Source: Treponema sp. CETP13 (lineage in GTDB: Bacteria > Spirochaetota > Spirochaetia > Treponematales > Treponemataceae). Taken from it: DNA of 64,000 nucleotides. A model generated the notes under the pieces. That model was not told the origin of the DNA, searched no databases, and worked only from the letters and a program-made list of their open reading frames with translations. This document shows, piece after piece, positions 1 to 64,000 of the stretch; the first letter of the stretch is position 1; each line of letters opens with the position of its first letter. The stretch is taken from contig MLPZ01000001.1 of the NCBI GenBank assembly GCA_001885315.1, positions 248,001 to 312,000 of the forward strand. Direction: 5' to 3'. Position numbers and translations under genes: made by a program.

Positions 1-7
1 AAATAGA

Positions 8-616
8 TTGGGATTGTTTAACTGGTATATTATTATTCTTTTTAAAAATAACAGTGGATTTCCAGAGATGGTTGAAGGTATCCGAGGTTTAATAAAAAAA
101 TATCTCGAGAAAAGTAAGGTTGCCGAATTTACAGCTCTCATGATTATGGAATTAGCTCAAATGTCTGAAAATGCTAATATGAAAAAAACTGCAATGAAGA
201 TGTATCCAGACAATGATAATGATATGTTATTATATGATCCAGAAATTCGACAAAAAATTATTGAAGAATTAATTAGAAATCATGAGTTGGTTTTTTTATC
301 TTGGAAAATTGGTGGGGGTGCTACAGCCATAGGTAAGCAAGGTCGTCTAGAAATTACTCTTTATAATAAAGATGATGAGTTCCAAGAGTTTAAAGAAAAT
401 ATGGATCAAAAAAAATCAGCTGATTTAAATAAAAAAAATCTAATTGATTTTTATCGTGATATACCAGAAGGTGAAAATAGTGGAAATGATTTAGGATTAT
501 ATTATATTTCATATCTTGATGATGCATGCCGCAATATGAATATAAAATTTGATTCAACTGTAAACCAATTTACTTCGAGTGACTTGACTGTTATTACCCT
601 TATGTTTAATTTTTAA
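8..616 (+). CDS. Hypothetical protein, possibly GHKL/HATPase-like; may be 5'-truncated by the window edge
   Basis: The reading frame is open to the left edge, and the TTG at 8 is only the first possible start, so the true N-terminus may lie outside. The product (202 residues as read) has no membrane segment. A segment near residues 45-60 (MELAQMSENANMKK) resembles the N-box of histidine-kinase-like ATPases, and DLGLYYISYLDDA near 160-175 resembles a degenerate G2 helix, so a regulatory protein of the GHKL type is possible. This is inference from two weak motifs. It lies 2 bp before a small lipoprotein gene. Confidence 0.5.
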   Translation: MGLFNWYIIILFKNNSGFPEMVEGIRGLIKKYLEKSKVAEFTALMIMELAQMSENANMKKTAMKMYPDNDNDMLLYDPEIRQKIIEELIRNHELVFLSWKIGGGATAIGKQGRLEITLYNKDDEFQEFKENMDQKKSADLNKKNLIDFYRDIPEGENSGNDLGLYYISYLDDACRNMNIKFDSTVNQFTSSDLTVITLMFNF

Positions 617-618
617 AG

Positions 619-1050
619 ATGAGGATTTGTAAGAAATTGATAAGACCATATTCTGTTGCACTAAATTTTATTTATTTTTGTGGTCTCATATTCTTTTTTT
701 CATGTTCTGGCAGTGTTCCAGTTGTAAATGACGTGTATTATCATCATTTTGATAAAACAGATTCTCAATCGGAAAGAATGGCTGTATTTGTACAAATTGA
801 AAACAATCCAGAAAACATAAATTCTATTACTATCAAAAATAAATCATCTGGTAAAGTTTGGTTTATTGATACCCCAGAAATAGTTCAAGACAAAAAGACT
901 AAAAAATATTATTGTGGTAGTTCTAATTTAGTACCTGAAAGAGATGGTAGTTTTTCTGGCGGTGAATTTTCAGTAATATATACCGATCGTGCGGGACGAA
1001 AAATAGAAACACAGTTTTTTTATATAAAGAATAATAATAATAAGGAGTAG
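619..1050 (+). CDS. Small putative lipoprotein
   Basis: A 143-residue product with a basic N-terminus (MRICKKLIR), a hydrophobic stretch (residues 14-28) and a relaxed spirochaete-type lipobox ending in FFFSC, so Cys29 is the likely lipidated residue. The mature part is polar with alternating hydrophobic residues that suggest a beta-rich fold; no family was recognised. It starts 2 bp after the preceding gene with no clear Shine-Dalgarno sequence, implying translational coupling, and ends 7 bp before trmB. Confidence 0.6.
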   Translation: MRICKKLIRPYSVALNFIYFCGLIFFFSCSGSVPVVNDVYYHHFDKTDSQSERMAVFVQIENNPENINSITIKNKSSGKVWFIDTPEIVQDKKTKKYYCGSSNLVPERDGSFSGGEFSVIYTDRAGRKIETQFFYIKNNNNKE

Positions 1051-1057
1051 TAAGTAG

Positions 1058-1762
1058 ATGGACAGTAAGCCTCCTCTTGAGGACTCATTTTACCGTAAAG
1101 TACAAACTTTTGTTCTAAGAAAAGGACGTATGACGGAAGGACAGCAAAGAGATTATGAAACACTTTCGGGTTCATGGTGCCTTCCTTTTAATAACCTTCC
1201 ACTTAATTATAATTCTGTTTTTGATAATACAAATGAAGTTACAATCGAAATAGGATTTGGAATGGGTCATGCAACTGCAGATTTGGCCGAAAAAAATCCA
1301 GATAAAAATTATCTAGGCCTTGAAGTTCATACTCCGGGTGTAGGACGCTTATTGGGTGAAATAAGAAAAAGGCAACTGCATAATCTTTTTATTATTGAAC
1401 ATGATGCTCTTGAAGTTCTTCAGGTGATGATACCTGATAATTCAGTTCAAGCTTTTCATATTTTTTTCCCAGATCCTTGGCCTAAGAAAAAACATCATAA
1501 ACGACGGTTAATGCAACGTAATAATATTGATCTGATCGTAAAAAAATTAGCTCCAGGTGGCTACCTTTATTTTGTTACAGATTGGTTAGAGTATGCAGAA
1601 TCTACGCTAGAACTCCTTGAAAACACAGCTAATCTTAAGAACAAATATCAAGGTTTTGCAGAGAAACAATCGTGGCGCCCTCAAACAAAATTTGAGCGAA
1701 AAGGATTAGAAGCTGAAAGGCCAATAACTGAATTAATGTTTATAAAGCCATTACAGGATTAA
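1058..1762 (+). CDS. trmB: tRNA (guanine-N7)-methyltransferase TrmB
   Basis: The 234-residue product transfers a methyl group from S-adenosylmethionine to N7 of G46 in tRNA. It shows the SAM-binding motif [10 protein letters not shown], followed by an acidic strand end (LGLEVH), and the diagnostic catalytic signature [16 protein letters not shown] near residues 140-155. The C-terminal half has the family ending with a TDW segment and a TKFERKG motif. Length is typical for bacterial TrmB. An AAGGAG sits 11 bases before the ATG. It is followed after 4 bp by ligA, so the two are probably co-transcribed. Confidence 0.95.
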
Positions 1763-1766
1763 AAAT

Positions 1767-3734
1767 ATGGGTAAAGAGTCTAACCATTCACTTTCTACTT
1801 TAAAACGTATTAGCGAGCTTGAAAAACGTATCCTCAAGTATCAAAAATCATATTACACAGGTAATGGGGATGTTATTCCTGATGCCGAATTTGATGAGAT
1901 GTGGGATGAACTTGCTGAATTAGATCCTTCAAATATTATTTTTACTAAAGTTGGTTCAGATATTGAAGAATCCTATAAAGATTCGCCTCTTAATACTGGT
2001 AATTTTAAAAAAGTACAACATATAATTCCTATGGGAAGTCAAGCCAAAGCAGCTGGTCCTGAAAATTTTAGAGCGTGGGCAAATAAAATGCCTTTTGATG
2101 AATTTTTAGTAGAGTATAAACTTGATGGAGCGAGTATAGAATTGCAATATCAAGATGGTGTATTTGTAAAAGCTATAACTCGGGGCGATGGTAAAATTGG
2201 TGATGATATTACTTCTAATGTTACAAAAATGAGTGGTTTTTCAAAACAGCTTTCACTTCCTTTTACTGGTGGAGTCAGAGGTGAAGTTATCATGCCTCAT
2301 GACATTCATGATACCTTTTTTTCTGACAAAGCAAACTGTCGTAATGCTGCTAATGGTCTGATGAAGCGCAAAGACGGTGTTGGCAGTGAGTATCTAAAAG
2401 TTATTTGTTATGATGTTTGGTTAAAAAATTCTGCACAGACACAAGATAATACTGATACTGTTTTTTTTGCTGATGAAGAACAAAAAATTAAATGGCTTAC
2501 CCATGAAAATTTTGAAACTGTCAAATTAAAAATATGTCATGGAGCACAGGAAGTTATAGATTATCGAGCACAAGTAATGGAATTACGTGACACCCTTAAT
2601 TATGACATTGACGGGTTGGTAATTAAGGGTCGTGCTCTTGATTTTAAAGATGCTTCGCGCGCCCGTCCGGAAAAACAAATTGCTTTTAAATTTAGTTTAG
2701 AAGAGGCGGTGTCTGTTTTACGCGATGTTGAATGGAGTGAAAATGGTGCAACCTATACTCCTGTGGCTATATTTGATCCTGTACAATTAAATGGTACTAC
2801 AGTTCAACGAGCTAGTTTAGCAAATCCTGATACAATGAGAGCTTTAAATGTAAAAATTGGTAATCATATTGTTATAACAAAACGTGGAGAAATAATTCCA
2901 AAAGTAGAAACTGTTGTAAAAACAAATACACATACGGTTTTGTCGGAGATTGCTTTTCCTAAGGTTTGTAGTACGTGTAATACACGATTAATAGATGATG
3001 GTACTCGTTTGTTTTGTCCAAACAGCTTGTGTCCTAAACGTATTCATCATAGAATCGAAAAATGGGTGTCTGTTCTTGATATACGGGATTTTGGATTAAC
3101 ACTTATTCGGCGTTTGTATGAAATGAATAGAATTAAGTCTATTTATGATATTTATACACTTACCAAGAATGAAATTTCTAATCTTGCAGGTCTTGGTGAA
3201 AAATCGGCAGATAAAATCATTAATAGCATTCAAGGACGAAGAAGTGTCACATTAGAACAATTTATAGCAGGTTTTGACATTGAAGGAATAGGGCTGACTC
3301 TTGCAGAAAAGCTTATTGAGGCGGGTTTTACAACTTTGCAAAAAATTTTAGATGCAACGGTAGACGATTTAGCTAGTATCAATGGTTTTGGAAACATTAC
3401 AGCAAAAACACTTGTTGATGGCCTAAAAGAAAATCATAGTGAAATGTTAAGACTTATTAATGAAGACATTATTAGGATTATATCAAGAAAATCTGATGGG
3501 ATTTTAGAGGGACTCTCGTTTTGCTTTACAGGAGAGCTAGTTAATTTTAAAAGAAGTGAAGCACAAGAACTTGTAAAGTCTCTCGGCGGCTCAGTAAAAA
3601 CTACAGTAGTAAAGGGGTTGTCATATCTTGTAACAAATACACCTGAATCTGGCACTTCTAAAAATATAAAAGCTAGACAACTTAGTGTAAGAGTTATAAC
3701 AGAAAAAGAGTTCTTAGCATTAACTAAAAAATAA
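1767..3734 (+). CDS. ligA: NAD+-dependent DNA ligase LigA
   Basis: This enzyme seals nicks during replication and repair using NAD+. The 655-residue product has an N-terminal Ia-type domain, the adenylation motif YKLDG with Lys118 as the expected nucleophile, an OB region, a four-cysteine zinc finger (CSTC...CPNSLC, about residues 401-424), helix-hairpin-helix repeats (LAGLGEKSADKI, INGFGNITAKTL) and a C-terminal BRCT domain (LSFCFTGEL to the end). The motif usually reading HxxPMLSL is replaced here by HIIPMGSQAKA, so the enzyme is a divergent LigA, but the catalytic lysine and zinc ligands are kept. A bidirectional terminator follows. Confidence 0.95.
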   Translation: MGKESNHSLSTLKRISELEKRILKYQKSYYTGNGDVIPDAEFDEMWDELAELDPSNIIFTKVGSDIEESYKDSPLNTGNFKKVQHIIPMGSQAKAAGPENFRAWANKMPFDEFLVEYKLDGASIELQYQDGVFVKAITRGDGKIGDDITSNVTKMSGFSKQLSLPFTGGVRGEVIMPHDIHDTFFSDKANCRNAANGLMKRKDGVGSEYLKVICYDVWLKNSAQTQDNTDTVFFADEEQKIKWLTHENFETVKLKICHGAQEVIDYRAQVMELRDTLNYDIDGLVIKGRALDFKDASRARPEKQIAFKFSLEEAVSVLRDVEWSENGATYTPVAIFDPVQLNGTTVQRASLANPDTMRALNVKIGNHIVITKRGEIIPKVETVVKTNTHTVLSEIAFPKVCSTCNTRLIDDGTRLFCPNSLCPKRIHHRIEKWVSVLDIRDFGLTLIRRLYEMNRIKSIYDIYTLTKNEISNLAGLGEKSADKIINSIQGRRSVTLEQFIAGFDIEGIGLTLAEKLIEAGFTTLQKILDATVDDLASINGFGNITAKTLVDGLKENHSEMLRLINEDIIRIISRKSDGILEGLSFCFTGELVNFKRSEAQELVKSLGGSVKTTVVKGLSYLVTNTPESGTSKNIKARQLSVRVITEKEFLALTKK

Positions 3735-3762
3735 TACTTTTGTAAAAATAATTAAAAAGTAT

Positions 3763-3794
3763 AAAAAAAAGCAGGCTCATGCCTGCTTTTTTTT
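3763..3794. terminator. Bidirectional intrinsic terminator between ligA and greA
   Basis: Inverted repeat GCAGGC-TCAT-GCCTGC flanked by eight A on the left and eight T on the right. It therefore reads as a hairpin plus U-tract on both strands and serves the convergent ligA (+) and greA (-) genes. Confidence 0.9.
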
Positions 3795-3823
3795 AGAAAG
3801 TATGTTTTCTAATTAATGACTGT

Positions 3824-6547
3824 TTAGTCATCTAATTTTGCTACTTCAATTTTTTCAATTTTATAACTATATGTAACTTCGTTAATTTCAAAAGATAGTG
3901 TTTCTCCAACTTTTGCATTCATAATTGAATTACCAAGAGGTGACATATAAGATATTATTCCATTGTCAGGATCTGATTCCCAAGGTCCTAAAATGGTGAA
4001 AACTTCTGTAGCATTTGTTTTTGTATTTGTTAGTTCAACCTTGTTTCCAAAGCCTACTCGTGCAACAGTTACAGATGAAGGATCAAAAATCTGAGCTCTG
4101 TCAATCTCGTCCTGTAATCTTGTTCCTGTAGCATTAAGTTGAGACTGTTTTTCTTTTGCTGCTTTGTATTCAGCATTTTCTTTTAAGTCTCCTTGAGCCA
4201 TTGCTTCACCAATTTCTTTCGAATTTTCAGGAATTTCGACTTTAGTAATATGTTCAAGTTCTGCTTTCTTAATTTCAAGCATTTTACTTGTAACAATAAG
4301 GCCTTTAGAAGTAATAGTTTTTTCTTCTGTTTCTTGAAATTTAAAGTCAGGGAATTGTTCAAGAATACGGTTACGCATATTCATCTTAATGGTTCCATCT
4401 AAATCTGCAACATCATTAACCAAAGTATACAAACGAGTAATACGCTCAAGTCTTTCTTCTTTAGAAATGTCTTCATCATTTACCAAGCAGTAATCTAAAA
4501 GAGTATTATTTTTGAACAATAAAGTCTGTATTTGACGATTAATTTTTTTGTTCTCTGTTGTTCGAGTATGGTTTTCTATTTCACGGAAGTTTACATCCAT
4601 AATGTGAATAAGAGCAATCATTTCTTTTTCAAAAGTTAAACCAACATTGCTAAACCAATCTTCATCTTGGCTTTCTTTAAAGAAGAAAATAACTGCTTCT
4701 CTATAATCACGATAGTTTTCAAAAGCATCGCGAACAAGAGTTTCTATTTTATCTGTATGACCAGCATTTACAAGTTGAGTTAGCATATCTTGTTTTAGAA
4801 CTGTTGGAAATAGACGGATATATTCTTCATCCCAATTAGGTAAAAGCTCACGAATACATAATAAGAAATCAGGACGTAAATTAGTATTTTTTGTATCTTT
4901 TAGAGAAGAATATAATGCATTTGGATTTTCTATTTCGTTATATAATTGCTCAAAAGTATAACTTAAATTAGGATTTAAGTTAGGATATTTTGTAGAAATA
5001 CGTCGGATAACTAAATATGATGCAATTGTTTGTTCTGTAACAGATGTAAAAGATTTTAAGAAGCCTGTAAAATAACCAACCATTTCAGAAAAAAGTTCAC
5101 TTGTAGTATCAGCTTCTTTCTCAAATCTCATAAGGATGTCAATTCGAGCAAAAAATTGTTTTTGAGCTTTAAACTCATCTGAAAGTTTTTCTTCTTGCGA
5201 AATAGCATGATTTCGAACTATATAGTGTGTTATATCATCTGGATTGATACCAAATGTAGCATTTGTATCAAGAATTTTACGAGCTGCTGTGCTCCAACTT
5301 GTCCATTCTCCAGCTGTAAGGATTCCAGGAACTAATTCAGCTTTAATTCGTTTAAAATCGCAGTTGTTGTCAAAACTCTTAATTATTGTTTTTAACGCCC
5401 ACGTTTTGTCGTCCTTAACCATTTTTGCTAAAGCTTCTTTAGTTTTTGTAGCTTTTAATACCCAAATATGATTACGTGCAAGTGGTTGTAGTGCACTTAC
5501 TGCCATTTTAAGACTCATCTTTTTTACACCATATTTACGACCAAAGTTAATTTCGATTTCATCATTCTTAACAGAACGTATAATGCCAACTCCCCATGAT
5601 CGATGGAAAACAAAATTTTTGGCATCAAACGAGATATGTTTTTCAAAATCGTTAATAGCTTCAAAAACATTTCTCCAGTTTTGAGTTAAGTTAGAAATAT
5701 GAATGTAATCTTCCAATTGACTGTGGTCTGCATATTTTCCACGGTAACAATCAACTATTTCTTTTCGAGCCCAAGAATCTTTATCATCTATGCCTAACAT
5801 AAGTTTAAGGATATCAATACAGATGTTCCATTCTTCCTTATCTTTATAATACACATATACTTCTTGCATAAGAGCTGCTGATCGTACTTCGCTAATTTGT
5901 TTGGCAACTTTTCGTTGAACCAAATAAAAGAAGTCTATTTCTTCAGGTATAAGAGATACAAGTTTTGACCAAAGTTCTTTTACTTGTGTTGCTGATCCTT
6001 TATTGACATATCTAAGAAGTGCTTTTTTGTAATAATCTATAGCTGTTTGAATATCATTATTTTCTTCTGCATGTTCTGCTAAAAGTTTTACGATTTCAGC
6101 TTCTTCATAGTCTAATCGTACAATAGTTTCATATAATTTCCATATCTCTTCATTGTTTTCGTCGCGATAACACTCTGCAAGAGTGCGTAATGCAAATTTA
6201 TTATTTTCATCTTCTGCGATTATAGTTTGGCATAAATATTTAACAACTTCTGTTTTGCGATTATCTTGAAAAATAGTTACAAGAGTTACCAACGCAGAAT
6301 TATCTAAGGTTTTCTTTTTAAGAGCTAACATACCAGAAAGATATAGACCAATTATACTGTTTTTAGTGTGGGAAAGATGCTCATCGCAGACTTCTTTTAA
6401 CTCGTCGATACAATTTTCATTTTGAGCTTTTTCTACATAAGAAGAAAGTTCTATAAAATTATTTTTGGAATAGTTTGTAATGGCTGCACGAGTCCATTTT
6501 TCTTCATTCAGCATATCCTGAATATCTTTTATTAATGCATCAGACAT
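3824..6547 (-). CDS. greA: GreA-type transcript cleavage factor fused to a long N-terminal region
   Basis: The last 160 or so residues of this 907-residue protein are a GreA module: a coiled-coil with the acidic-tip signature GDLKENAEY (about residue 786), then the FKBP-like C-terminal domain. GreA binds RNA polymerase and stimulates cleavage of backtracked transcripts. The first roughly 740 residues are mostly helical and TPR-like, interrupted near residues 310-350 by a small beta segment (VFHRSWGVGIIRSVKNDEI) resembling the SH3/Tudor fold of CarD-like proteins. Ordinary GreA has about 158 residues; this long form is known in treponemes. AGGAGA lies 7 bases before the ATG at 6547, favoured over the TTG one codon upstream. 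It follows a TPR gene by 21 bp. Confidence 0.9.
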   Translation of the reverse strand: MSDALIKDIQDMLNEEKWTRAAITNYSKNNFIELSSYVEKAQNENCIDELKEVCDEHLSHTKNSIIGLYLSGMLALKKKTLDNSALVTLVTIFQDNRKTEVVKYLCQTIIAEDENNKFALRTLAECYRDENNEEIWKLYETIVRLDYEEAEIVKLLAEHAEENNDIQTAIDYYKKALLRYVNKGSATQVKELWSKLVSLIPEEIDFFYLVQRKVAKQISEVRSAALMQEVYVYYKDKEEWNICIDILKLMLGIDDKDSWARKEIVDCYRGKYADHSQLEDYIHISNLTQNWRNVFEAINDFEKHISFDAKNFVFHRSWGVGIIRSVKNDEIEINFGRKYGVKKMSLKMAVSALQPLARNHIWVLKATKTKEALAKMVKDDKTWALKTIIKSFDNNCDFKRIKAELVPGILTAGEWTSWSTAARKILDTNATFGINPDDITHYIVRNHAISQEEKLSDEFKAQKQFFARIDILMRFEKEADTTSELFSEMVGYFTGFLKSFTSVTEQTIASYLVIRRISTKYPNLNPNLSYTFEQLYNEIENPNALYSSLKDTKNTNLRPDFLLCIRELLPNWDEEYIRLFPTVLKQDMLTQLVNAGHTDKIETLVRDAFENYRDYREAVIFFFKESQDEDWFSNVGLTFEKEMIALIHIMDVNFREIENHTRTTENKKINRQIQTLLFKNNTLLDYCLVNDEDISKEERLERITRLYTLVNDVADLDGTIKMNMRNRILEQFPDFKFQETEEKTITSKGLIVTSKMLEIKKAELEHITKVEIPENSKEIGEAMAQGDLKENAEYKAAKEKQSQLNATGTRLQDEIDRAQIFDPSSVTVARVGFGNKVELTNTKTNATEVFTILGPWESDPDNGIISYMSPLGNSIMNAKVGETLSFEINEVTYSYKIEKIEVAKLDD

Positions 6548-6568
6548 CAATGATCTCCTATTACTGGA

Positions 6569-7501
6569 TTATAATGTGTATTTTTCGTAAATCGTACGAT
6601 CCAGTAGTTTGATTTTTAGCAAGTTTTCGTTAATTTTAGCCCTGTCTCCATTAATTGTAATATAATGGTCAATAAGCCAAAAGTAATGATTAATTAGCCG
6701 AGGAATGAGTAACGAAGGTTCACTCCCAGCATCCTTCAGTTCGTTTTCTAAAGCAAATATGGATTGTCGAAGTTTTCCGACCTCTAAAGCTCTTAATTCT
6801 CGCTTTACAGTAAAAACACCAAACAAAACACCATATACAGGTATCCATTCACTTAAAACTTTTCCTTTATATCCAAGTTGTTTTACTTGGTTTATTAGCC
6901 TACATATAAGTTCAGATTCCAAAAAAGCAGAATCAATTTTAGAAGCATCAATAAAATAAGCTTCGCGAAATAAAACTTTAGCTGTTTTTTCTTCTCCATA
7001 AAGAGCATAGCAATCAGCCATCTCAGCAAGAATTTCTGCTGAATTTTGATTTTGTGAATTAGCCTTATTTAAATATGTAAGCGCTGTTTCATAATCACCT
7101 AAAATTTTATAACAAAGACCTGTTTTACTTAAAATCTCTTGTTGATGAGTGCAAATATGGTCATCAAAAATAGATTCGTAGCTTTTTAAGGCTTGCGAAA
7201 ATACGCCACGTCTACATGCATACATTGCAGGAGAAATTTCTAAACTTTTATTATTAATAAAAGACATAAAATTTTTCCATTGTTGAAGATACATTTCTCC
7301 TCTTTGGTATGCATCTGGAAACTCTTGAATATGTTCCATAACTCCATTCCAGTATCGTGCACACTTTAGAGTAAATAAGATATCTTCATTTTCAAGATCT
7401 TCTGTAAGAGCTTCTTCAAGCAGGTCTTTTGCTTCTTTTGAATTACTTGATTTAAGTAATTCAAAAGCTTTTGATAGTACCGATGCAGTCTTTGTACTCA
7501 T
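6569..7501 (-). CDS. TPR-repeat protein
   Basis: A 310-residue soluble protein starting MSTKTASVLSKAF. Helical repeats with TPR-like spacing are visible, for example SKTGLCYKILGDYETALTYL and LAEMADCYALYGEEKTAKVL at about residues 135-185. No catalytic motif is seen; a protein-interaction role is inferred. I chose the ATG at 7501 rather than a TTG 39 bases upstream because the TTG overlaps a good -35 box. It has no Shine-Dalgarno sequence. It leads a two-gene unit with greA, so both may work around RNA polymerase. Confidence 0.7.
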   Translation of the reverse strand: MSTKTASVLSKAFELLKSSNSKEAKDLLEEALTEDLENEDILFTLKCARYWNGVMEHIQEFPDAYQRGEMYLQQWKNFMSFINNKSLEISPAMYACRRGVFSQALKSYESIFDDHICTHQQEILSKTGLCYKILGDYETALTYLNKANSQNQNSAEILAEMADCYALYGEEKTAKVLFREAYFIDASKIDSAFLESELICRLINQVKQLGYKGKVLSEWIPVYGVLFGVFTVKRELRALEVGKLRQSIFALENELKDAGSEPSLLIPRLINHYFWLIDHYITINGDRAKINENLLKIKLLDRTIYEKYTL

Positions 7502-7511
7502 AAGTAAATTT

Positions 7512-7540
7512 ATTATTACAGATAAGGAAATATTAGTCAA
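7512..7540 (-). promoter_or_regulatory. Sigma-70-type promoter for the TPR-greA unit
   Basis: On the minus strand: TTGACT at 7540-7535, a 17-base spacer, and AATAAT at 7517-7512. The start codon at 7501 is only 10 bases beyond the -10 box, so the expected mRNA has a leader of only a few bases and no ribosome binding site. Confidence 0.6.
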
Positions 7541-7623
7541 TCGTTAAAAAATTGCAAAAAGAGCATTGTTTATATACTTTTTTTGTATAATCTGTCAACC
7601 CCTTTTTGTAAATAAAAAATGTA

Positions 7624-7652
7624 TTTACTTAATTACTCTTGTCTGGTACTAT
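7624..7652 (+). promoter_or_regulatory. Putative promoter for rpe, with the -10 box next to the start codon
   Basis: TTTACT at 7624-7629, a 17-base spacer, TACTAT at 7647-7652, then 6 bases to the ATG at 7659. Each box matches consensus at 4 of 6 positions. A better -10 box (TATAAT at 7586-7591) lies upstream but lacks a convincing -35 box. Confidence 0.35.
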
Positions 7653-7658
7653 AGTAGT

Positions 7659-8291
7659 ATGGAAAAAATATTACTTGCTCCATCTATTTTGTCAGCTGAT
7701 TTTGCTAATCTTTCGACTTCGATAGATAAGATTAAACGAGGGGGTGGCAATTGGGTTCATATAGATGTAATGGATGGATCTTTTGTTCCCGATATTACCA
7801 TAGGACCTCTTGTAGTAAAGGCAATTAGACCTCTTACAGATTTACCATTTGATGTACATCTTATGATAGATCATCCTGATAGGATTATCCCTAGATTTGC
7901 TGAAGCTGGAGCCGATTATATTACTTTTCATTGGGAAAATGTAATACATCATCATCGAGTAGTACAACAAATTCATTCTCTGGGTAAAAAAGCTGGAATA
8001 AGTATTGTTCCATCGACTCCTGTATCAGCAATAAAAGAAATTCTTCCATATGTAGATCTTGTTCTTGTTATGAGTGTTAATCCAGGATTTGGTGGTCAAA
8101 AACTTATACCAAGTTGTATAAATAAATTAACTGAACTTGTATCTATTAAAAATGAAAATAACTATGATTACTTTGTTTCTGTCGATGGCGGAATAAATAA
8201 TGAAACATTACCGTCTGTCTTAGCTACAGATCTTGATGTTGTAGTATCTGGTTCTTCATTTTTCTCTGGAAATTTAAAGTGGGAGAAATAG
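7659..8291 (+). CDS. rpe: Ribulose-phosphate 3-epimerase
   Basis: Interconverts ribulose 5-phosphate and xylulose 5-phosphate in the pentose phosphate pathway. The 210-residue TIM-barrel product shows the family signatures in order: LAPSILSADFANL at the N-terminus, VHIDVMDGSFVP, FDVHLMIDHPD, MSVNPGFGGQ and VDGGINNE. The metal-binding His and Asp residues in these motifs are present. The start at 7659 places the protein's first residues exactly at the usual family N-terminus; an open frame extends further upstream but codes nothing family-like. No Shine-Dalgarno sequence precedes the ATG. Confidence 0.95.
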   Translation: MEKILLAPSILSADFANLSTSIDKIKRGGGNWVHIDVMDGSFVPDITIGPLVVKAIRPLTDLPFDVHLMIDHPDRIIPRFAEAGADYITFHWENVIHHHRVVQQIHSLGKKAGISIVPSTPVSAIKEILPYVDLVLVMSVNPGFGGQKLIPSCINKLTELVSIKNENNYDYFVSVDGGINNETLPSVLATDLDVVVSGSSFFSGNLKWEK

Positions 8292-8292
8292 T

Positions 8293-9351
8293 ATGAAAAA
8301 GTGTATAGTTATCTTGTGCCTTATTTTTGTATCTTTTACCGGCGTTTTTGCTCAATCTTCAAGTAGTGAAATTAAGACTGCAACTTTAGGAAGTTCAGAT
8401 GTACTATTACAAGGATTGCGTGCGTATAAAAATGAAGACTGGAATACAGCATTATTCTTTTTAAGAAAAGCTGTTACAGAGCCTAAGAATTCAACCCAAG
8501 ATACGTGGTATGTTCTTATAATGACAGAAATTTTTGCAGAAGATTACAAGAATGCTTTAAATGATGGAACTTATTTTTTAGAACAATTTCCAGATAGCAA
8601 ATTTGTTCCTCAAATAGAATATCAAAATGCACGTGCTTATTTTTCAATGGGAAACTATAATCAGGCTATAATAAATTTTTCTAATTTTTGTGATAAATGG
8701 CCAGATCATGAGTTAAAAACTTCAGCTATGTTTTGGACGGCAGAATCTTTTTATCAATTATATCAATTTGCAGATTCTAAGAAGATTTTTCAAAAGCTAA
8801 TACAAGAGTATCCTTCCTCTTCGAAATATAAAGAAGCCGAATATCGGTTAGAATTATTAAATCAACGAGAGAGAGAAGAAAAACTTTTATATTTATTACG
8901 TGTGACTGGCGAAGAGTATTTAGCTGCTCGAGAAGATTATGAGCGACGGCTTTCTTTGTATGAAAACGAAGATTCAATTGGAATTGGTAATCAGTTAAAA
9001 GTTTTACAACAAAAAGTAATTTCTTTGACAGCAGAAAACAAAGAAATAAAAAGTCAAAATGAAGAATTACTTGCTAAAAATGAAACTTTAAGAGTTGCAA
9101 CCGCAGAAGCTGCAGAAAGTTTACGTGGCGCAGCTGCTGAAAAACGATCTTATCTTGCAGGATTGGCAAAGGCAGGAGTTTCAGCAAGTGATATTACAAC
9201 AGATATTACTGTAGAAGGGGAGCCTGTTACAGAAGAATATATAGCTACTATTCCAGATAAAGAAAATGAAGCTCTTAATAAATTGATTCAAAAAGCTCAA
9301 GAATTAGAAGAACTTTTACAACCTCAAGAAGTACCTGAGGGAGAAGAATAA
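8293..9351 (+). CDS. Exported TPR protein with C-terminal coiled coil
   Basis: The 352-residue product begins with a classical signal peptide (MKKCIVILCLIFVSFTGVFAQ) with cleavage expected after VFA. Residues 45-200 contain TPR-like pairs resembling the YbgF/CpoB and BamD type (QIEYQNARAYFSMGNYNQAIINF; FWTAESFYQLYQFADSKKIF). Residues about 235-285 form a coiled coil (LKVLQQKVISLTAENKEIK). It is a likely periplasmic scaffold. GGGAGA precedes the ATG. It starts 1 bp after rpe and ends 1 bp before the next gene, so the three are one transcription unit. Confidence 0.75.
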   Translation: MKKCIVILCLIFVSFTGVFAQSSSSEIKTATLGSSDVLLQGLRAYKNEDWNTALFFLRKAVTEPKNSTQDTWYVLIMTEIFAEDYKNALNDGTYFLEQFPDSKFVPQIEYQNARAYFSMGNYNQAIINFSNFCDKWPDHELKTSAMFWTAESFYQLYQFADSKKIFQKLIQEYPSSSKYKEAEYRLELLNQREREEKLLYLLRVTGEEYLAAREDYERRLSLYENEDSIGIGNQLKVLQQKVISLTAENKEIKSQNEELLAKNETLRVATAEAAESLRGAAAEKRSYLAGLAKAGVSASDITTDITVEGEPVTEEYIATIPDKENEALNKLIQKAQELEELLQPQEVPEGEE

Positions 9352-9352
9352 T

Positions 9353-10537
9353 ATGTCTCGTAAGCGGAGTATATTGTGCTTTTTTTTATTAATTTTAATA
9401 TTTCCGCTTTTTGCTCAGGTAGATTTTATATCTGGCAATATTAGAATTGTAGTTGATGATTTTAATGGCTCTATTTCGGTATTTAGAAAAATTAATCCTA
9501 TCGAAGAACAAAAAGACAATAAAACAGAAAAAAAAATTGATCGATATACTGGAGCTTCTGGTACAAAATTTGGGGCTCTGCCCGATTCAGCCTATGTATT
9601 ACAAAATACAGATAAAAAAGAAAATACAACACAAGATACTTGGCTAAATTTATTAGACACTGGGCGGTATACATCGAATTCAGCATATTATTTATCATAT
9701 AATTCTGGAATTTTTAAATTGGGGCACAGTGCTTTTATTTCGATTAATTCAAATGTAGAGGAAGAAACAAATGATGTAATTGTTTCTTATACATTAAAGA
9801 AAAAGGCTGTTGTTATTATTCGTTTGCATGTTTTTGCTTCTCAATTAAATGTTGAGGCTGACAGTATTCGTGTAAGTATAACAACAAAAAACTTAACTGA
9901 TGAACGTATTCGAATTGCTGTAAAAGCTGTGTTTGATACCTATCTAGGAGAAAATGGTGATTCTCATTTTATAACTGCAAATTCAGATGAAATAAATTCT
10001 GAGATTTCTTATGATACAATGACTCAAGCAAAATGGATTTGTTCTCAAAATGAAAAAGCTGGAATACGATTTTTGCTTAACGGTCGTACCATTACATCTC
10101 CAGAATATGTGATACTTGCAAATAAAGAAGTTGCTTCATCTCAAAAATGGGTACCAACAACAAAAACTGGGCGTCGGTTTGATTCGTTGTTTTCGTATAA
10201 CAACTCAGCATTGTGCATTGTTTGGAAAAGAGTCTATCTAAAAAAAGGGAAATCTTCTACAAACCAATTTTACATAACGACAGCAGAAAAAGGAGAAGAT
10301 CCTTCTGAGCTTTTTACAAATATGAACACTAGCCAAGTCGAATTTAATGCTAATTCTGGCTCTATAGAAGATAAAATTGTTCCTCCTAAAAAACCTGATG
10401 TAGTTGATGCAGCTTATGTACAGCGTTTATTGAATTATATTGCTTTGTTAAAATCAAACCCTGGAATTGCAGATGAAAAAGAGATAGAATATCTTACTGT
10501 TGAAGTTGAAAATATACTTAAGCAAATGGGGCAATAA
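9353..10537 (+). CDS. Exported protein of unknown function
   Basis: The 394-residue product has an N-terminal signal peptide (RSILCFFLLILIFPLFAQ) and a mature part that looks beta-rich, beginning VDFISGNIRIVVDDFNGSISVF. No enzyme motif was recognised. The C-terminal 60 residues are helical (AAYVQRLLNYIALLKS). The GAGGGAGAA before the ATG is a good ribosome binding site. It is packed between an exported TPR protein and a membrane TPR protein, so a periplasmic complex with these neighbours is plausible but unproven. Confidence 0.6.
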   Translation: MSRKRSILCFFLLILIFPLFAQVDFISGNIRIVVDDFNGSISVFRKINPIEEQKDNKTEKKIDRYTGASGTKFGALPDSAYVLQNTDKKENTTQDTWLNLLDTGRYTSNSAYYLSYNSGIFKLGHSAFISINSNVEEETNDVIVSYTLKKKAVVIIRLHVFASQLNVEADSIRVSITTKNLTDERIRIAVKAVFDTYLGENGDSHFITANSDEINSEISYDTMTQAKWICSQNEKAGIRFLLNGRTITSPEYVILANKEVASSQKWVPTTKTGRRFDSLFSYNNSALCIVWKRVYLKKGKSSTNQFYITTAEKGEDPSELFTNMNTSQVEFNANSGSIEDKIVPPKKPDVVDAAYVQRLLNYIALLKSNPGIADEKEIEYLTVEVENILKQMGQ

Positions 10538-10539
10538 GT

Positions 10540-11634
10540 ATGGCTCAAAAGAAAAACCCTCTTCAAAAAGCTAAAAAAGCACTTAGAAATCATAAATTTC
10601 CTGAAGTTATTAAATTATTAGAGCCGTATGTTATAGATTATAGAGATTCGTTTGACTTCCATTATATGCTAGGTACGGCTTGCTTGTATGTTGGTGATAT
10701 TGGGGGAGCAGAACTGTATTTTAAAAAAGCACGTCGAATAAAAATGATAGATGTAGATCTTGTTACGGCTCAAGCTGTACTTTATTTACGTCGAGGCGAA
10801 ATAGAAAAAGCAATTGAGTACTATCTTGAAGCTCAAGACTATGATCAAACAAATAAATTGGCAGAAAATGGACTCAATTTTATTAGGTATAATAATACTC
10901 CCGAAAAAATTCAAACTGCAATTATAACCAATAAAATCAAAAAATTATATCCTAAGTGCGGAAACTTTCTTACAAGAAAAAAAGTAATTGGATGTTCCTG
11001 TTTTATTTTAATAGGAATGCTTTTTGCTTTTATAATTTATCCAAAAATAACTACAGTTCCAAATAATAGAGCAGATTTATCCGATTTGGTACTTACAATT
11101 GAAGACAAAGAAAATTCATTAGAAACAGATCTTACTACTGGGAATTATAGATATATTCTTACAGAGAAGCAAATTAAAGAAGATTATGAAGCTGCTCAAA
11201 AATATTTTCAAGAATATCGTGACAACGCAGCGCAAGTTAAAATTAATAAAATACTGTATTCTAATGCATCAGCTTCTATCCGTCAAAAAGCACGTCTATT
11301 AATGGATTATTTTGAAGTCCCTGGGTTTGACACAATAAAAGATAATTATTCTTATGCACAAATAGTAGAAGATCCTTTTCTTTATATTGATTGTTGGGTC
11401 GTGTGGTCAGGGCGAGTTTCGAATGTCATTGAAACAGAACAAACTTACAAATGTGATTTTCTTGTAGGATATGAGGATATGAAAAAAGTTGATGGTATTG
11501 TCCCTCTCGTTTTGGAGCGGCCTGTTATAATAAATACTTTACAACCGTTGACTATATTAGGGAAAATTGGTATACAAAATGGTAAATTAATTTTAAAAGG
11601 AAATTCAATTTATCAAACTATAAATAAAAAATAA
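10540..11634 (+). CDS. TPR protein with one transmembrane segment
   Basis: The 364-residue product has a TPR region at residues 8-120 ([40 protein letters not shown]), one transmembrane helix near 148-168 ([17 protein letters not shown]) and a C-terminal domain that ends in strand-rich sequence ([37 protein letters not shown]) suggesting an OB-like fold. This predicts a cytoplasmic TPR arm and an extracytoplasmic domain. It begins 2 bp after the preceding gene and ends 65 bp before recA. Confidence 0.65.
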
Positions 11635-11699
11635 TCATTGTTTTCTCTATTTTACGGAAAATAACGAATAAAACACCTAATTGTTACAGGGAGGGAAAG

Positions 11700-12848
11700 G
11701 TGGCAAAAATGACAAACGAAATAAATTCTTTGACAGATTTAAACGAAAAACAAAAAGCCTTGGAAGCAGCTCGTCTGCAAATAGAAAAACAGTTTGGGAA
11801 AGGTTCTTTGATGAAACTGGGGCAAACTGTTAATGTTGCTGGATTAGAAGTTATTCCAACAGGTTCTCTTTTGCTAGATGAAGCTATTGGTATTGGTGGG
11901 TATCCAAAGGGTCGAATCATAGAAGTATATGGACCAGAATCATCTGGAAAAACAACTTTAGCGTTACAAGCTATTGCAGAGTCTCAAAAACTTGGTGGAA
12001 TTGCGGCTTTTATAGATGCAGAACATGCTCTTGATCCTGTGTATGCAAAAAACCTTGGTGTTAATATAGATGATTTATGGGTTTCTCAACCTGATACTGG
12101 AGAACAGGCGCTCGAAATTACAGAAAGCCTAGTTAGAAGTGGAGCAGTAGATATAATTGTAGTCGACTCAGTTGCAGCCCTTACACCTCAGGCTGAAATA
12201 GAAGGTGATATGGGTGATTCTCACATGGGCTTACAAGCTCGACTGATGAGTCAGGCTCTTAGAAAATTGACTGGATGCATTGGTAAATCTGGAGCCGTTT
12301 TGGTTTTTATAAATCAAATTCGTATGAAGATAGGTGTTATGTTTGGAAATCCCGAAACAACTACAGGTGGAAATGCATTAAAATTTTATTCGTCAATACG
12401 ACTGGAAGTTCGACGAATTGAATCTATAGATCAAAAAGGATCTGATGATATTGTTGGTAATAAAGTTCGAGTAAAGGTTGTAAAAAATAAAGTAGCCCCT
12501 CCTTTTAAAAAGGTTGAATTAGATATTATTTTTGGCAAAGGTGTTTCTTCTATTTCTAGTTTGCTTGATTCCGCTGTAAAGCATGGTTTTGTTGAAAAAC
12601 GAGGAGCTTGGTATTCTAGAGGAGATGAAAAAATCGGACAAGGGCGTGAAAATGCAATTGCTTTTATGCAACAAAATCCAGAATTTGCCGCTGAAGTTGA
12701 GCAAAAAATTAGAGAAAAATTATTTCCTGGTCAGGTATTAAAAAATAAAACAAAAGATTCTAAAAAAGAAAAAAAAGTTGCAGCTATTGGAGTCACAAAA
12801 GGAAAGGAAACTAAAGGTTCTGGCTCGGATAGTGGAGCTTTATTCTAA
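11700..12848 (+). CDS. recA: RecA recombinase
   Basis: RecA forms filaments on single-stranded DNA and catalyses strand exchange in recombinational repair. The 382-residue product has the Walker A motif GPESSGKTT (about residues 78-86), Walker [11 protein letters not shown], the L2/MAW region ([20 protein letters not shown]) and a lysine-rich acidic tail of variable sequence. AGGGAGGG sits 4 bases before a GTG at 11700; an ATG at 11709 is the alternative start. No LexA-type box was recognised upstream. folK follows after 1 bp. Confidence 0.97.
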
Positions 12849-12849
12849 A

Positions 12850-13389
12850 ATGCATTTTGTTGTTTTAGGGCTTGGATCAAATCGTGCATTTTGTGAATTG
12901 CAACCTTTAGAAATATTAAAAAAGGCGTGTTCTGATTTAAATGTTTTGCTAGAAGATTGTATACTGTCGTCAGTATATAACAGTAAACCAATGTATGTAG
13001 AAGATCAAGATGATTTTTATAATATGGTTGTTGCTGGTGTGACAGATTTGTCTCCTTTTGAATTACTTAAAACTATCCACAAAATAGAAGAAAAATGGGG
13101 TCGAAATAGAAAGAATGAAATTAGGAATGGTCCAAGATCCCTCGATATTGATATAGAGTTATTTGGAAATAAAACAATACACACAAAGGATCTTGTAATT
13201 CCTCATGAACATATAAGAGAAAGACAATTCGTGTTAATTCCGTTAATTGAAATTCTTAATAGCCGCGCCTTTGTAAAACTGGAGAAAGAGAGAAAATATA
13301 CCGATATACCTCAAAGAACGTTGTATTACAATTATTTAAGTGTTCTTAAAGAGCAGGGGGTAAAAAAATACTGTTCTCCATTTGCATAA
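12850..13389 (+). CDS. folK: 2-amino-4-hydroxy-6-hydroxymethyldihydropteridine diphosphokinase FolK
   Basis: FolK transfers pyrophosphate from ATP to 6-hydroxymethyl-dihydropterin in folate synthesis. The 179-residue product begins MHFVVLGLGSNRA, the usual family start, and carries the diagnostic block RNGPRSLDIDIELFG with the metal-binding DIDI pair, followed by LVIPHEHIRERQFVLIPL. The start at 12850 is preferred over an upstream in-frame methionine that would overlap recA by 71 bases. The only ribosome-binding candidate is GGAG inside the end of recA, so translation is probably coupled. Confidence 0.93.
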   Translation: MHFVVLGLGSNRAFCELQPLEILKKACSDLNVLLEDCILSSVYNSKPMYVEDQDDFYNMVVAGVTDLSPFELLKTIHKIEEKWGRNRKNEIRNGPRSLDIDIELFGNKTIHTKDLVIPHEHIRERQFVLIPLIEILNSRAFVKLEKERKYTDIPQRTLYYNYLSVLKEQGVKKYCSPFA

Positions 13390-13402
13390 AAGGAAGTAAA
13401 CT

Positions 13403-14173
13403 ATGGAATTATCTAATATGAAGAGTGCTACACAAGAAGCTCAGACAGACTTTCAAAAAAAACAAACTTTTAAACTTGATGAATTTGAAGGCCCACTCGA
13501 TTTATTGCTTTTTTTAATCAAAAAAAATGAAATTAATATATATGACATTCCTGTTGGACAAATTACGGAACAATTTATGGATTACCTCGATTATGCAGTG
13601 TCAACAAATTTGGCAGACTTAACAGAATTTTATTCTATGTCTGCAGAATTATTATATATAAAATCAAGAATGCTTTTACCTGTTGAATCTGATTTTGATG
13701 ATGAAGAACTTGAAGACCCTCGTCAAGAATTAGTTGATAAATTAATAGAGTATCAAAAATATAAAGAATTATCGAGTCTTATGGAAGAAAAAGAAACTGA
13801 TTCCGAATGGACGTTTGAGCGTAAAAAGAAACAATGCGTTTTACCTTTTGAAGAAGAACAGCTTTGGGAAAAAGTCGATACATGGGGGCTTATGAAAACT
13901 TTTTCTAAATTAGTTGCTCCTTATACGCATCAACAAATTTTAAGTATGTATGAAGAAATATCGGTAAATGAAAAAATAACCCTTATGAATGAGCTTTTTG
14001 AAAAACAGGGTGAATGCAGTTTTACAGATCTTATTGTTAGAGAAGGTAGTCTTCTTGATATTATATGTGCATTTATGGCAATATTAGAAGCAGTAAAATT
14101 TAAGACAGCCTGCATTTATCAAAATAGGATGTTTGGTGATATAAAAATAAGGCCAGCGGTAGAAGCAGCCTAG
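13403..14173 (+). CDS. scpA: Segregation and condensation protein A (ScpA)
   Basis: The 256-residue product is the kleisin subunit of the Smc-ScpAB condensin. The family N-terminus FEGPLDLLLFLIKKNEINIY is at residues about 28-47, followed by ITEQFMDYL and the LLYIKSRMLLP segment; the C-terminal winged-helix region ends with FMAILEAVKFK, which contacts the Smc head. An acidic linker (SDFDDEELEDP) separates the halves, as is usual. It is followed 1 bp later by scpB. Confidence 0.95.
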   Translation: MELSNMKSATQEAQTDFQKKQTFKLDEFEGPLDLLLFLIKKNEINIYDIPVGQITEQFMDYLDYAVSTNLADLTEFYSMSAELLYIKSRMLLPVESDFDDEELEDPRQELVDKLIEYQKYKELSSLMEEKETDSEWTFERKKKQCVLPFEEEQLWEKVDTWGLMKTFSKLVAPYTHQQILSMYEEISVNEKITLMNELFEKQGECSFTDLIVREGSLLDIICAFMAILEAVKFKTACIYQNRMFGDIKIRPAVEAA

Positions 14174-14174
14174 T

Positions 14175-14720
14175 ATGGAGATATTTTTGAAAAAAGAAGC
14201 AGCTCTTTTAGAAGCTATTTTCTATCTAGAAGGCGAACCTTTATCGGTTGAAAGCCTCGTAAAAATTTCTCAATTGTCACAAGATGTTGTAGAGATGTCA
14301 ATTGAAAAGTTGCAAAAAAAATATGAATTAGAAAATAGCGGTATAGAACTTGTACAAATTGGTGGTTGTTGGGCTATTAGTCCTAAAAAAGATCTTTGGA
14401 ACTTCTTAAAAAATCGTTATGGCAAACGTAATGAAGGAAAATTATCAAAGTCTGCAATAGAAACCCTTTCAATTATTGCATATTCTCAACCTGTAACAAG
14501 AAGTGAGATAGAATCTATTCGCGGGGTTTCAGCAGATAATATGATTCGATTACTTAGAGATAGAAATCTTATAAAAGAGGTCGGACGCAAGGATGTGCCA
14601 GGCAAACCTGTTCAATTTGGTACAACAAAAGAATTTTTAAAATTTTTTAATTTAAATTCTATAAAAGATTTACCAAAACTAGATGAAACAGAAAGTGAGA
14701 GATTTGAACTTGCAAGATAA
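14175..14720 (+). CDS. scpB: Segregation and condensation protein B (ScpB)
   Basis: ScpB binds ScpA as a dimer and regulates the Smc ATPase. The 181-residue product consists of two winged-helix domains, with family signatures EAIFYLEGEPLSVESL near residue 12, LSKSAIETLSIIAYSQPVTR near 95 and IRGVSADNMIRLLRDRNLI near 115. It starts 1 bp after scpA and its 3' end overlaps the longest form of the downstream pseudouridine synthase gene by 38 bases. Confidence 0.95.
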   Translation: MEIFLKKEAALLEAIFYLEGEPLSVESLVKISQLSQDVVEMSIEKLQKKYELENSGIELVQIGGCWAISPKKDLWNFLKNRYGKRNEGKLSKSAIETLSIIAYSQPVTRSEIESIRGVSADNMIRLLRDRNLIKEVGRKDVPGKPVQFGTTKEFLKFFNLNSIKDLPKLDETESERFELAR

Positions 14721-15468
14721 AACAAATGTAGAACAATGTATAGCTCCTAAATTAATGCGTCTTCAGATGTATATGGCTCATTGTGGTGTTGCTAGCAGAA
14801 GGGCTAGTGAAGATATTATATTAGAAGGACGAGTTCAAGTTAATGGTGAGACCATTTGGAAACTTGGGACTAAAGTTGACCCTAGGACGGTAAAGGTTCA
14901 AGTTGATGGGAAAGAAATTGCTTTAGAAGAAAAAAAACGTTATGTGCTATTAAACAAACCTGAAGGGTATGTTTGTTCTCTGTCCGATGAAAAAGGGCGT
15001 CCTGTGGCTTCAGATCTTTTACAAGATGCTTTTTCTGAGCGATTGTATAATGTAGGTCGTCTCGATATGTTTTCTTGTGGTTTAATAATGTTTACAAATG
15101 ATGGAGAGTTTGCTAGAAAAATAACTCATCCATCGTCGCAAATCGAAAAAGAATATGTAGTTCAGACGAGTTTACCTATGCCTCCTGATTTAGGAAAGAA
15201 GTTTACAAAAGGGATTCGTATAGATGGTGTGTTTTACAAAGCTCGAACAGCAGAGTTAGAGACAAGACATCGATTACGTGTCACTTTGATTGAAGGGAAA
15301 AATCGTGAAATTCGTCGAGTCCTAGAAAAAATAGAAATCGGAATAAAAAAATTAGAACGAGTACGTATAGGAACAATTGTCTTAGATGGTTTACAACCAG
15401 GGATGTTTCGGGAACTCTCAACAAATGAAGTGAAGGATTTAATATCATTGTGTGCTCAAGAAAGTTAA
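14683..15468 (+). CDS. RsuA/RluB-family pseudouridine synthase
   Basis: The 261-residue product contains an N-terminal S4 RNA-binding domain (MRLQMYMAHCGVASRRASED) and a catalytic domain with the signature NVGRLDMFSCGLIMFTNDG, whose Asp is the catalytic residue, plus the late motif LIEGKNREIRRVLE. The family normally has LDxxTxGLLLLTNDG, so MFSCG is a slight variant. Context after scpAB favours RluB (23S rRNA), but RsuA or RluF cannot be excluded. The start is uncertain: ATG at 14755 would match the usual family N-terminus and avoid the overlap with scpB. Confidence 0.88.
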   Translation: MKQKVRDLNLQDKTNVEQCIAPKLMRLQMYMAHCGVASRRASEDIILEGRVQVNGETIWKLGTKVDPRTVKVQVDGKEIALEEKKRYVLLNKPEGYVCSLSDEKGRPVASDLLQDAFSERLYNVGRLDMFSCGLIMFTNDGEFARKITHPSSQIEKEYVVQTSLPMPPDLGKKFTKGIRIDGVFYKARTAELETRHRLRVTLIEGKNREIRRVLEKIEIGIKKLERVRIGTIVLDGLQPGMFRELSTNEVKDLISLCAQES

Positions 15469-15487
15469 TGTGCGAGGAGATATTTTA

Positions 15488-16120
15488 ATGATTGTAGCTA
15501 TAGATGGGCCTGCTGGAACTGGAAAAAGCACGATAGCAAAACTAATTTCGAAAAAGTTACATATTGCATTTTTAAATTCAGGAAGTTTTTATCGGGGTAT
15601 AACAATGGCGCTCTTAGATTCCAAAATAGACCTTGATAATAAAAAAGCTGTCATAGATTTTTCGAAAAAAGTAAAAATGGATTATGTAAACGAGAGACTT
15701 ATACTGAATGGAATAGATGTAGACGATCATCTTCATGATGCTCGGATTGACTTAAATGCTGCAAAAGTTTCTAGTATTCCAGAAATACGCGATATTATAA
15801 ATAAAAAATTAAGATGTATTACAAAACATTTAAGTCTTGTGTGTGAAGGACGGGATATGACAACGGTTGTTTTCCCTAATGCTGAATATAAATTTTATTT
15901 GGATGCTTCACTTGAAGCTCAAGCAATAAGACGTTATAAACAAAATGTAAGTGATTTAACATTGGAGCAAATAAAAAAAGAAATTCAAGAGCGCGATAAA
16001 ATTGATAAAAATAAAGCTGTTGGAGCACTGAAAATTGCAAAAGACGCTAACTATATTGATACATCGGACTTGACGATAGAACAGGTTTGTGAGATAATTA
16101 CAAGCAAAATTCACAATTAA
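15488..16120 (+). CDS. cmk: Cytidylate kinase
   Basis: Phosphorylates CMP and dCMP with ATP. The 210-residue product starts at the P-loop strand MIVAIDGPAGTGKST, has the CMP-binding FLNSGSFYRG segment, the CEGRDMTTVVFPNAEYKFYLDA motif split here into its CEGRDM and FYLDAS parts, and the lid ERDKIDKNKAVGALK. AGGAG precedes the ATG at 15488. It overlaps nothing and ends nine bases before rpsA in the same reading frame, separated only by TAA and three codons. Confidence 0.94.
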   Translation: MIVAIDGPAGTGKSTIAKLISKKLHIAFLNSGSFYRGITMALLDSKIDLDNKKAVIDFSKKVKMDYVNERLILNGIDVDDHLHDARIDLNAAKVSSIPEIRDIINKKLRCITKHLSLVCEGRDMTTVVFPNAEYKFYLDASLEAQAIRRYKQNVSDLTLEQIKKEIQERDKIDKNKAVGALKIAKDANYIDTSDLTIEQVCEIITSKIHN

Positions 16121-16129
16121 GGGTTTAAT

Positions 16130-17845
16130 ATGGATCAGATGGAAGTGGAGATGAATGAGGCTGAAAAAAAAGCCGACAATCAAACACGATTACAAGAAGA
16201 GTATCTAAAAAGTATTGATTCACTTGAAGAAGGCCAAGTATATGATGGCAAAGTTATTCAAGTGACACCTGAACAGGTGTTCGTAGATGTCGGATATAAG
16301 TCCGAAGGGAAAATTCCTACAACGGAATTTGTTGAGTTGCCTAAAGTTGGCGATGTAGTTAGTGTGGTTCTTGTTACAAAAGAAAACAAACACGGAGAAT
16401 TAGTTGTTTCTAAGCAAAAAGCAGATGTAAAACAACTTTGGAAAGTTCTTCGCCAAGCTTTTCAAGACAAGGCACCTGTTGAAGGAACAATAACTAAAGT
16501 AGTCAAAGGTGGCTTTGAGGTAAATTTAAGTTCTGATATTTCAGCATTTTTACCAATTAGTCAATCAGATAGCCAAAAAGTTGATAAATCAGAAAAACTT
16601 CTTGGATTAAAAAGCAATTTCTACATTGAAAGATTGTATTCAGATGGTAAAGCAAATATTGTTGTTAATCGTCGTAAATATTTAGAAGAAGCTATTACAA
16701 AAAATCGTGATGCTTTTTTTGAAGAAGTACAAATTGGTGATGTTGTAAAAGGAACAGTAAAGAGCTTTACAAGTTTCGGTGCCTTTATCGATCTTGGTGG
16801 TTTTGATGGACTGTTACACATTAATGATATGAGTTGGGGACACGTTACACGTCCTAAAGATTTTGTAAAAAAAGGACAGGAGATAGAACTTAAAGTTATC
16901 CGCCTAGATCCTGAAGAAAAACGCATAAATCTATCTCTTAAGCATTTTACAGAAGATCCATGGCTTCATTTTGAAGATAAATTTCATGTTAATGATATCG
17001 TGACTGGAAAAGTTACTAAACTTGCTGATTTTGGAGCTTTTATCGAATTAGAAGAAGGCATTGAAGGTCTTGTTCATATTAGCGAATTTAGTTGGACAAA
17101 AAAGATAAATAAACCAAGTGATATTGTTTCTATCGGTGACGAAGTTAAATGCATGATTTTGGGTTATGATATTCAAGCAGGTCGTGTTTCTCTTGGTTTA
17201 AAACAAGTACAAGAGAATCCTTGGGACACTATTGGTGAAAAATATCCTGTTGGTACAGAACTTAAACGAAAAGTTGTTAAGATTGCCAATGCGGGTGCAT
17301 TTGTAGAGTTAGAAGAAGGTATTGATGGATTCCTTCATGCTGATGATTTGTCATGGACAAAGAAAGTTAGACATCCTGGCAGTGAACTTACCGTTGGTGA
17401 TGAAATTGATGTAAAGGTTATTGAAAATGATCCTGAATCACATCATATTCGTCTAGGTGTAAAACAACTTACAGAGAATCCTTGGGTACAATTTAGTAAA
17501 GATCACAAACCTGGTTCAACCCTGGAAGGTGAAATTGTTTCTATTGTAGATTTTGGTATTTTTGTTAAAACAGATAGCGGAATTGAAGGTTTGGTAAATA
17601 AAGCTAATCTAAGCGATAATAGAGAAGAATCTTTTGAAGATGCTGTCAAAAAATATACAGTTGGTGATAAAATTAATGTATATGTTGTTGATGTCAATAC
17701 TGAAAGACAAAAAGTAGCTTTTTCTGTACGAGAGTTCAAAAAGAAGATGCAACGAGAAGAGATGTCACAGTACATGGCAGCAAATGATACTAACGATGAT
17801 GGCGATGCATATAATCCATTTGCAAATCTTCTAAAAGATAAATAA
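16130..17845 (+). CDS. rpsA: 30S ribosomal protein S1
   Basis: S1 helps mRNA bind the 30S subunit. The 571-residue product contains six S1 OB-fold repeats, each with a recognisable core, for example GTVKSFTSFGAFIDLGGFDG, GKVTKLADFGAFIELEEG and GEIVSIVDFGIFVKTDSGIEG. The two N-terminal repeats are the least conserved, as expected for the ribosome-binding half. The ribosome binding site AAGGG overlaps the stop codon of cmk. The gene lies in frame with cmk; in some treponemes these two activities are, as I recall, annotated as one fused protein. Confidence 0.95.
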   Translation: MDQMEVEMNEAEKKADNQTRLQEEYLKSIDSLEEGQVYDGKVIQVTPEQVFVDVGYKSEGKIPTTEFVELPKVGDVVSVVLVTKENKHGELVVSKQKADVKQLWKVLRQAFQDKAPVEGTITKVVKGGFEVNLSSDISAFLPISQSDSQKVDKSEKLLGLKSNFYIERLYSDGKANIVVNRRKYLEEAITKNRDAFFEEVQIGDVVKGTVKSFTSFGAFIDLGGFDGLLHINDMSWGHVTRPKDFVKKGQEIELKVIRLDPEEKRINLSLKHFTEDPWLHFEDKFHVNDIVTGKVTKLADFGAFIELEEGIEGLVHISEFSWTKKINKPSDIVSIGDEVKCMILGYDIQAGRVSLGLKQVQENPWDTIGEKYPVGTELKRKVVKIANAGAFVELEEGIDGFLHADDLSWTKKVRHPGSELTVGDEIDVKVIENDPESHHIRLGVKQLTENPWVQFSKDHKPGSTLEGEIVSIVDFGIFVKTDSGIEGLVNKANLSDNREESFEDAVKKYTVGDKINVYVVDVNTERQKVAFSVREFKKKMQREEMSQYMAANDTNDDGDAYNPFANLLKDK

Positions 17846-17868
17846 GGTTCTACTCGAGGAGCATTGTT

Positions 17869-19395
17869 ATGTCGTCAGTTTCAATTGATGTAGAAAAACT
17901 TAACACGCTCGTCGAGGTTAATACACGAATTAATTCTAGTTACTCAGATTTAAACACATTGTTGATTTATATACTTGAATCAGCAATGCGGTTAGTTAAA
18001 TGTGAATCATCTTCAATGTTGCTTGTAGAAAATGAAGATGATTTAAAATTTTGTGTAGCGCTTGGGCCAAAAGGTGTAGAAGCACAAGCTGTTACAGTTA
18101 AAACGAAAGGCAGTCTCGCTGGTTGGGTTATTAAAAACAATAAAACGCTAATTGTTAACGATGTTCCTAGTGATCCTCGGTATATGAGCGAAATTAAAAA
18201 AAAAACCGGTTATCTAACAAAAAATATGATTGCGGTTCCCCTTCGTGTGAACAATATTCCTATTGGCGTCGTTGAATTATTGAATAAAGCTGGACAGCAA
18301 GATTTTACACAAAGTGATCGAGAAATAATAGAATTATTATGTATTCAAGCTAGCATTGCTTATCAAAATGCTGATAGATATCTTAAAGCACAAAATACGA
18401 TTAAGGATTTACAAAAAACAATATCTTCGACTGGTTGTTATCATAAATTTGTTGCAAAAAGTCAAATTATTTTAGATTTGTTAAAAGTTGTAAAAAGAGT
18501 TGCAAGAACAAATACTTCTGTACTTATTCTTGGTGAAAGTGGTGTGGGTAAAGAGCTTTTTGCAGAGCAAATTCATCTTAACAGTTTACGTTCTAATAAA
18601 CCGTTTGTACGCATTAATTGTGCAGCATTATCACCTCAATTATTAGAAAGTGAATTATTTGGACATGTAAAAGGTGCTTTTACTGATGCTATTTCTGAGA
18701 GCAAAGGTAGATTTGAAACGGCGAATGGTGGAACTTTATTTTTAGACGAAATTGGAGAACTTCCATTTTTCTTACAAGGTAAGCTTTTAAGAGTTTTGCA
18801 AGAGAAAACTTTCGAAAAAGTGGGTTCTAGTGAAACTATTTCTGTAGATGTTAGAATTATCGCTGCTACAAATCGAAATATTGAAAAAATGGTACAAGAA
18901 GGAAAGTTTAGAAACGATTTATATTTTAGATTAAATGTTCTTCCGTTAAATATTCCTCCGTTACGTGAAAGAAAAGAAGATATTCTTGAACTCGCAGATT
19001 ATTTTGTTAAAAAAACTAATTATGAAATTAAACGAAATTTTACTGGGTTTTCTGACAAGGCAAAAGCAGTTCTTTTAGATTATGCTTGGCCAGGAAATAT
19101 TAGAGAATTACAGAATGCGATTGAACGGGCTTGTGTTTTTGGACAACCCCCTTTTATCCAAGTGGCTGATTTATTATTAAACAATGTTGAAAAAAAATCA
19201 GATTATATGACTGCGATAATTGAAGATTTTAATACTCCAAAAACACTTAAAACAGCAATTAGTTGTTTTAAAAAAAAGTATGTAGAAAAAATTCTGGTAG
19301 AACAAAATTGGAATCAAACAAAAACAGCACAAGTTCTTGGTATACAAAGGACTTATGTTTGTAGATTAATAAAAGAACTTGGTATTCGAAAATAA
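17869..19395 (+). CDS. Sigma-54-dependent activator, GAF-AAA+-Fis HTH (NifA/NtrC family)
   Basis: The 508-residue product has an N-terminal GAF sensor domain (about 1-170; LAGWVIKNNKTLIVNDVP), a central AAA+ domain with Walker A GESGVGKE and Walker B GGTLFLDEIGEL, and a C-terminal Fis-type helix-turn-helix (NQTKTAQVLGIQRTYVCRLI). It should remodel sigma-54 RNA polymerase in response to a small ligand. The L1 loop reads GAFTDA rather than the usual GAFTGA. GAGGAG precedes the ATG. It lies 23 bp after rpsA and 11 bp before a membrane TPR gene. Confidence 0.92.
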   Translation: MSSVSIDVEKLNTLVEVNTRINSSYSDLNTLLIYILESAMRLVKCESSSMLLVENEDDLKFCVALGPKGVEAQAVTVKTKGSLAGWVIKNNKTLIVNDVPSDPRYMSEIKKKTGYLTKNMIAVPLRVNNIPIGVVELLNKAGQQDFTQSDREIIELLCIQASIAYQNADRYLKAQNTIKDLQKTISSTGCYHKFVAKSQIILDLLKVVKRVARTNTSVLILGESGVGKELFAEQIHLNSLRSNKPFVRINCAALSPQLLESELFGHVKGAFTDAISESKGRFETANGGTLFLDEIGELPFFLQGKLLRVLQEKTFEKVGSSETISVDVRIIAATNRNIEKMVQEGKFRNDLYFRLNVLPLNIPPLRERKEDILELADYFVKKTNYEIKRNFTGFSDKAKAVLLDYAWPGNIRELQNAIERACVFGQPPFIQVADLLLNNVEKKSDYMTAIIEDFNTPKTLKTAISCFKKKYVEKILVEQNWNQTKTAQVLGIQRTYVCRLIKELGIRK

Positions 19396-19406
19396 GGAGA
19401 TTTAAA

Positions 19407-20075
19407 ATGAATGATACAAAAGATACTGCTGGTAATGTTGGTAGTTTTTTAGAAAATCATAAAGGAATAATTATAATTATTTCTGCTATTATAATTGCTG
19501 GTATTGTAGGGTTTTTAGCTTATTCTGGGATTACTAAAACTCTTCGAAAAAATGGATTAGAAAAGTTAGATGTTCTTACTGTTGAACTTACAAAAGCTGA
19601 GTCTGAAGATGAAGTTGATGCAAGCGTTGTTGATGATATTTTAACTCGTGCAAAAGCTTTAGCAGATTCATCAAATGGCGTTGTTGCAACAAGGGCTTAT
19701 ATGTTTGCAGCAGATATAGATTTTGCTAACAAAAATTGGGAATATTCCAAAGAAAGTTGGTTAAACGCTGCAAAAGCTTCTGAATCAGCTTATACAGCAC
19801 CGATTTGCTATTATAATGCTGCAGTGTGTTCTGAAGAAGTTGGTAATATTGATGATGCAATTGCTTATTATACAATTGCAGTTGGTAAGGAATCTTTTTC
19901 ACTTGCACCTAGAGCGTATTTTAATATAGGTCGCATCGAAGAACAACGTGGTGGTTTTGAAGCTGCCGAGAAAGCTTATAATACTTTAGTTGATAATTAT
20001 GCTGGAAATGAATGGGCTAACCTTGCAAAATCGAGACTTCTTACGTTAAAAGCGGAAGGAAAACTTGCAAATTAA
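19407..20075 (+). CDS. Membrane-anchored TPR protein, YfgM-like
   Basis: The 222-residue product has a short cytoplasmic N-terminus, one transmembrane helix at residues 19-42 (GIIIIISAIIIAGIVGFLAY) and an extracytoplasmic TPR domain (CYYNAAVCSEEVGNIDDAIAYY; YFNIGRIEEQRGGFEAAEKAY). This architecture matches YfgM-type proteins that assist secreted proteins at the Sec translocon, but the match is by architecture only. AAGGAG precedes the ATG. It overlaps the next gene by 11 bases. Confidence 0.7.
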   Translation: MNDTKDTAGNVGSFLENHKGIIIIISAIIIAGIVGFLAYSGITKTLRKNGLEKLDVLTVELTKAESEDEVDASVVDDILTRAKALADSSNGVVATRAYMFAADIDFANKNWEYSKESWLNAAKASESAYTAPICYYNAAVCSEEVGNIDDAIAYYTIAVGKESFSLAPRAYFNIGRIEEQRGGFEAAEKAYNTLVDNYAGNEWANLAKSRLLTLKAEGKLAN

Positions 20076-20787
20076 TAGAAAATATATTTTATTAGTTATG
20101 GCCGCATTGTGCATTTGTGCATGCGGTCTTTCTGTATATTATGTACTAGAGCCACCTTATAATGCTACTGTACGTGATGAAGATCTCTCTGCTGATGAAC
20201 ATTATTTTGATTTTACAACTGATGACTCTTCTAACACTAATGTTTTAGTTTTTAAGGGGACGATGGTTTACTATAAAATATATAATAATTCTTCTAAGTT
20301 AAGCACACAGGTTACGAGTATTAAAAGTGCTAATGATGAATATTCTGAAGACGGATACAATAAACTTGTTTCGTATAACTATAAACCAATGACACTTGAT
20401 ACAGGTTCACTTATTTCTGATCAAGGATATGATGCAAATGTAACAATACGTCTTATTACAGAAGGTTATGGAGACTCTATTTATACAAAAGGTATTAAAG
20501 TTGGTACTAATGATTCTTGGGGATATGCATATAGAAGCAATGGAGATGAGTTTACTTCTGTTACAGAGACCTTGATGGAAGGCCTAGATGAAGGCGATGA
20601 TAATTCTGGTAATTATGATATTTATAAAAGTGACGAAGATGATGATGATAGCTCTTCTGATGGTTGGTATATAGCAGCTTTTGCTGTTTCTTATGGTATG
20701 GCTGCTGATTTTTCAGATACATATTATAGCGAACTTGCATATCTTGGATATTTATATCTAAAATATGATGATTATATAGAAGATTAG
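20065..20787 (+). CDS. Putative lipoprotein, acidic
   Basis: The 240-residue product has an N-terminal hydrophobic segment with cysteines (ILLVMAALCICACG) consistent with a lipobox. The mature part is rich in Asp, Ser and Tyr, with a run of acidic residues near 190 (SDEDDDDSSSDG). No family was recognised. The start is TTG at 20065, supported by GGAAGGA 4 bases upstream; an ATG at 20098 would cut the signal sequence. It overlaps the upstream TPR gene and is followed by a terminator. Confidence 0.6.
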   Translation: MQINRKYILLVMAALCICACGLSVYYVLEPPYNATVRDEDLSADEHYFDFTTDDSSNTNVLVFKGTMVYYKIYNNSSKLSTQVTSIKSANDEYSEDGYNKLVSYNYKPMTLDTGSLISDQGYDANVTIRLITEGYGDSIYTKGIKVGTNDSWGYAYRSNGDEFTSVTETLMEGLDEGDDNSGNYDIYKSDEDDDDSSSDGWYIAAFAVSYGMAADFSDTYYSELAYLGYLYLKYDDYIED

Positions 20788-20844
20788 TTAAAAACAATCT
20801 AAATTCCTTTATGGTTATGTTTCTTATTAAGAATAGTCCTACAT

Positions 20845-20884
20845 AAAAAAAAAGCTTTACAACAATATGCTGTAAAGCTTTTTT
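20845..20884. terminator. Bidirectional terminator between the lipoprotein gene and tRNA-Pro
   Basis: Stem AAGCTTTACA / TGTAAAGCTT with a 9-base loop, flanked by A-runs on the left and T-runs on the right. It can stop the plus-strand lipoprotein operon and, on the minus strand, lies immediately after the 3' end of tRNA-Pro. Confidence 0.85.
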
Positions 20885-20886
20885 AG

Positions 20887-20959
20887 TCGGAACGACAGGA
20901 TTTGAACCTGCGACATTCTGCTCCCAAAGCAGACGCGCTACCAACTGCGCTACGTTCCG
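20887..20959 (-). tRNA. tRNA-Pro (TGG anticodon)
   Basis: A 73-base cloverleaf on the minus strand. The acceptor stem CGGAACG pairs with CGTTCCG, the anticodon stem TCTGC/GCAGA encloses TTTGGGA (anticodon TGG), and the T arm carries GGTTCAAATCC. The 3' CCA is not encoded. It is the second of two tRNAs, 13 bases after tRNA-Arg. Confidence 0.95.
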
Positions 20960-20972
20960 TAATTTATCTTAC

Positions 20973-21048
20973 ACGAGACTAGGGGGACTCGAACCCTCTA
21001 CCTGCTGCTTAGAAGGCAGCTGCTCTATCCAGATGAGCTACAGTCCCG
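20973..21048 (-). tRNA. tRNA-Arg (TCT anticodon)
   Basis: A 76-base cloverleaf on the minus strand. The acceptor CGGGACT pairs with AGTCTCG (one G-U), the anticodon stem GCTGC/GCAGC encloses CTTCTAA (anticodon TCT), and the T arm has GGTTCGAGTCC. CCA is not encoded. It is transcribed first from the promoter at 21073-21102. Confidence 0.94.
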
Positions 21049-21072
21049 AACCACTTTATCAAGTGCTTCATT

Positions 21073-21102
21073 AATATAGCATAAAACGTACTTTTATGTC
21101 AA
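21073..21102 (-). promoter_or_regulatory. Promoter of the tRNA-Arg/tRNA-Pro unit
   Basis: On the minus strand, a perfect TTGACA (21102-21097), an 18-base spacer and TATATT (21078-21073). The tRNA-Arg 5' end is 25 bases beyond the -10 box, fitting a short 5' leader removed by RNase P. Confidence 0.8.
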
Positions 21103-21110
21103 AGGGTAAA

Positions 21111-21134
21111 TGCAAAAAAAATCATTTTTTTGCA
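21111..21134 (-). terminator. Weak AT-rich hairpin after the ComFB-domain gene
   Basis: TGCAAAAAAA and TTTTTTTGCA flank a 4-base loop, giving a hairpin 13 bases past the stop of the minus-strand gene. The stem is mostly A-T, so termination strength is doubtful. Confidence 0.4.
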
Positions 21135-21147
21135 AATTTTTTTACAT

Positions 21148-21843
21148 TTACTTTTCTGTTGGAAAAAGACATAAAGTAGGTAATTGTAATGAATACGTTG
21201 CATTATAAACTAATTCAGCTGATTTTGTGCTAACCACTGGAACACTAAATGTATATTGTACTGATTCATATTTTGGTGCTGAAATTTCTATTGTAAAATT
21301 AAAATTTTTTTGTTCTCCAACTTTTGAAGTCGAAATTGGTTTAACCCAAAAGGAATAGCGACCTTTTGATATTTTAGATGTTATTATTGGATTTAACCAT
21401 GTATGATCAATCATGTCTGCAAGAGTAGATTCCAATGATAAAGATATTTTAGCACCTTCTATAGTGTCAAAGCTGTCCCCATCAGAAACAGAACCTAAAA
21501 AGGCTGGAAAGTTAAATGCTGGACCAGTGGGAGCTTTTACAGCAATATTAGTAGTCAATCCGTGATAAGATCGCTTAGATAATGCTACTTTTTTCATCCC
21601 TTCAATAGTAAGCGCATCAATATCAGCAAGAGTTTGCCTATCCTCTAAAACAGCTTGGTGCGTTATCCCTCGACCAGAAACAATGTAGCGAGGAGGGAGA
21701 CGATTGAGTACATAACTAATTGTATCTTCTCGACATTGATTGCAATCACAAGTAAGCCAAGCTGTAGGCATGCTTTTTACTTTTTCATACATGTCGTTAA
21801 CTTTCTCGTTTACAACTTCTTCTAGAATATTGTGTACTTTCAT
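21148..21843 (-). CDS. ComFB-domain protein with extra C-terminal domain
   Basis: The first 90 or so residues match the ComFB family: IKVHN-like start, NEKVNDMYEKV, the cysteine motif CDCNQCREDTISYVLNRLPP and RYIVSGRG. The cysteines may bind metal; some ComFB-domain proteins in other bacteria bind cyclic di-nucleotides, which I cannot test here. The remaining 140 residues are strand-rich and unrecognised. The 231-residue total is far longer than ComFB alone (about 100). AGGAG precedes the ATG. It lies 43 bp downstream of the aconitase gene on the same strand. Confidence 0.8.
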   Translation of the reverse strand: MKVHNILEEVVNEKVNDMYEKVKSMPTAWLTCDCNQCREDTISYVLNRLPPRYIVSGRGITHQAVLEDRQTLADIDALTIEGMKKVALSKRSYHGLTTNIAVKAPTGPAFNFPAFLGSVSDGDSFDTIEGAKISLSLESTLADMIDHTWLNPIITSKISKGRYSFWVKPISTSKVGEQKNFNFTIEISAPKYESVQYTFSVPVVSTKSAELVYNATYSLQLPTLCLFPTEK

Positions 21844-21886
21844 AATCTATACTCCTCTACAAAAACTACAGTATATCTGTTTTATT

Positions 21887-23920
21887 TTATTGTCCACCTG
21901 AACGAGTATAAGCGGCTAAACCACCTGCTTTTAAAACGTTGCGAGTTCTTAAGTCAAGGTTATTAATTCCTTCAATAGTATATGAAGCCCCTGTTTTTGG
22001 GTGAATAATAATAGTAAAGTTTTTTCCTGTTGTAAGTGAATCAAAAATATTTTTAATTTCAATTTCATCGCCACAATTTATTTTGTCATAATCTTCTGGT
22101 TTTGCAAATTGAATAGGCAATATGCCATAATTAACTAAATTGGCTTTGTGTATTCGAGCAAAAGAACGCACAATAAGTGCACGTACACCAAGGTACATAG
22201 GAGCTAAAGCAGCGTGTTCACGGCTAGAACCTTGTCCATAGTTTTCACGTCCTATAACTGCACAGCCTTGTTTACCTGCTTTTTTTATTGCAAAAGCATT
22301 TTCGTAAAAATGAGGGTCTATTCTTTCAAGTGTATATTTTGCAATTTCTGGAATATTAGAGCGTAATGGCAACATTTTAGCCCCTGCAGGCATAATATCA
22401 TCTGTACTAACGTTATCACCTGCTTTGATAAGTACAGGAATACGCAAAGTATCTTCACAAGGAGGACATGACGGACATGGTTTAATATTAGGACCTCGAA
22501 TTATTTCTACTTTTGAGCCTTCTTCTATTGTCGTAGGTCTTAGAATCATTGCATTATCACTTGCTAAAGCAGGAACATAATCGTTTGCAAGCATACTAAT
22601 TCTAGAATTATCACTTTTTAATGTATACATTCTATTATCACATATTGTCTGAGGATCGGTAATTGTTCCTGTTATTGCAGCGGCTGCGGCTGCTTCAGGT
22701 GAAACTAAATAAACTTCAGCATCGGCTGTTCCACTGCGACCCTTAAAATTTCGGTTAAATGTTCGTAAGGTTACTGCTTTTGAATTTGGAGCAAATCCTT
22801 GACCAATACAAGGCCCACAAGCACTCTCTAAAATGCGAAATCCAGCTCGTATAAGTTCACCAAGTATTCCAGCTTTTTCTGCCATTAAAAGCGTTGAACG
22901 ACTACCAGGGGCAATACCTGCTTCTACACCTTCTGCAATATGTTTCCCTTTTACAATATTTGCTACTGCGGCTAAATCATCTAATGATGAGTTTGTGCAA
23001 GAACCTATTACTACTTGTGAAACTTTTTTTCCAGCGACATCTGCAATGTTTTTTACTGCATCAGGGGAATGAGGACAAGCAATTTTTGAAACAAGTGTAT
23101 CTAAATTAATTTCTACTATTTTGTCGTATTCAGCGCCGGCATCTGCTTTTATTTCGGTCCAACTTTCTGAACGATTCATAGCAGTTAAAAAATCTTTTGT
23201 TGCTTTGTCGCTTGGAAAAATTGAACAAGTTGCACCTAATTCTGCTCCCATATTAGTAATAGTTGCCCGTTGTGGAACTGTTAAATATTGAACTCCGTCA
23301 CCAAAATATTCATAAACAGCTCCCACGCCACCTTTTACTGTTTCTTTTTCAAGAACTGCTAAAATTATATCTTTTGCGCTAACACCACAGCGTAATTTTC
23401 CAGTTAATTTAACTCCAATTACTTTTGGCATTGCTAAATGAAAAGCTCCACCACCCATAGCGACTGCAACATCTAATCCACCCGCTCCAATTGCTATCAT
23501 GCCAATTCCGCCTCCTGTTGGAGTGTGGCTATCAGAACCTAACAATGTTTTTCCAGGAATTCCAAACTTTTCTAGATGTACTTGGTGACAAATCCCATTT
23601 CCCGGACGCGAAAAATACAAACCATATTTTTTAGCAATGCTTTCTAGATATTGGTGATCGTCCATGTTTCGATAATCTGTTTGTAAAGTATTATGATCAA
23701 TATATGAGACAGAAAGGTCAGTTTTTACACGAGGAATTCCGATTGTTTCAAATTGTAAATATGCCATAGTGCCTGTTGCGTCTTGAGTTAAAGTTTGATC
23801 AATACGAATGGCAATATCTTTACCGCGTTCTATTGGTGTTCCTTCAATAAATGTTGTGTCTGAGCAGGCTTCTTTTACAATATGTTTTTGTAAAATTTTT
23901 TCTGTTAATGTAAGTGCCAA
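21887..23920 (-). CDS. Aconitate hydratase
   Basis: Interconverts citrate and isocitrate through a 4Fe-4S cluster. The 677-residue product shows LLGSDSHTPTGGGIGMIAIG, the first cluster cysteine in VIGSCTNSS and the CGPCIG pair, then the swivel domain beginning around KAGDNVSTDDIMPAG with GRENYGQGSSREHAAL and ARIHKANLVNYGILPI. These substrate-binding signatures mark aconitase rather than isopropylmalate dehydratase, which is split into two subunits. The start is TTG at 23920, with AGGAG 7 bases upstream. It may supply 2-oxoglutarate precursors in an organism with a partial TCA cycle (inference). Confidence 0.93.
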   Translation of the reverse strand: MALTLTEKILQKHIVKEACSDTTFIEGTPIERGKDIAIRIDQTLTQDATGTMAYLQFETIGIPRVKTDLSVSYIDHNTLQTDYRNMDDHQYLESIAKKYGLYFSRPGNGICHQVHLEKFGIPGKTLLGSDSHTPTGGGIGMIAIGAGGLDVAVAMGGGAFHLAMPKVIGVKLTGKLRCGVSAKDIILAVLEKETVKGGVGAVYEYFGDGVQYLTVPQRATITNMGAELGATCSIFPSDKATKDFLTAMNRSESWTEIKADAGAEYDKIVEINLDTLVSKIACPHSPDAVKNIADVAGKKVSQVVIGSCTNSSLDDLAAVANIVKGKHIAEGVEAGIAPGSRSTLLMAEKAGILGELIRAGFRILESACGPCIGQGFAPNSKAVTLRTFNRNFKGRSGTADAEVYLVSPEAAAAAAITGTITDPQTICDNRMYTLKSDNSRISMLANDYVPALASDNAMILRPTTIEEGSKVEIIRGPNIKPCPSCPPCEDTLRIPVLIKAGDNVSTDDIMPAGAKMLPLRSNIPEIAKYTLERIDPHFYENAFAIKKAGKQGCAVIGRENYGQGSSREHAALAPMYLGVRALIVRSFARIHKANLVNYGILPIQFAKPEDYDKINCGDEIEIKNIFDSLTTGKNFTIIIHPKTGASYTIEGINNLDLRTRNVLKAGGLAAYTRSGGQ

Positions 23921-24036
23921 GGTTTTCTCCTAGTGACAGACAATATGTTATTGTAATTGTACATTTTGTCAGCTTTGTCGTTATTTAATATATTTTTATT
24001 CTACTTATAAATCTTTCTAATGTAAAGAACAGTACC

Positions 24037-24065
24037 TTGTTTGATAGTTATGTTTTTGCTATAGT
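24037..24065 (+). promoter_or_regulatory. Promoter directly in front of a lipoprotein gene
   Basis: TTGTTT at 24037-24042, a 17-base spacer, TATAGT at 24060-24065, then 6 bases to the ATG at 24072. No Shine-Dalgarno sequence exists, and transcription would begin about at the start codon. Confidence 0.55.
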
Positions 24066-24071
24066 TACTGT

Positions 24072-24746
24072 ATGAATAAAATAATTTCTAAAAAACATAA
24101 CCTTATTTTTCTCTGTCTTTGTTTTTTTTTATGTCAAGTTATTTTATTTTCTTGTGATGGTACACAAAAAGCATTTACTTTACCTGCAGAAAAAGAAACA
24201 GTAAAATATGCTGCTTTATCTCGTAATCAATCATGTATATGGATAGATGATATTGATACAGAATCTATAAATGTTGCCCGTGAGGCAAATGAAACTTCAG
24301 AGAAAATAATGGATTCTGCTAAAAACATAGGTTTTAGTAACTATCTAAATAGCGAGGATTCTAATGCTCCTAAAATATATCCAAGTATTTTAGGATTTGG
24401 GAGTTTGGATTCTTCAAATATACCTGAAGAATTATATGATCAGGTAAAGATTTTTATTTTATGTATTAATTCTGGTGATTTTTCTAAGGTAGAAGTTTCT
24501 AATCAAAAAGACTACTTGCGAGCCTTTGCTAAGTATAAATTAGTAAAGTGTAAGCCAGTTTCAAAAAGTTATATTGGAAAATCTGAAACTGTAACTATAA
24601 ACATTGATGCAAACACAACAAAAGATTTACAAAAGGTTCCCATATTAATTGAAACAACATCACAAAAATATATTGTGGTTACATATTATGAGCTAACAGA
24701 CAATAATGAGTGGAAATTTAATCGTTTCGAGGTGTATGATGAGTAA
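24072..24746 (+). CDS. Putative lipoprotein
   Basis: The 224-residue product has a long signal peptide (residues 1-27) with the lipobox ILFSC, so Cys28 should be lipidated. The mature region includes an internal SILGFGSLDSSNIPEELYDQ segment and a C-terminal strand-rich part (VPILIETTSQKYIVVTYYEL) but no recognised domain. Its 3' end overlaps the next gene by 8 bases within ATGAGTAA, showing translational coupling. It leads a two-gene unit. Confidence 0.65.
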   Translation: MNKIISKKHNLIFLCLCFFLCQVILFSCDGTQKAFTLPAEKETVKYAALSRNQSCIWIDDIDTESINVAREANETSEKIMDSAKNIGFSNYLNSEDSNAPKIYPSILGFGSLDSSNIPEELYDQVKIFILCINSGDFSKVEVSNQKDYLRAFAKYKLVKCKPVSKSYIGKSETVTINIDANTTKDLQKVPILIETTSQKYIVVTYYELTDNNEWKFNRFEVYDE

Positions 24747-25563
24747 TGTTATTATAGGAATTGAACGAGATATTGTTCTTGATTACATTGCTGAGCAGGG
24801 GCAATTAATTGTCTATTCACGAGTGGCTTCGGAAAAACAATTTATGCTTTCACACGGTCTTTTTCAGATTATTCAACAAAAAATTGTTTTTTTTACTCCT
24901 GCTGTGTTACACAGTTTAAAACAAGCAAATTCAATGGAATTGCCATTTTCAGATGCTAGAATTAGGTTTTTTTATCGGGGTAGGGGCTTATATTTTGATA
25001 GTGAAATTAAAAAAGTCAAAAATGGATATGCATTTACTATTCCTAAAGAAATTCAGAAGATGGCAGATCAAGTTTCAATACAGAACCGAATCTGTACAGG
25101 TTTCTTATACTATTCTGGCTCAAACAATACTCCTATAGAATGTCGAGAGCATGAGGATTTTTTAATATTTAACAATAATCGTGATGAAAATATAAACGAA
25201 GAAGAATATTTAAAACAGATTTCAAAAAAATTTCTTAATACAAATCGTAAACTTGAAAGTTCTATAGAAGGTCGTGCTGCACCACTTTTTATATTGGGAT
25301 TAACAGATTCTCAGATTCTTTTGGGTATGAAAGGAAATGATATCTCATTACAAAAAGATGATGTTTATGCTTTGGAACTTCAAATTCCTGCTGGAGTTCT
25401 AAAACGCCGCATTCGCTTAAAATGTGTTTTAAAAGAAATAAACACAAAGCAACAAACAGACAACTCGCAGTTTGGTTTTACTGTAATTTGTGATCTAATT
25501 GGTGTAAAACTCGAAGATCAGCGTTTTTTATATGAACAATTTTATAATAAAAAATTTAAGTAA
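24739..25563 (+). CDS. Possible PilZ/YcgR-like cytoplasmic protein
   Basis: The 274-residue product has no signal or membrane segment. Its central part, RIRFFYRGRGLYFDSEIKKV, resembles the YcgR-N flagellar brake fold, and the C-terminal half (LELQIPAGVLKRRIRLKCVL) resembles a PilZ barrel, but the canonical RxxxR and D/NxSxxG c-di-GMP motifs are not clear. The call is therefore tentative. ATG at 24739 is chosen for its spacing from GAGGTG; another ATG lies just upstream. It overlaps the convergent permease gene by 8 bases. Confidence 0.5.
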   Translation: MSNVIIGIERDIVLDYIAEQGQLIVYSRVASEKQFMLSHGLFQIIQQKIVFFTPAVLHSLKQANSMELPFSDARIRFFYRGRGLYFDSEIKKVKNGYAFTIPKEIQKMADQVSIQNRICTGFLYYSGSNNTPIECREHEDFLIFNNNRDENINEEEYLKQISKKFLNTNRKLESSIEGRAAPLFILGLTDSQILLGMKGNDISLQKDDVYALELQIPAGVLKRRIRLKCVLKEINTKQQTDNSQFGFTVICDLIGVKLEDQRFLYEQFYNKKFK

Positions 25564-26671
25564 GTTTTGTTTCTGTTTTGGTTTCTGATTCTGTTTTAGT
25601 TTCTGTTTTGGGGCCAATATAACTTCCTAAAAGTATGCCTACAGGTTCTAAAAAATCAACATTTTCACAGACAATTTTTAAGATAACCATCATTGGAACA
25701 CCAATAATCATTCCTGCAAACCCCCATAGCCATCCCCAAAAGGTTAAGGCAACTATGATGACAAAAGGGGATAGCCCTAGATTTCGTCCCATTATCTTTG
25801 GTTCAACAATATTACCAATAGCAAAATTGGTGCAAACCATTATTATAAAAATTGCTATCATAGGGCCTGGTTGTGGAAAAAACTGAATAACACCAAACAT
25901 AGATGTCAAAAGGACAGATATAATAGAGCCAAAGGTGGGAATAAAGTTTAGGACAAAGGCTAAGAAGGCCCAAATAATTGGAAAATCAATACCTATAATT
26001 GTCAAACAAATAAAAACTAGTATTCCGGTTACTACAGAAACAGTGAATTTAACAGACAAGTATCGAGTGGTTTGTTCTATGATTGCAGTAATCATTTTTG
26101 ATACACGACCTTCTCCTGAACCCGTATGACCAAAAGCATATTCAATCTTTTCTCGTAAATAGCGCATCTCTACTAAAAAGAAAAGAGAAAAAAGAACAAT
26201 TAAACCTAGAACCTTAAAAAATGAAATAACTGAGTTTGATAAAGTAAGCACAAAATTTTGAATTTGTTGTCTTACTTCCATTTGTTGCCATAAATTGCTA
26301 AAAATACTTAAATCAGGGTTGTAATCAAGTTTAAATAAACTTGCAATTGTTTTGTAGACAACGTTTAAACGCTGCGTGTATTTTGGTATAGCCTCTGCTA
26401 TAGCTTGTATGCTTGTCGATAAAAGCATAATAAGAGCTGTGACAATGACTATAACAATAACAAAAATAGTAAAAATCCCTATTCCCCACGGAACATGGAA
26501 TTTTTTCTTAAGTAGAATTATAATAGGTTCAAATACACATGAAAAAAGCACAGCCATGGTTACAGGCATTAGAACTTCTGATGTTACTTTGCAAATTGCT
26601 GCAAGAGCAAAAATAGTGAGTATTATCATCATCACAAACATCGGTTTCGCAAAATTTGTGCGTTTTTTCAT
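25556..26671 (-). CDS. AI-2E family transporter (PerM/YdiK type)
   Basis: The 371-residue integral membrane protein has about seven to eight hydrophobic segments in the order typical of this family: two near the start (FVMMIILTIFALAAI; VTMAVLFSCVFEPIIILL), a long soluble helix region and the C-terminal block with IIWAFLAFVLNFIPTFGSIISVLL and VEPKIMGRNLGLSPFVIIVALTFWG. The latter is the family signature. Substrate is unknown; members are linked to AI-2 export or ion transport. The C-terminus is an unusual Thr/Glu/Lys repeat. GGAG precedes the start. serS lies 15 bp upstream in the same unit. Confidence 0.9.
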   Translation of the reverse strand: MKKRTNFAKPMFVMMIILTIFALAAICKVTSEVLMPVTMAVLFSCVFEPIIILLKKKFHVPWGIGIFTIFVIVIVIVTALIMLLSTSIQAIAEAIPKYTQRLNVVYKTIASLFKLDYNPDLSIFSNLWQQMEVRQQIQNFVLTLSNSVISFFKVLGLIVLFSLFFLVEMRYLREKIEYAFGHTGSGEGRVSKMITAIIEQTTRYLSVKFTVSVVTGILVFICLTIIGIDFPIIWAFLAFVLNFIPTFGSIISVLLTSMFGVIQFFPQPGPMIAIFIIMVCTNFAIGNIVEPKIMGRNLGLSPFVIIVALTFWGWLWGFAGMIIGVPMMVILKIVCENVDFLEPVGILLGSYIGPKTETKTESETKTETKLT

Positions 26672-26686
26672 ATGTATTACTCCATA

Positions 26687-27976
26687 TTATTTGTTTTCTG
26701 TTGTTTTAGGTTTTATAACATCAAACCCACATAGTGGACGTAATGCCTCAGGTATTGTTATAGAACCGTCTTCGTTCTGATAGTTTTCTATAACAGCAAC
26801 TAGAGCTCGTGAAAGTGCTACTGCTGTTCCATTTAACATATGAACAAATTTATTTTTACCATCATCATCTTTGTATTTCACGTTTAAACGACGACTTTGA
26901 AAGTCAGTACAGTTAGAAGTTGATGTAACTTCTCCCCATTCTCCACCATTACGACCTGGCATCCATGCTTCTAAATCCCATTTTCGGTAGGCCGGAGCTC
27001 CTAAGTCACCTGTACATGTATCAACAACACGAAAAGGAATTCCTAATCCACTAAAGATTTCTTCTTCTATAAGACGTAGTTGTTCATGAATTTTATCACT
27101 ATCTTCTGGAAGACAATAAACAAACATTTCTAATTTAGAAAACTGATGGACACGATATAAACCTTTACTAAATTGTCCAGCAGAACCAGCTTCACGTCTA
27201 AAACAATGACTTAACCCACAGTAAAATAGTGGGAGTTGTTCTTTTTTAAGAATTTCACCAGAATGGTATCCGCCTAAGGTAATTTCTGCTGTTGCAACAA
27301 GACAAGAGTCTTCACCTTCTAATGTATATACATTGCTTTCATTTCCGCGAGGATTAAATCCAATACCTTGTAAAATTTCGGTGCGAGCAATATCTGGCGT
27401 AATGAAAGGAGTAAAATTGTGTTTACGCAAAATATTCATAGCGTATATTTCTAAAGCCATTTGTAAAAATACGGCTTCATTCTTTAAGTAGTAAAATTTT
27501 GGTCCAGCAACTTTTGTTCCTGCATCAAAATCTATAAGGTCTAATTCTTGTCCTAAAATTACATGGTCTTTTGGTGCAAAATTAAATTTAGTAGGGGTGC
27601 CAACTACCTTAACTTCTAAGTTATCTTTGTCAAGTTTACCTATAGGAGCGTCTGGATGAGCCATGTTAGGTATTTTTAGGCCTTCTTCCTCTAATTCTGC
27701 TTCAATTTTTGAAATTTCAGCTTCTGCATCGGCAATTTTTGCTTTAATTGCTTTTCCATCAGCAATTAACTTTTGTCGTGCATCGTTGTCCATTTTACCT
27801 TTCATGCTTTTTGCATTTTCGTTGCGTTGTTGTTGCAATTCTTGAAGGGCTGTAGTTTTAGTGGTTTTTTGGTCAAACAACTGAACAACTTTATCAGCGT
27901 CTGCATTCATATTACGGGCAGCAATATTTTTTTTTACTGCGTCAAGGTTTTCTTTTATAAAACGATAATCCAACAT
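26687..27976 (-). CDS. serS: Seryl-tRNA synthetase
   Basis: Charges tRNA-Ser. The 429-residue product has the N-terminal tRNA-binding coiled coil (residues 25-105) and a class II catalytic core with motif 1 around ALEIYAMNIL, motif 2 FRREAGSAGQFSKGLYRVHQF and motif 3 LNGTAVALSRALVAVIENYQ. It begins MLDYRFIKENLDAVKKN, the standard family start. The gene is expressed from a promoter whose -10 box is 9 bases from the ATG, without a ribosome binding site, and is divergent from the hexokinase gene. Confidence 0.96.
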   Translation of the reverse strand: MLDYRFIKENLDAVKKNIAARNMNADADKVVQLFDQKTTKTTALQELQQQRNENAKSMKGKMDNDARQKLIADGKAIKAKIADAEAEISKIEAELEEEGLKIPNMAHPDAPIGKLDKDNLEVKVVGTPTKFNFAPKDHVILGQELDLIDFDAGTKVAGPKFYYLKNEAVFLQMALEIYAMNILRKHNFTPFITPDIARTEILQGIGFNPRGNESNVYTLEGEDSCLVATAEITLGGYHSGEILKKEQLPLFYCGLSHCFRREAGSAGQFSKGLYRVHQFSKLEMFVYCLPEDSDKIHEQLRLIEEEIFSGLGIPFRVVDTCTGDLGAPAYRKWDLEAWMPGRNGGEWGEVTSTSNCTDFQSRRLNVKYKDDDGKNKFVHMLNGTAVALSRALVAVIENYQNEDGSITIPEALRPLCGFDVIKPKTTENK

Positions 27977-27985
27977 AATAGAATC

Positions 27986-28014
27986 ATTTTAGTGATATGA
28001 CTTGAGAAATTCAA
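27986..28014 (-). promoter_or_regulatory. serS promoter
   Basis: On the minus strand: TTGAAT (28014-28009), a 17-base spacer, TAAAAT (27991-27986). The ATG of serS lies 9 bases further, predicting a leader of only two or three bases. Confidence 0.6.
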
Positions 28015-28031
28015 GAGAGTTTTGGTATACT
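28002..28031 (+). promoter_or_regulatory. Hexokinase promoter, overlapping the serS promoter
   Basis: TTGAGA (28002-28007), an 18-base spacer, TATACT (28026-28031). Its -35 box lies within the divergent serS promoter, so polymerase binding at the two should be mutually exclusive. Confidence 0.55.
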
Positions 28032-28074
28032 ATGGTACAATTTAATTATATGATGAATTTTCAGGAGAATGCAA

Positions 28075-29445
28075 ATGAATAATTTTAGGAATGTGAATAA
28101 TACAGTAAATGCCTTTTTAGCACGCCACGGAATGGTTAATCCAAATATAAATTTTGTAATTGATGGCTTATTATATGATATGCAAAAAGGGTTGGACGAA
28201 GGTCCTGGGTTATCAGGGATGGATGCTAGTCAAGAAATGATTCCTACCTGGACAAATCCTCCTAAAAAAACTCCAAAAAATCAGAGTGTAATAGTTATAG
28301 ATGCGGGGGGTACAAATTTTCGTTCTAGTTTAGTAACTTTTGATGCAGATGGTAATCCGACAATAAGTAAACTAGAAAAAACCTCTATGCCAGGAATTGA
28401 TCATGAACTTAGCAAAAAGGAATTTTTTGACACAATTGCAGCTAATTTAGATCATCTTAAAAATAAAAGTGCTTACATTGGATTTTGTTTTTCATATGCA
28501 ATGGAAATGACTCCAGATGGAGATGGAAAAGTTATTAACTTTTCTAAGGAAATAAAGGCAAAAGAGGTAATTGGCTCTCTTGTCGGAGCGTCTCTTTCTG
28601 ATGCACTTGTTGCACGAGGTTGGAATCGTCCTAAAAAGATTATAATGCTAAATGATACCGTTGCAGCCCTTTTAGCAGGTGCAGCGACTGAAAATGGTGA
28701 ACGTTCATACAGTTCGTATATTGGTTTTATATTAGGAACAGGAATGAACGCTGCATATATTGAATCAGATTCGATAAAAAAACTTGAAGGTATTAAAGAC
28801 AGTGCTGGAAATCCACCTCCTCTTTCACAGATTATTGTTTGTGAGAGTGGCCTTTATAATAAAATTTATAGAAGTGATTTTGATAATGAGTTTGATAAAA
28901 CAACCAATACTCCAGGACGTTATGTTACCGAAAAAATGTGTTCTGGTGCGTATTTAGGACCTGTTGCAACCTTGGTTATTCGTTCTGCATGCTCCGAAGG
29001 TTTATTTAGTGATGCTTTTGTATCTAAATTTAACGAAGACTTTAATCAAAATAATTATTTTGATGCTTACGATATGGATCAATTTTTATATAAACCAGCA
29101 AAGAAAAACACAAAACTGGGGGCAATTGTTGCAACTGGCTCCGAGCGAGATGCTGCTACCTTAGCAGCACTTTTAGATGCTGTCATTAATCGAAGTGCGA
29201 GTCTTGCGACAGCTTTAATAGCCTCTGCTGTTATAAAAAGTGGTAAAGGTACAAATCCTGCAAAGCCTGTTTGTATTAACTGTGATGGGACAACTTTCTA
29301 TAAAACTCATAATCTAAATGCTCGCATACGTGGAAATTTAGATCAAATCTTGACACAACAACGTCATTTGTATTTTGAGATTGTATCTATTGAGAATGAT
29401 ATTACGCTTGGAAGTGCTGTAGCTGCGGCGGTAAATGCAAACTAG
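28075..29445 (+). CDS. Hexokinase, eukaryotic type
   Basis: Phosphorylates glucose or other hexoses with ATP, feeding glycolysis. The 456-residue product has the phosphate-1 motif VIVIDAGGTNFRSSLVTF, a sugar-binding GFCFSYAMEM segment, the phosphate-2-like LNDTVAALLAGAA with its catalytic Asp, and GFILGTGMNAAY. This arrangement is that of eukaryote-type hexokinases, also known in treponemes, and not of the short ROK glucokinases. AGGAG ends 7 bases before the ATG at 28075; an ATG 6 bases earlier is too close to that site. Confidence 0.92.
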   Translation: MNNFRNVNNTVNAFLARHGMVNPNINFVIDGLLYDMQKGLDEGPGLSGMDASQEMIPTWTNPPKKTPKNQSVIVIDAGGTNFRSSLVTFDADGNPTISKLEKTSMPGIDHELSKKEFFDTIAANLDHLKNKSAYIGFCFSYAMEMTPDGDGKVINFSKEIKAKEVIGSLVGASLSDALVARGWNRPKKIIMLNDTVAALLAGAATENGERSYSSYIGFILGTGMNAAYIESDSIKKLEGIKDSAGNPPPLSQIIVCESGLYNKIYRSDFDNEFDKTTNTPGRYVTEKMCSGAYLGPVATLVIRSACSEGLFSDAFVSKFNEDFNQNNYFDAYDMDQFLYKPAKKNTKLGAIVATGSERDAATLAALLDAVINRSASLATALIASAVIKSGKGTNPAKPVCINCDGTTFYKTHNLNARIRGNLDQILTQQRHLYFEIVSIENDITLGSAVAAAVNAN

Positions 29446-29488
29446 ATTTTAAAAGTTTAAATTTATAAGCGAAAAAAGGGGATGTAGA

Positions 29489-32400
29489 ATGATGCTTGGT
29501 GATAGATTACTAGTAAAGAAAGCTTTACGCATTTGTGTTTTGTATTTTTTATTGTTTTGTGTTCTTATATCACCAGTTCTAGGGGCTCAAATTTCGCTAC
29601 ATGAAAAAAAACAAGTTATTAAGACTGAACATTTTGATTTTATTTATTCGTTAGAATCAGAATATTCAGCTCAAACACTTGCAAATGTGGCGGAAGCTTA
29701 TTACCGTGAAATTACAGAAAAATTAAGTGTTCCAGATATGGATTTGCATATTCCTGTAACAATTACTCCCGAGAGTGATAGCCTTAATGGATACTTTACT
29801 CCTTTTCCATATAATCGCATTGTAATGTATGACACTGTAGCTTCAGCTGGGAGTCTACAAGTATTTTCTAATACATTGTGTTCAGTTTTTTATCATGAAT
29901 TAACACATGCCGTTAGTCTAAATATACGAAGTTCTTTTTGGAGTGGAATGGCAACTGTTTTTGGAGACATTCTTTCTCCTTCTTTGCTTATAAATTGCAC
30001 AACTAATTTTACAGAAGGCGTAACCGTATCTTTTGAAAGTGCCAATGGAGAAGGCAGACTTAATAATGCTTTTTCTACACAAATTATAAAACAGGCTAAA
30101 ATTGAAGGAAAATTCCCTTCTTTGTATGATGTAACAGGGGCACGTGATACCTATCCTAGTGGCAAATTACCATATATTTTTGGTGGTGCGTTTTCTAAAT
30201 ACTTACAAGAAACGTATGGTATACAAAAATATGCTGACTTTTGGGAGGAATGTGGTCGTTTACATTTGTATACAATTGATAGTGGTATTTTAAGACGGGT
30301 GTATAATAAAACAGGAACAGAGCTTTGGAATGATTTTTACGAATCTATTGTAATACCAGAAGATGCTAGAATTCCTGAACCGGCAAATAAGCTTGAAAAT
30401 TTTTCAGAACGTTCTTTCCCTCAAAATCTTTGTAGTGCAAGCACTGCAGAATGTGGATCTGTTTTATTATGGCAAGATGGAGCGACTGGTTCTATTTGGG
30501 GGGCAAAAAAAAGAACCCCTTTTTCTAATTACACTTCGTATAAACTTATTAGCAGTGTATTGAATGAACATATTTCAGTAAGTTCAGATGCTAAATATTT
30601 TACAGTTTCAGGTTTTACAAGAGAAAATAAACCTCAAAATGTGACTCAGATTTATAGACTTTCTGGGTTTGCAGATACGTTGCAGGCAACATATACAGGA
30701 ATTAAAATTCCTCAGTTACGAGATGCAGCTATTTTTAGATATAAAGAGTCAGAGAACTCTATTTCTACTTCTAATAATGATGTTATTTATGTGACAGGTG
30801 TTGAAACAAATTCTCAAAATTCTTCGCTTGTATTATATAAAGTTCATTTAGAAACAAAAGAAATTAAGAAAATACATTCCTTTAATTTTAATGCAAATCA
30901 AGTACCTTTTACACCAGCAGACGCTACAAACGGCAAAATTATTTTTTTACTTAAAGATGGCTTAGATTGGAAAATTGCATTATACGATGTAATTCAACAT
31001 ACCTGTGTAACATTTGATACTGGATTAGATATACAAGAGATGTCTGTTAGTGGTGATACCATATTACTTTCATGCGCTACAAAAGTTTCAGATAACGCAA
31101 ACTCTTATCCGTTTTATGCAAGCGTCAATCTAAATGATTTGATTACTGCTTGTGATCAAAAAAGTGTACTTGGTTTTTGTGGTGATAGTGTAGAGGATCC
31201 TCTTTGGACGGGGAATACAAAGTCAGCTGGACAGGTGAAAGCTCAGCTTTATACCGCCTCCTTTTCTGGGGCGGTTTATGAACCGGTACTTTGTGGTGAT
31301 GATGATATTTTTTATGTTTCACATTTTTATGATAATTGGCAATTATCACAGCTAAGTTTAAAGGAAGAACAAGCACGAATAGAAAAAGTCTCTCAAACTG
31401 TTTTTACCAATACTGTGTTTAGTCCCGCCGCAAAACAAGTTTATACAGCGAGTTCAGAAAAGTATAATCCTTTTTCATATATGTTTAATGGGGTCTTTAT
31501 TCCTTTTGCAGGATTTAATTTAAGTGAATTAACCTATATGGATTATTCTTCGGGTATAAGTCCTAGAACAGGTATTAGCTGGATTACAGAAGACCCTACC
31601 GAGCAATCTTTACTTCTGGCCGGAATTGGCTATGACTTTTTTACTAACAGTGTAATGGCAAATTTTTCTGCACTAGCGACAAATACGTATACGACTTATG
31701 GTTTTGATGGCCTTGTTGAAACGACGGGTAATAGTTTTGCAGGTTCAGCAGCTCAAGTTGATTTTTCTTATACAAAGCCTCTTGGTCTTTCATATTTTTA
31801 TTATATCTTGAATAACACGGCAGAATGGTTTTACAAAAATGAAGTTACTAGAGATACAAGTCTTATAGATTCTAATCAAACTTTTACAGATTTTTTGCAG
31901 TATATAGTTGATGAAAATCAATCTGTTTTAGGCCATTATTTAAGTAATTATACACAGACAGGTGTTTTATGGGAAAAAAATACTGGTATTACGCCTTTTC
32001 AATATTTAAATTTTTATGCTGGAATAGGATCTATGGAACAAAGCTATTCTTCGCAATATGATTGGAATGTTGCTACTACCACTTCTATTCATTTACCACA
32101 ATTATTGCCAATTAAGAATACAAAAAATATAACATTTAATTTACCAACGACTGCAAGTTTTTCGTATTATTTGATTAGTGCAAAAAATATAGATGATTGG
32201 GAAAAGTCAGACATTATAGGAGATTTTTCATCAACTGTGGTGCTCTTTTCGACAGAGATTCAAAAGGGTAATGCTATAATACCGGTATATACGAGAAGAT
32301 TTACAATAGATGGTGGATATGATCAAACTTTTTATACTGATTTTGCAGATAATGATATATGTTTGCATACCAAAACCTACTTTACTCAAACGTTTAATAT

Positions 32401-32509
32401 GGGCAGTGCTTGTTCGACTGGTTTTGATTTAGGTATGAAATTATCATATCATCCATTATATGATAATTCAAAATTTTCTTTTAATATTAGCTTTAATTTG
32501 AATAATTAA
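29489..32509 (+). CDS. Large secreted protein with HExxH metallopeptidase domain and C-terminal beta region
   Basis: The 1006-residue product has a signal peptide ending near LISPVLGAQ (residues 12-34). Residues 45-290 form a gluzincin-like domain with HELTH at 136-140 and a downstream TEG at 175-177 that could supply the third zinc ligand, as in MA-clan peptidases. The middle (about 330-640) has repeated strand patterns suggesting a TolB-like propeller. The last 300 residues are rich in aromatic alternating strands typical of an outer-membrane barrel. The function is unknown. AAGGGG precedes the ATGATG start. The flagellar promoter is embedded in its 3' end. Confidence 0.72.
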   Translation: MMLGDRLLVKKALRICVLYFLLFCVLISPVLGAQISLHEKKQVIKTEHFDFIYSLESEYSAQTLANVAEAYYREITEKLSVPDMDLHIPVTITPESDSLNGYFTPFPYNRIVMYDTVASAGSLQVFSNTLCSVFYHELTHAVSLNIRSSFWSGMATVFGDILSPSLLINCTTNFTEGVTVSFESANGEGRLNNAFSTQIIKQAKIEGKFPSLYDVTGARDTYPSGKLPYIFGGAFSKYLQETYGIQKYADFWEECGRLHLYTIDSGILRRVYNKTGTELWNDFYESIVIPEDARIPEPANKLENFSERSFPQNLCSASTAECGSVLLWQDGATGSIWGAKKRTPFSNYTSYKLISSVLNEHISVSSDAKYFTVSGFTRENKPQNVTQIYRLSGFADTLQATYTGIKIPQLRDAAIFRYKESENSISTSNNDVIYVTGVETNSQNSSLVLYKVHLETKEIKKIHSFNFNANQVPFTPADATNGKIIFLLKDGLDWKIALYDVIQHTCVTFDTGLDIQEMSVSGDTILLSCATKVSDNANSYPFYASVNLNDLITACDQKSVLGFCGDSVEDPLWTGNTKSAGQVKAQLYTASFSGAVYEPVLCGDDDIFYVSHFYDNWQLSQLSLKEEQARIEKVSQTVFTNTVFSPAAKQVYTASSEKYNPFSYMFNGVFIPFAGFNLSELTYMDYSSGISPRTGISWITEDPTEQSLLLAGIGYDFFTNSVMANFSALATNTYTTYGFDGLVETTGNSFAGSAAQVDFSYTKPLGLSYFYYILNNTAEWFYKNEVTRDTSLIDSNQTFTDFLQYIVDENQSVLGHYLSNYTQTGVLWEKNTGITPFQYLNFYAGIGSMEQSYSSQYDWNVATTTSIHLPQLLPIKNTKNITFNLPTTASFSYYLISAKNIDDWEKSDIIGDFSSTVVLFSTEIQKGNAIIPVYTRRFTIDGGYDQTFYTDFADNDICLHTKTYFTQTFNMGSACSTGFDLGMKLSYHPLYDNSKFSFNISFNLNN

Positions 32510-32526
32510 AAAGAATAGTGTATACT
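32498..32526 (+). promoter_or_regulatory. Promoter of the flbB-flgE motility unit
   Basis: TTGAAT (32498-32503), a 17-base spacer, TATACT (32521-32526). It overlaps the last codons of the upstream metallopeptidase gene and lies 33 bases before the GTG start of flbB. It looks like a housekeeping sigma-70 promoter. Confidence 0.65.
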
Positions 32527-32559
32527 ACATATTATTATTAAAATATTTAGGAGATTTTG

Positions 32560-33177
32560 GTGGCCCGAAAAGGTAATATTGGAAAAACTTTAGTACTTTT
32601 ACTACTCCTTATTATTCTTATAATGGGTGGAGCTCTATGGTTTGATTATTTAGGAGTTATAGATGCAAAAACTGTTTTTAACCCTGTTTATAGAATGGTA
32701 GGATTAGAACCGCAAACTTCAGAAAGTAATACAACTGGCTCTACAGTTCTAGAGGCTAATTTAAATGTAGATAGACTTGCTAAACGTCTAGAAGCACTAG
32801 AAATCCGTTCTCAAGAACTAAATAAAAGAGAAGAAGATCTCGTAACACAAGAAGAAAAAAACCTACAAATAGCATCAGATTTAGCAGATCAAAAAAAATC
32901 TCAAGAAGAAAGAGAAAAAACATTTAACAATCAAGTAAAAAAGTACGATGATAGAGAAGTAAACATCGTAGCAAATGCAGAAAATCTTTCTGGGATGGTT
33001 CCGACGCAAGCCGTTGCAATCATGTTAGAAATGGATGATCAGGATGTTATAGACATCCTTAGAAAAGTTGATGAGATGGCCGCAGAATCTGGAGAATCTT
33101 CCATGGTTTCTTATTGGTTATCTTTGATGCCTGCAGAGCGCGCAGCAGAAATCCAAAGGAAAATGCTGAGCAAATAA
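32560..33177 (+). CDS. flbB: FlbB, periplasmic flagellar collar protein
   Basis: The 205-residue product has an N-terminal transmembrane helix (LVLLLLLIILIMGGALWF), a long coiled coil (residues 65-135) and a C-terminal MgtE-N-like helical domain (MVPTQAVAIMLEMDDQDVID). This architecture and the position before fliK, flgD and flgE match spirochaete FlbB, shown in Borrelia to be a foundation of the periplasmic flagellar collar. GTG at 32560 is chosen because AGGAGA ends 5 bases upstream; a TTG one codon earlier is too close. Confidence 0.82.
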   Translation: MARKGNIGKTLVLLLLLIILIMGGALWFDYLGVIDAKTVFNPVYRMVGLEPQTSESNTTGSTVLEANLNVDRLAKRLEALEIRSQELNKREEDLVTQEEKNLQIASDLADQKKSQEEREKTFNNQVKKYDDREVNIVANAENLSGMVPTQAVAIMLEMDDQDVIDILRKVDEMAAESGESSMVSYWLSLMPAERAAEIQRKMLSK

Positions 33178-33178
33178 T

Positions 33179-33194
33179 CCGATGTTTACATCGG
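33179..33194 (+). promoter_or_regulatory. Hairpin overlapping the fliK ribosome binding site
   Basis: CCGATG-TTTA-CATCGG is a perfect 6-bp stem with a 4-base loop. Its 3' arm shares the GG at 33193-33194 with the GGAGG Shine-Dalgarno of fliK. Folding would partly hide that site; translation of flbB ending at 33177 could open it. Confidence 0.5.
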
Positions 33195-33203
33195 AGGAAA
33201 GCA

Positions 33204-34625
33204 ATGGATTGTGCCATAACGGCTTCAAAATTGTCGGATGTGCAAAACAATACAGCTCTTGCATCAAAGCAAAGTGCTGAAAAGTTTTCAAAAAATGAAT
33301 CTGATACTTCTTTTGCTAATTACTTACAAAAAGAACGAGAATCACAAAAGCAAGCTGAAAATTCTAGTAAAACAGAAGATTTAAAGAAATCGAAAGATAG
33401 TAATGATGCGAGTAAAACTGAAGAGTCTACCAAAAAATCTGATGATGTACAAAATTCTGATTATGAAAAAACTGCTACTCAGAATAATAAGGATACCATT
33501 GATAATTCAGACTCAAACACTTCTTCTAGTAATGAAAAACAGGTTCCAACCGAAAAATTAACAAATCTTAATTTAACAAATAAAACAGATACAAAAGAAT
33601 CTATTCAATCTGATAAAAAGGATATGAGTGATTTGGTGCAGACAAAAAAAACAAGTAAAACGGAGAGTAAGGACTCTTCCTTGTCTGATAAAACTACAGT
33701 GTCTAAAAAATCAAACACTCTTGAACAATTGGTAACTTCAGATTCAGATAAAGCTTTACTTACCGAGATAGGAAAAAAACTTTCAGTTAATACCGAAGAT
33801 ATAAAAAATAAGAAAGAGACAAAAACTACGGAAAGTGCAAATGATCAATTAGCTGTTTCAGGAAATTCTTCTACTGTAGCAGCGAAAACTCTTAATACAG
33901 CAGAATCTCTTATTGCAAGTTCGCAAAATATTAATGTAGATAAAAAATTAACAAAAGAAAGTAGTAAAGAAGATTCTATTATAAAAGTAGTGGATGAGCG
34001 ATCTGTTTCTGTCAATTCTCAAGATTCTGCATCGGATAAGATTGTTACAAGAGTAAAAACAGATGACAATGGGAATGCTCAAATGACTATGAATTTTACA
34101 GGAAATAATGGTTCACAAGCTACTTCAGAACAAGTTGTTACAGATGTCGCTACTCCTAATTCATTTTCTCAAATGTTAGATAATCAATTACAAACTAATA
34201 CACAGGAATTTGTGAAAGCCGGAACTATAGCATTAAAGGATAATAATCAAGGAACCATAAACTTAATTTTACATCCAGATGACTTAGGAAATGTTAAGAT
34301 TAATTTAGAAATTTCCGACAATGTATTAAAGGGTAAAATTGTTGTGGCTTCAAAAGAGGCTTACAATGCTTTTCAGAATAATTTGACCAATTTAAAACAA
34401 GCCTTTACTGCAAATGGATTTGATTCGGCTTCTTTTAATGTTACGTGGAGTGGCAGTGGCGCAGAGCAATCTTTTGGCGGTGGTCAAAATAACTCTCAAA
34501 GTGAAAGAAATCCTTTTGCACACTATTACGAAGATACTTTAACTGAAGATGATAGTGAGGAATCTTTGAGAATAAATGGGTCATATAATAACATAGATAG
34601 AAAATATATTGATATAACGGCATAA
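33204..34625 (+). CDS. fliK: Flagellar hook-length control protein FliK (spirochaete FlbC)
   Basis: FliK measures hook length and switches the export gate from rod/hook to filament substrates. The 473-residue product has a long, low-complexity N-terminal region rich in Lys, Ser, Thr and Asp, and a C-terminal Flg_hook domain (GTINLILHPDDLGNVKINLEISDNVL split here as LHPDDLGNVKINLEI). The pattern LxLxPxxLGxVxV is the family signature. GGAGG lies 6 bases before the ATG at 33204. It is followed 16 bp later by flgD. Confidence 0.88.
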   Translation: MDCAITASKLSDVQNNTALASKQSAEKFSKNESDTSFANYLQKERESQKQAENSSKTEDLKKSKDSNDASKTEESTKKSDDVQNSDYEKTATQNNKDTIDNSDSNTSSSNEKQVPTEKLTNLNLTNKTDTKESIQSDKKDMSDLVQTKKTSKTESKDSSLSDKTTVSKKSNTLEQLVTSDSDKALLTEIGKKLSVNTEDIKNKKETKTTESANDQLAVSGNSSTVAAKTLNTAESLIASSQNINVDKKLTKESSKEDSIIKVVDERSVSVNSQDSASDKIVTRVKTDDNGNAQMTMNFTGNNGSQATSEQVVTDVATPNSFSQMLDNQLQTNTQEFVKAGTIALKDNNQGTINLILHPDDLGNVKINLEISDNVLKGKIVVASKEAYNAFQNNLTNLKQAFTANGFDSASFNVTWSGSGAEQSFGGGQNNSQSERNPFAHYYEDTLTEDDSEESLRINGSYNNIDRKYIDITA

Positions 34626-34641
34626 GCCAAAGGAAAATGTG

Positions 34642-35082
34642 ATGACAGTAAATACAACAATGAGTGCATCTGATATAGCTCAAAATCAGCTAAAAATTGA
34701 TACATTCAACAAATCACTTGCTGTAAACGGACGTACGGCGACACAGGAATTGGGCAAGGACGATTTTTTATCATTACTGATAACACAGTTACAAAATCAG
34801 GATCCTTCTAGTCCTATGGAAAATACCGAGTTTATTTCACAAATGGCTCAGTTTTCTTCACTTGAACAGACTTCTAATATGAGTAATGGCTTTGCAGATA
34901 TGAAAAGCATGCTTGCGTCTTCTGAAGCCGTTGGAGCTATAGGACATAAAGTAGAGATAGTTTCTGGTGATGAAATTGTCACAGGTACTGTAGATGCTGC
35001 ATCAAGGGGTGACATTCCACAGGTTCAAGTTAATGGAAAATATTACAACATGGAAAACGTTAGAAGAGTTTACGGAAATTAG
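34642..35082 (+). CDS. flgD: Flagellar hook capping protein FlgD
   Basis: FlgD caps the growing hook. The 146-residue product carries the N-terminal signature [20 protein letters not shown] and [19 protein letters not shown]. It is shorter than E. coli FlgD and lacks its full C-terminal Tudor and FnIII domains, keeping only a small strand-rich end, as is common in spirochaetes. ATG at 34642 is preferred for its 7-base spacing from AGGA; a GTG one codon earlier is possible. Confidence 0.93.
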
Positions 35083-35096
35083 GAGAGTTTAGCTAT

Positions 35097-36491
35097 ATGA
35101 TGAGATCTTTATATTCTGGTGTATCGGGAATGCAAAATCACCAAACAAAAATGGATGTAATAGGTAATAATGTATCTAATGTAAATACAACCGGTTTTAA
35201 ATACGGCCGAGTTAATTTTCAGGATATGATATCACAACAATTGTCAGGTGCATCTGCTCCTACAGAAGAAATAGGTGGTACAAATCCAAAAGAAGTTGGG
35301 CTTGGTATGCAGGTTGCAAGTATTGATACTATTTTTACGCAAGGGAATCTACAGAGTACGGGTGTTAGTACAGATCTTGCAATTCAGGGGAATGGTTTTT
35401 TTGTAATGAAAAATGGCGAAGAAACGTTCTATACTAGATCAGGATCCTTTGGGGTCGACGAAAACGGAACTTTACTAAATCCAGCAAATGGATTAAAAGT
35501 TCAAGGTTGGACGGCACAACAACAAGATGGCGAAATGATAATAAATACTGCAGGTATTCCAGGTGATTTAACTATTCCTGTTGGCCAAAAAGATCCGCCT
35601 GCAGCAACTCAAAATGTAAATTTTGCTTGTAATTTAAATAAAAGCACTCCAGAAATTCCCGAAGAAGGAGCTACTGACGCTGATATTTTAAAAGGAACTT
35701 GGGCTACAGAAACAAAAGTATATGATAGTTTTGGAAACACTCATACATTAAATGTAAGTTTTCAGCGTGTTACAGGAAGTGACAATCAATGGCAAGCAAC
35801 AGTAAATGTTGACCCTGATGCAGAAACTTCAACACAGACTAGAGTAGGACTAGGGACAACAGATGGTACAGAAAATACATTCATCTTATCTTTTGATAAC
35901 TATGGTACTTTAAGTTCTGTTACAGATAGTGCTGGAAATGTATCTAATGCTGATGGTGAAGTCATTATGCAAAGTAGTTTTAATGTTGCAGATTCAAATA
36001 ATGATGAAGATGGCAATCCAACACGACAAACAATTGATATTAATCTTGGAACGATTGGTAGTATGACAAATACAATAACACAAAGTGCCTCTAAAAGTAC
36101 TACAAAGGCTTTTTATCAAGATGGATATACACTTGGGTACTTAGATAGTTTTAAGATTGATTCAAGTGGAATTATTACTGGGGTCTATTCTAACGGTACT
36201 AAAAGAAGTCTTGGTCAAGTTGCTATGGCAAGTTTTACAAATCAAGGGGGACTTGAAAAAGCTGGGGATACAATGTTCCAAGAGAGTAATAACTCAGGAA
36301 TGGCAAAAATTGGTACTTCTGGAACAGAAGGTCGTGGTTCTTTATTGGCTGGCGCTCTTGAGATGTCAAATGTTGACCTTACAAGTCAATTTACTGATAT
36401 GATTACGACTCAAAAAGGGTTTCAGGCGAACTCTAAGACAATTCAGACAGCCGATACCATGTTAGAAACCGTAATGAGTTTAAAGAGATAA
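35097..36491 (+). CDS. flgE: Flagellar hook protein FlgE
   Basis: The 464-residue hook subunit begins [20 protein letters not shown] and has the rod/hook motif [15 protein letters not shown] and the C-terminal heptad region ([20 protein letters not shown]). Cys178 (VNFACNLN) and Lys165 (VGQKDPP) occur at the positions that form inter-subunit lysinoalanine cross-links in Treponema denticola hooks. It is followed by an intrinsic terminator, which is unusual inside a motility operon. Confidence 0.96.
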
Positions 36492-36523
36492 TTTATTTAA
36501 TTAGTTAATTGTATAAAATAGAG

Positions 36524-36560
36524 AAAAGATGTAATATTTAAATATTACATCTTTTTTTTT
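36524..36560 (+). terminator. Intrinsic terminator after flgE
   Basis: Perfect inverted repeat GATGTAATATTT/AAATATTACATC with flanking A4/T9, 33 bases past the flgE stop. It should end transcripts from the flbB promoter before the inserted peptidase gene. Confidence 0.8.
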
Positions 36561-36572
36561 GGAGCTAATTAT

Positions 36573-38653
36573 ATGGCAAAGCTAAATATAAAGTATTTTC
36601 TGTTATTTGTACATTTGTTGTTGCAATATTTTTATTCACAACATGTTCTCAGACTACAACAGTTAGCGATACATCAGGGAGTGTTCCTCAGGATTTAAAA
36701 GTTATTTCTGAGTTATCTAGTTCAACTGAAATAATGCTTTCATGGTCTCTAGTAGAAAATGCTACAGAATATTACGTTTATTATTCAACGACAGCAAATG
36801 ATTCTTCAGCACAGAGTATTCCTGCTTCTCCTCCGCCAAATGGAAATTTTTTATCTGGAACTCGATTATCTATAGTTCGTAATTTAGAGGTCGATACAAC
36901 GTATTACTTTAGTGTTTTGCTATTATAAACTCTTTAGAAAGTGATAAATCAGAAGAGGTTTCAGCTACTACTAGTTCAGAGGGAGAAAGCCAAGAAGAAA
37001 ACGCAACAACCGGTGATTATATCTTAATAGATTCGAATACAAGTTCTTTGACTTTATCAGGTCTTTCAAATAATAATTTATATTTAATTAAAACAAATCC
37101 AAGTGATAATACAATTTCTTATAGTATGACAGGATGTGTAGAAAGTGTTACTGTGTCGGAAGATTCTTCGGATTCAAGTACAGATGAATCTGATAATGTT
37201 CTTTCACCTGTTATAAATTCTATAGATACGATTGATACTTCTAATTCTGTCGAAACTTATCTCTCTGGGGTATTTGATGATGGTACAAAGACTATTAGTC
37301 GATATGATAATCCTGATGTTCGTGATTTTAATAATAACCCTCCCGAGTTGGTCGGTGATGTTACAAGTTCTATTGTTACAAGCTCTAGAAGTGTACTAAG
37401 TACAAGTTCAGATTCTTCAACTGATACAGATACTGATAGCTATACAGATACTGATATAGCAAATGCGACAAAATCTTTTTATGTCCAAGATGCTGATGAT
37501 GATTGGGTAGAGGAAGATGCTACCTTGTATGCAATAGGCGATAATTGTTATGTATGGATAGCAGATGATAACTATGATGATGAATCTGATTCTGATTCGG
37601 ATAATGTTGTAACAACAACCCAAGCACAAGCAATTGCAGACAAATTTGATCTTGTATATGATCCAGAAACTGCGGTTTTCGGTGACAAATATGATGAAGA
37701 TGATGCAGCTGAAGGAACTTATTTAGTGGATCCAGCAGAGAAAATATCAATCTTTATTTATGATATTAGCTATGATTATGACGAGGATCAAAGTAGTGGA
37801 ACATTCGGTTTTTTCTGGGCAAAAGACTTTTATACCGATAATTACATGCAAGAGACGTATGAATACAGAAGTAATGAAACAGAAATGTTTTATATAGATG
37901 CATATTTTTTAGATAAATATTCAGATTATATGTATTCTACCTTAGCACATGAGTTTCAACATATGCTTCATTTTGTACATAAATATATTGAGCAAGGGTT
38001 ATCTTCTTCGACTTGGTTTAACGAAATGTTATCTATGACATGCGAAGATATGATGCAAGATTTATTAGAAATAGATGATGATTATTCTCCAAAGTCACGT
38101 TTGTGGTATTTTAATCAGTATTATAATTATGGAATGACAGATTGGCTAGATGATGATGGGGTCTATATCTCTTATGCAAATGCTTATGCTTTTGGAGCTT
38201 ATATGGCGCGAAATTATGAGGGAGCATCATTTGTTCAAGAGCTTGCTTCTAATGATAGTGTAGATATGGATTCTATTACGGCAGCATTATCTACCTTTGG
38301 TTATTCGGATGAGTTTGATGACATTTTTGAGGATTGGGGACAAGCTCTGATCTATACAGATGCAACCGATGTTTCAGATACTCTTTCGTACAACAAAACT
38401 GTAGAAGATGATACAGGAATTTACGACGATTATACGTATCCATTTAATGCAATAGATTTGACTTCAGATGATTATAACGGGGGGGGGACCAACAATTTAT
38501 TCAGCAACAGATGATTTAGGGTCTCTTTATCCTTATGGATTTTCGGTACATTCTGTTACAGATGATGATGATAATACCAGTTTTACTGGCACTGTAACAT
38601 TAGAACTGTCAACTAGAGATACAAATGAAGTTATGTATGTCTTGGTAGACTAA
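36573..38653 (+). pseudogene. Frame-disrupted lipoprotein metallopeptidase (M30/hyicolysin-like) with FnIII-like domain
   Basis: Three frame changes interrupt one gene. The start ATG at 36573 (GGAG 8 bases upstream) encodes MAKLNIKYF, then the frame changes at a T4 run (36597-36600) into SVICTFVVAIFLFTTCSQ, a lipoprotein signal. A fibronectin-III-like segment (MLSWSLVENATEYYVYYSTT) ends at another T4 run (near 36915-36918), after which the frame continues to 38514. This part holds LAHEFQHMLHF, an HExxH zinc site, and an E in TWFNEML, as in M30 peptidases. A G9 tract at 38479 gives a premature stop; a G8 tract would extend the protein to 38653. One extra T in each T4 run would repair the 5' part. 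It may be a pseudogene, a phase-variable gene or partly mis-sequenced. Confidence 0.65.
38479..38487 (+). repeat. Poly-G tract (9 G) inside the peptidase reading frame
   Basis: Nine consecutive G in a strongly AT-rich region. With nine G the reading frame ends at 38514; with eight it continues to 38653 through 55 further residues. Homopolymeric G tracts of this length are known slippage sites in treponemes. Confidence 0.8.
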
Positions 38654-38789
38654 TAAACAAAATGAAGATGAAATAAGTTTAATAGATTTATCTGCAGGAA
38701 TTGTTATGTATTATAGTTGTTTTTGCAGTTTTTTATTCTAATCTTTTACCGTGCTATTTATTTTATAAATTGGATAAAAACTAATCTCT

Positions 38790-38824
38790 TTTTTTTATTA
38801 ATTATTTATGATATAATCCGATAA
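38790..38824 (+). promoter_or_regulatory. Putative promoter(s) for the flbD-motA operon
   Basis: TATAAT at 38812-38817 is a perfect sigma-70 -10 box, but the -35 region is only a T-run. It overlaps TCCGATAA at 38817-38824, which matches 7 of 8 bases of the sigma-28 -10 consensus, with TTAATTAT 11 bases upstream as a poor -35. The ATG of flbD is at 38832 with no Shine-Dalgarno sequence. Downstream of a terminator and an inserted gene, a new promoter is needed here. Confidence 0.45.
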
Positions 38825-38831
38825 TTAGAAT

Positions 38832-39029
38832 ATGATAGAAGTAGAACGTTTAAATGGAACTTTATATTGGATTAATCCTCATCAAATAGAAATAATAGAA
38901 TGCAATCCTGATGTGACACTTTGCATGCTTTCAGGTAAAAAGTTTGTTGTTAAGAACTCTCCTGAAGATATTATAAAAAAGATTATAGATTACCGAAAAA
39001 AAATCGGCGCTTTTAAAAACGAATTGTAG
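38832..39029 (+). CDS. flbD: FlbD, small flagellar protein
   Basis: The 65-residue product matches the FlbD family seen between flgE and motA in spirochaetes: MIEVERLNGTLYWINPHQIE and the closing SPEDIIKKIIDYRKK. The fold is probably beta-beta-alpha; the role in motility is not established. The stop codon TAG supplies the first G of the 9-base G tract that precedes motA. Confidence 0.9.
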   Translation: MIEVERLNGTLYWINPHQIEIIECNPDVTLCMLSGKKFVVKNSPEDIIKKIIDYRKKIGAFKNEL

Positions 39030-39037
39030 GGGGGGGG
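39029..39037 (+). repeat. Poly-G tract (9 G) serving as the motA ribosome binding site
   Basis: Nine G run from the last base of the flbD stop codon to one base before the A-ATG of motA. It is the only purine-rich candidate for a Shine-Dalgarno sequence. Changes in length would alter the position and strength of pairing with 16S rRNA. Confidence 0.8.
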
Positions 39038-39038
39038 A

Positions 39039-39830
39039 ATGGATTTAGCGAGTATTCTTGGTGTTGCTGGGGGATTAGCATCTCTTATTTTTGCTGTTGC
39101 AACCGGCCCAAGTGGTATAGGTGGTCTGTCTGGGATTTTTAATATCCCATCGCTTGTTTTTGTAATTTTTGGTTCATTTTGTGCTATACTTCTTTCTTTT
39201 CCAATGCATAATGTTTTTAAAATGTTTGGAGTAATGGGTGGAATTTTTCATATTCCAGATTATAACGAAAATAATCTTATCCAAAATATGGTTGCTCTTG
39301 CAGAAAAAGCTCGGCGTGAAGGTATTCTAGCTTTAGAAGAAGGTTTAGAAGATATGACAGACCCTTTTATGAAAACAGGGTTACGTCTTGTTGTTGATGG
39401 TACAGATGGGACAATTATTCAAGCTATTATGGAAAACGAAATTAATCAGTTAGAAGATAGACATTTAGGTTGGATAACAATGATTATTCAGTGGGCAGGG
39501 TTAGGTCCTTCTTATGGTATGATGGGAACAGTTATTGGACTTATTGGTATGCTTTCTAATATGGAAGACACATCTTCTATTGGACCTAATATGGCTATAG
39601 CGCTTGTAACAACTTTGTATGGTTCTTTGTTGGCGAATATGTTTTTGGTTCCAATTTCTAATAAACTTACGTATCATCACAAAAAAGAAATAAAAACTCG
39701 AGAAATGGTTCTAGAAGGTGTTCTTTCTATTCAGGCAGGAGATAATCCTCGGGTTTTAGCTATGAAATTATTGACATATTTGGATCCAGAGTCGAGAAAA
39801 ACAATCGAAGCAGATGTTCTAAAGGATTAA
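39039..39830 (+). CDS. motA: Flagellar stator protein MotA
   Basis: MotA forms the ring of the ion-driven stator. The 263-residue product has four hydrophobic segments: the first at the N-terminus (LASILGVAGGLASLIFAVA), the second near 45-60, and a pair near 155-210 with the motif GPSYGMMGTVIGLIGML and ALVTTLYGSLLANMF. The large cytoplasmic loop contains the usual charged residues (EKARREGILALEEG). The poly-G tract immediately upstream acts as its ribosome binding site. motB starts 3 bp later. Confidence 0.95.
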   Translation: MDLASILGVAGGLASLIFAVATGPSGIGGLSGIFNIPSLVFVIFGSFCAILLSFPMHNVFKMFGVMGGIFHIPDYNENNLIQNMVALAEKARREGILALEEGLEDMTDPFMKTGLRLVVDGTDGTIIQAIMENEINQLEDRHLGWITMIIQWAGLGPSYGMMGTVIGLIGMLSNMEDTSSIGPNMAIALVTTLYGSLLANMFLVPISNKLTYHHKKEIKTREMVLEGVLSIQAGDNPRVLAMKLLTYLDPESRKTIEADVLKD

Positions 39831-39833
39831 TGG

Positions 39834-40553
39834 ATGGCAAAAAAACAAAAAAAGACCTTGGCAGGGCCTTCAAAGGCTTGGCTTGAAACTTATGGAGATA
39901 TGATTACTCTTATGTTGTGCTTTTTTGTTATGCTTTTTAACCCAACAGAGGTTGATAAAGTTCAAGTTGCAGCTATTTCTGTGGCACTTAATGGCGATCC
40001 AAATGTTGGTGGAATTTCTTTAGCAGATGGCACAATGTCAGATTTAGGTAATAATATTAATTCTCTACCTAGTATGGAAAAAGGTTCAAATTTAGGTCCG
40101 GCGTTTAAGAAGGCTATAAGTCTTTTTTCTCCAGATTTAAAATCAAATAAAGTGAGTATTACTTCTGATCAGCGAGGGTTAGTTATAACGCTTGCTTCTG
40201 ATTCTTTTTTTAGGACAGGAAGTGCAGAATTAGATATAGAAGAAACTCGAGAAACTCTTTTGCGTCTTTCTCAGTTTTTATCTTCTAGTGATTTAGGTAA
40301 TCGTCAGTTTCGTATAGAAGGGCATACAGATTCTACTCCTGTCGATCCTGATATGTGGCCCAGTAACTGGGAACTATCTTCTATGCGTGCGATAAATGTG
40401 TTACACTATCTAAGCGATTTTGGTGCAGATGAAGCACGATTTTCAATCGTTGGATATTCAAATACAATGCCTAAGTATAGTAATGATACAGCTGAAGGGC
40501 GAGCATATAATCGCCGGGTTGATATTATCATTCTGGACGAAGGACATTTTTAA
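39834..40553 (+). CDS. motB: Flagellar stator protein MotB
   Basis: The 239-residue product has one transmembrane helix with the ion-binding Asp in [16 protein letters not shown], a plug region and a C-terminal OmpA-like peptidoglycan-binding domain ([28 protein letters not shown]-type end seen as [13 protein letters not shown]). It couples MotA to the cell wall. AAGGA precedes the start; fliL follows after 30 bp. Confidence 0.95.
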
Positions 40554-40583
40554 TGTTACTATAAATAGTATAGGGAGTTTTAT

Positions 40584-41129
40584 ATGGCAGATGATGATGT
40601 AGATCTTAATGTTGATGATGTTGCAGACAGTTCCCCTGATAAAAAAAAGAGTCCCGGAAATGGATTGCTTTCTGGTATGCTCAAATGGATTTTAATTGCG
40701 GTTGCAGCTATTATTCTTATTGTTACCGTTGTGGTTGTCACTGTAAAAATTACTAATTCTAGTACTCCAGAAGTTAGTGCTATTCCTGTTTCTAAGGAAT
40801 ATATTGGGAAAAAAGAAGCACTTTCTTGGTATAAAGATATAGATCAAATTCGAACAAAAACGAGTGATACAACATCTCATATTGTGAGTGTTCAAGTATA
40901 TTTAGGGTATAAACTTGATGATCAAAAAGTTTCTGCAGAAATTTCACAGCGAATTGTTGAAATTAGAGATTTTTTGCGCCGTTATTTTGCACAAAAAAAA
41001 GCTGTTGAGTTAACCCCACTGTCAGAAGATCAGCTACGCGCAGAAATAAAACGAGCTATTAATGATGATATACTTGGTGAAACGGCAATAAAAGATGTTC
41101 GTTTTATGATTTTTGATGTTTCAGAATAG
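40584..41129 (+). CDS. fliL: Flagellar basal-body-associated protein FliL
   Basis: The 181-residue product has an acidic cytoplasmic N-terminus (MADDDVDLNVDDVAD), one transmembrane helix (WILIAVAAIILIVTVVVVTV, residues 37-56) and a periplasmic stomatin-like domain ending with AEIKRAINDDILGETAIKDV and RFMIFDVSE. FliL forms rings around the stator and supports motor torque. TAGGGAG lies before the start. Confidence 0.93.
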   Translation: MADDDVDLNVDDVADSSPDKKKSPGNGLLSGMLKWILIAVAAIILIVTVVVVTVKITNSSTPEVSAIPVSKEYIGKKEALSWYKDIDQIRTKTSDTTSHIVSVQVYLGYKLDDQKVSAEISQRIVEIRDFLRRYFAQKKAVELTPLSEDQLRAEIKRAINDDILGETAIKDVRFMIFDVSE

Positions 41130-41147
41130 AAGTGAAGGGTTGTATGC

Positions 41148-42182
41148 ATGAATGAAGTATTATCACAGGATGAAATAGATCAGCTTTTACAGGCAATAAG
41201 TTCTGGAGATACAGAAACAGAAGAATTTAAACCTGTTAGCGATACTCGTAAAATTAAAATCTATGATTTTAAACGTCCTGGTAAATTTTCAAAAGAACAG
41301 ATTCGTACCATTTCTGTTATGCATGAAACTTTTGCCCGTTTAACAACAACGAGTCTTTCTGCTCAATTACGTACCATGGTTCATGTGCATGTAGCATCTG
41401 TAGATGAGTTAACGTATGAAGAGTTTACTCGTTCTGTTCCTACACCTACAACCATGGCTGTTATTAACATGGATCCTCTAAAAGGAAATGCTATTCTTGA
41501 AATTGATCCTGCTATTACATTTAGTATTATTGATCGTTTGTTTGGAGGTCAAGGTACCGCTACTAAAGTACAGAGAGAACTTACAGATATAGAGCAATCC
41601 GTAATGGATAGCATTATCGTACGTATCCTTGCAAATATGCGTGAAGCGTGGACTCAAGTTATTGACTTGCGCCCTCGTTTAGGACAAATAGAAACAAACC
41701 CGCAATTTGCACAGATTGTACCTCCTTCAGAAATGGTTGTTCTTGTTACTCTTGAAACAAAAATAGGCGAAGAAGAAGGTATGATGAACTTTTGTATTCC
41801 ATACATTACTTTAGAGCCTATTATTTCTAAACTTTCATCACAATTTTGGTTTTCTAGTGTACGTAGAAATTCTACTACTCAGTATCTTGGAGTTTTAAAA
41901 GAAAAGCTTTCTGATGTATATATGGATATTGTTGCAGAAATTGGAACGATAAATTTACCAATTCGTGATGTTTTAGGTTTAAGAGTTGGCGATATTGTCC
42001 GATTATCTAATGTAAAGGTAGGTGAACCACTACCCTTAAATATCGGGAATAAAAAGAAGTTTTTATATCAACCAGGTGTGATTGGTAAAAAGATGGCGGT
42101 TCAGATTACTAACAAATTAGAAGAAATTGTAGCTGATGAATTTGAAGAATTGTCAGCAGAAGGAGATGAATCTTATGAGTGA
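41148..42182 (+). CDS. fliM: Flagellar motor switch protein FliM
   Basis: The 344-residue product has the N-terminal CheY-P-binding motif (LSQDEIDQLLQAI), a linker, the CheC-like middle domain (FARLTTTSLSAQLRTMVHV; ILEIDPAITFSIIDRLFGGQG) and a C-terminal SpoA domain (LRVGDIVRLSNVKVGEPLPL). It senses CheY-P and passes the signal to FliG. The stop codon overlaps the start of fliY by 8 bases. Confidence 0.96.
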   Translation: MNEVLSQDEIDQLLQAISSGDTETEEFKPVSDTRKIKIYDFKRPGKFSKEQIRTISVMHETFARLTTTSLSAQLRTMVHVHVASVDELTYEEFTRSVPTPTTMAVINMDPLKGNAILEIDPAITFSIIDRLFGGQGTATKVQRELTDIEQSVMDSIIVRILANMREAWTQVIDLRPRLGQIETNPQFAQIVPPSEMVVLVTLETKIGEEEGMMNFCIPYITLEPIISKLSSQFWFSSVRRNSTTQYLGVLKEKLSDVYMDIVAEIGTINLPIRDVLGLRVGDIVRLSNVKVGEPLPLNIGNKKKFLYQPGVIGKKMAVQITNKLEEIVADEFEELSAEGDESYE

Positions 42183-43314
42183 TGGTGCAATATCACAAGA
42201 TGAAATTGATGCTTTATTATCTGGAACTGATCTTAGCGGTGTGGATTTAGCGGATTCTCCCTCTGTCCCAGTGAATCTTGATATTTCATATATTCAAACT
42301 ATGGCAACGTCAATAAAAGACCAGCTTTCATCATGTATGGACACTATGGCAGGAATTGCTGTTACTACTGGGAATCCTGTAGTAGAAATTATTGATCGTG
42401 AAGGAATTTTGCAAAAACTGCCAGAGATGGTTGTTTGTATTATGGTTGATTATTCAGCAGGATTAAAGGGTGATCATATTTTTTTAATGCCACATGAATT
42501 TGTTCAGAAATTTGTTGGCTTAGTAAATAAAGAAGAAGCTCCAGAAGTTGATGAAATGGCTATGTCTGTTGTTTCAGAAATGATTTCTACGTATAATGGA
42601 TCAGAAATTACAGAGTTAACAAAAGGTGGTAAACTTTCAGATTTAGCTTCTAATCCCGCAACTCCTGTTGATAGCCCAAAAGCTGCTGTTAGATTTCCAC
42701 AAGGTAAATTTGTTTTAATTTCATATCCAGTGTCTTTTGATGGGGCTGCTTTTACTATTTGGGAATGTATTTCTATGGAACCTGCACAAGGGATAACTGT
42801 TGCTCTTGGTGGTACTGATTCAACTGCCGACGATGCAAAAAATGGTTTATCTGCTGCAGAGATGCAACAGATGTCTAATATGGCAACAGGTCCTAATCCT
42901 CAACAGCAGGGGATTCCTCAACAACAGATGGGAATGCCACAGCAACAAATGGGTATGCAAGGTATGCAAATGAATAACGGAATGGTTTATGGTTCTCCTA
43001 ATGTGCAACAAATTCAATATCCAAATCTTACCCAAGGTATGAATAATCAAGAACAAGGTAATATTGGTCTTATCATGGATGTTTACATGGAAATGACCGT
43101 AGAACTTGGCCGTACAAAAAAACAAATTAAAGAAATACTTGGTATGGGTGAAGGTACGATTATCGAACTTGATAAGCTTGCTGGGGAGCCTGTAGATATT
43201 CTTGTAAACCATAAGCCTATCGCAAAAGGTGAGGTTGTTGTAATTGATGAAAACTTTGGTGTTCGTGTAACAGAAATTCTATCCCCAATGGAGCGAGTTA
43301 CCGACTTACATTAA
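42175..43314 (+). CDS. fliY: Flagellar motor switch phosphatase/FliN-type protein FliY
   Basis: The 379-residue product has an N-terminal EIDALL motif like that of FliM, a CheC-like domain (residues 35-205) and a C-terminal FliN-type SpoA domain (VTVELGRTKKQIKEILGMGE). The two are joined by a Gln/Met-rich linker (QQGIPQQQMGMPQQQMGMQG). FliY forms the lower C ring; in other bacteria the CheC region removes phosphate from CheY. The ATG at 42175 overlaps fliM by 8 bases and is favoured over an upstream ATG in that gene. Confidence 0.94.
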   Translation: MSDGAISQDEIDALLSGTDLSGVDLADSPSVPVNLDISYIQTMATSIKDQLSSCMDTMAGIAVTTGNPVVEIIDREGILQKLPEMVVCIMVDYSAGLKGDHIFLMPHEFVQKFVGLVNKEEAPEVDEMAMSVVSEMISTYNGSEITELTKGGKLSDLASNPATPVDSPKAAVRFPQGKFVLISYPVSFDGAAFTIWECISMEPAQGITVALGGTDSTADDAKNGLSAAEMQQMSNMATGPNPQQQGIPQQQMGMPQQQMGMQGMQMNNGMVYGSPNVQQIQYPNLTQGMNNQEQGNIGLIMDVYMEMTVELGRTKKQIKEILGMGEGTIIELDKLAGEPVDILVNHKPIAKGEVVVIDENFGVRVTEILSPMERVTDLH

Positions 43315-43350
43315 AACATCATTGTTTTTTTAGTTTTTGGGAGGAAACTT

Positions 43351-44013
43351 ATTAAAACAAAACTACAGTATAAAAAATTCTTTTCATTATGTTTCGTATG
43401 TTTATTTACTTTATCGATTTTTGCAGCCTCAACAGATTCACAAGAAAACGATACTTTAGAAGATATAGATAATACTTCGATAACTAACACAGAAAGTTCT
43501 AAGGATATAGAAAGCTCATTTGTTATAGCTGATAATGCAAATATTCCTGAGGAAGATTTGACTACTGAAAATTCGACTTCGACTTTGGGGCTTTTTGTTC
43601 GCATGATTCTTGTATTGGCTCTTGTGATTCTTATCATTTATGCTTTAACGTATTTTCTTAAAAAAAGTGGTAAAAATATTGCAAATGATGATCCTTATTT
43701 AAAACGAACAGCTTCAATAACCGTGTCTGCTGGTAAAACTGTACAGGTAATAACACTTGGTACAAAAGCATATATTATTGGTGTAAGTGATAGCAATGTA
43801 AATCTTATTAGTGAAATTGATGATCCCGACCTTGTTAATGCTATGAATTTAACTGCAGATGCTGAACCAAGCGGAAAGGCCAAAGATTTTGCTTCTATTT
43901 TGGCTAAATTTACACATTCTGCCTCAGAATCAGCTAGTTTGGGGCTAAAAAAACAGCAAAATCGTCTTAAAAAACTTAATTCTCAAAATGAGGATGAACC
44001 ATATGGTCGGTAA
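43351..44013 (+). CDS. fliO: Flagellar biosynthesis protein FliO (spirochaete FliZ), apparent ATT start
   Basis: FliO assists FliP assembly in the export gate. The product (220 residues if started at 43351) has a signal peptide (FFSLCFVCLFTLSIFAAS), an acidic stretch, one transmembrane helix (FVRMILVLALVILIIYALTY) and a short conserved C-terminal domain (ITVSAGKTVQVITLGTKAY). The frame between the fliY stop and residue 70 has no ATG, GTG or TTG, except the TTG at 43558 which would lose the signal peptide. GGGAGG ends 6 bases before ATT at 43351, so ATT is the likely start. It overlaps fliP by 11 bases. Confidence 0.85.
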   Translation: MKTKLQYKKFFSLCFVCLFTLSIFAASTDSQENDTLEDIDNTSITNTESSKDIESSFVIADNANIPEEDLTTENSTSTLGLFVRMILVLALVILIIYALTYFLKKSGKNIANDDPYLKRTASITVSAGKTVQVITLGTKAYIIGVSDSNVNLISEIDDPDLVNAMNLTADAEPSGKAKDFASILAKFTHSASESASLGLKKQQNRLKKLNSQNEDEPYGR

Positions 44014-44887
44014 GTTTGTTTTAAATAATAATAAGTGCAAATCAAATTATTCCAAAATTTCACACAAGTCTAATCGCATTTTTAAAGCTCTTGTTGTTGT
44101 CTTTATTTTTTTGTGTTGTATGAGTAGCATATCGGCTCAATCTACCTTTCCTCAAGGTAGTGCTGAAGGAACTACGGAATTGTCAAATAGTGTGGGGCGA
44201 GTTGATATTCCCCTTGTGGATTTATCTGTTAGACAGCCTGAAACAAATAGTGAAGTAGCGTTTTCTGTGCAAGTCCTTCTATTATTAACAGTTTTAACAT
44301 TGGCACCAAGTATTCTTATCTTGTGTACGACTTTTTTGCGTTTTTCTATTGTATTAAATTTTGTCAAAACAGCTCTTTCATTGCAGTCGGTTCCTTCTAC
44401 CACTGTATTAAATGGTATTGCTTTGTTTATGACACTATTTGTTATGTGGCCAACATTTACAACTGTATATAATGAAGCGTATAAACCTCTTTCTGATGGT
44501 GAACTGGGCATTACAGAAGCTGTACAAGCTGCTGAATCGCCAATAAGAGTTTTTATGTATGGACAAATGGCAGACAATACCGATTATATTAAAACTTTTA
44601 TGTCTATTGCAGATATGCCTAAACCACAAACACTTGCAGACGTTCCGACATATATTCTTATTCCATCTTATATTTTGCACGAATTAACTATTGCGTTTAA
44701 AATTGGTGTATTATTATACATTCCTTTTATTGTCATAGATATGGTTGTAGCTAGTATACTTATGAGTATGGGTATGATAATGTTACCGCCTGTTCAAATT
44801 TCGATGCCGTTTAAACTTATGCTTTTTGTGCTTGTTGATGGGTGGGGACTTCTTACTCAACAGCTTTTTACATCGATTATCAAGTAA
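44003..44887 (+). CDS. fliP: Flagellar export gate protein FliP
   Basis: The 294-residue product has a signal peptide (FKALVVVFIFLCCMSSISAQ), then the FliP core with LLTVLTLAPSILILCTTFLR and four membrane segments including LLYIPFIVIDMVVASILMSMGM and the terminal PFKLMLFVLVDGWGLL. FliP forms the export pore with FliQ and FliR. ATG at 44003 is preferred because GAGG lies 9 bases upstream; ATGs at 43988 and 43994 are possible. Confidence 0.95.
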   Translation: MVGKFVLNNNKCKSNYSKISHKSNRIFKALVVVFIFLCCMSSISAQSTFPQGSAEGTTELSNSVGRVDIPLVDLSVRQPETNSEVAFSVQVLLLLTVLTLAPSILILCTTFLRFSIVLNFVKTALSLQSVPSTTVLNGIALFMTLFVMWPTFTTVYNEAYKPLSDGELGITEAVQAAESPIRVFMYGQMADNTDYIKTFMSIADMPKPQTLADVPTYILIPSYILHELTIAFKIGVLLYIPFIVIDMVVASILMSMGMIMLPPVQISMPFKLMLFVLVDGWGLLTQQLFTSIIK

Positions 44888-44925
44888 CTATAAGTTTTAT
44901 TTAATGTTTTTTTGGGGGTGGTTTT

Positions 44926-45189
44926 ATGTCTATTGGTAGTTTAATAACGTTACTTCGTGCTGGAGTTTTTCAGATATTAAAACTTGCAGCTCCTGTTCTT
45001 GGGGCTGCGTTAATAGTTGGTCTTATTGTAGCTATTTTTCAAGCAACAACATCCATTCAGGAGCAAACACTTACCTTTGTTCCTAAATTAATCGCTATTC
45101 TTGTTGTTTTAGCGTTACTTGGTGGTTGGATGTTTCTTTCTATGCGAGATTATACGACACAACTTTTTGCTATGATTGGTAACATGTAA
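44926..45189 (+). CDS. fliQ: Flagellar export gate protein FliQ
   Basis: The 87-residue product has two transmembrane hairpin helices (ILKLAAPVLGAALIVGLIVA; IAILVVLALLGGWMFLSM) joined by the conserved FQATTSIQEQTLTFVPK loop of the FliQ family. GGGGGTGG precedes the start 6 bases upstream. It lies 38 bp after fliP and 20 bp before fliR. Confidence 0.95.
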   Translation: MSIGSLITLLRAGVFQILKLAAPVLGAALIVGLIVAIFQATTSIQEQTLTFVPKLIAILVVLALLGGWMFLSMRDYTTQLFAMIGNM

Positions 45190-45209
45190 AAACGGAGTTA
45201 CTGTAATAT

Positions 45210-45998
45210 ATGCTTGATGTGATAGTTTCTAATGCCCCAATATTTTTGCTCGTTGCTGTGCGATGTTTTGCTATGATACAAACGCTTCCCCTTTTATCAG
45301 GCACATCAGTTCCTAGAGTTGCTCGCATTGCGCTTGCAGGTTATCTGGCGTTTTTAATATTACCTCGTGCGCTTACAGTTGGTTGGAATGTAGATGCATA
45401 TTCATTACAGTATTTACTTTTACTTATTGGCGAAGGCCTTATTGGTATAATTATTGGATTTTATGTTTCAATCATTTTTTCGACTTTTAGCTCAGCTGGT
45501 CAGTTTTTTACATACCAAATGGGATTTGGTGCTTCTCAAGTTTATGATGCATTATCTAAAGTTCAAAATCCAGTTATGGGGCAATATTTTAATCTTATTG
45601 CAATGCTTTTATTTTTACAAAGTGGTGGATTTCAAAAACTCTTTTTAGGGGGTGTTTTACGTTCATTTCAGTCCTTTAATGCCTATGCCCTAGTTACCCA
45701 TAGAGATGATTTTTTAAATTTTTTAATTACAGGTCTTACTCATTTATTTCTTGATGGTATGCTTATGGCATTACCTATAGTTGGAACCCTTTTTCTTATT
45801 TCTGTTTGTATGGGTATTTTATCGAAAGCTGCTCCACAAATGAATTTATTGTCTGAAGGATTGCCTATAACAATTCTTGTTGCTTTTTTACTCATAATGT
45901 ATCTTATGCCTGTTCTGTGTGAAGCATTTTTAGCAATTTTTGATCAAGCTTTTATAAACATAGAAGACCTTATTACGCAAGTAGGTGTCAAAATATGA
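45210..45998 (+). CDS. fliR: Flagellar export gate protein FliR
   Basis: The 262-residue membrane protein shows the family pattern of six hydrophobic segments, with LVAVRCFAMIQTLPLLSGTS-like start, GEGLIGIIIGFYVSIIFSTF and LISVCMGILSKAAPQMNLLS. FliR completes the FliPQR export pore. Its stop overlaps the flhB start by 4 bases (ATGA). Confidence 0.95.
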   Translation: MLDVIVSNAPIFLLVAVRCFAMIQTLPLLSGTSVPRVARIALAGYLAFLILPRALTVGWNVDAYSLQYLLLLIGEGLIGIIIGFYVSIIFSTFSSAGQFFTYQMGFGASQVYDALSKVQNPVMGQYFNLIAMLLFLQSGGFQKLFLGGVLRSFQSFNAYALVTHRDDFLNFLITGLTHLFLDGMLMALPIVGTLFLISVCMGILSKAAPQMNLLSEGLPITILVAFLLIMYLMPVLCEAFLAIFDQAFINIEDLITQVGVKI

Positions 45999-47095
45999 GT
46001 GCTTCACAACTTATGGATTTACAATGGTTTGCACCTGATGACGAAGGTAAAACAGAGGAACCTACAGAACATAAACTTAAGAAGGCTCGGGAAGAAGGAC
46101 GTGTCCCTAAAAGTCAGGATTTAAACAGTACTTTAGTTATGTTATTTTCTTCGATTTCTATTATCATTTTTGGTCCTTGGCTTATGGGTAATTTTGTAGA
46201 AATTATACAGTTTTACTTTAGGCGTTGTACTGAGCAAGAAATAAACGCTTCTCTTTGGATACAATTTCTACATTATTTTATAAAAATGGTAACTCCTATA
46301 GCTCTCGTTGCTGCTTTAGCTGCTATTGCTGGTAATGTAATACAAAACAGTGGATTTATTTTTACAACAAAGACTATTGAGCCTAAATTTGATAAAATTA
46401 TTCCCAAATTTGGAGAATATTTAAAAAAAACATTGTTTTCAGTCGAAGGTGCTTTTAATGTTTTTAAATCAATAGCAAAAGTTGCAGCTATTTTTATTAT
46501 TGCCTATATTACAATTAAAAACGATTTGCCAACACTTTTATCTCTTATGAATGTAAATTTAGGCTTAGCCATAAAGCATATAGCAGGAATGGTAGCTAAA
46601 ATTCTTATTTATACTTCTCTTATTTTTCTTGTAGTTGCTGTTCCCGATTACATTGTGCAACGTTACCAATTTAGACAGCAAATGAAAATGACAAAACAAG
46701 AAGTAAAAGAAGAGTTTAAAGAGATGGAAGGTGACCCAAAAATAAAGAGTAAATTGCGACAAATGCAACAAGAAATTATGAGTAATAATATGAAAGCAAA
46801 CGTAGCCGAATCAGATGTCGTTATTGCAAATCCAACACATTTTGCTGTAGCAGTAAAATATGAAAAAGAAATTATGCAAGGTCCAGAGGTAAAAGCAAAA
46901 GGACAGGATAATCTAGCACAGCAAATAAAAAATATAGCTCGAGAAAATGATGTTCCAATTATTGAAAATCGTCCTTTAGCTCGTGCACTATATGCAGATG
47001 TAGAAATTGGTGATATAATACCAGAAAAGTACTATACAGCTCTTGCGACTATTCTTGGTAAAGTTTATTCGATGAAGGGCAAAAAAATAGATTAA
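45995..47095 (+). CDS. flhB: Flagellar export switch protein FlhB
   Basis: The 366-residue product has an N-terminal KTEEPTEHKLKKAREEGRVP segment, four transmembrane helices and a cytoplasmic domain with the autocleavage site NPTH (IANPTHFAVAVKY). Self-cleavage there switches export specificity after FliK signalling. Length is normal. It starts within the fliR stop. Confidence 0.96.
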   Translation: MSASQLMDLQWFAPDDEGKTEEPTEHKLKKAREEGRVPKSQDLNSTLVMLFSSISIIIFGPWLMGNFVEIIQFYFRRCTEQEINASLWIQFLHYFIKMVTPIALVAALAAIAGNVIQNSGFIFTTKTIEPKFDKIIPKFGEYLKKTLFSVEGAFNVFKSIAKVAAIFIIAYITIKNDLPTLLSLMNVNLGLAIKHIAGMVAKILIYTSLIFLVVAVPDYIVQRYQFRQQMKMTKQEVKEEFKEMEGDPKIKSKLRQMQQEIMSNNMKANVAESDVVIANPTHFAVAVKYEKEIMQGPEVKAKGQDNLAQQIKNIARENDVPIIENRPLARALYADVEIGDIIPEKYYTALATILGKVYSMKGKKID

Positions 47096-47116
47096 CTTCT
47101 AAAAATGGGTGGGACC

Positions 47117-49201
47117 ATGCCAAAAAAAAGGCTAAATTTAGAAATTACATCCAATCTCATGGTGGCTGTAGCAGCAATTGTTGTTGTTATGATGCTTTTA
47201 ATACCGTTACCGACGATATTATTGGATTTTCTTCAAGCATTGAATGTGCTTTTTGCACTTTTAATTCTGTTAATTGTCATCTTTACTCCTCGTGCTGTCG
47301 ATTTTTCCTCCTTTCCAAGTGTTTTGTTAATTCAAACGGTATTTGGTTTAGGGTTGAATGTTTCTTCAACACGTCTAATTCTTTCTCTAGGTAAAAAGTT
47401 TGATGGGCGTATGGTTAAATCTTTTTCTACTTTTGTTGTAGGTAGTGGTGGCAAACAAGGTTTATTGATTGGTTTTGTAATATTTATTATTATTATAGCT
47501 GTGCAAACTTTCGTTATTACTAAAGGAGCAACACGTGTTGCAGAAGTAGCAGCACGATTTACATTAGATGCCATGCCGATGAAACAGGCAGCAGTTGAAG
47601 GCGAGTATAACCAAGGAGCAATAACAGAAGATGAAGCTCGAATTAAAAAGTTAGATATTCAACGCGAAGCTGATTTTTATGGTAATATGGACGGTTCTTC
47701 CAAGTTTGTTTCTGGTAATGTAAAAGTTGGTATATTTATTACTGTAATTAATCTTGTTGTTGGACTTATTTTTGGGATGGTATTGCAAGGGCTAGCTTTT
47801 AATGAAGCAATTAGTACGTATGCTTCTCTTACTATTGGAGATGGGCTTCTTTCTCAATTACCTAGTTTGCTTGTTTCTGTTGCAACAGGTCTTATTGTTA
47901 CTCGCTCTGCTTCTGTAGAAGGGCAGACAATGGGTGATGAAATAAAAGAACAGTTTACCCAAAGTGCATATATTTATTATATTGCTGGTTTTACAATGGC
48001 TGTTATAGGTATTTTGCCAGGTTTCCCTTGGTATGTTCTTCTTCCAATGGGGGTGGCTCTTGTTTATTTGGGGCGCAGATTCTCAAATATTAATAAGAAA
48101 ACGTTTGAAGCAAAGCTTGCAGAAGAAACAGCAAAAAAACAGACACAGGGAACTTCTGCTACCGAAATTAGTCCTGTAGCTCCTTTAGATCCGCTCTCTC
48201 TTGAGTTGGGGTATGCTCTCATTCCACTTGTAGATAAAGATAAAGGAGCGGAACTTTTAGAGAGGGTTACTCGTATTAGAAGAGAATCTGCTCTCGATAT
48301 GGGACTTGTTGTTCCACGCATACGTATCATTGATAATATGAGACTTGATCCTAATGAGTATAGTTTTAAAATTAAAGGGATTGCAATAGGTGGTAGTTCT
48401 ATTCGAATGAATTACTATATGTGTATGAATACAGGCAGTGTTATTCACGAGATGAAAGGTGAACCAACTACAGATCCAGCATTTGGATTACCTGCTATAT
48501 GGGTAAGTGAAAATAAAAGGGAAGAGGCAGAACGCAATGGGTATGCGGTAGTAGATCCTCCAACTATTATTGCTACTCATTTGACAGAGCTTATAAAAGC
48601 TAATGCTGCGGATATTCTTGGGCGTCAAGAAGTTCAAAGAATGGTAGACGAGTTAAAAAAAGAATATCCTGCTGTTTGTGAAGAAATTATTAAAAGCTAT
48701 ACTATGGGGCAAGTTCAAAAAGTTTTACAAGGTCTTTTGCGTGAACAAGTTTCTATTAGAAATTTAGTTGTTATTTTTGAAACTATGGCAGATTTTTCTG
48801 AATTTGCAAAATCTTCGGAGCTACTTGTTGAAAAAGTTCGACAGGCTCTTGGTCGGCAAATTTGTTTACAATATGTTGATGACTCTAAAGTTTTGCATGT
48901 CTTTACCGTTCAACAATCATTTTTACAACAACTCATAGATAGTAGAATAGATACAGTTAATGGACCAATTACAGCAATCGAACCTTCACTTCAACATGCT
49001 TGGATAACAGCTGTAAGTAATTCTATTGCTACGGCACAAGGTAACGGACTTATGCCTGTAATATTATGTCCTGAAGAAGCCCGTTTATTAGTTAAAGTTA
49101 GTACGCAACGAGAAATGCCAAGTTTGGTAGTGTTGTCAGTTCCTGAAATTAGTAATGATATTAAGCTTGAAACATTAGGAGAAATAAAGATTGGCTCTTA
49201 A
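47117..49201 (+). CDS. flhA: Flagellar export protein FlhA
   Basis: The 694-residue product has eight N-terminal transmembrane segments, the FHIPEP-type signature (FTLDAMPMKQAAVEGEYNQG region) and a large C-terminal cytoplasmic domain that docks chaperone-substrate complexes. ATG at 47117 is chosen because GGTGGG lies 3 bases upstream, whereas the ATG at 47105 has no ribosome binding site. Its 3' end overlaps flhF by 11 bases. Confidence 0.96.
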   Translation: MPKKRLNLEITSNLMVAVAAIVVVMMLLIPLPTILLDFLQALNVLFALLILLIVIFTPRAVDFSSFPSVLLIQTVFGLGLNVSSTRLILSLGKKFDGRMVKSFSTFVVGSGGKQGLLIGFVIFIIIIAVQTFVITKGATRVAEVAARFTLDAMPMKQAAVEGEYNQGAITEDEARIKKLDIQREADFYGNMDGSSKFVSGNVKVGIFITVINLVVGLIFGMVLQGLAFNEAISTYASLTIGDGLLSQLPSLLVSVATGLIVTRSASVEGQTMGDEIKEQFTQSAYIYYIAGFTMAVIGILPGFPWYVLLPMGVALVYLGRRFSNINKKTFEAKLAEETAKKQTQGTSATEISPVAPLDPLSLELGYALIPLVDKDKGAELLERVTRIRRESALDMGLVVPRIRIIDNMRLDPNEYSFKIKGIAIGGSSIRMNYYMCMNTGSVIHEMKGEPTTDPAFGLPAIWVSENKREEAERNGYAVVDPPTIIATHLTELIKANAADILGRQEVQRMVDELKKEYPAVCEEIIKSYTMGQVQKVLQGLLREQVSIRNLVVIFETMADFSEFAKSSELLVEKVRQALGRQICLQYVDDSKVLHVFTVQQSFLQQLIDSRIDTVNGPITAIEPSLQHAWITAVSNSIATAQGNGLMPVILCPEEARLLVKVSTQREMPSLVVLSVPEISNDIKLETLGEIKIGS

Positions 49202-50444
49202 TCAACAAATTCACGAGCCGTTATCAGAGACGGCTGATACATTAGAAGATTGTATAAAAGAGATTAGACGTAAGTATGGATTAGATTTTGAAATAATCCA
49301 AAAAACACAAGTAAAACCTACAGGTCTTTTTAGTGCTTTTAAACCACCAAAATGGCAAGTCCGGTATGTTGTTTTGCCGCAAGAGAAACGTAATTCTCAT
49401 ATGAGATCAAATTTTTCTTCAGGTGCATTAACTGCTGGTTCAAATATGAATCAAATTTCTAAATTCCAAGCAGAACAACAACGTATTCTTGAAGAGAACA
49501 AGACTTCTTCTTCAGCTCAAATGAAAGCTGTTTTTGATGAGTTAAAAGCTATGCGCGAAGAATTTCAAGCAAATACATTAATCCAACAGTCAGAAAAGCA
49601 TCCAAATATAATAAAAATTGAAAATCTTCTCGAAAAAAATGAATTTACTGCAAGTTATATTAGAAAACTTACCGATACTTTACGTAAGGAGAGTACACTC
49701 GAGCAATTAGATAATTTCGAATACGTAGAAAAAACTACAATTGATTACATTGGAGACACAATATCGGTTTCTGACCTTAGAGCTCGTTCAAAACCTGAAA
49801 TAATTGTTTTAGTTGGGCCTACAGGAGTTGGAAAAACAACAACAGTAGCAAAATTAGCTGCTAATTATGTAATTCCAAGTGATTTTAATAATCATCAATC
49901 AAAAGAAGTTCGTATTATTACGATTGATCAATATCGTATTGCAGCTAAACAGCAAATCGAAAAATATGGGCAAGTTATGAATGTTCCTGTTTCTGCTGCA
50001 AATGATGCAGATGAATTACATAAGATCATAAAGATGTATTCTAGTGGTGTAGATGTTATTTTAATAGATACTATTGGTTATAGTCCTAAAGATTATGAGA
50101 GTATTGCAAAAATGCGAAAGGTTCTTAATCTAAATGCTAGCTTTACCAAAATTTATCTTACAGTTATGGCTTCTACAAAAGCAAGTGATTTACGTGAAAT
50201 TATGCGACAGTATGAGATTTTTGGATATTCTTCGCTTATTATTACTAAGCTTGATGAGACAGATTGTATTGGAAATGTTGTAAGTGTGCTTAATGAAAAA
50301 AATAAATCAGTTGCGTTTTATACGACAGGACAGACGGTACCTAGAGATTTTGAGAAAGCCTCTCCTGTTGGTTTAATAAAAAGGTTAACAGATTTTCATG
50401 TAGACAGAGAATATATAGATTCAAAATTTACTGTTATTGAGTAA
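49191..50444 (+). CDS. flhF: Flagellar GTPase FlhF
   Basis: FlhF is an SRP-type GTPase that places the flagellum at the pole. The 417-residue product has a variable basic N-domain and a G domain with VLVGPTGVGKTTTVAKLAA (about 205-223), ITIDQYRIAAKQQIEKYG, LIDTIGYSPKD and TKLDETD. The start is TTG at 49191 with AGGAGA 8 bases upstream. It is followed 21 bp later by flhG, which regulates it. Confidence 0.94.
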   Translation: MALNQQIHEPLSETADTLEDCIKEIRRKYGLDFEIIQKTQVKPTGLFSAFKPPKWQVRYVVLPQEKRNSHMRSNFSSGALTAGSNMNQISKFQAEQQRILEENKTSSSAQMKAVFDELKAMREEFQANTLIQQSEKHPNIIKIENLLEKNEFTASYIRKLTDTLRKESTLEQLDNFEYVEKTTIDYIGDTISVSDLRARSKPEIIVLVGPTGVGKTTTVAKLAANYVIPSDFNNHQSKEVRIITIDQYRIAAKQQIEKYGQVMNVPVSAANDADELHKIIKMYSSGVDVILIDTIGYSPKDYESIAKMRKVLNLNASFTKIYLTVMASTKASDLREIMRQYEIFGYSSLIITKLDETDCIGNVVSVLNEKNKSVAFYTTGQTVPRDFEKASPVGLIKRLTDFHVDREYIDSKFTVIE

Positions 50445-50465
50445 AAAATACTATTTGGAGAAGAT

Positions 50466-51353
50466 ATGGAAGATCAGGCATCTGAATTAAAAGCAATGAT
50501 GCAAAATAGACTTGAAAAAGGGGCTTACCAGTCTGGAGGTAAGTTAAATGCTAATAAAACTCGTATTATTGCTATAACTAGTGGAAAAGGTGGGGTAGGA
50601 AAAACAAATATAGCTGTAAATATGGCAATTTCATATGCACAAGCTGGGAAAAAGGTCATATTAATAGACGGTGATCTTGGAATGGCTAATGTTAATGTTT
50701 TACTTGGTGTTTCTCCAAAAGCTAACTTGCTTGATGTTGTAAATAATCGTAGACGAATGTCTGATATTGTAACAGAGACAGAATATGGTTTTCAGTTTGT
50801 TCCTGGTGCAAATGGTTTTTCAAGGATTGCAAACCTTACAGAAAAAGAAATGAAAAATTTTGCCAAAGAATTTTCTACCCTTTCTAATGCTGATATTATT
50901 ATTATAGATACAGGGGCTGGTATTGCTACAAATGTTCTTGGATTACTTACTGCAGCAGATGATGTATATGTGGTAACGACTCCGGAACCTACTTCTATTA
51001 CCGATGCATATAGTGTTATTAAGATTATAGCAACAGAAATGTTAGAAAACCGTCCCAATTTAAAATTGATAGTTAATAAAGTTCATTCTTCTTCGGAAGG
51101 AAAACGTGTTGCAGAAAGAATTATTACAATTGTTGCTCAATTTTTAAATTATCAAATTGATTATTTAGGGTTTGTGTATGAAGATACTACGGTCCCATCT
51201 TCTGTTTTGCGGCAAAAGCCTTTCTTAATTACTAAGCCGGATGCAAAATGTTCTATATGTATAAAACATATAGTTGGTCGAATAGAGAAAACTCCATTTG
51301 ATAGTCAAGAAGGTTTTGGTAGATTTTTCCGCAAATTTAATAGAAAATGGTAG
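50466..51353 (+). CDS. flhG: Flagellar number regulator FlhG (MinD-like ATPase)
   Basis: The 295-residue MinD-type ATPase has the deviant Walker A motif TSGKGGVGKTN, LIDGDLGMANVNVLLG and IIIDTGAGIATNVL. An N-terminal extension (residues 1-30) containing DQASELKAMM resembles the segment that activates FlhF. It lacks a clear amphipathic C-terminal helix, ending instead in FGRFFRKFNRKW. TTGGAG precedes the start. Confidence 0.93.
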   Translation: MEDQASELKAMMQNRLEKGAYQSGGKLNANKTRIIAITSGKGGVGKTNIAVNMAISYAQAGKKVILIDGDLGMANVNVLLGVSPKANLLDVVNNRRRMSDIVTETEYGFQFVPGANGFSRIANLTEKEMKNFAKEFSTLSNADIIIIDTGAGIATNVLGLLTAADDVYVVTTPEPTSITDAYSVIKIIATEMLENRPNLKLIVNKVHSSSEGKRVAERIITIVAQFLNYQIDYLGFVYEDTTVPSSVLRQKPFLITKPDAKCSICIKHIVGRIEKTPFDSQEGFGRFFRKFNRKW

Positions 51354-51406
51354 TATAAGTTGACCTAACACGTTTTTTGACGTAATATTATATATGGGAG
51401 GAGTGC

Positions 51407-52144
51407 ATGTATAACCTGAAACTAACAGCATATGCAGCCGGTACAGGTTTTATACTTTCTATATTAGCAGGTCTTATAGGTGGGGTTAGTTTTGGTGTGC
51501 TCATTTTGCGAGCATGTATTACTGGCTTGCTTTTTGCGGGACTTGCTATAGGTGGGTATGCACTTTATAAAAAGTATCTTTTAGAAGATAGGTCAAATTT
51601 TTCTTTTGATACAGAGAATGATTCAGTACAAGAAGGGCAACATGTTAACATTGTTTTAGATGATGAGCCACTTCCTGACGAGGCTTCTGCTCCTGAGTTT
51701 AATATTAATGACTCCGATACTGTAAAGCCATTAGTGAAAGACAACGATGTAGAAGATGCTCAAGTAATTTCAAAAGAAGAAGTAACAGAGGATAAAGATT
51801 TTAAAGCTGCTTCCTTAAATGCTGTGGCAAAAAGCTCTGATACAACAGAAGAGAGTAAATCTACAGAATCGATGGATCAATCTGTGCAACCGACGGTACC
51901 TGTTTCTCATACAGATTCTCCCGAGAGTGTTTCTGGAGTTGGAGATTTACCGGATATAGATAGTTTATTGACAGATATTGATACAGATTCGAAAGATAGC
52001 GATTCTTCAAATATTATTGAAGATAGCGATTTTGCTACAACTGGAAAGGCACAGAAACAATTTGATTCTAATAATGAAGATGTTTCTGCAAATGCTGCTG
52101 AGATGGCTAAGGCGATCAGGTCAGTTCTAGCAAATGATAATTAA
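51407..52144 (+). CDS. Membrane protein of unknown function in the motility operon
   Basis: The 245-residue product has two hydrophobic segments near the N-terminus (GFILSILAGLIGGVSFGVLI; ITGLLFAGLAIGGYALY) and a long acidic Ser/Asp/Glu-rich tail. The C-terminal end (NAAEMAKAIRSVLAND) is helical. No family was recognised. Position between flhG and fliA is typical of treponemes and suggests a motility role. GGGAGGAG lies before the start. Confidence 0.65.
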   Translation: MYNLKLTAYAAGTGFILSILAGLIGGVSFGVLILRACITGLLFAGLAIGGYALYKKYLLEDRSNFSFDTENDSVQEGQHVNIVLDDEPLPDEASAPEFNINDSDTVKPLVKDNDVEDAQVISKEEVTEDKDFKAASLNAVAKSSDTTEESKSTESMDQSVQPTVPVSHTDSPESVSGVGDLPDIDSLLTDIDTDSKDSDSSNIIEDSDFATTGKAQKQFDSNNEDVSANAAEMAKAIRSVLANDN

Positions 52145-52172
52145 TAAAATATGACAAGGTGTGGGACAGGAT

Positions 52173-52961
52173 ATGGCAACTTCGCTCTTCGAGCAAAAAA
52201 CAGAAGAAGAACTCTGGATCGAATATGGGAAAACTAAATCTCCTCAACTAAGGGATGCATTCATTCGGCAATATATGCCTTTGGTAAAATATGTTGCAGG
52301 AAAAGTATCTGCAGGCATGCCAGGAAGTGTTGAATTTGATGACCTTGTTGGGTTTGGGCAATTTGGCCTTTTAGATGCTATTAATAAATATGATCCAGCT
52401 AAGAATGTAAAATTTAAAACGTATGCTGTAACTCGTATAAGGGGTGCTATTTTTGATGAGCTCCGCCATTTAGATTGGGTTCCACGTTCTGTTAGACAAA
52501 AATCACGTGCGATTGAAGACGCAATAGTAAGTGTCGAAGCAAAATTAGGGCGCCCAGCTACAGATGAAGAAATCTCTAATGAAATGGGGTTGTCTATAGC
52601 TGAATATCATAAGACTGTAATGAAAGTATCTGGAACAAGTGTTCTTTCATTAAATGATGTGTGGTATTCTGGTGACGAAAACGATAGCATGTCTATTGGT
52701 GATAGTATAGAATCTCCTACATGTATGAATCCTGATGCTATTGTTGAGAGAGAAGAAGTTCGACGGGTTATTATAGAAGCTATAAATGAACTACCAGAAA
52801 AAGAAAAAATGGTATTAGTGTTATATTATCATGAAGATCTTACTTTTCGTGAAATAGGTCAAGTTTTACAAGTGAGTGAAAGTCGTATTTCTCAGTTGCA
52901 CACAAAGGCAAATTTGCGTTTACGTGCAAAATTAACAAATATCAGAAAGGGTATTATGTAG
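52173..52961 (+). CDS. fliA: Flagellar sigma factor FliA/WhiG (sigma-28)
   Basis: The 262-residue product has sigma region 2 (VEFDDLVGFGQFGLLDAINK, FKTYAVTRIRGAIFDELRH), region 3 (LDWVPRSVRQKSRAIEDA) and region 4 (EDLTFREIGQVLQVSESRIS). WVPRSVR is diagnostic of the FliA/WhiG group. It directs late flagellar gene transcription. ATG at 52173 is chosen; a GTG at 52161 is possible. No anti-sigma FlgM gene was recognised in the window. Confidence 0.95.
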   Translation: MATSLFEQKTEEELWIEYGKTKSPQLRDAFIRQYMPLVKYVAGKVSAGMPGSVEFDDLVGFGQFGLLDAINKYDPAKNVKFKTYAVTRIRGAIFDELRHLDWVPRSVRQKSRAIEDAIVSVEAKLGRPATDEEISNEMGLSIAEYHKTVMKVSGTSVLSLNDVWYSGDENDSMSIGDSIESPTCMNPDAIVEREEVRRVIIEAINELPEKEKMVLVLYYHEDLTFREIGQVLQVSESRISQLHTKANLRLRAKLTNIRKGIM

Positions 52962-52971
52962 AGGAGATTTC

Positions 52972-54951
52972 ATGGTTACTCTAGATAAAATACGTAAATA
53001 TACTCAAACTATATATGATAAAGATTCAGAAATAAAATATATCGATGTAAATGCAGATTCTGTCGAAGAAGCTTTAGCAGATGCTGCTTTACAATTAGAG
53101 ACAAATGTTAAATCTCTTGAATATGAAGTGATAGAGACTGGTTTTAAAGGTGTTGCAGGACTTTTAAAACGCCCATGGCATCTTCGCATTTATGAAAATG
53201 AACAGGCTCATAAAAATAATAATAAAAAAGTTAAAAATACAGGTTCTGTAGTTGAAGGTGGTGAGGAAAAAAGCGAAAATCCTAATAGAGATGGAATGTA
53301 TTTTATTCATCGATTTGGATCGCAAGTCTTTATCAAGGTTGTTTTACCTGTGGCAGAGGGTGAACCTGTTAAACTTGCTGAGGTGATGTCTTTTTTAAGT
53401 TCATATAAAGTAATAGATCTTGATAAAAAAACAGTGCATGATGCTGTTAAAAACGGGACAGATTCAAAATATATTCCAATAGGAAGTTTTGAGCACGATC
53501 AAAGCTTTGATGCTACTTTTTATATTGATGTATCAAATGATGAGATGACTGCTTATATACAGGCACAAGCCCCAAATAAAAAAGGTTGTGAAATTGAATT
53601 TGAACAGATAATGCGTCAATTAAAGTTGCAAGGTGTTACAAATGGGATTCAACCCGAAAAAGTGCAAGAATTTGTCGATAACCCAGTATATAATACGCCT
53701 TATATAGTTGCACAGGGTATTCCTGCTGTAAACGGACGAGATGCATATATAGAGTATAATTTTGAAACTGATGTTTCAAAATTACGAGCCAAAGAAAGTT
53801 CTTCTGGGCAAATAAATTTTAAAGAACGAAACATTATTCAGAATGTTGTTCAAGGACAACCTCTAGCAAAAAAAATACTTCCAGAACGAGGGAAACCAGG
53901 GAAAACAGTTCGAGGACGGTATCTTGAAGCAACCAATGGTAAAGATATTCAAATTCCATTAGGAAAAAATGTTTCTATTGATAATGCTGATAAGAGAACC
54001 ATAATCGCTGACAAAAATGGACAAGTTTTATTGGTTAATAATAGAGTTACTGTAGAACCTGTTCTTGAGGTCGACGAAGTTTCTTTAAAGGCTTCTAATG
54101 GTAATGTTGAATTTAACGGAACAGTTATTGTACATAAAAATGTGCAAGATGGTTTTAGTGTCAAAGCAACAGGTAATATTGAAGTAGGTGGCTCTGTCGG
54201 AAATAGTTATCTAGAGGCAGATGGAGATATTATTGTTTCACTAGGTATTCGAGGAAGAGATAAAGGTAAGATTAAATCTGGTAAATCTATTTGGGCTAAG
54301 TTTATAGAAAATTCTATTATTGAATCAGAAGATTGTGTGGTTGTTACAGATGGAATTATAAACTCTCAAGTTACTGCAAAGAGAAAAATTGTTGTAAATG
54401 GAAAAAGAGCTGCTATTGTAGGTGGGCATCTCTTTGCAACAGAAGAAATACGTGCCAAAAACATTGGTTCTGCTGGTGGAAATGAAACCCTCTTAGAAGT
54501 TGGTTATGATCCTAATGCAAAACGGCGTTTAGATGAACTAAATCGAAAAAAATTTGATTCGCAAAAAAAACTAGAAGAATTGAATTTGGATATTGCGACT
54601 TTAGAAAATCAAAAAAAATTAAGGCGACATCTTTCTCCCGATAAGGAAAAGCAATTGGGAGAATTAAAAAATGAGCAGGAAGATCTTATGGCTGTATGTG
54701 ATGATATGGAAGTAGAAATTGAAGAAATTCAAGATCATTTACGAGCCTTAAAAGTTGTAGGGAAAGTTAGTGCTTCTGGTACAGTTTATGCCGGTGTTAA
54801 GATTATGGTTCGTGATGTAAAGGATGAAATAAAGAATGATGTCCGATCTGTTACAATTTATTTCGAGAATGGGTTCCCTCAACATGGGAAATATGAAGAA
54901 CCTTCTGACGACGATACTATAAGGATTCCCGATGGCTATTCAACCAATTGA
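52972..54951 (+). CDS. fapA: FapA/DUF342-family flagellar assembly protein with Jag-N-like domain
   Basis: The 659-residue product has an N-terminal Jag-N-like segment (SVEEALADAALQLETNVKSL; GFKGVAGLLKRPW) and a central DUF342 region with repeated GNIEVGGSVGNSYLEADGDI and GRDKGKIKSGKSIWAKF strands forming a right-handed beta helix, ending in a coiled coil (residues 520-605). DUF342 proteins near fliA are needed for flagellar assembly in other bacteria. GAGGAG precedes the start. It overlaps the next gene by 20 bases. Confidence 0.82.
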   Translation: MVTLDKIRKYTQTIYDKDSEIKYIDVNADSVEEALADAALQLETNVKSLEYEVIETGFKGVAGLLKRPWHLRIYENEQAHKNNNKKVKNTGSVVEGGEEKSENPNRDGMYFIHRFGSQVFIKVVLPVAEGEPVKLAEVMSFLSSYKVIDLDKKTVHDAVKNGTDSKYIPIGSFEHDQSFDATFYIDVSNDEMTAYIQAQAPNKKGCEIEFEQIMRQLKLQGVTNGIQPEKVQEFVDNPVYNTPYIVAQGIPAVNGRDAYIEYNFETDVSKLRAKESSSGQINFKERNIIQNVVQGQPLAKKILPERGKPGKTVRGRYLEATNGKDIQIPLGKNVSIDNADKRTIIADKNGQVLLVNNRVTVEPVLEVDEVSLKASNGNVEFNGTVIVHKNVQDGFSVKATGNIEVGGSVGNSYLEADGDIIVSLGIRGRDKGKIKSGKSIWAKFIENSIIESEDCVVVTDGIINSQVTAKRKIVVNGKRAAIVGGHLFATEEIRAKNIGSAGGNETLLEVGYDPNAKRRLDELNRKKFDSQKKLEELNLDIATLENQKKLRRHLSPDKEKQLGELKNEQEDLMAVCDDMEVEIEEIQDHLRALKVVGKVSASGTVYAGVKIMVRDVKDEIKNDVRSVTIYFENGFPQHGKYEEPSDDDTIRIPDGYSTN

Positions 54952-55273
54952 TCTTCAAACAATGTATGCTTCTTTAGAGAAACTTTCGAAGGATGCTACT
55001 TTTCAAAAACAGGGAATGCAACTTCATGATTCTATGAGTGAAGAGGTTAAAACAAAAAAAAATGCTGAGCAAAGTCAAACTGTAAAAAAAACTGAAGATC
55101 AAGAAAATACTCAAACTGTAAAAGAACGTAAAGATTCTCAAAATTCACAAGGTCATAATAATATGCCCCAAAAAGAAGAAAAAAAGGTTACAACTCCTAC
55201 AAAAGAGACAGAAAAAGAATACGAACAAATAACAGATCCATCATTAGGACGTCGAATAGATGTTTCTGGTTAG
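54932..55273 (+). CDS. Small hydrophilic protein in the motility operon
   Basis: The 113-residue product starts MAIQPIDLQTMYASLEKLSK and is otherwise low-complexity, rich in Lys, Glu, Gln and Thr. A short conserved end reads DPSLGRRIDVSG. Similar small proteins occur at this position in spirochaetes, but no function is known to me. AAGGA lies 6 bases before the ATG, inside fapA. Confidence 0.65.
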   Translation: MAIQPIDLQTMYASLEKLSKDATFQKQGMQLHDSMSEEVKTKKNAEQSQTVKKTEDQENTQTVKERKDSQNSQGHNNMPQKEEKKVTTPTKETEKEYEQITDPSLGRRIDVSG

Positions 55274-55288
55274 CACAAGGAAAAGTAC

Positions 55289-55927
55289 ATGGCTCAAATA
55301 GTTATTCTTACACTCATGTGCGTAGTAAATATAATCTTATGGATTGTTTTATTTACACATTTTAGAAAAATATTTTCTCCTAATAATTTATTAAAAGATG
55401 TTCGTCGTGAAGTTGAAAAACTTTTAATAGAAATAGATCGAACTGCAGATAAAGATATCTCTGTAATAGAGAAACGTTCTAAAGATTTGCGTGAACTAAT
55501 AGATAGAGCCGATTCACAAATTATTCTTGCAAAAAATGCTCAAAAAGAGAAATTACGTGAGAAAAAAGTTTTAAATGAAATTAATAAAATTTATTCTGCA
55601 GAAGAGAATTCTAATCTTAGTTATGGTTCGGGAAATGATGTAGACAGTGCTGTAAAAGTTGATATTGATTTTAATAGCTATAAAATTCCAATGGAATTGC
55701 AAAATAAACAAAATGATAATCAAGAACAAACAGAGCTTTTTGAGGAAATAGATCAACCTGTTATTCAAGCTGCCTCATCTAAAGAAAATTCTCAGTCTAC
55801 CGATGCTGAACCTGCTAGGCAAAGAGTTTTAGAGCTGTATAAAGCCGGTTATAGTTCCGATTTAATATCGCAAAGTTTAGATATTTCTGTAAGAGAAATA
55901 GAACTGATAATTTCTATGTTTGGATAA
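55289..55927 (+). CDS. SwrB-like membrane protein (DUF6115-like)
   Basis: The 212-residue product has an N-terminal transmembrane helix (IVILTLMCVVNIILWIVLF), a coiled coil (residues 35-100), a polar linker and a C-terminal helix-turn-helix-like segment (VLELYKAGYSSDLISQSLDI, then SVREIELI). The same order characterises SwrB of Bacillus, which activates the flagellar export apparatus and is encoded just after sigD. Here it is three genes after fliA. Homology is inferred from architecture and end motif only. An AAGGAAAAG precedes the start. Confidence 0.6.
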   Translation: MAQIVILTLMCVVNIILWIVLFTHFRKIFSPNNLLKDVRREVEKLLIEIDRTADKDISVIEKRSKDLRELIDRADSQIILAKNAQKEKLREKKVLNEINKIYSAEENSNLSYGSGNDVDSAVKVDIDFNSYKIPMELQNKQNDNQEQTELFEEIDQPVIQAASSKENSQSTDAEPARQRVLELYKAGYSSDLISQSLDISVREIELIISMFG

Positions 55928-55930
55928 AAA

Positions 55931-55961
55931 ATGGCTATCAATTCAAATGATCGATAGCCAT
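55931..55961 (+). terminator. Probable terminator at the end of the motility operon
   Basis: ATGGCTATC and GATAGCCAT form a 9-bp stem around a 13-base loop, 4 bases after the stop codon. It is followed by AT-rich sequence but no clean U-tract. It also separates the convergent outer-membrane protein gene. Confidence 0.55.
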
Positions 55962-55982
55962 CAATATATTTTATATCTATAT

Positions 55983-56960
55983 TTATAGTTTTACATGAAC
56001 GCTAAATGCACCAGCCCAAACATTATTTGAATTATAGCTTACAGATGGTGTAAATTGGAATATCAATAGGTTTACGCCAAGTCCTGCAAATACCTGAAAG
56101 TTTAAGTCACCAATAGAATCATAATCATCAAGCGTATAAGTATATGGTTCACTATCTGAAATGGTAGTAGATCCATAAGCAGTTGCAGCAGCTCCAGAGA
56201 TTTCCATAGAATAATCCCATTCGCTGTCTATTATAGCCACTAATGCACGGCCACCGGCAAATGGAGTTAATATTCCTAAAAAGTTCTTAGATACTTGGGC
56301 TTCTAGTCCAAAAATCTGTGCAGCATAATCATAGCTAGCATTTGTATCGTCTTCACCTACTGAAATACTTCCTGATGTGTAATTATATAAAGCCCCTATA
56401 GAAACATTTGGGAGTAGAATATTCTCTTTTAGGACACGATATCTAAAATTGGCTCCTACAGAAAAGTAATCAACATCGATAGAATCTAAAGAAGAAATAT
56501 TAAAATTAGAAAGAGCACTTGTATCAAACTTCATTATACTAACCCCTAAATCAAAGGGAAGGAAAATTCCTCCAATTTTTAGATCTGCATTCACCACAGG
56601 AATAGCGAGTGTATCTGGTATATAAGAATCCATTCCTAAAGGTGAGAGTGCGTCTTGTAATCCTGTAGCATCTAATGAAGCAGCGCCAAAGTTTACTCCT
56701 CCTCCAAAATGCATAGGAACGGATGGGAAAAATTGTCCAATATAGGCATCAGCCCATACGTTTTGTAGAGTTGCAGTACTAGATAATGAATTTGACATAT
56801 CTATAGAGAATGCATCAAATCCGTTTGCAATATTAGCTTTGTATTCTTCAATTTCTGCATTTATTTCTGATTCGGTTCCAGTAAGATCATCAAATGTTCC
56901 AGCAAATAGCATAGAAGAAGCAAAAATCAGGGATGTGCAAAGAGTAAGTATTTTTTTCAT
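55983..56960 (-). CDS. Putative outer-membrane beta-barrel protein
   Basis: The 325-residue product has a signal peptide (MKKILTLCTSLIFASSMLFAG) and a mature part of alternating amphipathic strands (FFPSVPMHFGGGVNFGAASL; YFSVGANFRYRVL; FTPSVSYNSNNVWAGAFSVH). It ends in VHVKL, near the terminal aromatic or hydrophobic residue of outer-membrane proteins. It is not assigned to a specific porin family. TAGGAGGT lies 8 bases before the ATG, and a good promoter precedes it, suggesting high expression. Confidence 0.72.
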   Translation of the reverse strand: MKKILTLCTSLIFASSMLFAGTFDDLTGTESEINAEIEEYKANIANGFDAFSIDMSNSLSSTATLQNVWADAYIGQFFPSVPMHFGGGVNFGAASLDATGLQDALSPLGMDSYIPDTLAIPVVNADLKIGGIFLPFDLGVSIMKFDTSALSNFNISSLDSIDVDYFSVGANFRYRVLKENILLPNVSIGALYNYTSGSISVGEDDTNASYDYAAQIFGLEAQVSKNFLGILTPFAGGRALVAIIDSEWDYSMEISGAAATAYGSTTISDSEPYTYTLDDYDSIGDLNFQVFAGLGVNLLIFQFTPSVSYNSNNVWAGAFSVHVKL

Positions 56961-56993
56961 TTATGTACCTCCTAAGGTATGTTTGTTGGTATA

Positions 56994-57022
56994 AGTATAT
57001 GTCATAAAAGGTAAAAAGACAA
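56994..57022 (-). promoter_or_regulatory. Promoter of the outer-membrane protein gene
   Basis: On the minus strand: TTGTCT (57022-57017), a 17-base spacer, TATACT (56999-56994), followed by a short leader containing TAGGAGGT. Confidence 0.7.
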
Positions 57023-57114
57023 ATAAATAGAGTCATAATTCCAAGTTTTTATTGATTATTAGTTTTTTTTAAATGATATTTTAAAGAAATTTTTAAAAAT
57101 CTGCTTTTCTATAG

Positions 57115-57143
57115 TTGACAAAATATTTTGATTCTTATATTAT
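57115..57143 (+). promoter_or_regulatory. tRNA-Phe promoter
   Basis: Perfect TTGACA (57115-57120), a 17-base spacer and TATTAT (57138-57143), 12 bases before the mature tRNA 5' end. Confidence 0.85.
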
Positions 57144-57155
57144 GAATATCGTTAA

Positions 57156-57228
57156 GCCGTTGTAGCTCAGTCGGTAGAGCAAAGGACTGAAAATCCTTGT
57201 GTCCCTGGTTCGATTCCTGGCGACGGCA
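57156..57228 (+). tRNA. tRNA-Phe (GAA anticodon)
   Basis: A 73-base cloverleaf: acceptor GCCGTTG/CGACGGC (one G-U), D arm GTAGCTCAGTCGGTAGAGC, anticodon stem GGA/TCC region enclosing CTGAAAA (anticodon GAA), T arm GGTTCGATTCC. The CCA end is not encoded. It is followed directly by an intrinsic terminator. Confidence 0.96.
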
Positions 57229-57233
57229 AAAAA

Positions 57234-57262
57234 ACTGATACTTTTTTGTATCAGTTTTTTTT
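57234..57262 (+). terminator. tRNA-Phe terminator
   Basis: ACTGATAC/GTATCAGT stem with a T6 loop, followed by seven T. Confidence 0.9.
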
Positions 57263-57286
57263 GTTTTAAATGCTAAAAAAAAAGAC

Positions 57287-57316
57287 TTGTCGCATAGCCC
57301 TCTATTAGCGTATAAT
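57287..57316 (+). promoter_or_regulatory. Promoter of the ankyrin-murG operon
   Basis: TTGTCG (57287-57292), an 18-base spacer, perfect TATAAT (57311-57316), then 7 bases to the ATG at 57324. There is no ribosome binding site, predicting an essentially leaderless mRNA. Confidence 0.6.
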
Positions 57317-57323
57317 TATCGAT

Positions 57324-58247
57324 ATGAAATGTCTTGTTTTGTCTTTACCTGAAAATTCTAAAAAAGTTACTTCAATTATTTCTTGTATAAAAAAATACGA
57401 TGCTGATTGTTTGATGTATGATTTGTCGACCGATTGTATTAATGAAAATATTGATAATTTTAATACTGTACGGTTGCAAAGTATTTTAACACAACTAAAA
57501 GATACTACACATTGTATTATTGTCGATTTTGAAAATTTCCAATTTTCTTCAACTCTTACGTTTATTCTTGGTGTACTTTCTGGAAAACAAATTCCTATTT
57601 TTATTAGTGGTAAAGACATTCCTTTATATAAAATTCTGTTTGGGGATACTTTAATTAAACTTGGTGAAACCGGTGAATTGACCGAAGAGGTTCAAAAATA
57701 TTTTGCTACTTATTTATCTAACGAAAAAATACAAAATGCACTTCATAATATAGAGTGCAAGGGAATAGAATTTTGTACCGACTCCTTTGTAGATGTTATT
57801 GCTCATGGGGATTTTGAAACAGGTCAATTTTTTTTAGAGGCTGGAATGGATATAAATAGTAAAAATCTAAAAGGTCTTGCTGCTTTATCTCGGGCTGTTA
57901 GAGTTAAAAATAGTGAAGCAGTTGAATGGCTTATTGATAATGGGGCAGATGTAAATTGTATTGCTGAAGACAGGGGGTATACTCCTGTAATGGATGCCGT
58001 ATTAAAATCGGATTTATTACTTACTAAACTTCTTGTTAATCATGGTGCAACACTTAATACAATCGGAAAAGATGGACAATCTATTTTAGGACTCGCTGTG
58101 GGTGCAGAGAATGAAGCTGTTTCTATATTTCTTTTCGAAAATGGAGCTGATCCGGATTTGAAAGATGGCATGAATATGTCAGCACGTGACTATGCAAAGT
58201 TATTTAATAAAAAAAGATTAATTGACTTGTTTGGTTCTAGAAAATAA
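57324..58247 (+). CDS. Ankyrin-repeat protein
   Basis: The 307-residue product has an N-terminal alpha/beta domain of about 130 residues (IIVDFENFQFSSTLTFILGV; GKQIPIFISGKD) that looks Rossmann-like but is unassigned, and four or five ankyrin repeats in the C-terminal half (GLAALSRAVRVKNSEAVEWL; GYTPVMDAVLKSDLLLTKLL; GADPDLKD). No signal peptide is seen, so it should be cytoplasmic. Its stop overlaps the murG start in TAATG. Confidence 0.78.
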   Translation: MKCLVLSLPENSKKVTSIISCIKKYDADCLMYDLSTDCINENIDNFNTVRLQSILTQLKDTTHCIIVDFENFQFSSTLTFILGVLSGKQIPIFISGKDIPLYKILFGDTLIKLGETGELTEEVQKYFATYLSNEKIQNALHNIECKGIEFCTDSFVDVIAHGDFETGQFFLEAGMDINSKNLKGLAALSRAVRVKNSEAVEWLIDNGADVNCIAEDRGYTPVMDAVLKSDLLLTKLLVNHGATLNTIGKDGQSILGLAVGAENEAVSIFLFENGADPDLKDGMNMSARDYAKLFNKKRLIDLFGSRK

Positions 58248-59389
58248 TGGATAAGTATATGAAAAAAAATAAATGTATAGTATTTACGGGTGGTGGAACA
58301 GGTGGTCATATTTATCCTGGGCTAGGTATTGCAGATGAATTTAGATTACTTTGTCCAGACATAAAAACTATTTGGATTGGTGCTTCGTCTGGAATGGATA
58401 AAAAACTAGTCGAAAAGAGTGGAAGTATAGATCTCTTTAAGGGAATTCCTTCTGGAAAATTGCGCCGTTATTTTTCACTAAAAAATTTTGTAGATCTTTT
58501 TAAGATCATTGGTGGTTATATTTGTGCAATCTATTTATTATTAAAATATAAACCCCTTGTCGTGTTTTCTAAAGGTGGATTTGTTAGTGTTCCACCCTGC
58601 TTGGCCGCTAAATTACTAAACATTCCTGTGTATACACATGAATGTGATTATTCTCCTGGATTAGCGACACGTATAAATTCGCGTGCGGCAAAAAAAATAC
58701 TTGTATCATTCGAAAAAACAAAAGATTTTTTTGATTCTAAAAAGCAACAAAAGGTTATTGTTACAGGGAATCCTGTACGTCCTATTTTTTATACTGCAAA
58801 TGCAACACGAGGACTTGAGTTTTTACAAGTCAAGCCTACAAAACCTATTTTGCTGGTGCTTGGAGGTAGCCTTGGTGCTCGACAATTAAATGAGCTTGTT
58901 TTTGAAAATTTGGATTGGCTATGTGAGCACTTTATAATTGTACATCAAACTGGTAAGAGTCAATTTGATCAAGCTGTGGCTCAAAAAAATGTTAATCCTA
59001 AAAGACTGGCATCTTATATGCCATATGCTTTTTTTTATGCAGAAATGCCCGATGTTATGGCAAGTGCTGATATAGTGCTCAGTCGGGCTGGATCTAATTT
59101 TCTGTGGGAGTGTGCTGTAACAGGAAAGCCTCTTGTGCTTATTCCTCTTTGTGGTGCGGGGACCCGTGGCGACCAGGTTGAAAATGCAGAGTATTTTACA
59201 TCTAAAAAGGCAGCTTTTTCCCTTGTTGGTAAAGAAGTTTCAAGTGACAATCTTAAAAATATTCTTTTAGAAATGCTAAATGTTAATAAAAGAAAAACTT
59301 TTGAATATAATGTAAAAAAACTTGTAACGAATACTAAACCAGCGTTAGAAATTGCAAAATTATTAGAGAAAGAGGTTCGAGGGTTATGA
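58247..59389 (+). CDS. murG: UDP-N-acetylglucosamine transferase MurG
   Basis: MurG adds GlcNAc to lipid I to make the peptidoglycan precursor lipid II. The 380-residue GT-B protein has the G-loop FTGGGTGGHIYPGLGIA, a second G-loop SKGGFVSVPPCLAAK, and the C-terminal donor-site motifs LVLGGSLGARQLNE and SRAGSNFLWECAVTGKPLVL with GDQVENAEYF. The start is shared with the upstream stop codon; a second ATG 12 bases on is possible. It overlaps cvpA by 4 bases. Confidence 0.96.
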   Translation: MDKYMKKNKCIVFTGGGTGGHIYPGLGIADEFRLLCPDIKTIWIGASSGMDKKLVEKSGSIDLFKGIPSGKLRRYFSLKNFVDLFKIIGGYICAIYLLLKYKPLVVFSKGGFVSVPPCLAAKLLNIPVYTHECDYSPGLATRINSRAAKKILVSFEKTKDFFDSKKQQKVIVTGNPVRPIFYTANATRGLEFLQVKPTKPILLVLGGSLGARQLNELVFENLDWLCEHFIIVHQTGKSQFDQAVAQKNVNPKRLASYMPYAFFYAEMPDVMASADIVLSRAGSNFLWECAVTGKPLVLIPLCGAGTRGDQVENAEYFTSKKAAFSLVGKEVSSDNLKNILLEMLNVNKRKTFEYNVKKLVTNTKPALEIAKLLEKEVRGL

Positions 59390-59904
59390 GTTTTACTTTG
59401 CTTGATTTTATTTTTATGGTTATTATCTTATTTATTGCTATACATGGTGCAATCGTAGGTTTTATAGATGAACTTTTTGGTAAAGTTGCTATAATTTTAG
59501 CTCTTTTTATTGCTATTATGTTTTATTCTAATATTGCTGTATATATTAATGAACATATTGTATCTGAATTTGCTTCAAGTTTATTGGCTTTTATCCTTCT
59601 TTTTATTGCTGTATTTCTTTTTGTAAAGATTATTCAGCATTTTATAGGAGGTTTGTTTGAGAGTGAAATTATGGGAAGTCTTGATCACGTTCTTGGTTTT
59701 TTATTAGGAGCTATTGAAGGATTGTTAATAATATCTGTAGTATTAATTATTTTTTATGCGCAACCTTGGTTTGATGTCTCGGGTGTATTGCAAGGTAGTT
59801 TTTTTGATAAGGTGTTAAATGAACGGCTTTCAGCTCCAACAAATAGTGTTCAAGAAATGTTAACTTTTACTAAATATTATAGTTCTGGGAGTTTGAATGT
59901 TTGA
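59386..59904 (+). CDS. cvpA: CvpA-family membrane protein
   Basis: The 172-residue product has four hydrophobic helices (LLDFIFMVIILFIAIHGAIV; VAIILALFIAIMFY; LLAFILLFIAVFLFVKIIQH; LLGAIEGLLIISVVLIIFY), matching the CvpA family, including the conserved DHVLGFLLGAIEG segment. Family roles are linked to envelope integrity and colicin V production, and are not well defined. It overlaps murG (ATGA) and the next gene by 8 bases. Confidence 0.88.
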   Translation: MSFTLLDFIFMVIILFIAIHGAIVGFIDELFGKVAIILALFIAIMFYSNIAVYINEHIVSEFASSLLAFILLFIAVFLFVKIIQHFIGGLFESEIMGSLDHVLGFLLGAIEGLLIISVVLIIFYAQPWFDVSGVLQGSFFDKVLNERLSAPTNSVQEMLTFTKYYSSGSLNV

Positions 59905-61141
59905 TAATCTTTTATATCAAGACGTTTCAAATTTGCTTGCAAAAGATTTTGTTTCGCATAAGTTACCTCAAGCTGTTTTGTTATCTGGACCTCAATCTTC
60001 AGGTAAGCTTACTTGTGCTTTAGAGCTCGCACGGATTGTATCATGCCATTCAAAAGATGAAAACAAGGGTAATTGGTCGTGTTCTTGCCTGTCATGTTTA
60101 AAACATAAAGCTCTTATTTCTTCCGATTTACTGTTAACCGGAGCTCGCGATTGTACCCTTGAGATTTCAGCAGCAGCACAAACTCTTATGCAGGCGGCAA
60201 ATTCTGGCGAACATCTTGTTTCTGCTCGATATTTATTTGTAAGGAGTGTTAGGAAACTTACGGTACGATTTAATCCTATTTTGATTGAAGGCGATGCAAA
60301 AGCGTCTAAAATAGAACCTCTTATTGTAAGTATAAGTGAATTGCTTGAGGAGATAGAACTTCCTGGAGAACTTCCTAAAATCGAAAAATTAGAAAAAATA
60401 GTTAAAAAAATAAACGAAAAGGCAAAAGATTTAGAAAGTGGGTTTATGTATGATTCTTTGCCTGTAGCTCAAATTCGTAAAGCTTCTATTTGGGCTCGGT
60501 ATACTGTTTCAGAAGGGAAAAAAGTACTTATAATAGAAAATATAGATAGAATGCAAGAAGGTGTTCGTAATGCATTATTAAAAATACTTGAGGAGCCTCC
60601 TACAGACACTTTATTTATTTTAACTACAACTCGTCGTAGTGCTGTTATGCCAACAATTCTTTCACGGGTTCGTACTTATTCTTTTAAGGAACGCGCTGTC
60701 AATCAACAGATTGAGGTAATACAACGTGTTTTTCATGGGATTGTACCCCCTATTGAAAAAAAGAACACAAAAACTGTAATTCAACAATATTTAAATAGTT
60801 TTTTACCAGTTTCACAAGAGAGAATTACAAGTATTGCAAATTCTTTTGTTGAAACCTTGCATAATAAACGCATGCCTGATATTGATAAAATTGTAAAAGA
60901 AATGAAAAACTTTGAGCCTCGTGTTATGCTTAAAATGTTTTTTAATGAAATACTTTTTAGTCATGAACAGAGCTTGCGCGCTATAACAGATGCTCAAAAA
61001 AATAGTGAATGGCAGGAGGTTGGGGTTAAATTGGTCCATACTCTACGACAATCTTATTCAGACGTTCTTACTTTTAATCAGAGTCCCGTTTCTGCATTGG
61101 AGCAAGTAGTTTTTGTTTTTTTGGAAGAAGGTTTATTGTGA
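59897..61141 (+). CDS. holB: DNA polymerase III clamp-loader subunit (delta'/gamma-like)
   Basis: The 414-residue AAA+ protein has a Walker A-like GPQSSGKLT, a cysteine cluster (CSCLSCLKH) like the zinc module of DnaX/HolB, and the sensor and arginine-finger region NALLKILEEPPTDTLFILTT with MPTILSRVRTY. An insertion of about 60 residues (130-190) separates the zinc module from the later motifs. The lack of a long C-terminal tail favours delta' over gamma/tau. It overlaps the histidine kinase gene by 4 bases. Confidence 0.85.
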   Translation: MFDNLLYQDVSNLLAKDFVSHKLPQAVLLSGPQSSGKLTCALELARIVSCHSKDENKGNWSCSCLSCLKHKALISSDLLLTGARDCTLEISAAAQTLMQAANSGEHLVSARYLFVRSVRKLTVRFNPILIEGDAKASKIEPLIVSISELLEEIELPGELPKIEKLEKIVKKINEKAKDLESGFMYDSLPVAQIRKASIWARYTVSEGKKVLIIENIDRMQEGVRNALLKILEEPPTDTLFILTTTRRSAVMPTILSRVRTYSFKERAVNQQIEVIQRVFHGIVPPIEKKNTKTVIQQYLNSFLPVSQERITSIANSFVETLHNKRMPDIDKIVKEMKNFEPRVMLKMFFNEILFSHEQSLRAITDAQKNSEWQEVGVKLVHTLRQSYSDVLTFNQSPVSALEQVVFVFLEEGLL

Positions 61142-62394
61142 AAAATTTTGTAAAGCGAGCAACAGCAAAAGTTTCAAAACTAGCCCCTGATCAGGTAGAA
61201 AAATTATTTGATTCAATTACAATAGAGAATGAAGCAATGGATGCGGTTATTGAATCTTTGGGGACTGGCTTGATGGTTTGTAATTTGGATTGGCAACTTA
61301 TTATGTCTAACAAAGCTTTAGAGCGGATGATACCATTAAAACAGAGATATTCAGAATATCGTTATGCTGAAAGTGTCTCTCCTTATCCTGTATGGGAAAT
61401 TGTAACAGAACCAAATATAGCCTCTTTTCTTAAAAGCTGTAGTCAGAGTCAAAAAAATTATTTTTCTGAAGAATTTGAAATATCAATTTCTGAAAATGTC
61501 ATACGCATTTTAACTATTAATATTATGCCACTGGTACAACAAAAAAAAATGAGTGGATATATTTTAAAAGTTGAAGATATAAGTGAAGAAAGAAAAAAAG
61601 AAATTCGTATGCGTAGAATGGAAAATCTGGCAAGTTTAACAAATCTTGCTGCTAGTGTGGCACATGAGATTAAAAATCCTCTTGGGGCTATAAGTATTCA
61701 CATTCAATTAATGCAAAAAGCTATAAAAAAATCTCGAAGTGGTGATGGTAAGCTTCCACCCCAAAATATTACCGAACACTATCTTGAAATTGTAAATGAC
61801 GAAATAGAGAGACTTAACCAAATTGTAGTTGATTTTTTATATGCGGTTAGACCTCTAAAAGCTACGTTAGAACCAATAGATCCAAATGAATACTTAAAAA
61901 ACTTTGCTTCTTTTATTCGTACTGAATTAACAGATAAAAACATTGATTTGGAGCTAAAATTAATGGAAAAACCACCGCATATTATGGTTGATGTAAAACT
62001 GTTTAAACAAGTTCTTATGAATCTTGTGCAAAATGCGATTGCAGCAATGTTAAATAAAGAAGATTGTGATTCTTATGAATTAGAAGAGAAAGGATCTTCT
62101 AAACTTTGGATTGGTACTCATGTAAAGGATGACCGCTTTTATTTTACAATTATTGACAATGGATGTGGAATGAATGAAGAGACGCAAAAACGTATTTTTG
62201 AACCATATTTTACGACAAAGGCAAAGGGTACTGGACTTGGGATGACAATGGTCTATAAAATTGTACGTGAATTCTCTGGTGATATTAGTGTAAAGTCTTT
62301 TTTAGGTGAAGGAACGTGTTTTGTTATTTCTATTCCTGTTCCACAAAAAGAGTTGAGACTCTTGGAATATACAAAGACAAAAAACAAAGGATAG
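61138..62394 (+). CDS. Sensor histidine kinase, NtrB/AtoS type with PAS domain
   Basis: The 418-residue cytoplasmic kinase has a PAS-like domain (LGTGLMVCNLDWQLIMSNKA, residues 40-150), the H-box ASVAHEIKNPLGAISIHIQL with the phosphorylated His, the N-box LMNLVQNAIAAML, and G1/G2 boxes IDNGCGMNE and GTGLGMTMVYKIV. There is no membrane segment, so it senses an internal cue. Start is GTG at 61138, overlapping the upstream stop. Its partner regulator begins 4 bp downstream. Confidence 0.95.
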   Translation: MKNFVKRATAKVSKLAPDQVEKLFDSITIENEAMDAVIESLGTGLMVCNLDWQLIMSNKALERMIPLKQRYSEYRYAESVSPYPVWEIVTEPNIASFLKSCSQSQKNYFSEEFEISISENVIRILTINIMPLVQQKKMSGYILKVEDISEERKKEIRMRRMENLASLTNLAASVAHEIKNPLGAISIHIQLMQKAIKKSRSGDGKLPPQNITEHYLEIVNDEIERLNQIVVDFLYAVRPLKATLEPIDPNEYLKNFASFIRTELTDKNIDLELKLMEKPPHIMVDVKLFKQVLMNLVQNAIAAMLNKEDCDSYELEEKGSSKLWIGTHVKDDRFYFTIIDNGCGMNEETQKRIFEPYFTTKAKGTGLGMTMVYKIVREFSGDISVKSFLGEGTCFVISIPVPQKELRLLEYTKTKNKG

Positions 62395-62398
62395 TTTT

Positions 62399-63745
62399 AT
62401 GCAATGTACAATACTTGTAATAGATGATGAAAAAAACATTCGTGAAGGACTTGGAGCTTCACTTCAAATGGAAGGATGGAATGTTGCTCTTGCAGAAAAT
62501 GGTAATAAAGGACTTGAACGGTTTGGGAAAGGTGATATAGATTTAGTAATTACCGATTTGAGAATGCCTGGAATTACAGGAGAAGAAGTTCTTTCAAAAG
62601 TAATGGCACAAAATCCTAGTGTTCCGGTCATTATTCTTACAGGGCATGGTTCTATCGATTCTGCCGTCGATGCAATGCGAAATGGCGCCTATGATTTTTT
62701 GACAAAACCACTTAATCTTGATCAACTTACTATGATTGTTAAACGAGCTCTCCAAGGTCGTGAACTGGCAATAAAACACCGCGAGTTACAAGAAGAATTA
62801 AACTCAAGTAAAAGTTTTGAAAGTATTATTGGGAAAAGTTCTGAAATGCAAAAGATTTTCCAAATGGTTAGAAAAGCTGCTAAATCAAAGGCTTCTGTAC
62901 TCATAACAGGGGAAAGTGGTGTAGGTAAAGAACTTATAGCAAATGCACTCCATAATTTATCCGATCGTAAAGATAACTCCATGATAAAAGTACATTGTGC
63001 TGCTCTTTCTGAAAATTTGCTGGAAAGCGAGTTGTTTGGACATGAAAAAGGTGCTTTTACAGGGGCAGTCAATCGAACGCGAGGTCGCTTTGAATTGGCT
63101 AATAATGGAACTATTTTTTTAGATGAAATAGGCGAAATAGATCAAAATGTTCAGATTAAGATTTTACGTGTTTTACAAGAAAAAAAGTTTGAGCGTGTAG
63201 GGGGAGAGCAAACGCTAGAAGTAGATGTTCGTGTTGTGGCAGCTACAAATCGCAATTTGCTAGAAGAAATTAAAGAAGGTCGTTTTCGTGAAGATCTTTA
63301 TTATAGGCTTAACGTTGTGCATATTCATGTTCCACCACTAAGAGAACGTAAAGATGATATTCCTCTTATGATAACCTCCTTTTTACAAGAATTTGCAAAA
63401 GAAAGTGGAAAAAAAATAGAAGGAATAGATAATCGTACTCGTTCTGCTCTTTACAAGTATGATTGGCCTGGGAATATTAGGCAACTAAGAAACTGTATTG
63501 AAAGTGCTGTTGTTATGTGCAGTGGCAATGTTATTACTTTTGATGACTTGCCTCCTGGAATTGTTGATGATTCAGATACTAATACAATTTCGATTCCTAC
63601 AGGAATACCTATGGCAGAAGCAGAAAAAATTCTTATTGCTGAAAATCTGGCAATTAATAAAGGAAATAAATCTAAAACAGCGGATATTCTTGGTATAGGA
63701 CGTAAAACACTTCATCGAAAAATTACTGAGTATAATATTGAATAA
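62399..63745 (+). CDS. Sigma-54-dependent response regulator, NtrC/AtoC type
   Basis: The 448-residue product has a receiver domain with acidic pocket VIDDEKN, phospho-acceptor Asp in LVITDLRMPG and Lys in LTKPLN; an AAA+ domain with GESGVGKE, GAFTGA and GTIFLDEIGEID; and a Fis-type HTH (NKSKTADILGIGRKTLHRKI). It is the cognate partner of the kinase just upstream. The GAFTGA loop is canonical, unlike that of the other activator in the window. Confidence 0.95.
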   Translation: MQCTILVIDDEKNIREGLGASLQMEGWNVALAENGNKGLERFGKGDIDLVITDLRMPGITGEEVLSKVMAQNPSVPVIILTGHGSIDSAVDAMRNGAYDFLTKPLNLDQLTMIVKRALQGRELAIKHRELQEELNSSKSFESIIGKSSEMQKIFQMVRKAAKSKASVLITGESGVGKELIANALHNLSDRKDNSMIKVHCAALSENLLESELFGHEKGAFTGAVNRTRGRFELANNGTIFLDEIGEIDQNVQIKILRVLQEKKFERVGGEQTLEVDVRVVAATNRNLLEEIKEGRFREDLYYRLNVVHIHVPPLRERKDDIPLMITSFLQEFAKESGKKIEGIDNRTRSALYKYDWPGNIRQLRNCIESAVVMCSGNVITFDDLPPGIVDDSDTNTISIPTGIPMAEAEKILIAENLAINKGNKSKTADILGIGRKTLHRKITEYNIE

Positions 63746-63808
63746 TTGTAAAATATAAAAAAGTAGAACATGACAAGTATAAAAAGTTTTTTCTTTTTTA
63801 TACTATTG

Positions 63809-63828
63809 AACAATACAATTGTATTGTT
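63809..63828. promoter_or_regulatory. Perfect 20-bp palindrome upstream of the epimerase gene
   Basis: AACAATACAATTGTATTGTT is a complete inverted repeat, 42 bases before the ATG at 63871. It has operator-like symmetry and no U-tract, so it looks like a regulator binding site rather than a terminator. Confidence 0.45.
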
Positions 63829-63858
63829 ATTATCTTTATTTATTATTATCTTTATTTA
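63827..63858 (+). repeat. Tandem duplication of a 16-bp unit
   Basis: TTATTATCTTTATTTA occurs twice head-to-tail between the palindrome and the ribosome binding site AGGAAA of the next gene. Confidence 0.85.
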
Positions 63859-63870
63859 TAGGAAACAAAA

Positions 63871-64000
63871 ATGGAAGTTAAAGCGTTTAAATTTGCTCGT
63901 TTATCGGATGGCTCAAAAGTAACATTGTATATTGTAAAAAATGATAGCATGTCTTTTTCGGTTATGGATTATGGCTGTACAATAACATCGATAAAAACTC
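63871..64000 (+). CDS. Aldose 1-epimerase, N-terminal part (truncated by window end)
   Basis: The 43 visible residues (beginning MEVKAFKFARLSDG) show the N-terminal pattern of the GalM family: VTLYIVKNDSMSFSVMDYGC followed by TITSIKT. The enzyme converts alpha and beta anomers of sugars such as glucose and galactose. AGGAAA precedes the ATG. Because only the first tenth or so of the gene is present, the assignment is provisional. Confidence 0.65.
   Translation, partial: MEVKAFKFARLSDGSKVTLYIVKNDSMSFSVMDYGCTITSIKT

Follow-up and report, generated by a model that had tools for sequence, protein, structure and literature searches.

A run of nine guanines as the probable Shine-Dalgarno sequence of motA in a Treponema genome

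The stator gene motA of this Treponema genome is preceded by a homopolymer of nine guanines which is probably its working Shine-Dalgarno (SD) sequence, a recent site of normal strength that would be prone to slippage and would lose MotA if shortened. Most likely the run is a mutable site that is tolerated and incidental, not one that has been selected as a switch; switching of motility by tract length is no more than plausible. The window, the whole stretch of DNA that was analysed, has a length of 64,000 nucleotides and corresponds to positions 248001-312000 of contig 3 (GC 33%) of a 2.54-Mb genome (G000). Coordinates are those of the window unless another contig is named. The features of the junction are the following.

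39029..39037, + strand: G9 homopolymer, putative SD of motA by position and 16S pairing
38832..39029, + strand: flbD (swrD) coding sequence, Pfam FlbD 1.2e-23, same reading frame as motA
39039..39830, + strand: motA, flagellar stator subunit, 263 aa, Pfam MotA_ExbB 2.1e-29
39834..40553, + strand: motB, Pfam MotB, own SD weak (AAAGGA)

An earlier note had placed nine Gs at 39029-39037, between the flbD stop and the AATG of motA, and had taken them for the only SD candidate of this gene. The count is exact and the position is borne out: flbD ends in ...TTG TAG, the third base of the stop codon is the first G of the run, and eight further Gs and one A precede the motA ATG at 39039. Nothing else upstream pairs usefully with the 16S tail. 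The reading of the run as the motA SD, also put forward in that note, draws good support from its position, its pairing energy, the lack of an alternative and the replacement of an SD that is conserved in relatives. The start codon of motA is secure, since all 16 aligned MotA proteins share the first two residues, M1 and D2. The genes flbD and motA share one frame, with a stop between them and a gap of 9 nt. Since motB starts three bases past the motA stop and its own SD is weak, its translation is probably coupled to that of motA. The reading frames of the flagellar genes next to motA are intact, which shows that frameshifts are not general in the assembly, and an assembly error was rejected as the whole explanation of the run.

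The relatives of this MotA are treponemes. The motA start was readable in 79 of 80 retrieved relatives, all 79 of which have an SD containing GAGG or GGAG, often overlapping the end of flbD. In the close relatives L009 and L071 the junction is kept as TAGGGTAGGAGG (...GAACTGTAGGGTAGGAGGAATTGCGTAATG). Of the 66 readable junctions, 39 have the flbD stop within four bases of where motA starts. Among 245 family genomes at least seven Gs before motA were found in this genome alone, with six in G018 and G006; the relatives have no conserved poly-G at motA. Because the relatives keep GAGG or GGAG and every other motA in the family genomes has fewer than seven Gs before it, the run is regarded as having replaced a conserved SD in this genome alone. 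Judged from these sequences the replacement is recent and private to one genome, and this privacy points to a recent, possibly incidental change; the run may represent neutral slippage.

Pairing was estimated using a model of contiguous 16S pairing plus a spacing penalty, with Salis-type parameters calibrated on E. coli. The 16S tail was taken from relatives (GGATCACCTCCTTTCT; CCUCCUUU used for pairing), since the genome's own 16S rRNA is absent from the assembly. In this model the nine Gs pair with CCUCCU at about -7.7 kcal/mol and a spacing of 4-5; the corresponding motA values are -7.5 for T. lecithinolyticum, -8.6 for G028 and -5.1 kcal/mol for the common GAGG type. Nine Gs would be about equal in strength to the SD of the relatives. 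Modelled runs of other lengths gave -6.2 (eight Gs), about -1.3 (seven) and below -10 kcal/mol (twelve or more). The predicted effect of length is one-sided: the site would fail at about seven Gs or below, while above nine its pairing would hardly change or would become stronger. In the model, length thus acts through an asymmetric threshold and not as a smooth rheostat, and this threshold shifts by 1-2 Gs with the optimal spacing assumed. Folding of the junction was no stronger than that of shuffled sequences (z +0.5 and +1.4), so that a leader hairpin hiding the SD was rejected.

According to the proposed mechanism, a conserved GGAGG/GAGG at the flbD-motA junction would recently have become nine Gs by conversion and slippage. 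The run would pair with the 16S tail by G-C and G-U in several registers and would therefore form a normal-strength site at near-optimal spacing. Its length falls in the range of slippage (about 8 or more Gs); as it is long enough to slip in replication, variants with 7-11 Gs are likely to occur among the cells. If about two Gs were lost, MotA, and coupled MotB, would be expected to drop sharply, while gains would change little. Such a steep loss and flat gain would arise because the spacing needed is available solely from the 5' end of the run.

The transcription context comprises two further features.

38809..38817, + strand: TGATATAAT, candidate extended -10-like promoter of flbD-motA-motB, no good -35
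36528..36560, + strand: terminator-like hairpin and T run after flgE (folding z -5.0), parting flgE from the flbD-motA unit

A consensus promoter scan did not pick up TGATATAAT at 38809-38817. This element lies 14 bases ahead of the flbD ATG, and flbD-motA-motB is therefore likely to have a transcript of its own; the closeness of the element to that ATG suggests that the flbD mRNA, which has no evident SD for flbD, may be nearly leaderless. Between the flgE hairpin and flbD lies a lipoprotein gene (36570-38653; Fn3 and HExxH protease-like) with three frame changes, near 36600, near 36930 and at a G9 of its own (38479-38487). Many spirochaetes have intact relatives of this gene, and the same genome carries a paralogue with 60% identity at C13:138547.

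Long G runs are rare in the genome. There are 22 runs of at least seven Gs (15 G7, 2 G8, 4 G9, 1 G10), and most of the G7 and G8 runs are in frame within coding sequence, where they encode Gly-Gly. The five runs of at least nine exceed geometric decay (binomial P 0.0001-0.01 for step ratios of 0.15-0.25). The window has four G8 matches against 0.12 expected, which is not chance. Among 349 sampled genes of contig 3, motA alone has a G run longer than five in the SD zone, all others having five or fewer. The other long runs are the following.

38479..38487, + strand: G9 at a frame break of the lipoprotein gene, the second G9 of the window and not part of the motA site
C4:12907-12915 (L175, about 7908-7916): G9 as the putative SD of a second gene, directly before the ATG, AAAAAGGGGGGGGGCATG
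C13:129093-129102: G10, in frame within the gene of a polymerase-like membrane protein (L176, 8402-9676)
C2:5140: long G run, non-coding

Two of the five runs of at least nine Gs thus stand at an SD position, the chance of which is about 0.0002 under random placement, SDs being G-rich anyway. The gene at C4:12907 encodes a 158-aa protein without a Pfam family and lies ahead of HlyD-type and OEP outer-membrane export genes; its relative in G053, the only good one found, has a GAGG-type site instead of poly-G. The G10 gene on C13 adjoins glycosyltransferase and flippase-like genes and looks like a classical contingency locus.

Across the family the pattern G9-N1-7-ATG is about as frequent in the forward direction as in the reversed control (85 vs 71, summed over 36 genomes) and most of these places are not gene starts, so that a general poly-G SD signature was rejected. 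True gene starts with poly-G at the SD position were found at L200 (GGDEF/PAS), L203 (NAGPA lipoprotein), L210 (CHASE2), L218 (unknown), L225 and L256 (HD-helicase), and L260. On these sequences, poly-G SDs seem to recur in the family but to be rare. Many of the family matches are promoters of the form TTGACA-G9..14-TATAAT (L216, L222, L224), a kind described in T. pallidum, and promoter-type phase variation appears to be widespread in Treponemataceae. The sequence TAGGGGGGGGG(G/GG)AGAATG is present in three copies in the complete genome G032, L250 among them, which suggests that this poly-G junction belongs to a repeated element or to a gene family.

Two readings other than the preferred one concern the role of the run in translation. 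A G-rich SD may simply have drifted to nine Gs and vary in length to little effect, with reinitiation from flbD to motA buffering MotA; ribosomes that finish flbD, nine bases before motA, could start again on the latter and would hardly need an SD, the two genes share a frame with a gap of 9 nt, and SD overlap and tight flbD-motA junctions are common in the family. The relatives nevertheless conserve a good SD despite these tight junctions, which argues that the motA SD matters and leaves this reading unlikely. A selected contingency locus, in which tract length switches motA translation and is kept for mixed motile and paralysed populations, is a little less probable still. It agrees with the genomic excess of runs of at least nine Gs, with the placement of two of the five at an SD position and with the in-frame run in the polymerase-like gene, which belongs to a surface-polysaccharide cluster and is a target typical of contingency loci; switching of motA (PMC3928116) and, by a reference listed in PMC11898584, of fliP is known in other bacteria. 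The tract is, however, private to one genome and kept in no relative, the usual targets of such loci are surface antigens, and G9 followed by ATG is no commoner in the family than in the reversed control.

Regulation by other means than ribosome binding has far less in its favour. A promoter-type poly-G, as in the tpr genes of T. pallidum and in other treponemes, is common in the family, but no -35/-10 pair flanks 39029-39037 and the run lies about 200 nt inside the flagellar transcription unit, which makes a promoter role for it the most improbable reading considered. Hardly more credible is a RepG-like sRNA whose C/U-rich loop would bind the G run, with run length setting the repression of motA: this logic is known from H. 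pylori tlpB (PMC8295292), where the G repeat is separate from the ribosome binding site (RBS), whereas the motA tract is itself the only SD candidate. The working, slippable SD remains the preferred reading. A further proposal, put forward tentatively and judged rather unlikely, is that slippage within the SD itself constitutes a natural translational threshold switch of a stator gene, as part of a limited group of poly-G SDs in Treponemataceae. That group would include motA and the 158-aa gene of the HlyD/OEP cluster here and, elsewhere, candidate GGDEF/PAS, CHASE2 sensor, NAGPA lipoprotein and HD-helicase genes. If tract length does alter MotA, a single slip would adjust or halt the flagellar motor with the coding sequence untouched, 16S pairing and spacing would suffice to predict the effect, and poly-G tracts adjacent to treponemal starts, including those of T. 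pallidum, could be variable RBSs and not only promoter elements.

The earlier note held that a translational switch of the stator would be new. A literature search combining poly-G, Treponema, Shine-Dalgarno and phase variation gave no match, and no case in which the slipping tract is itself the SD was found in the papers searched. The claim of novelty needs qualification, as its parts have precedents in T. pallidum, C. jejuni, H. pylori and M. tuberculosis. Of 17 poly-G tracts in T. pallidum, 76% vary in length, and in vivo one 9G tract had between 7 and 11 Gs (PMC7864442). The closest likeness is with tp0381, tp0617 and tp0986 of that treponeme, where runs of at least eight Gs stand at -1 to -7 of annotated starts; variable tracts are located at -7 and -1 (tp0381, tp0617), tp0381 has up to ten lengths and tp0986 is among the minimally or not variable ones. 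Unlike the motA run, these tracts do not belong to motA or a neighbour, and use as an SD is neither proposed nor tested for them in the part of PMC7864442 drawn on here. The promoter poly-G tracts of tpr genes and tp0126 also control expression by length in a treponeme; they act on transcription through a promoter, whereas the motA run lies between coupled genes and lacks promoter boxes. In C. jejuni a reversible change from G5 to G4 switches motA and motility, but the tract is inside the gene and acts by frameshift (PMC3928116). The M. tuberculosis espR 7G leader resembles the motA case in that a one-base change in G number alters translation at the same mRNA level, and differs in lying 144 bp upstream and acting through leader folding rather than as an SD (PMC11898584). 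RepG-tlpB of H. pylori provides graded post-transcriptional control by the length of a leader G repeat in a motility-related operon, there mediated by an sRNA and with the repeat apart from the RBS (PMC8295292).
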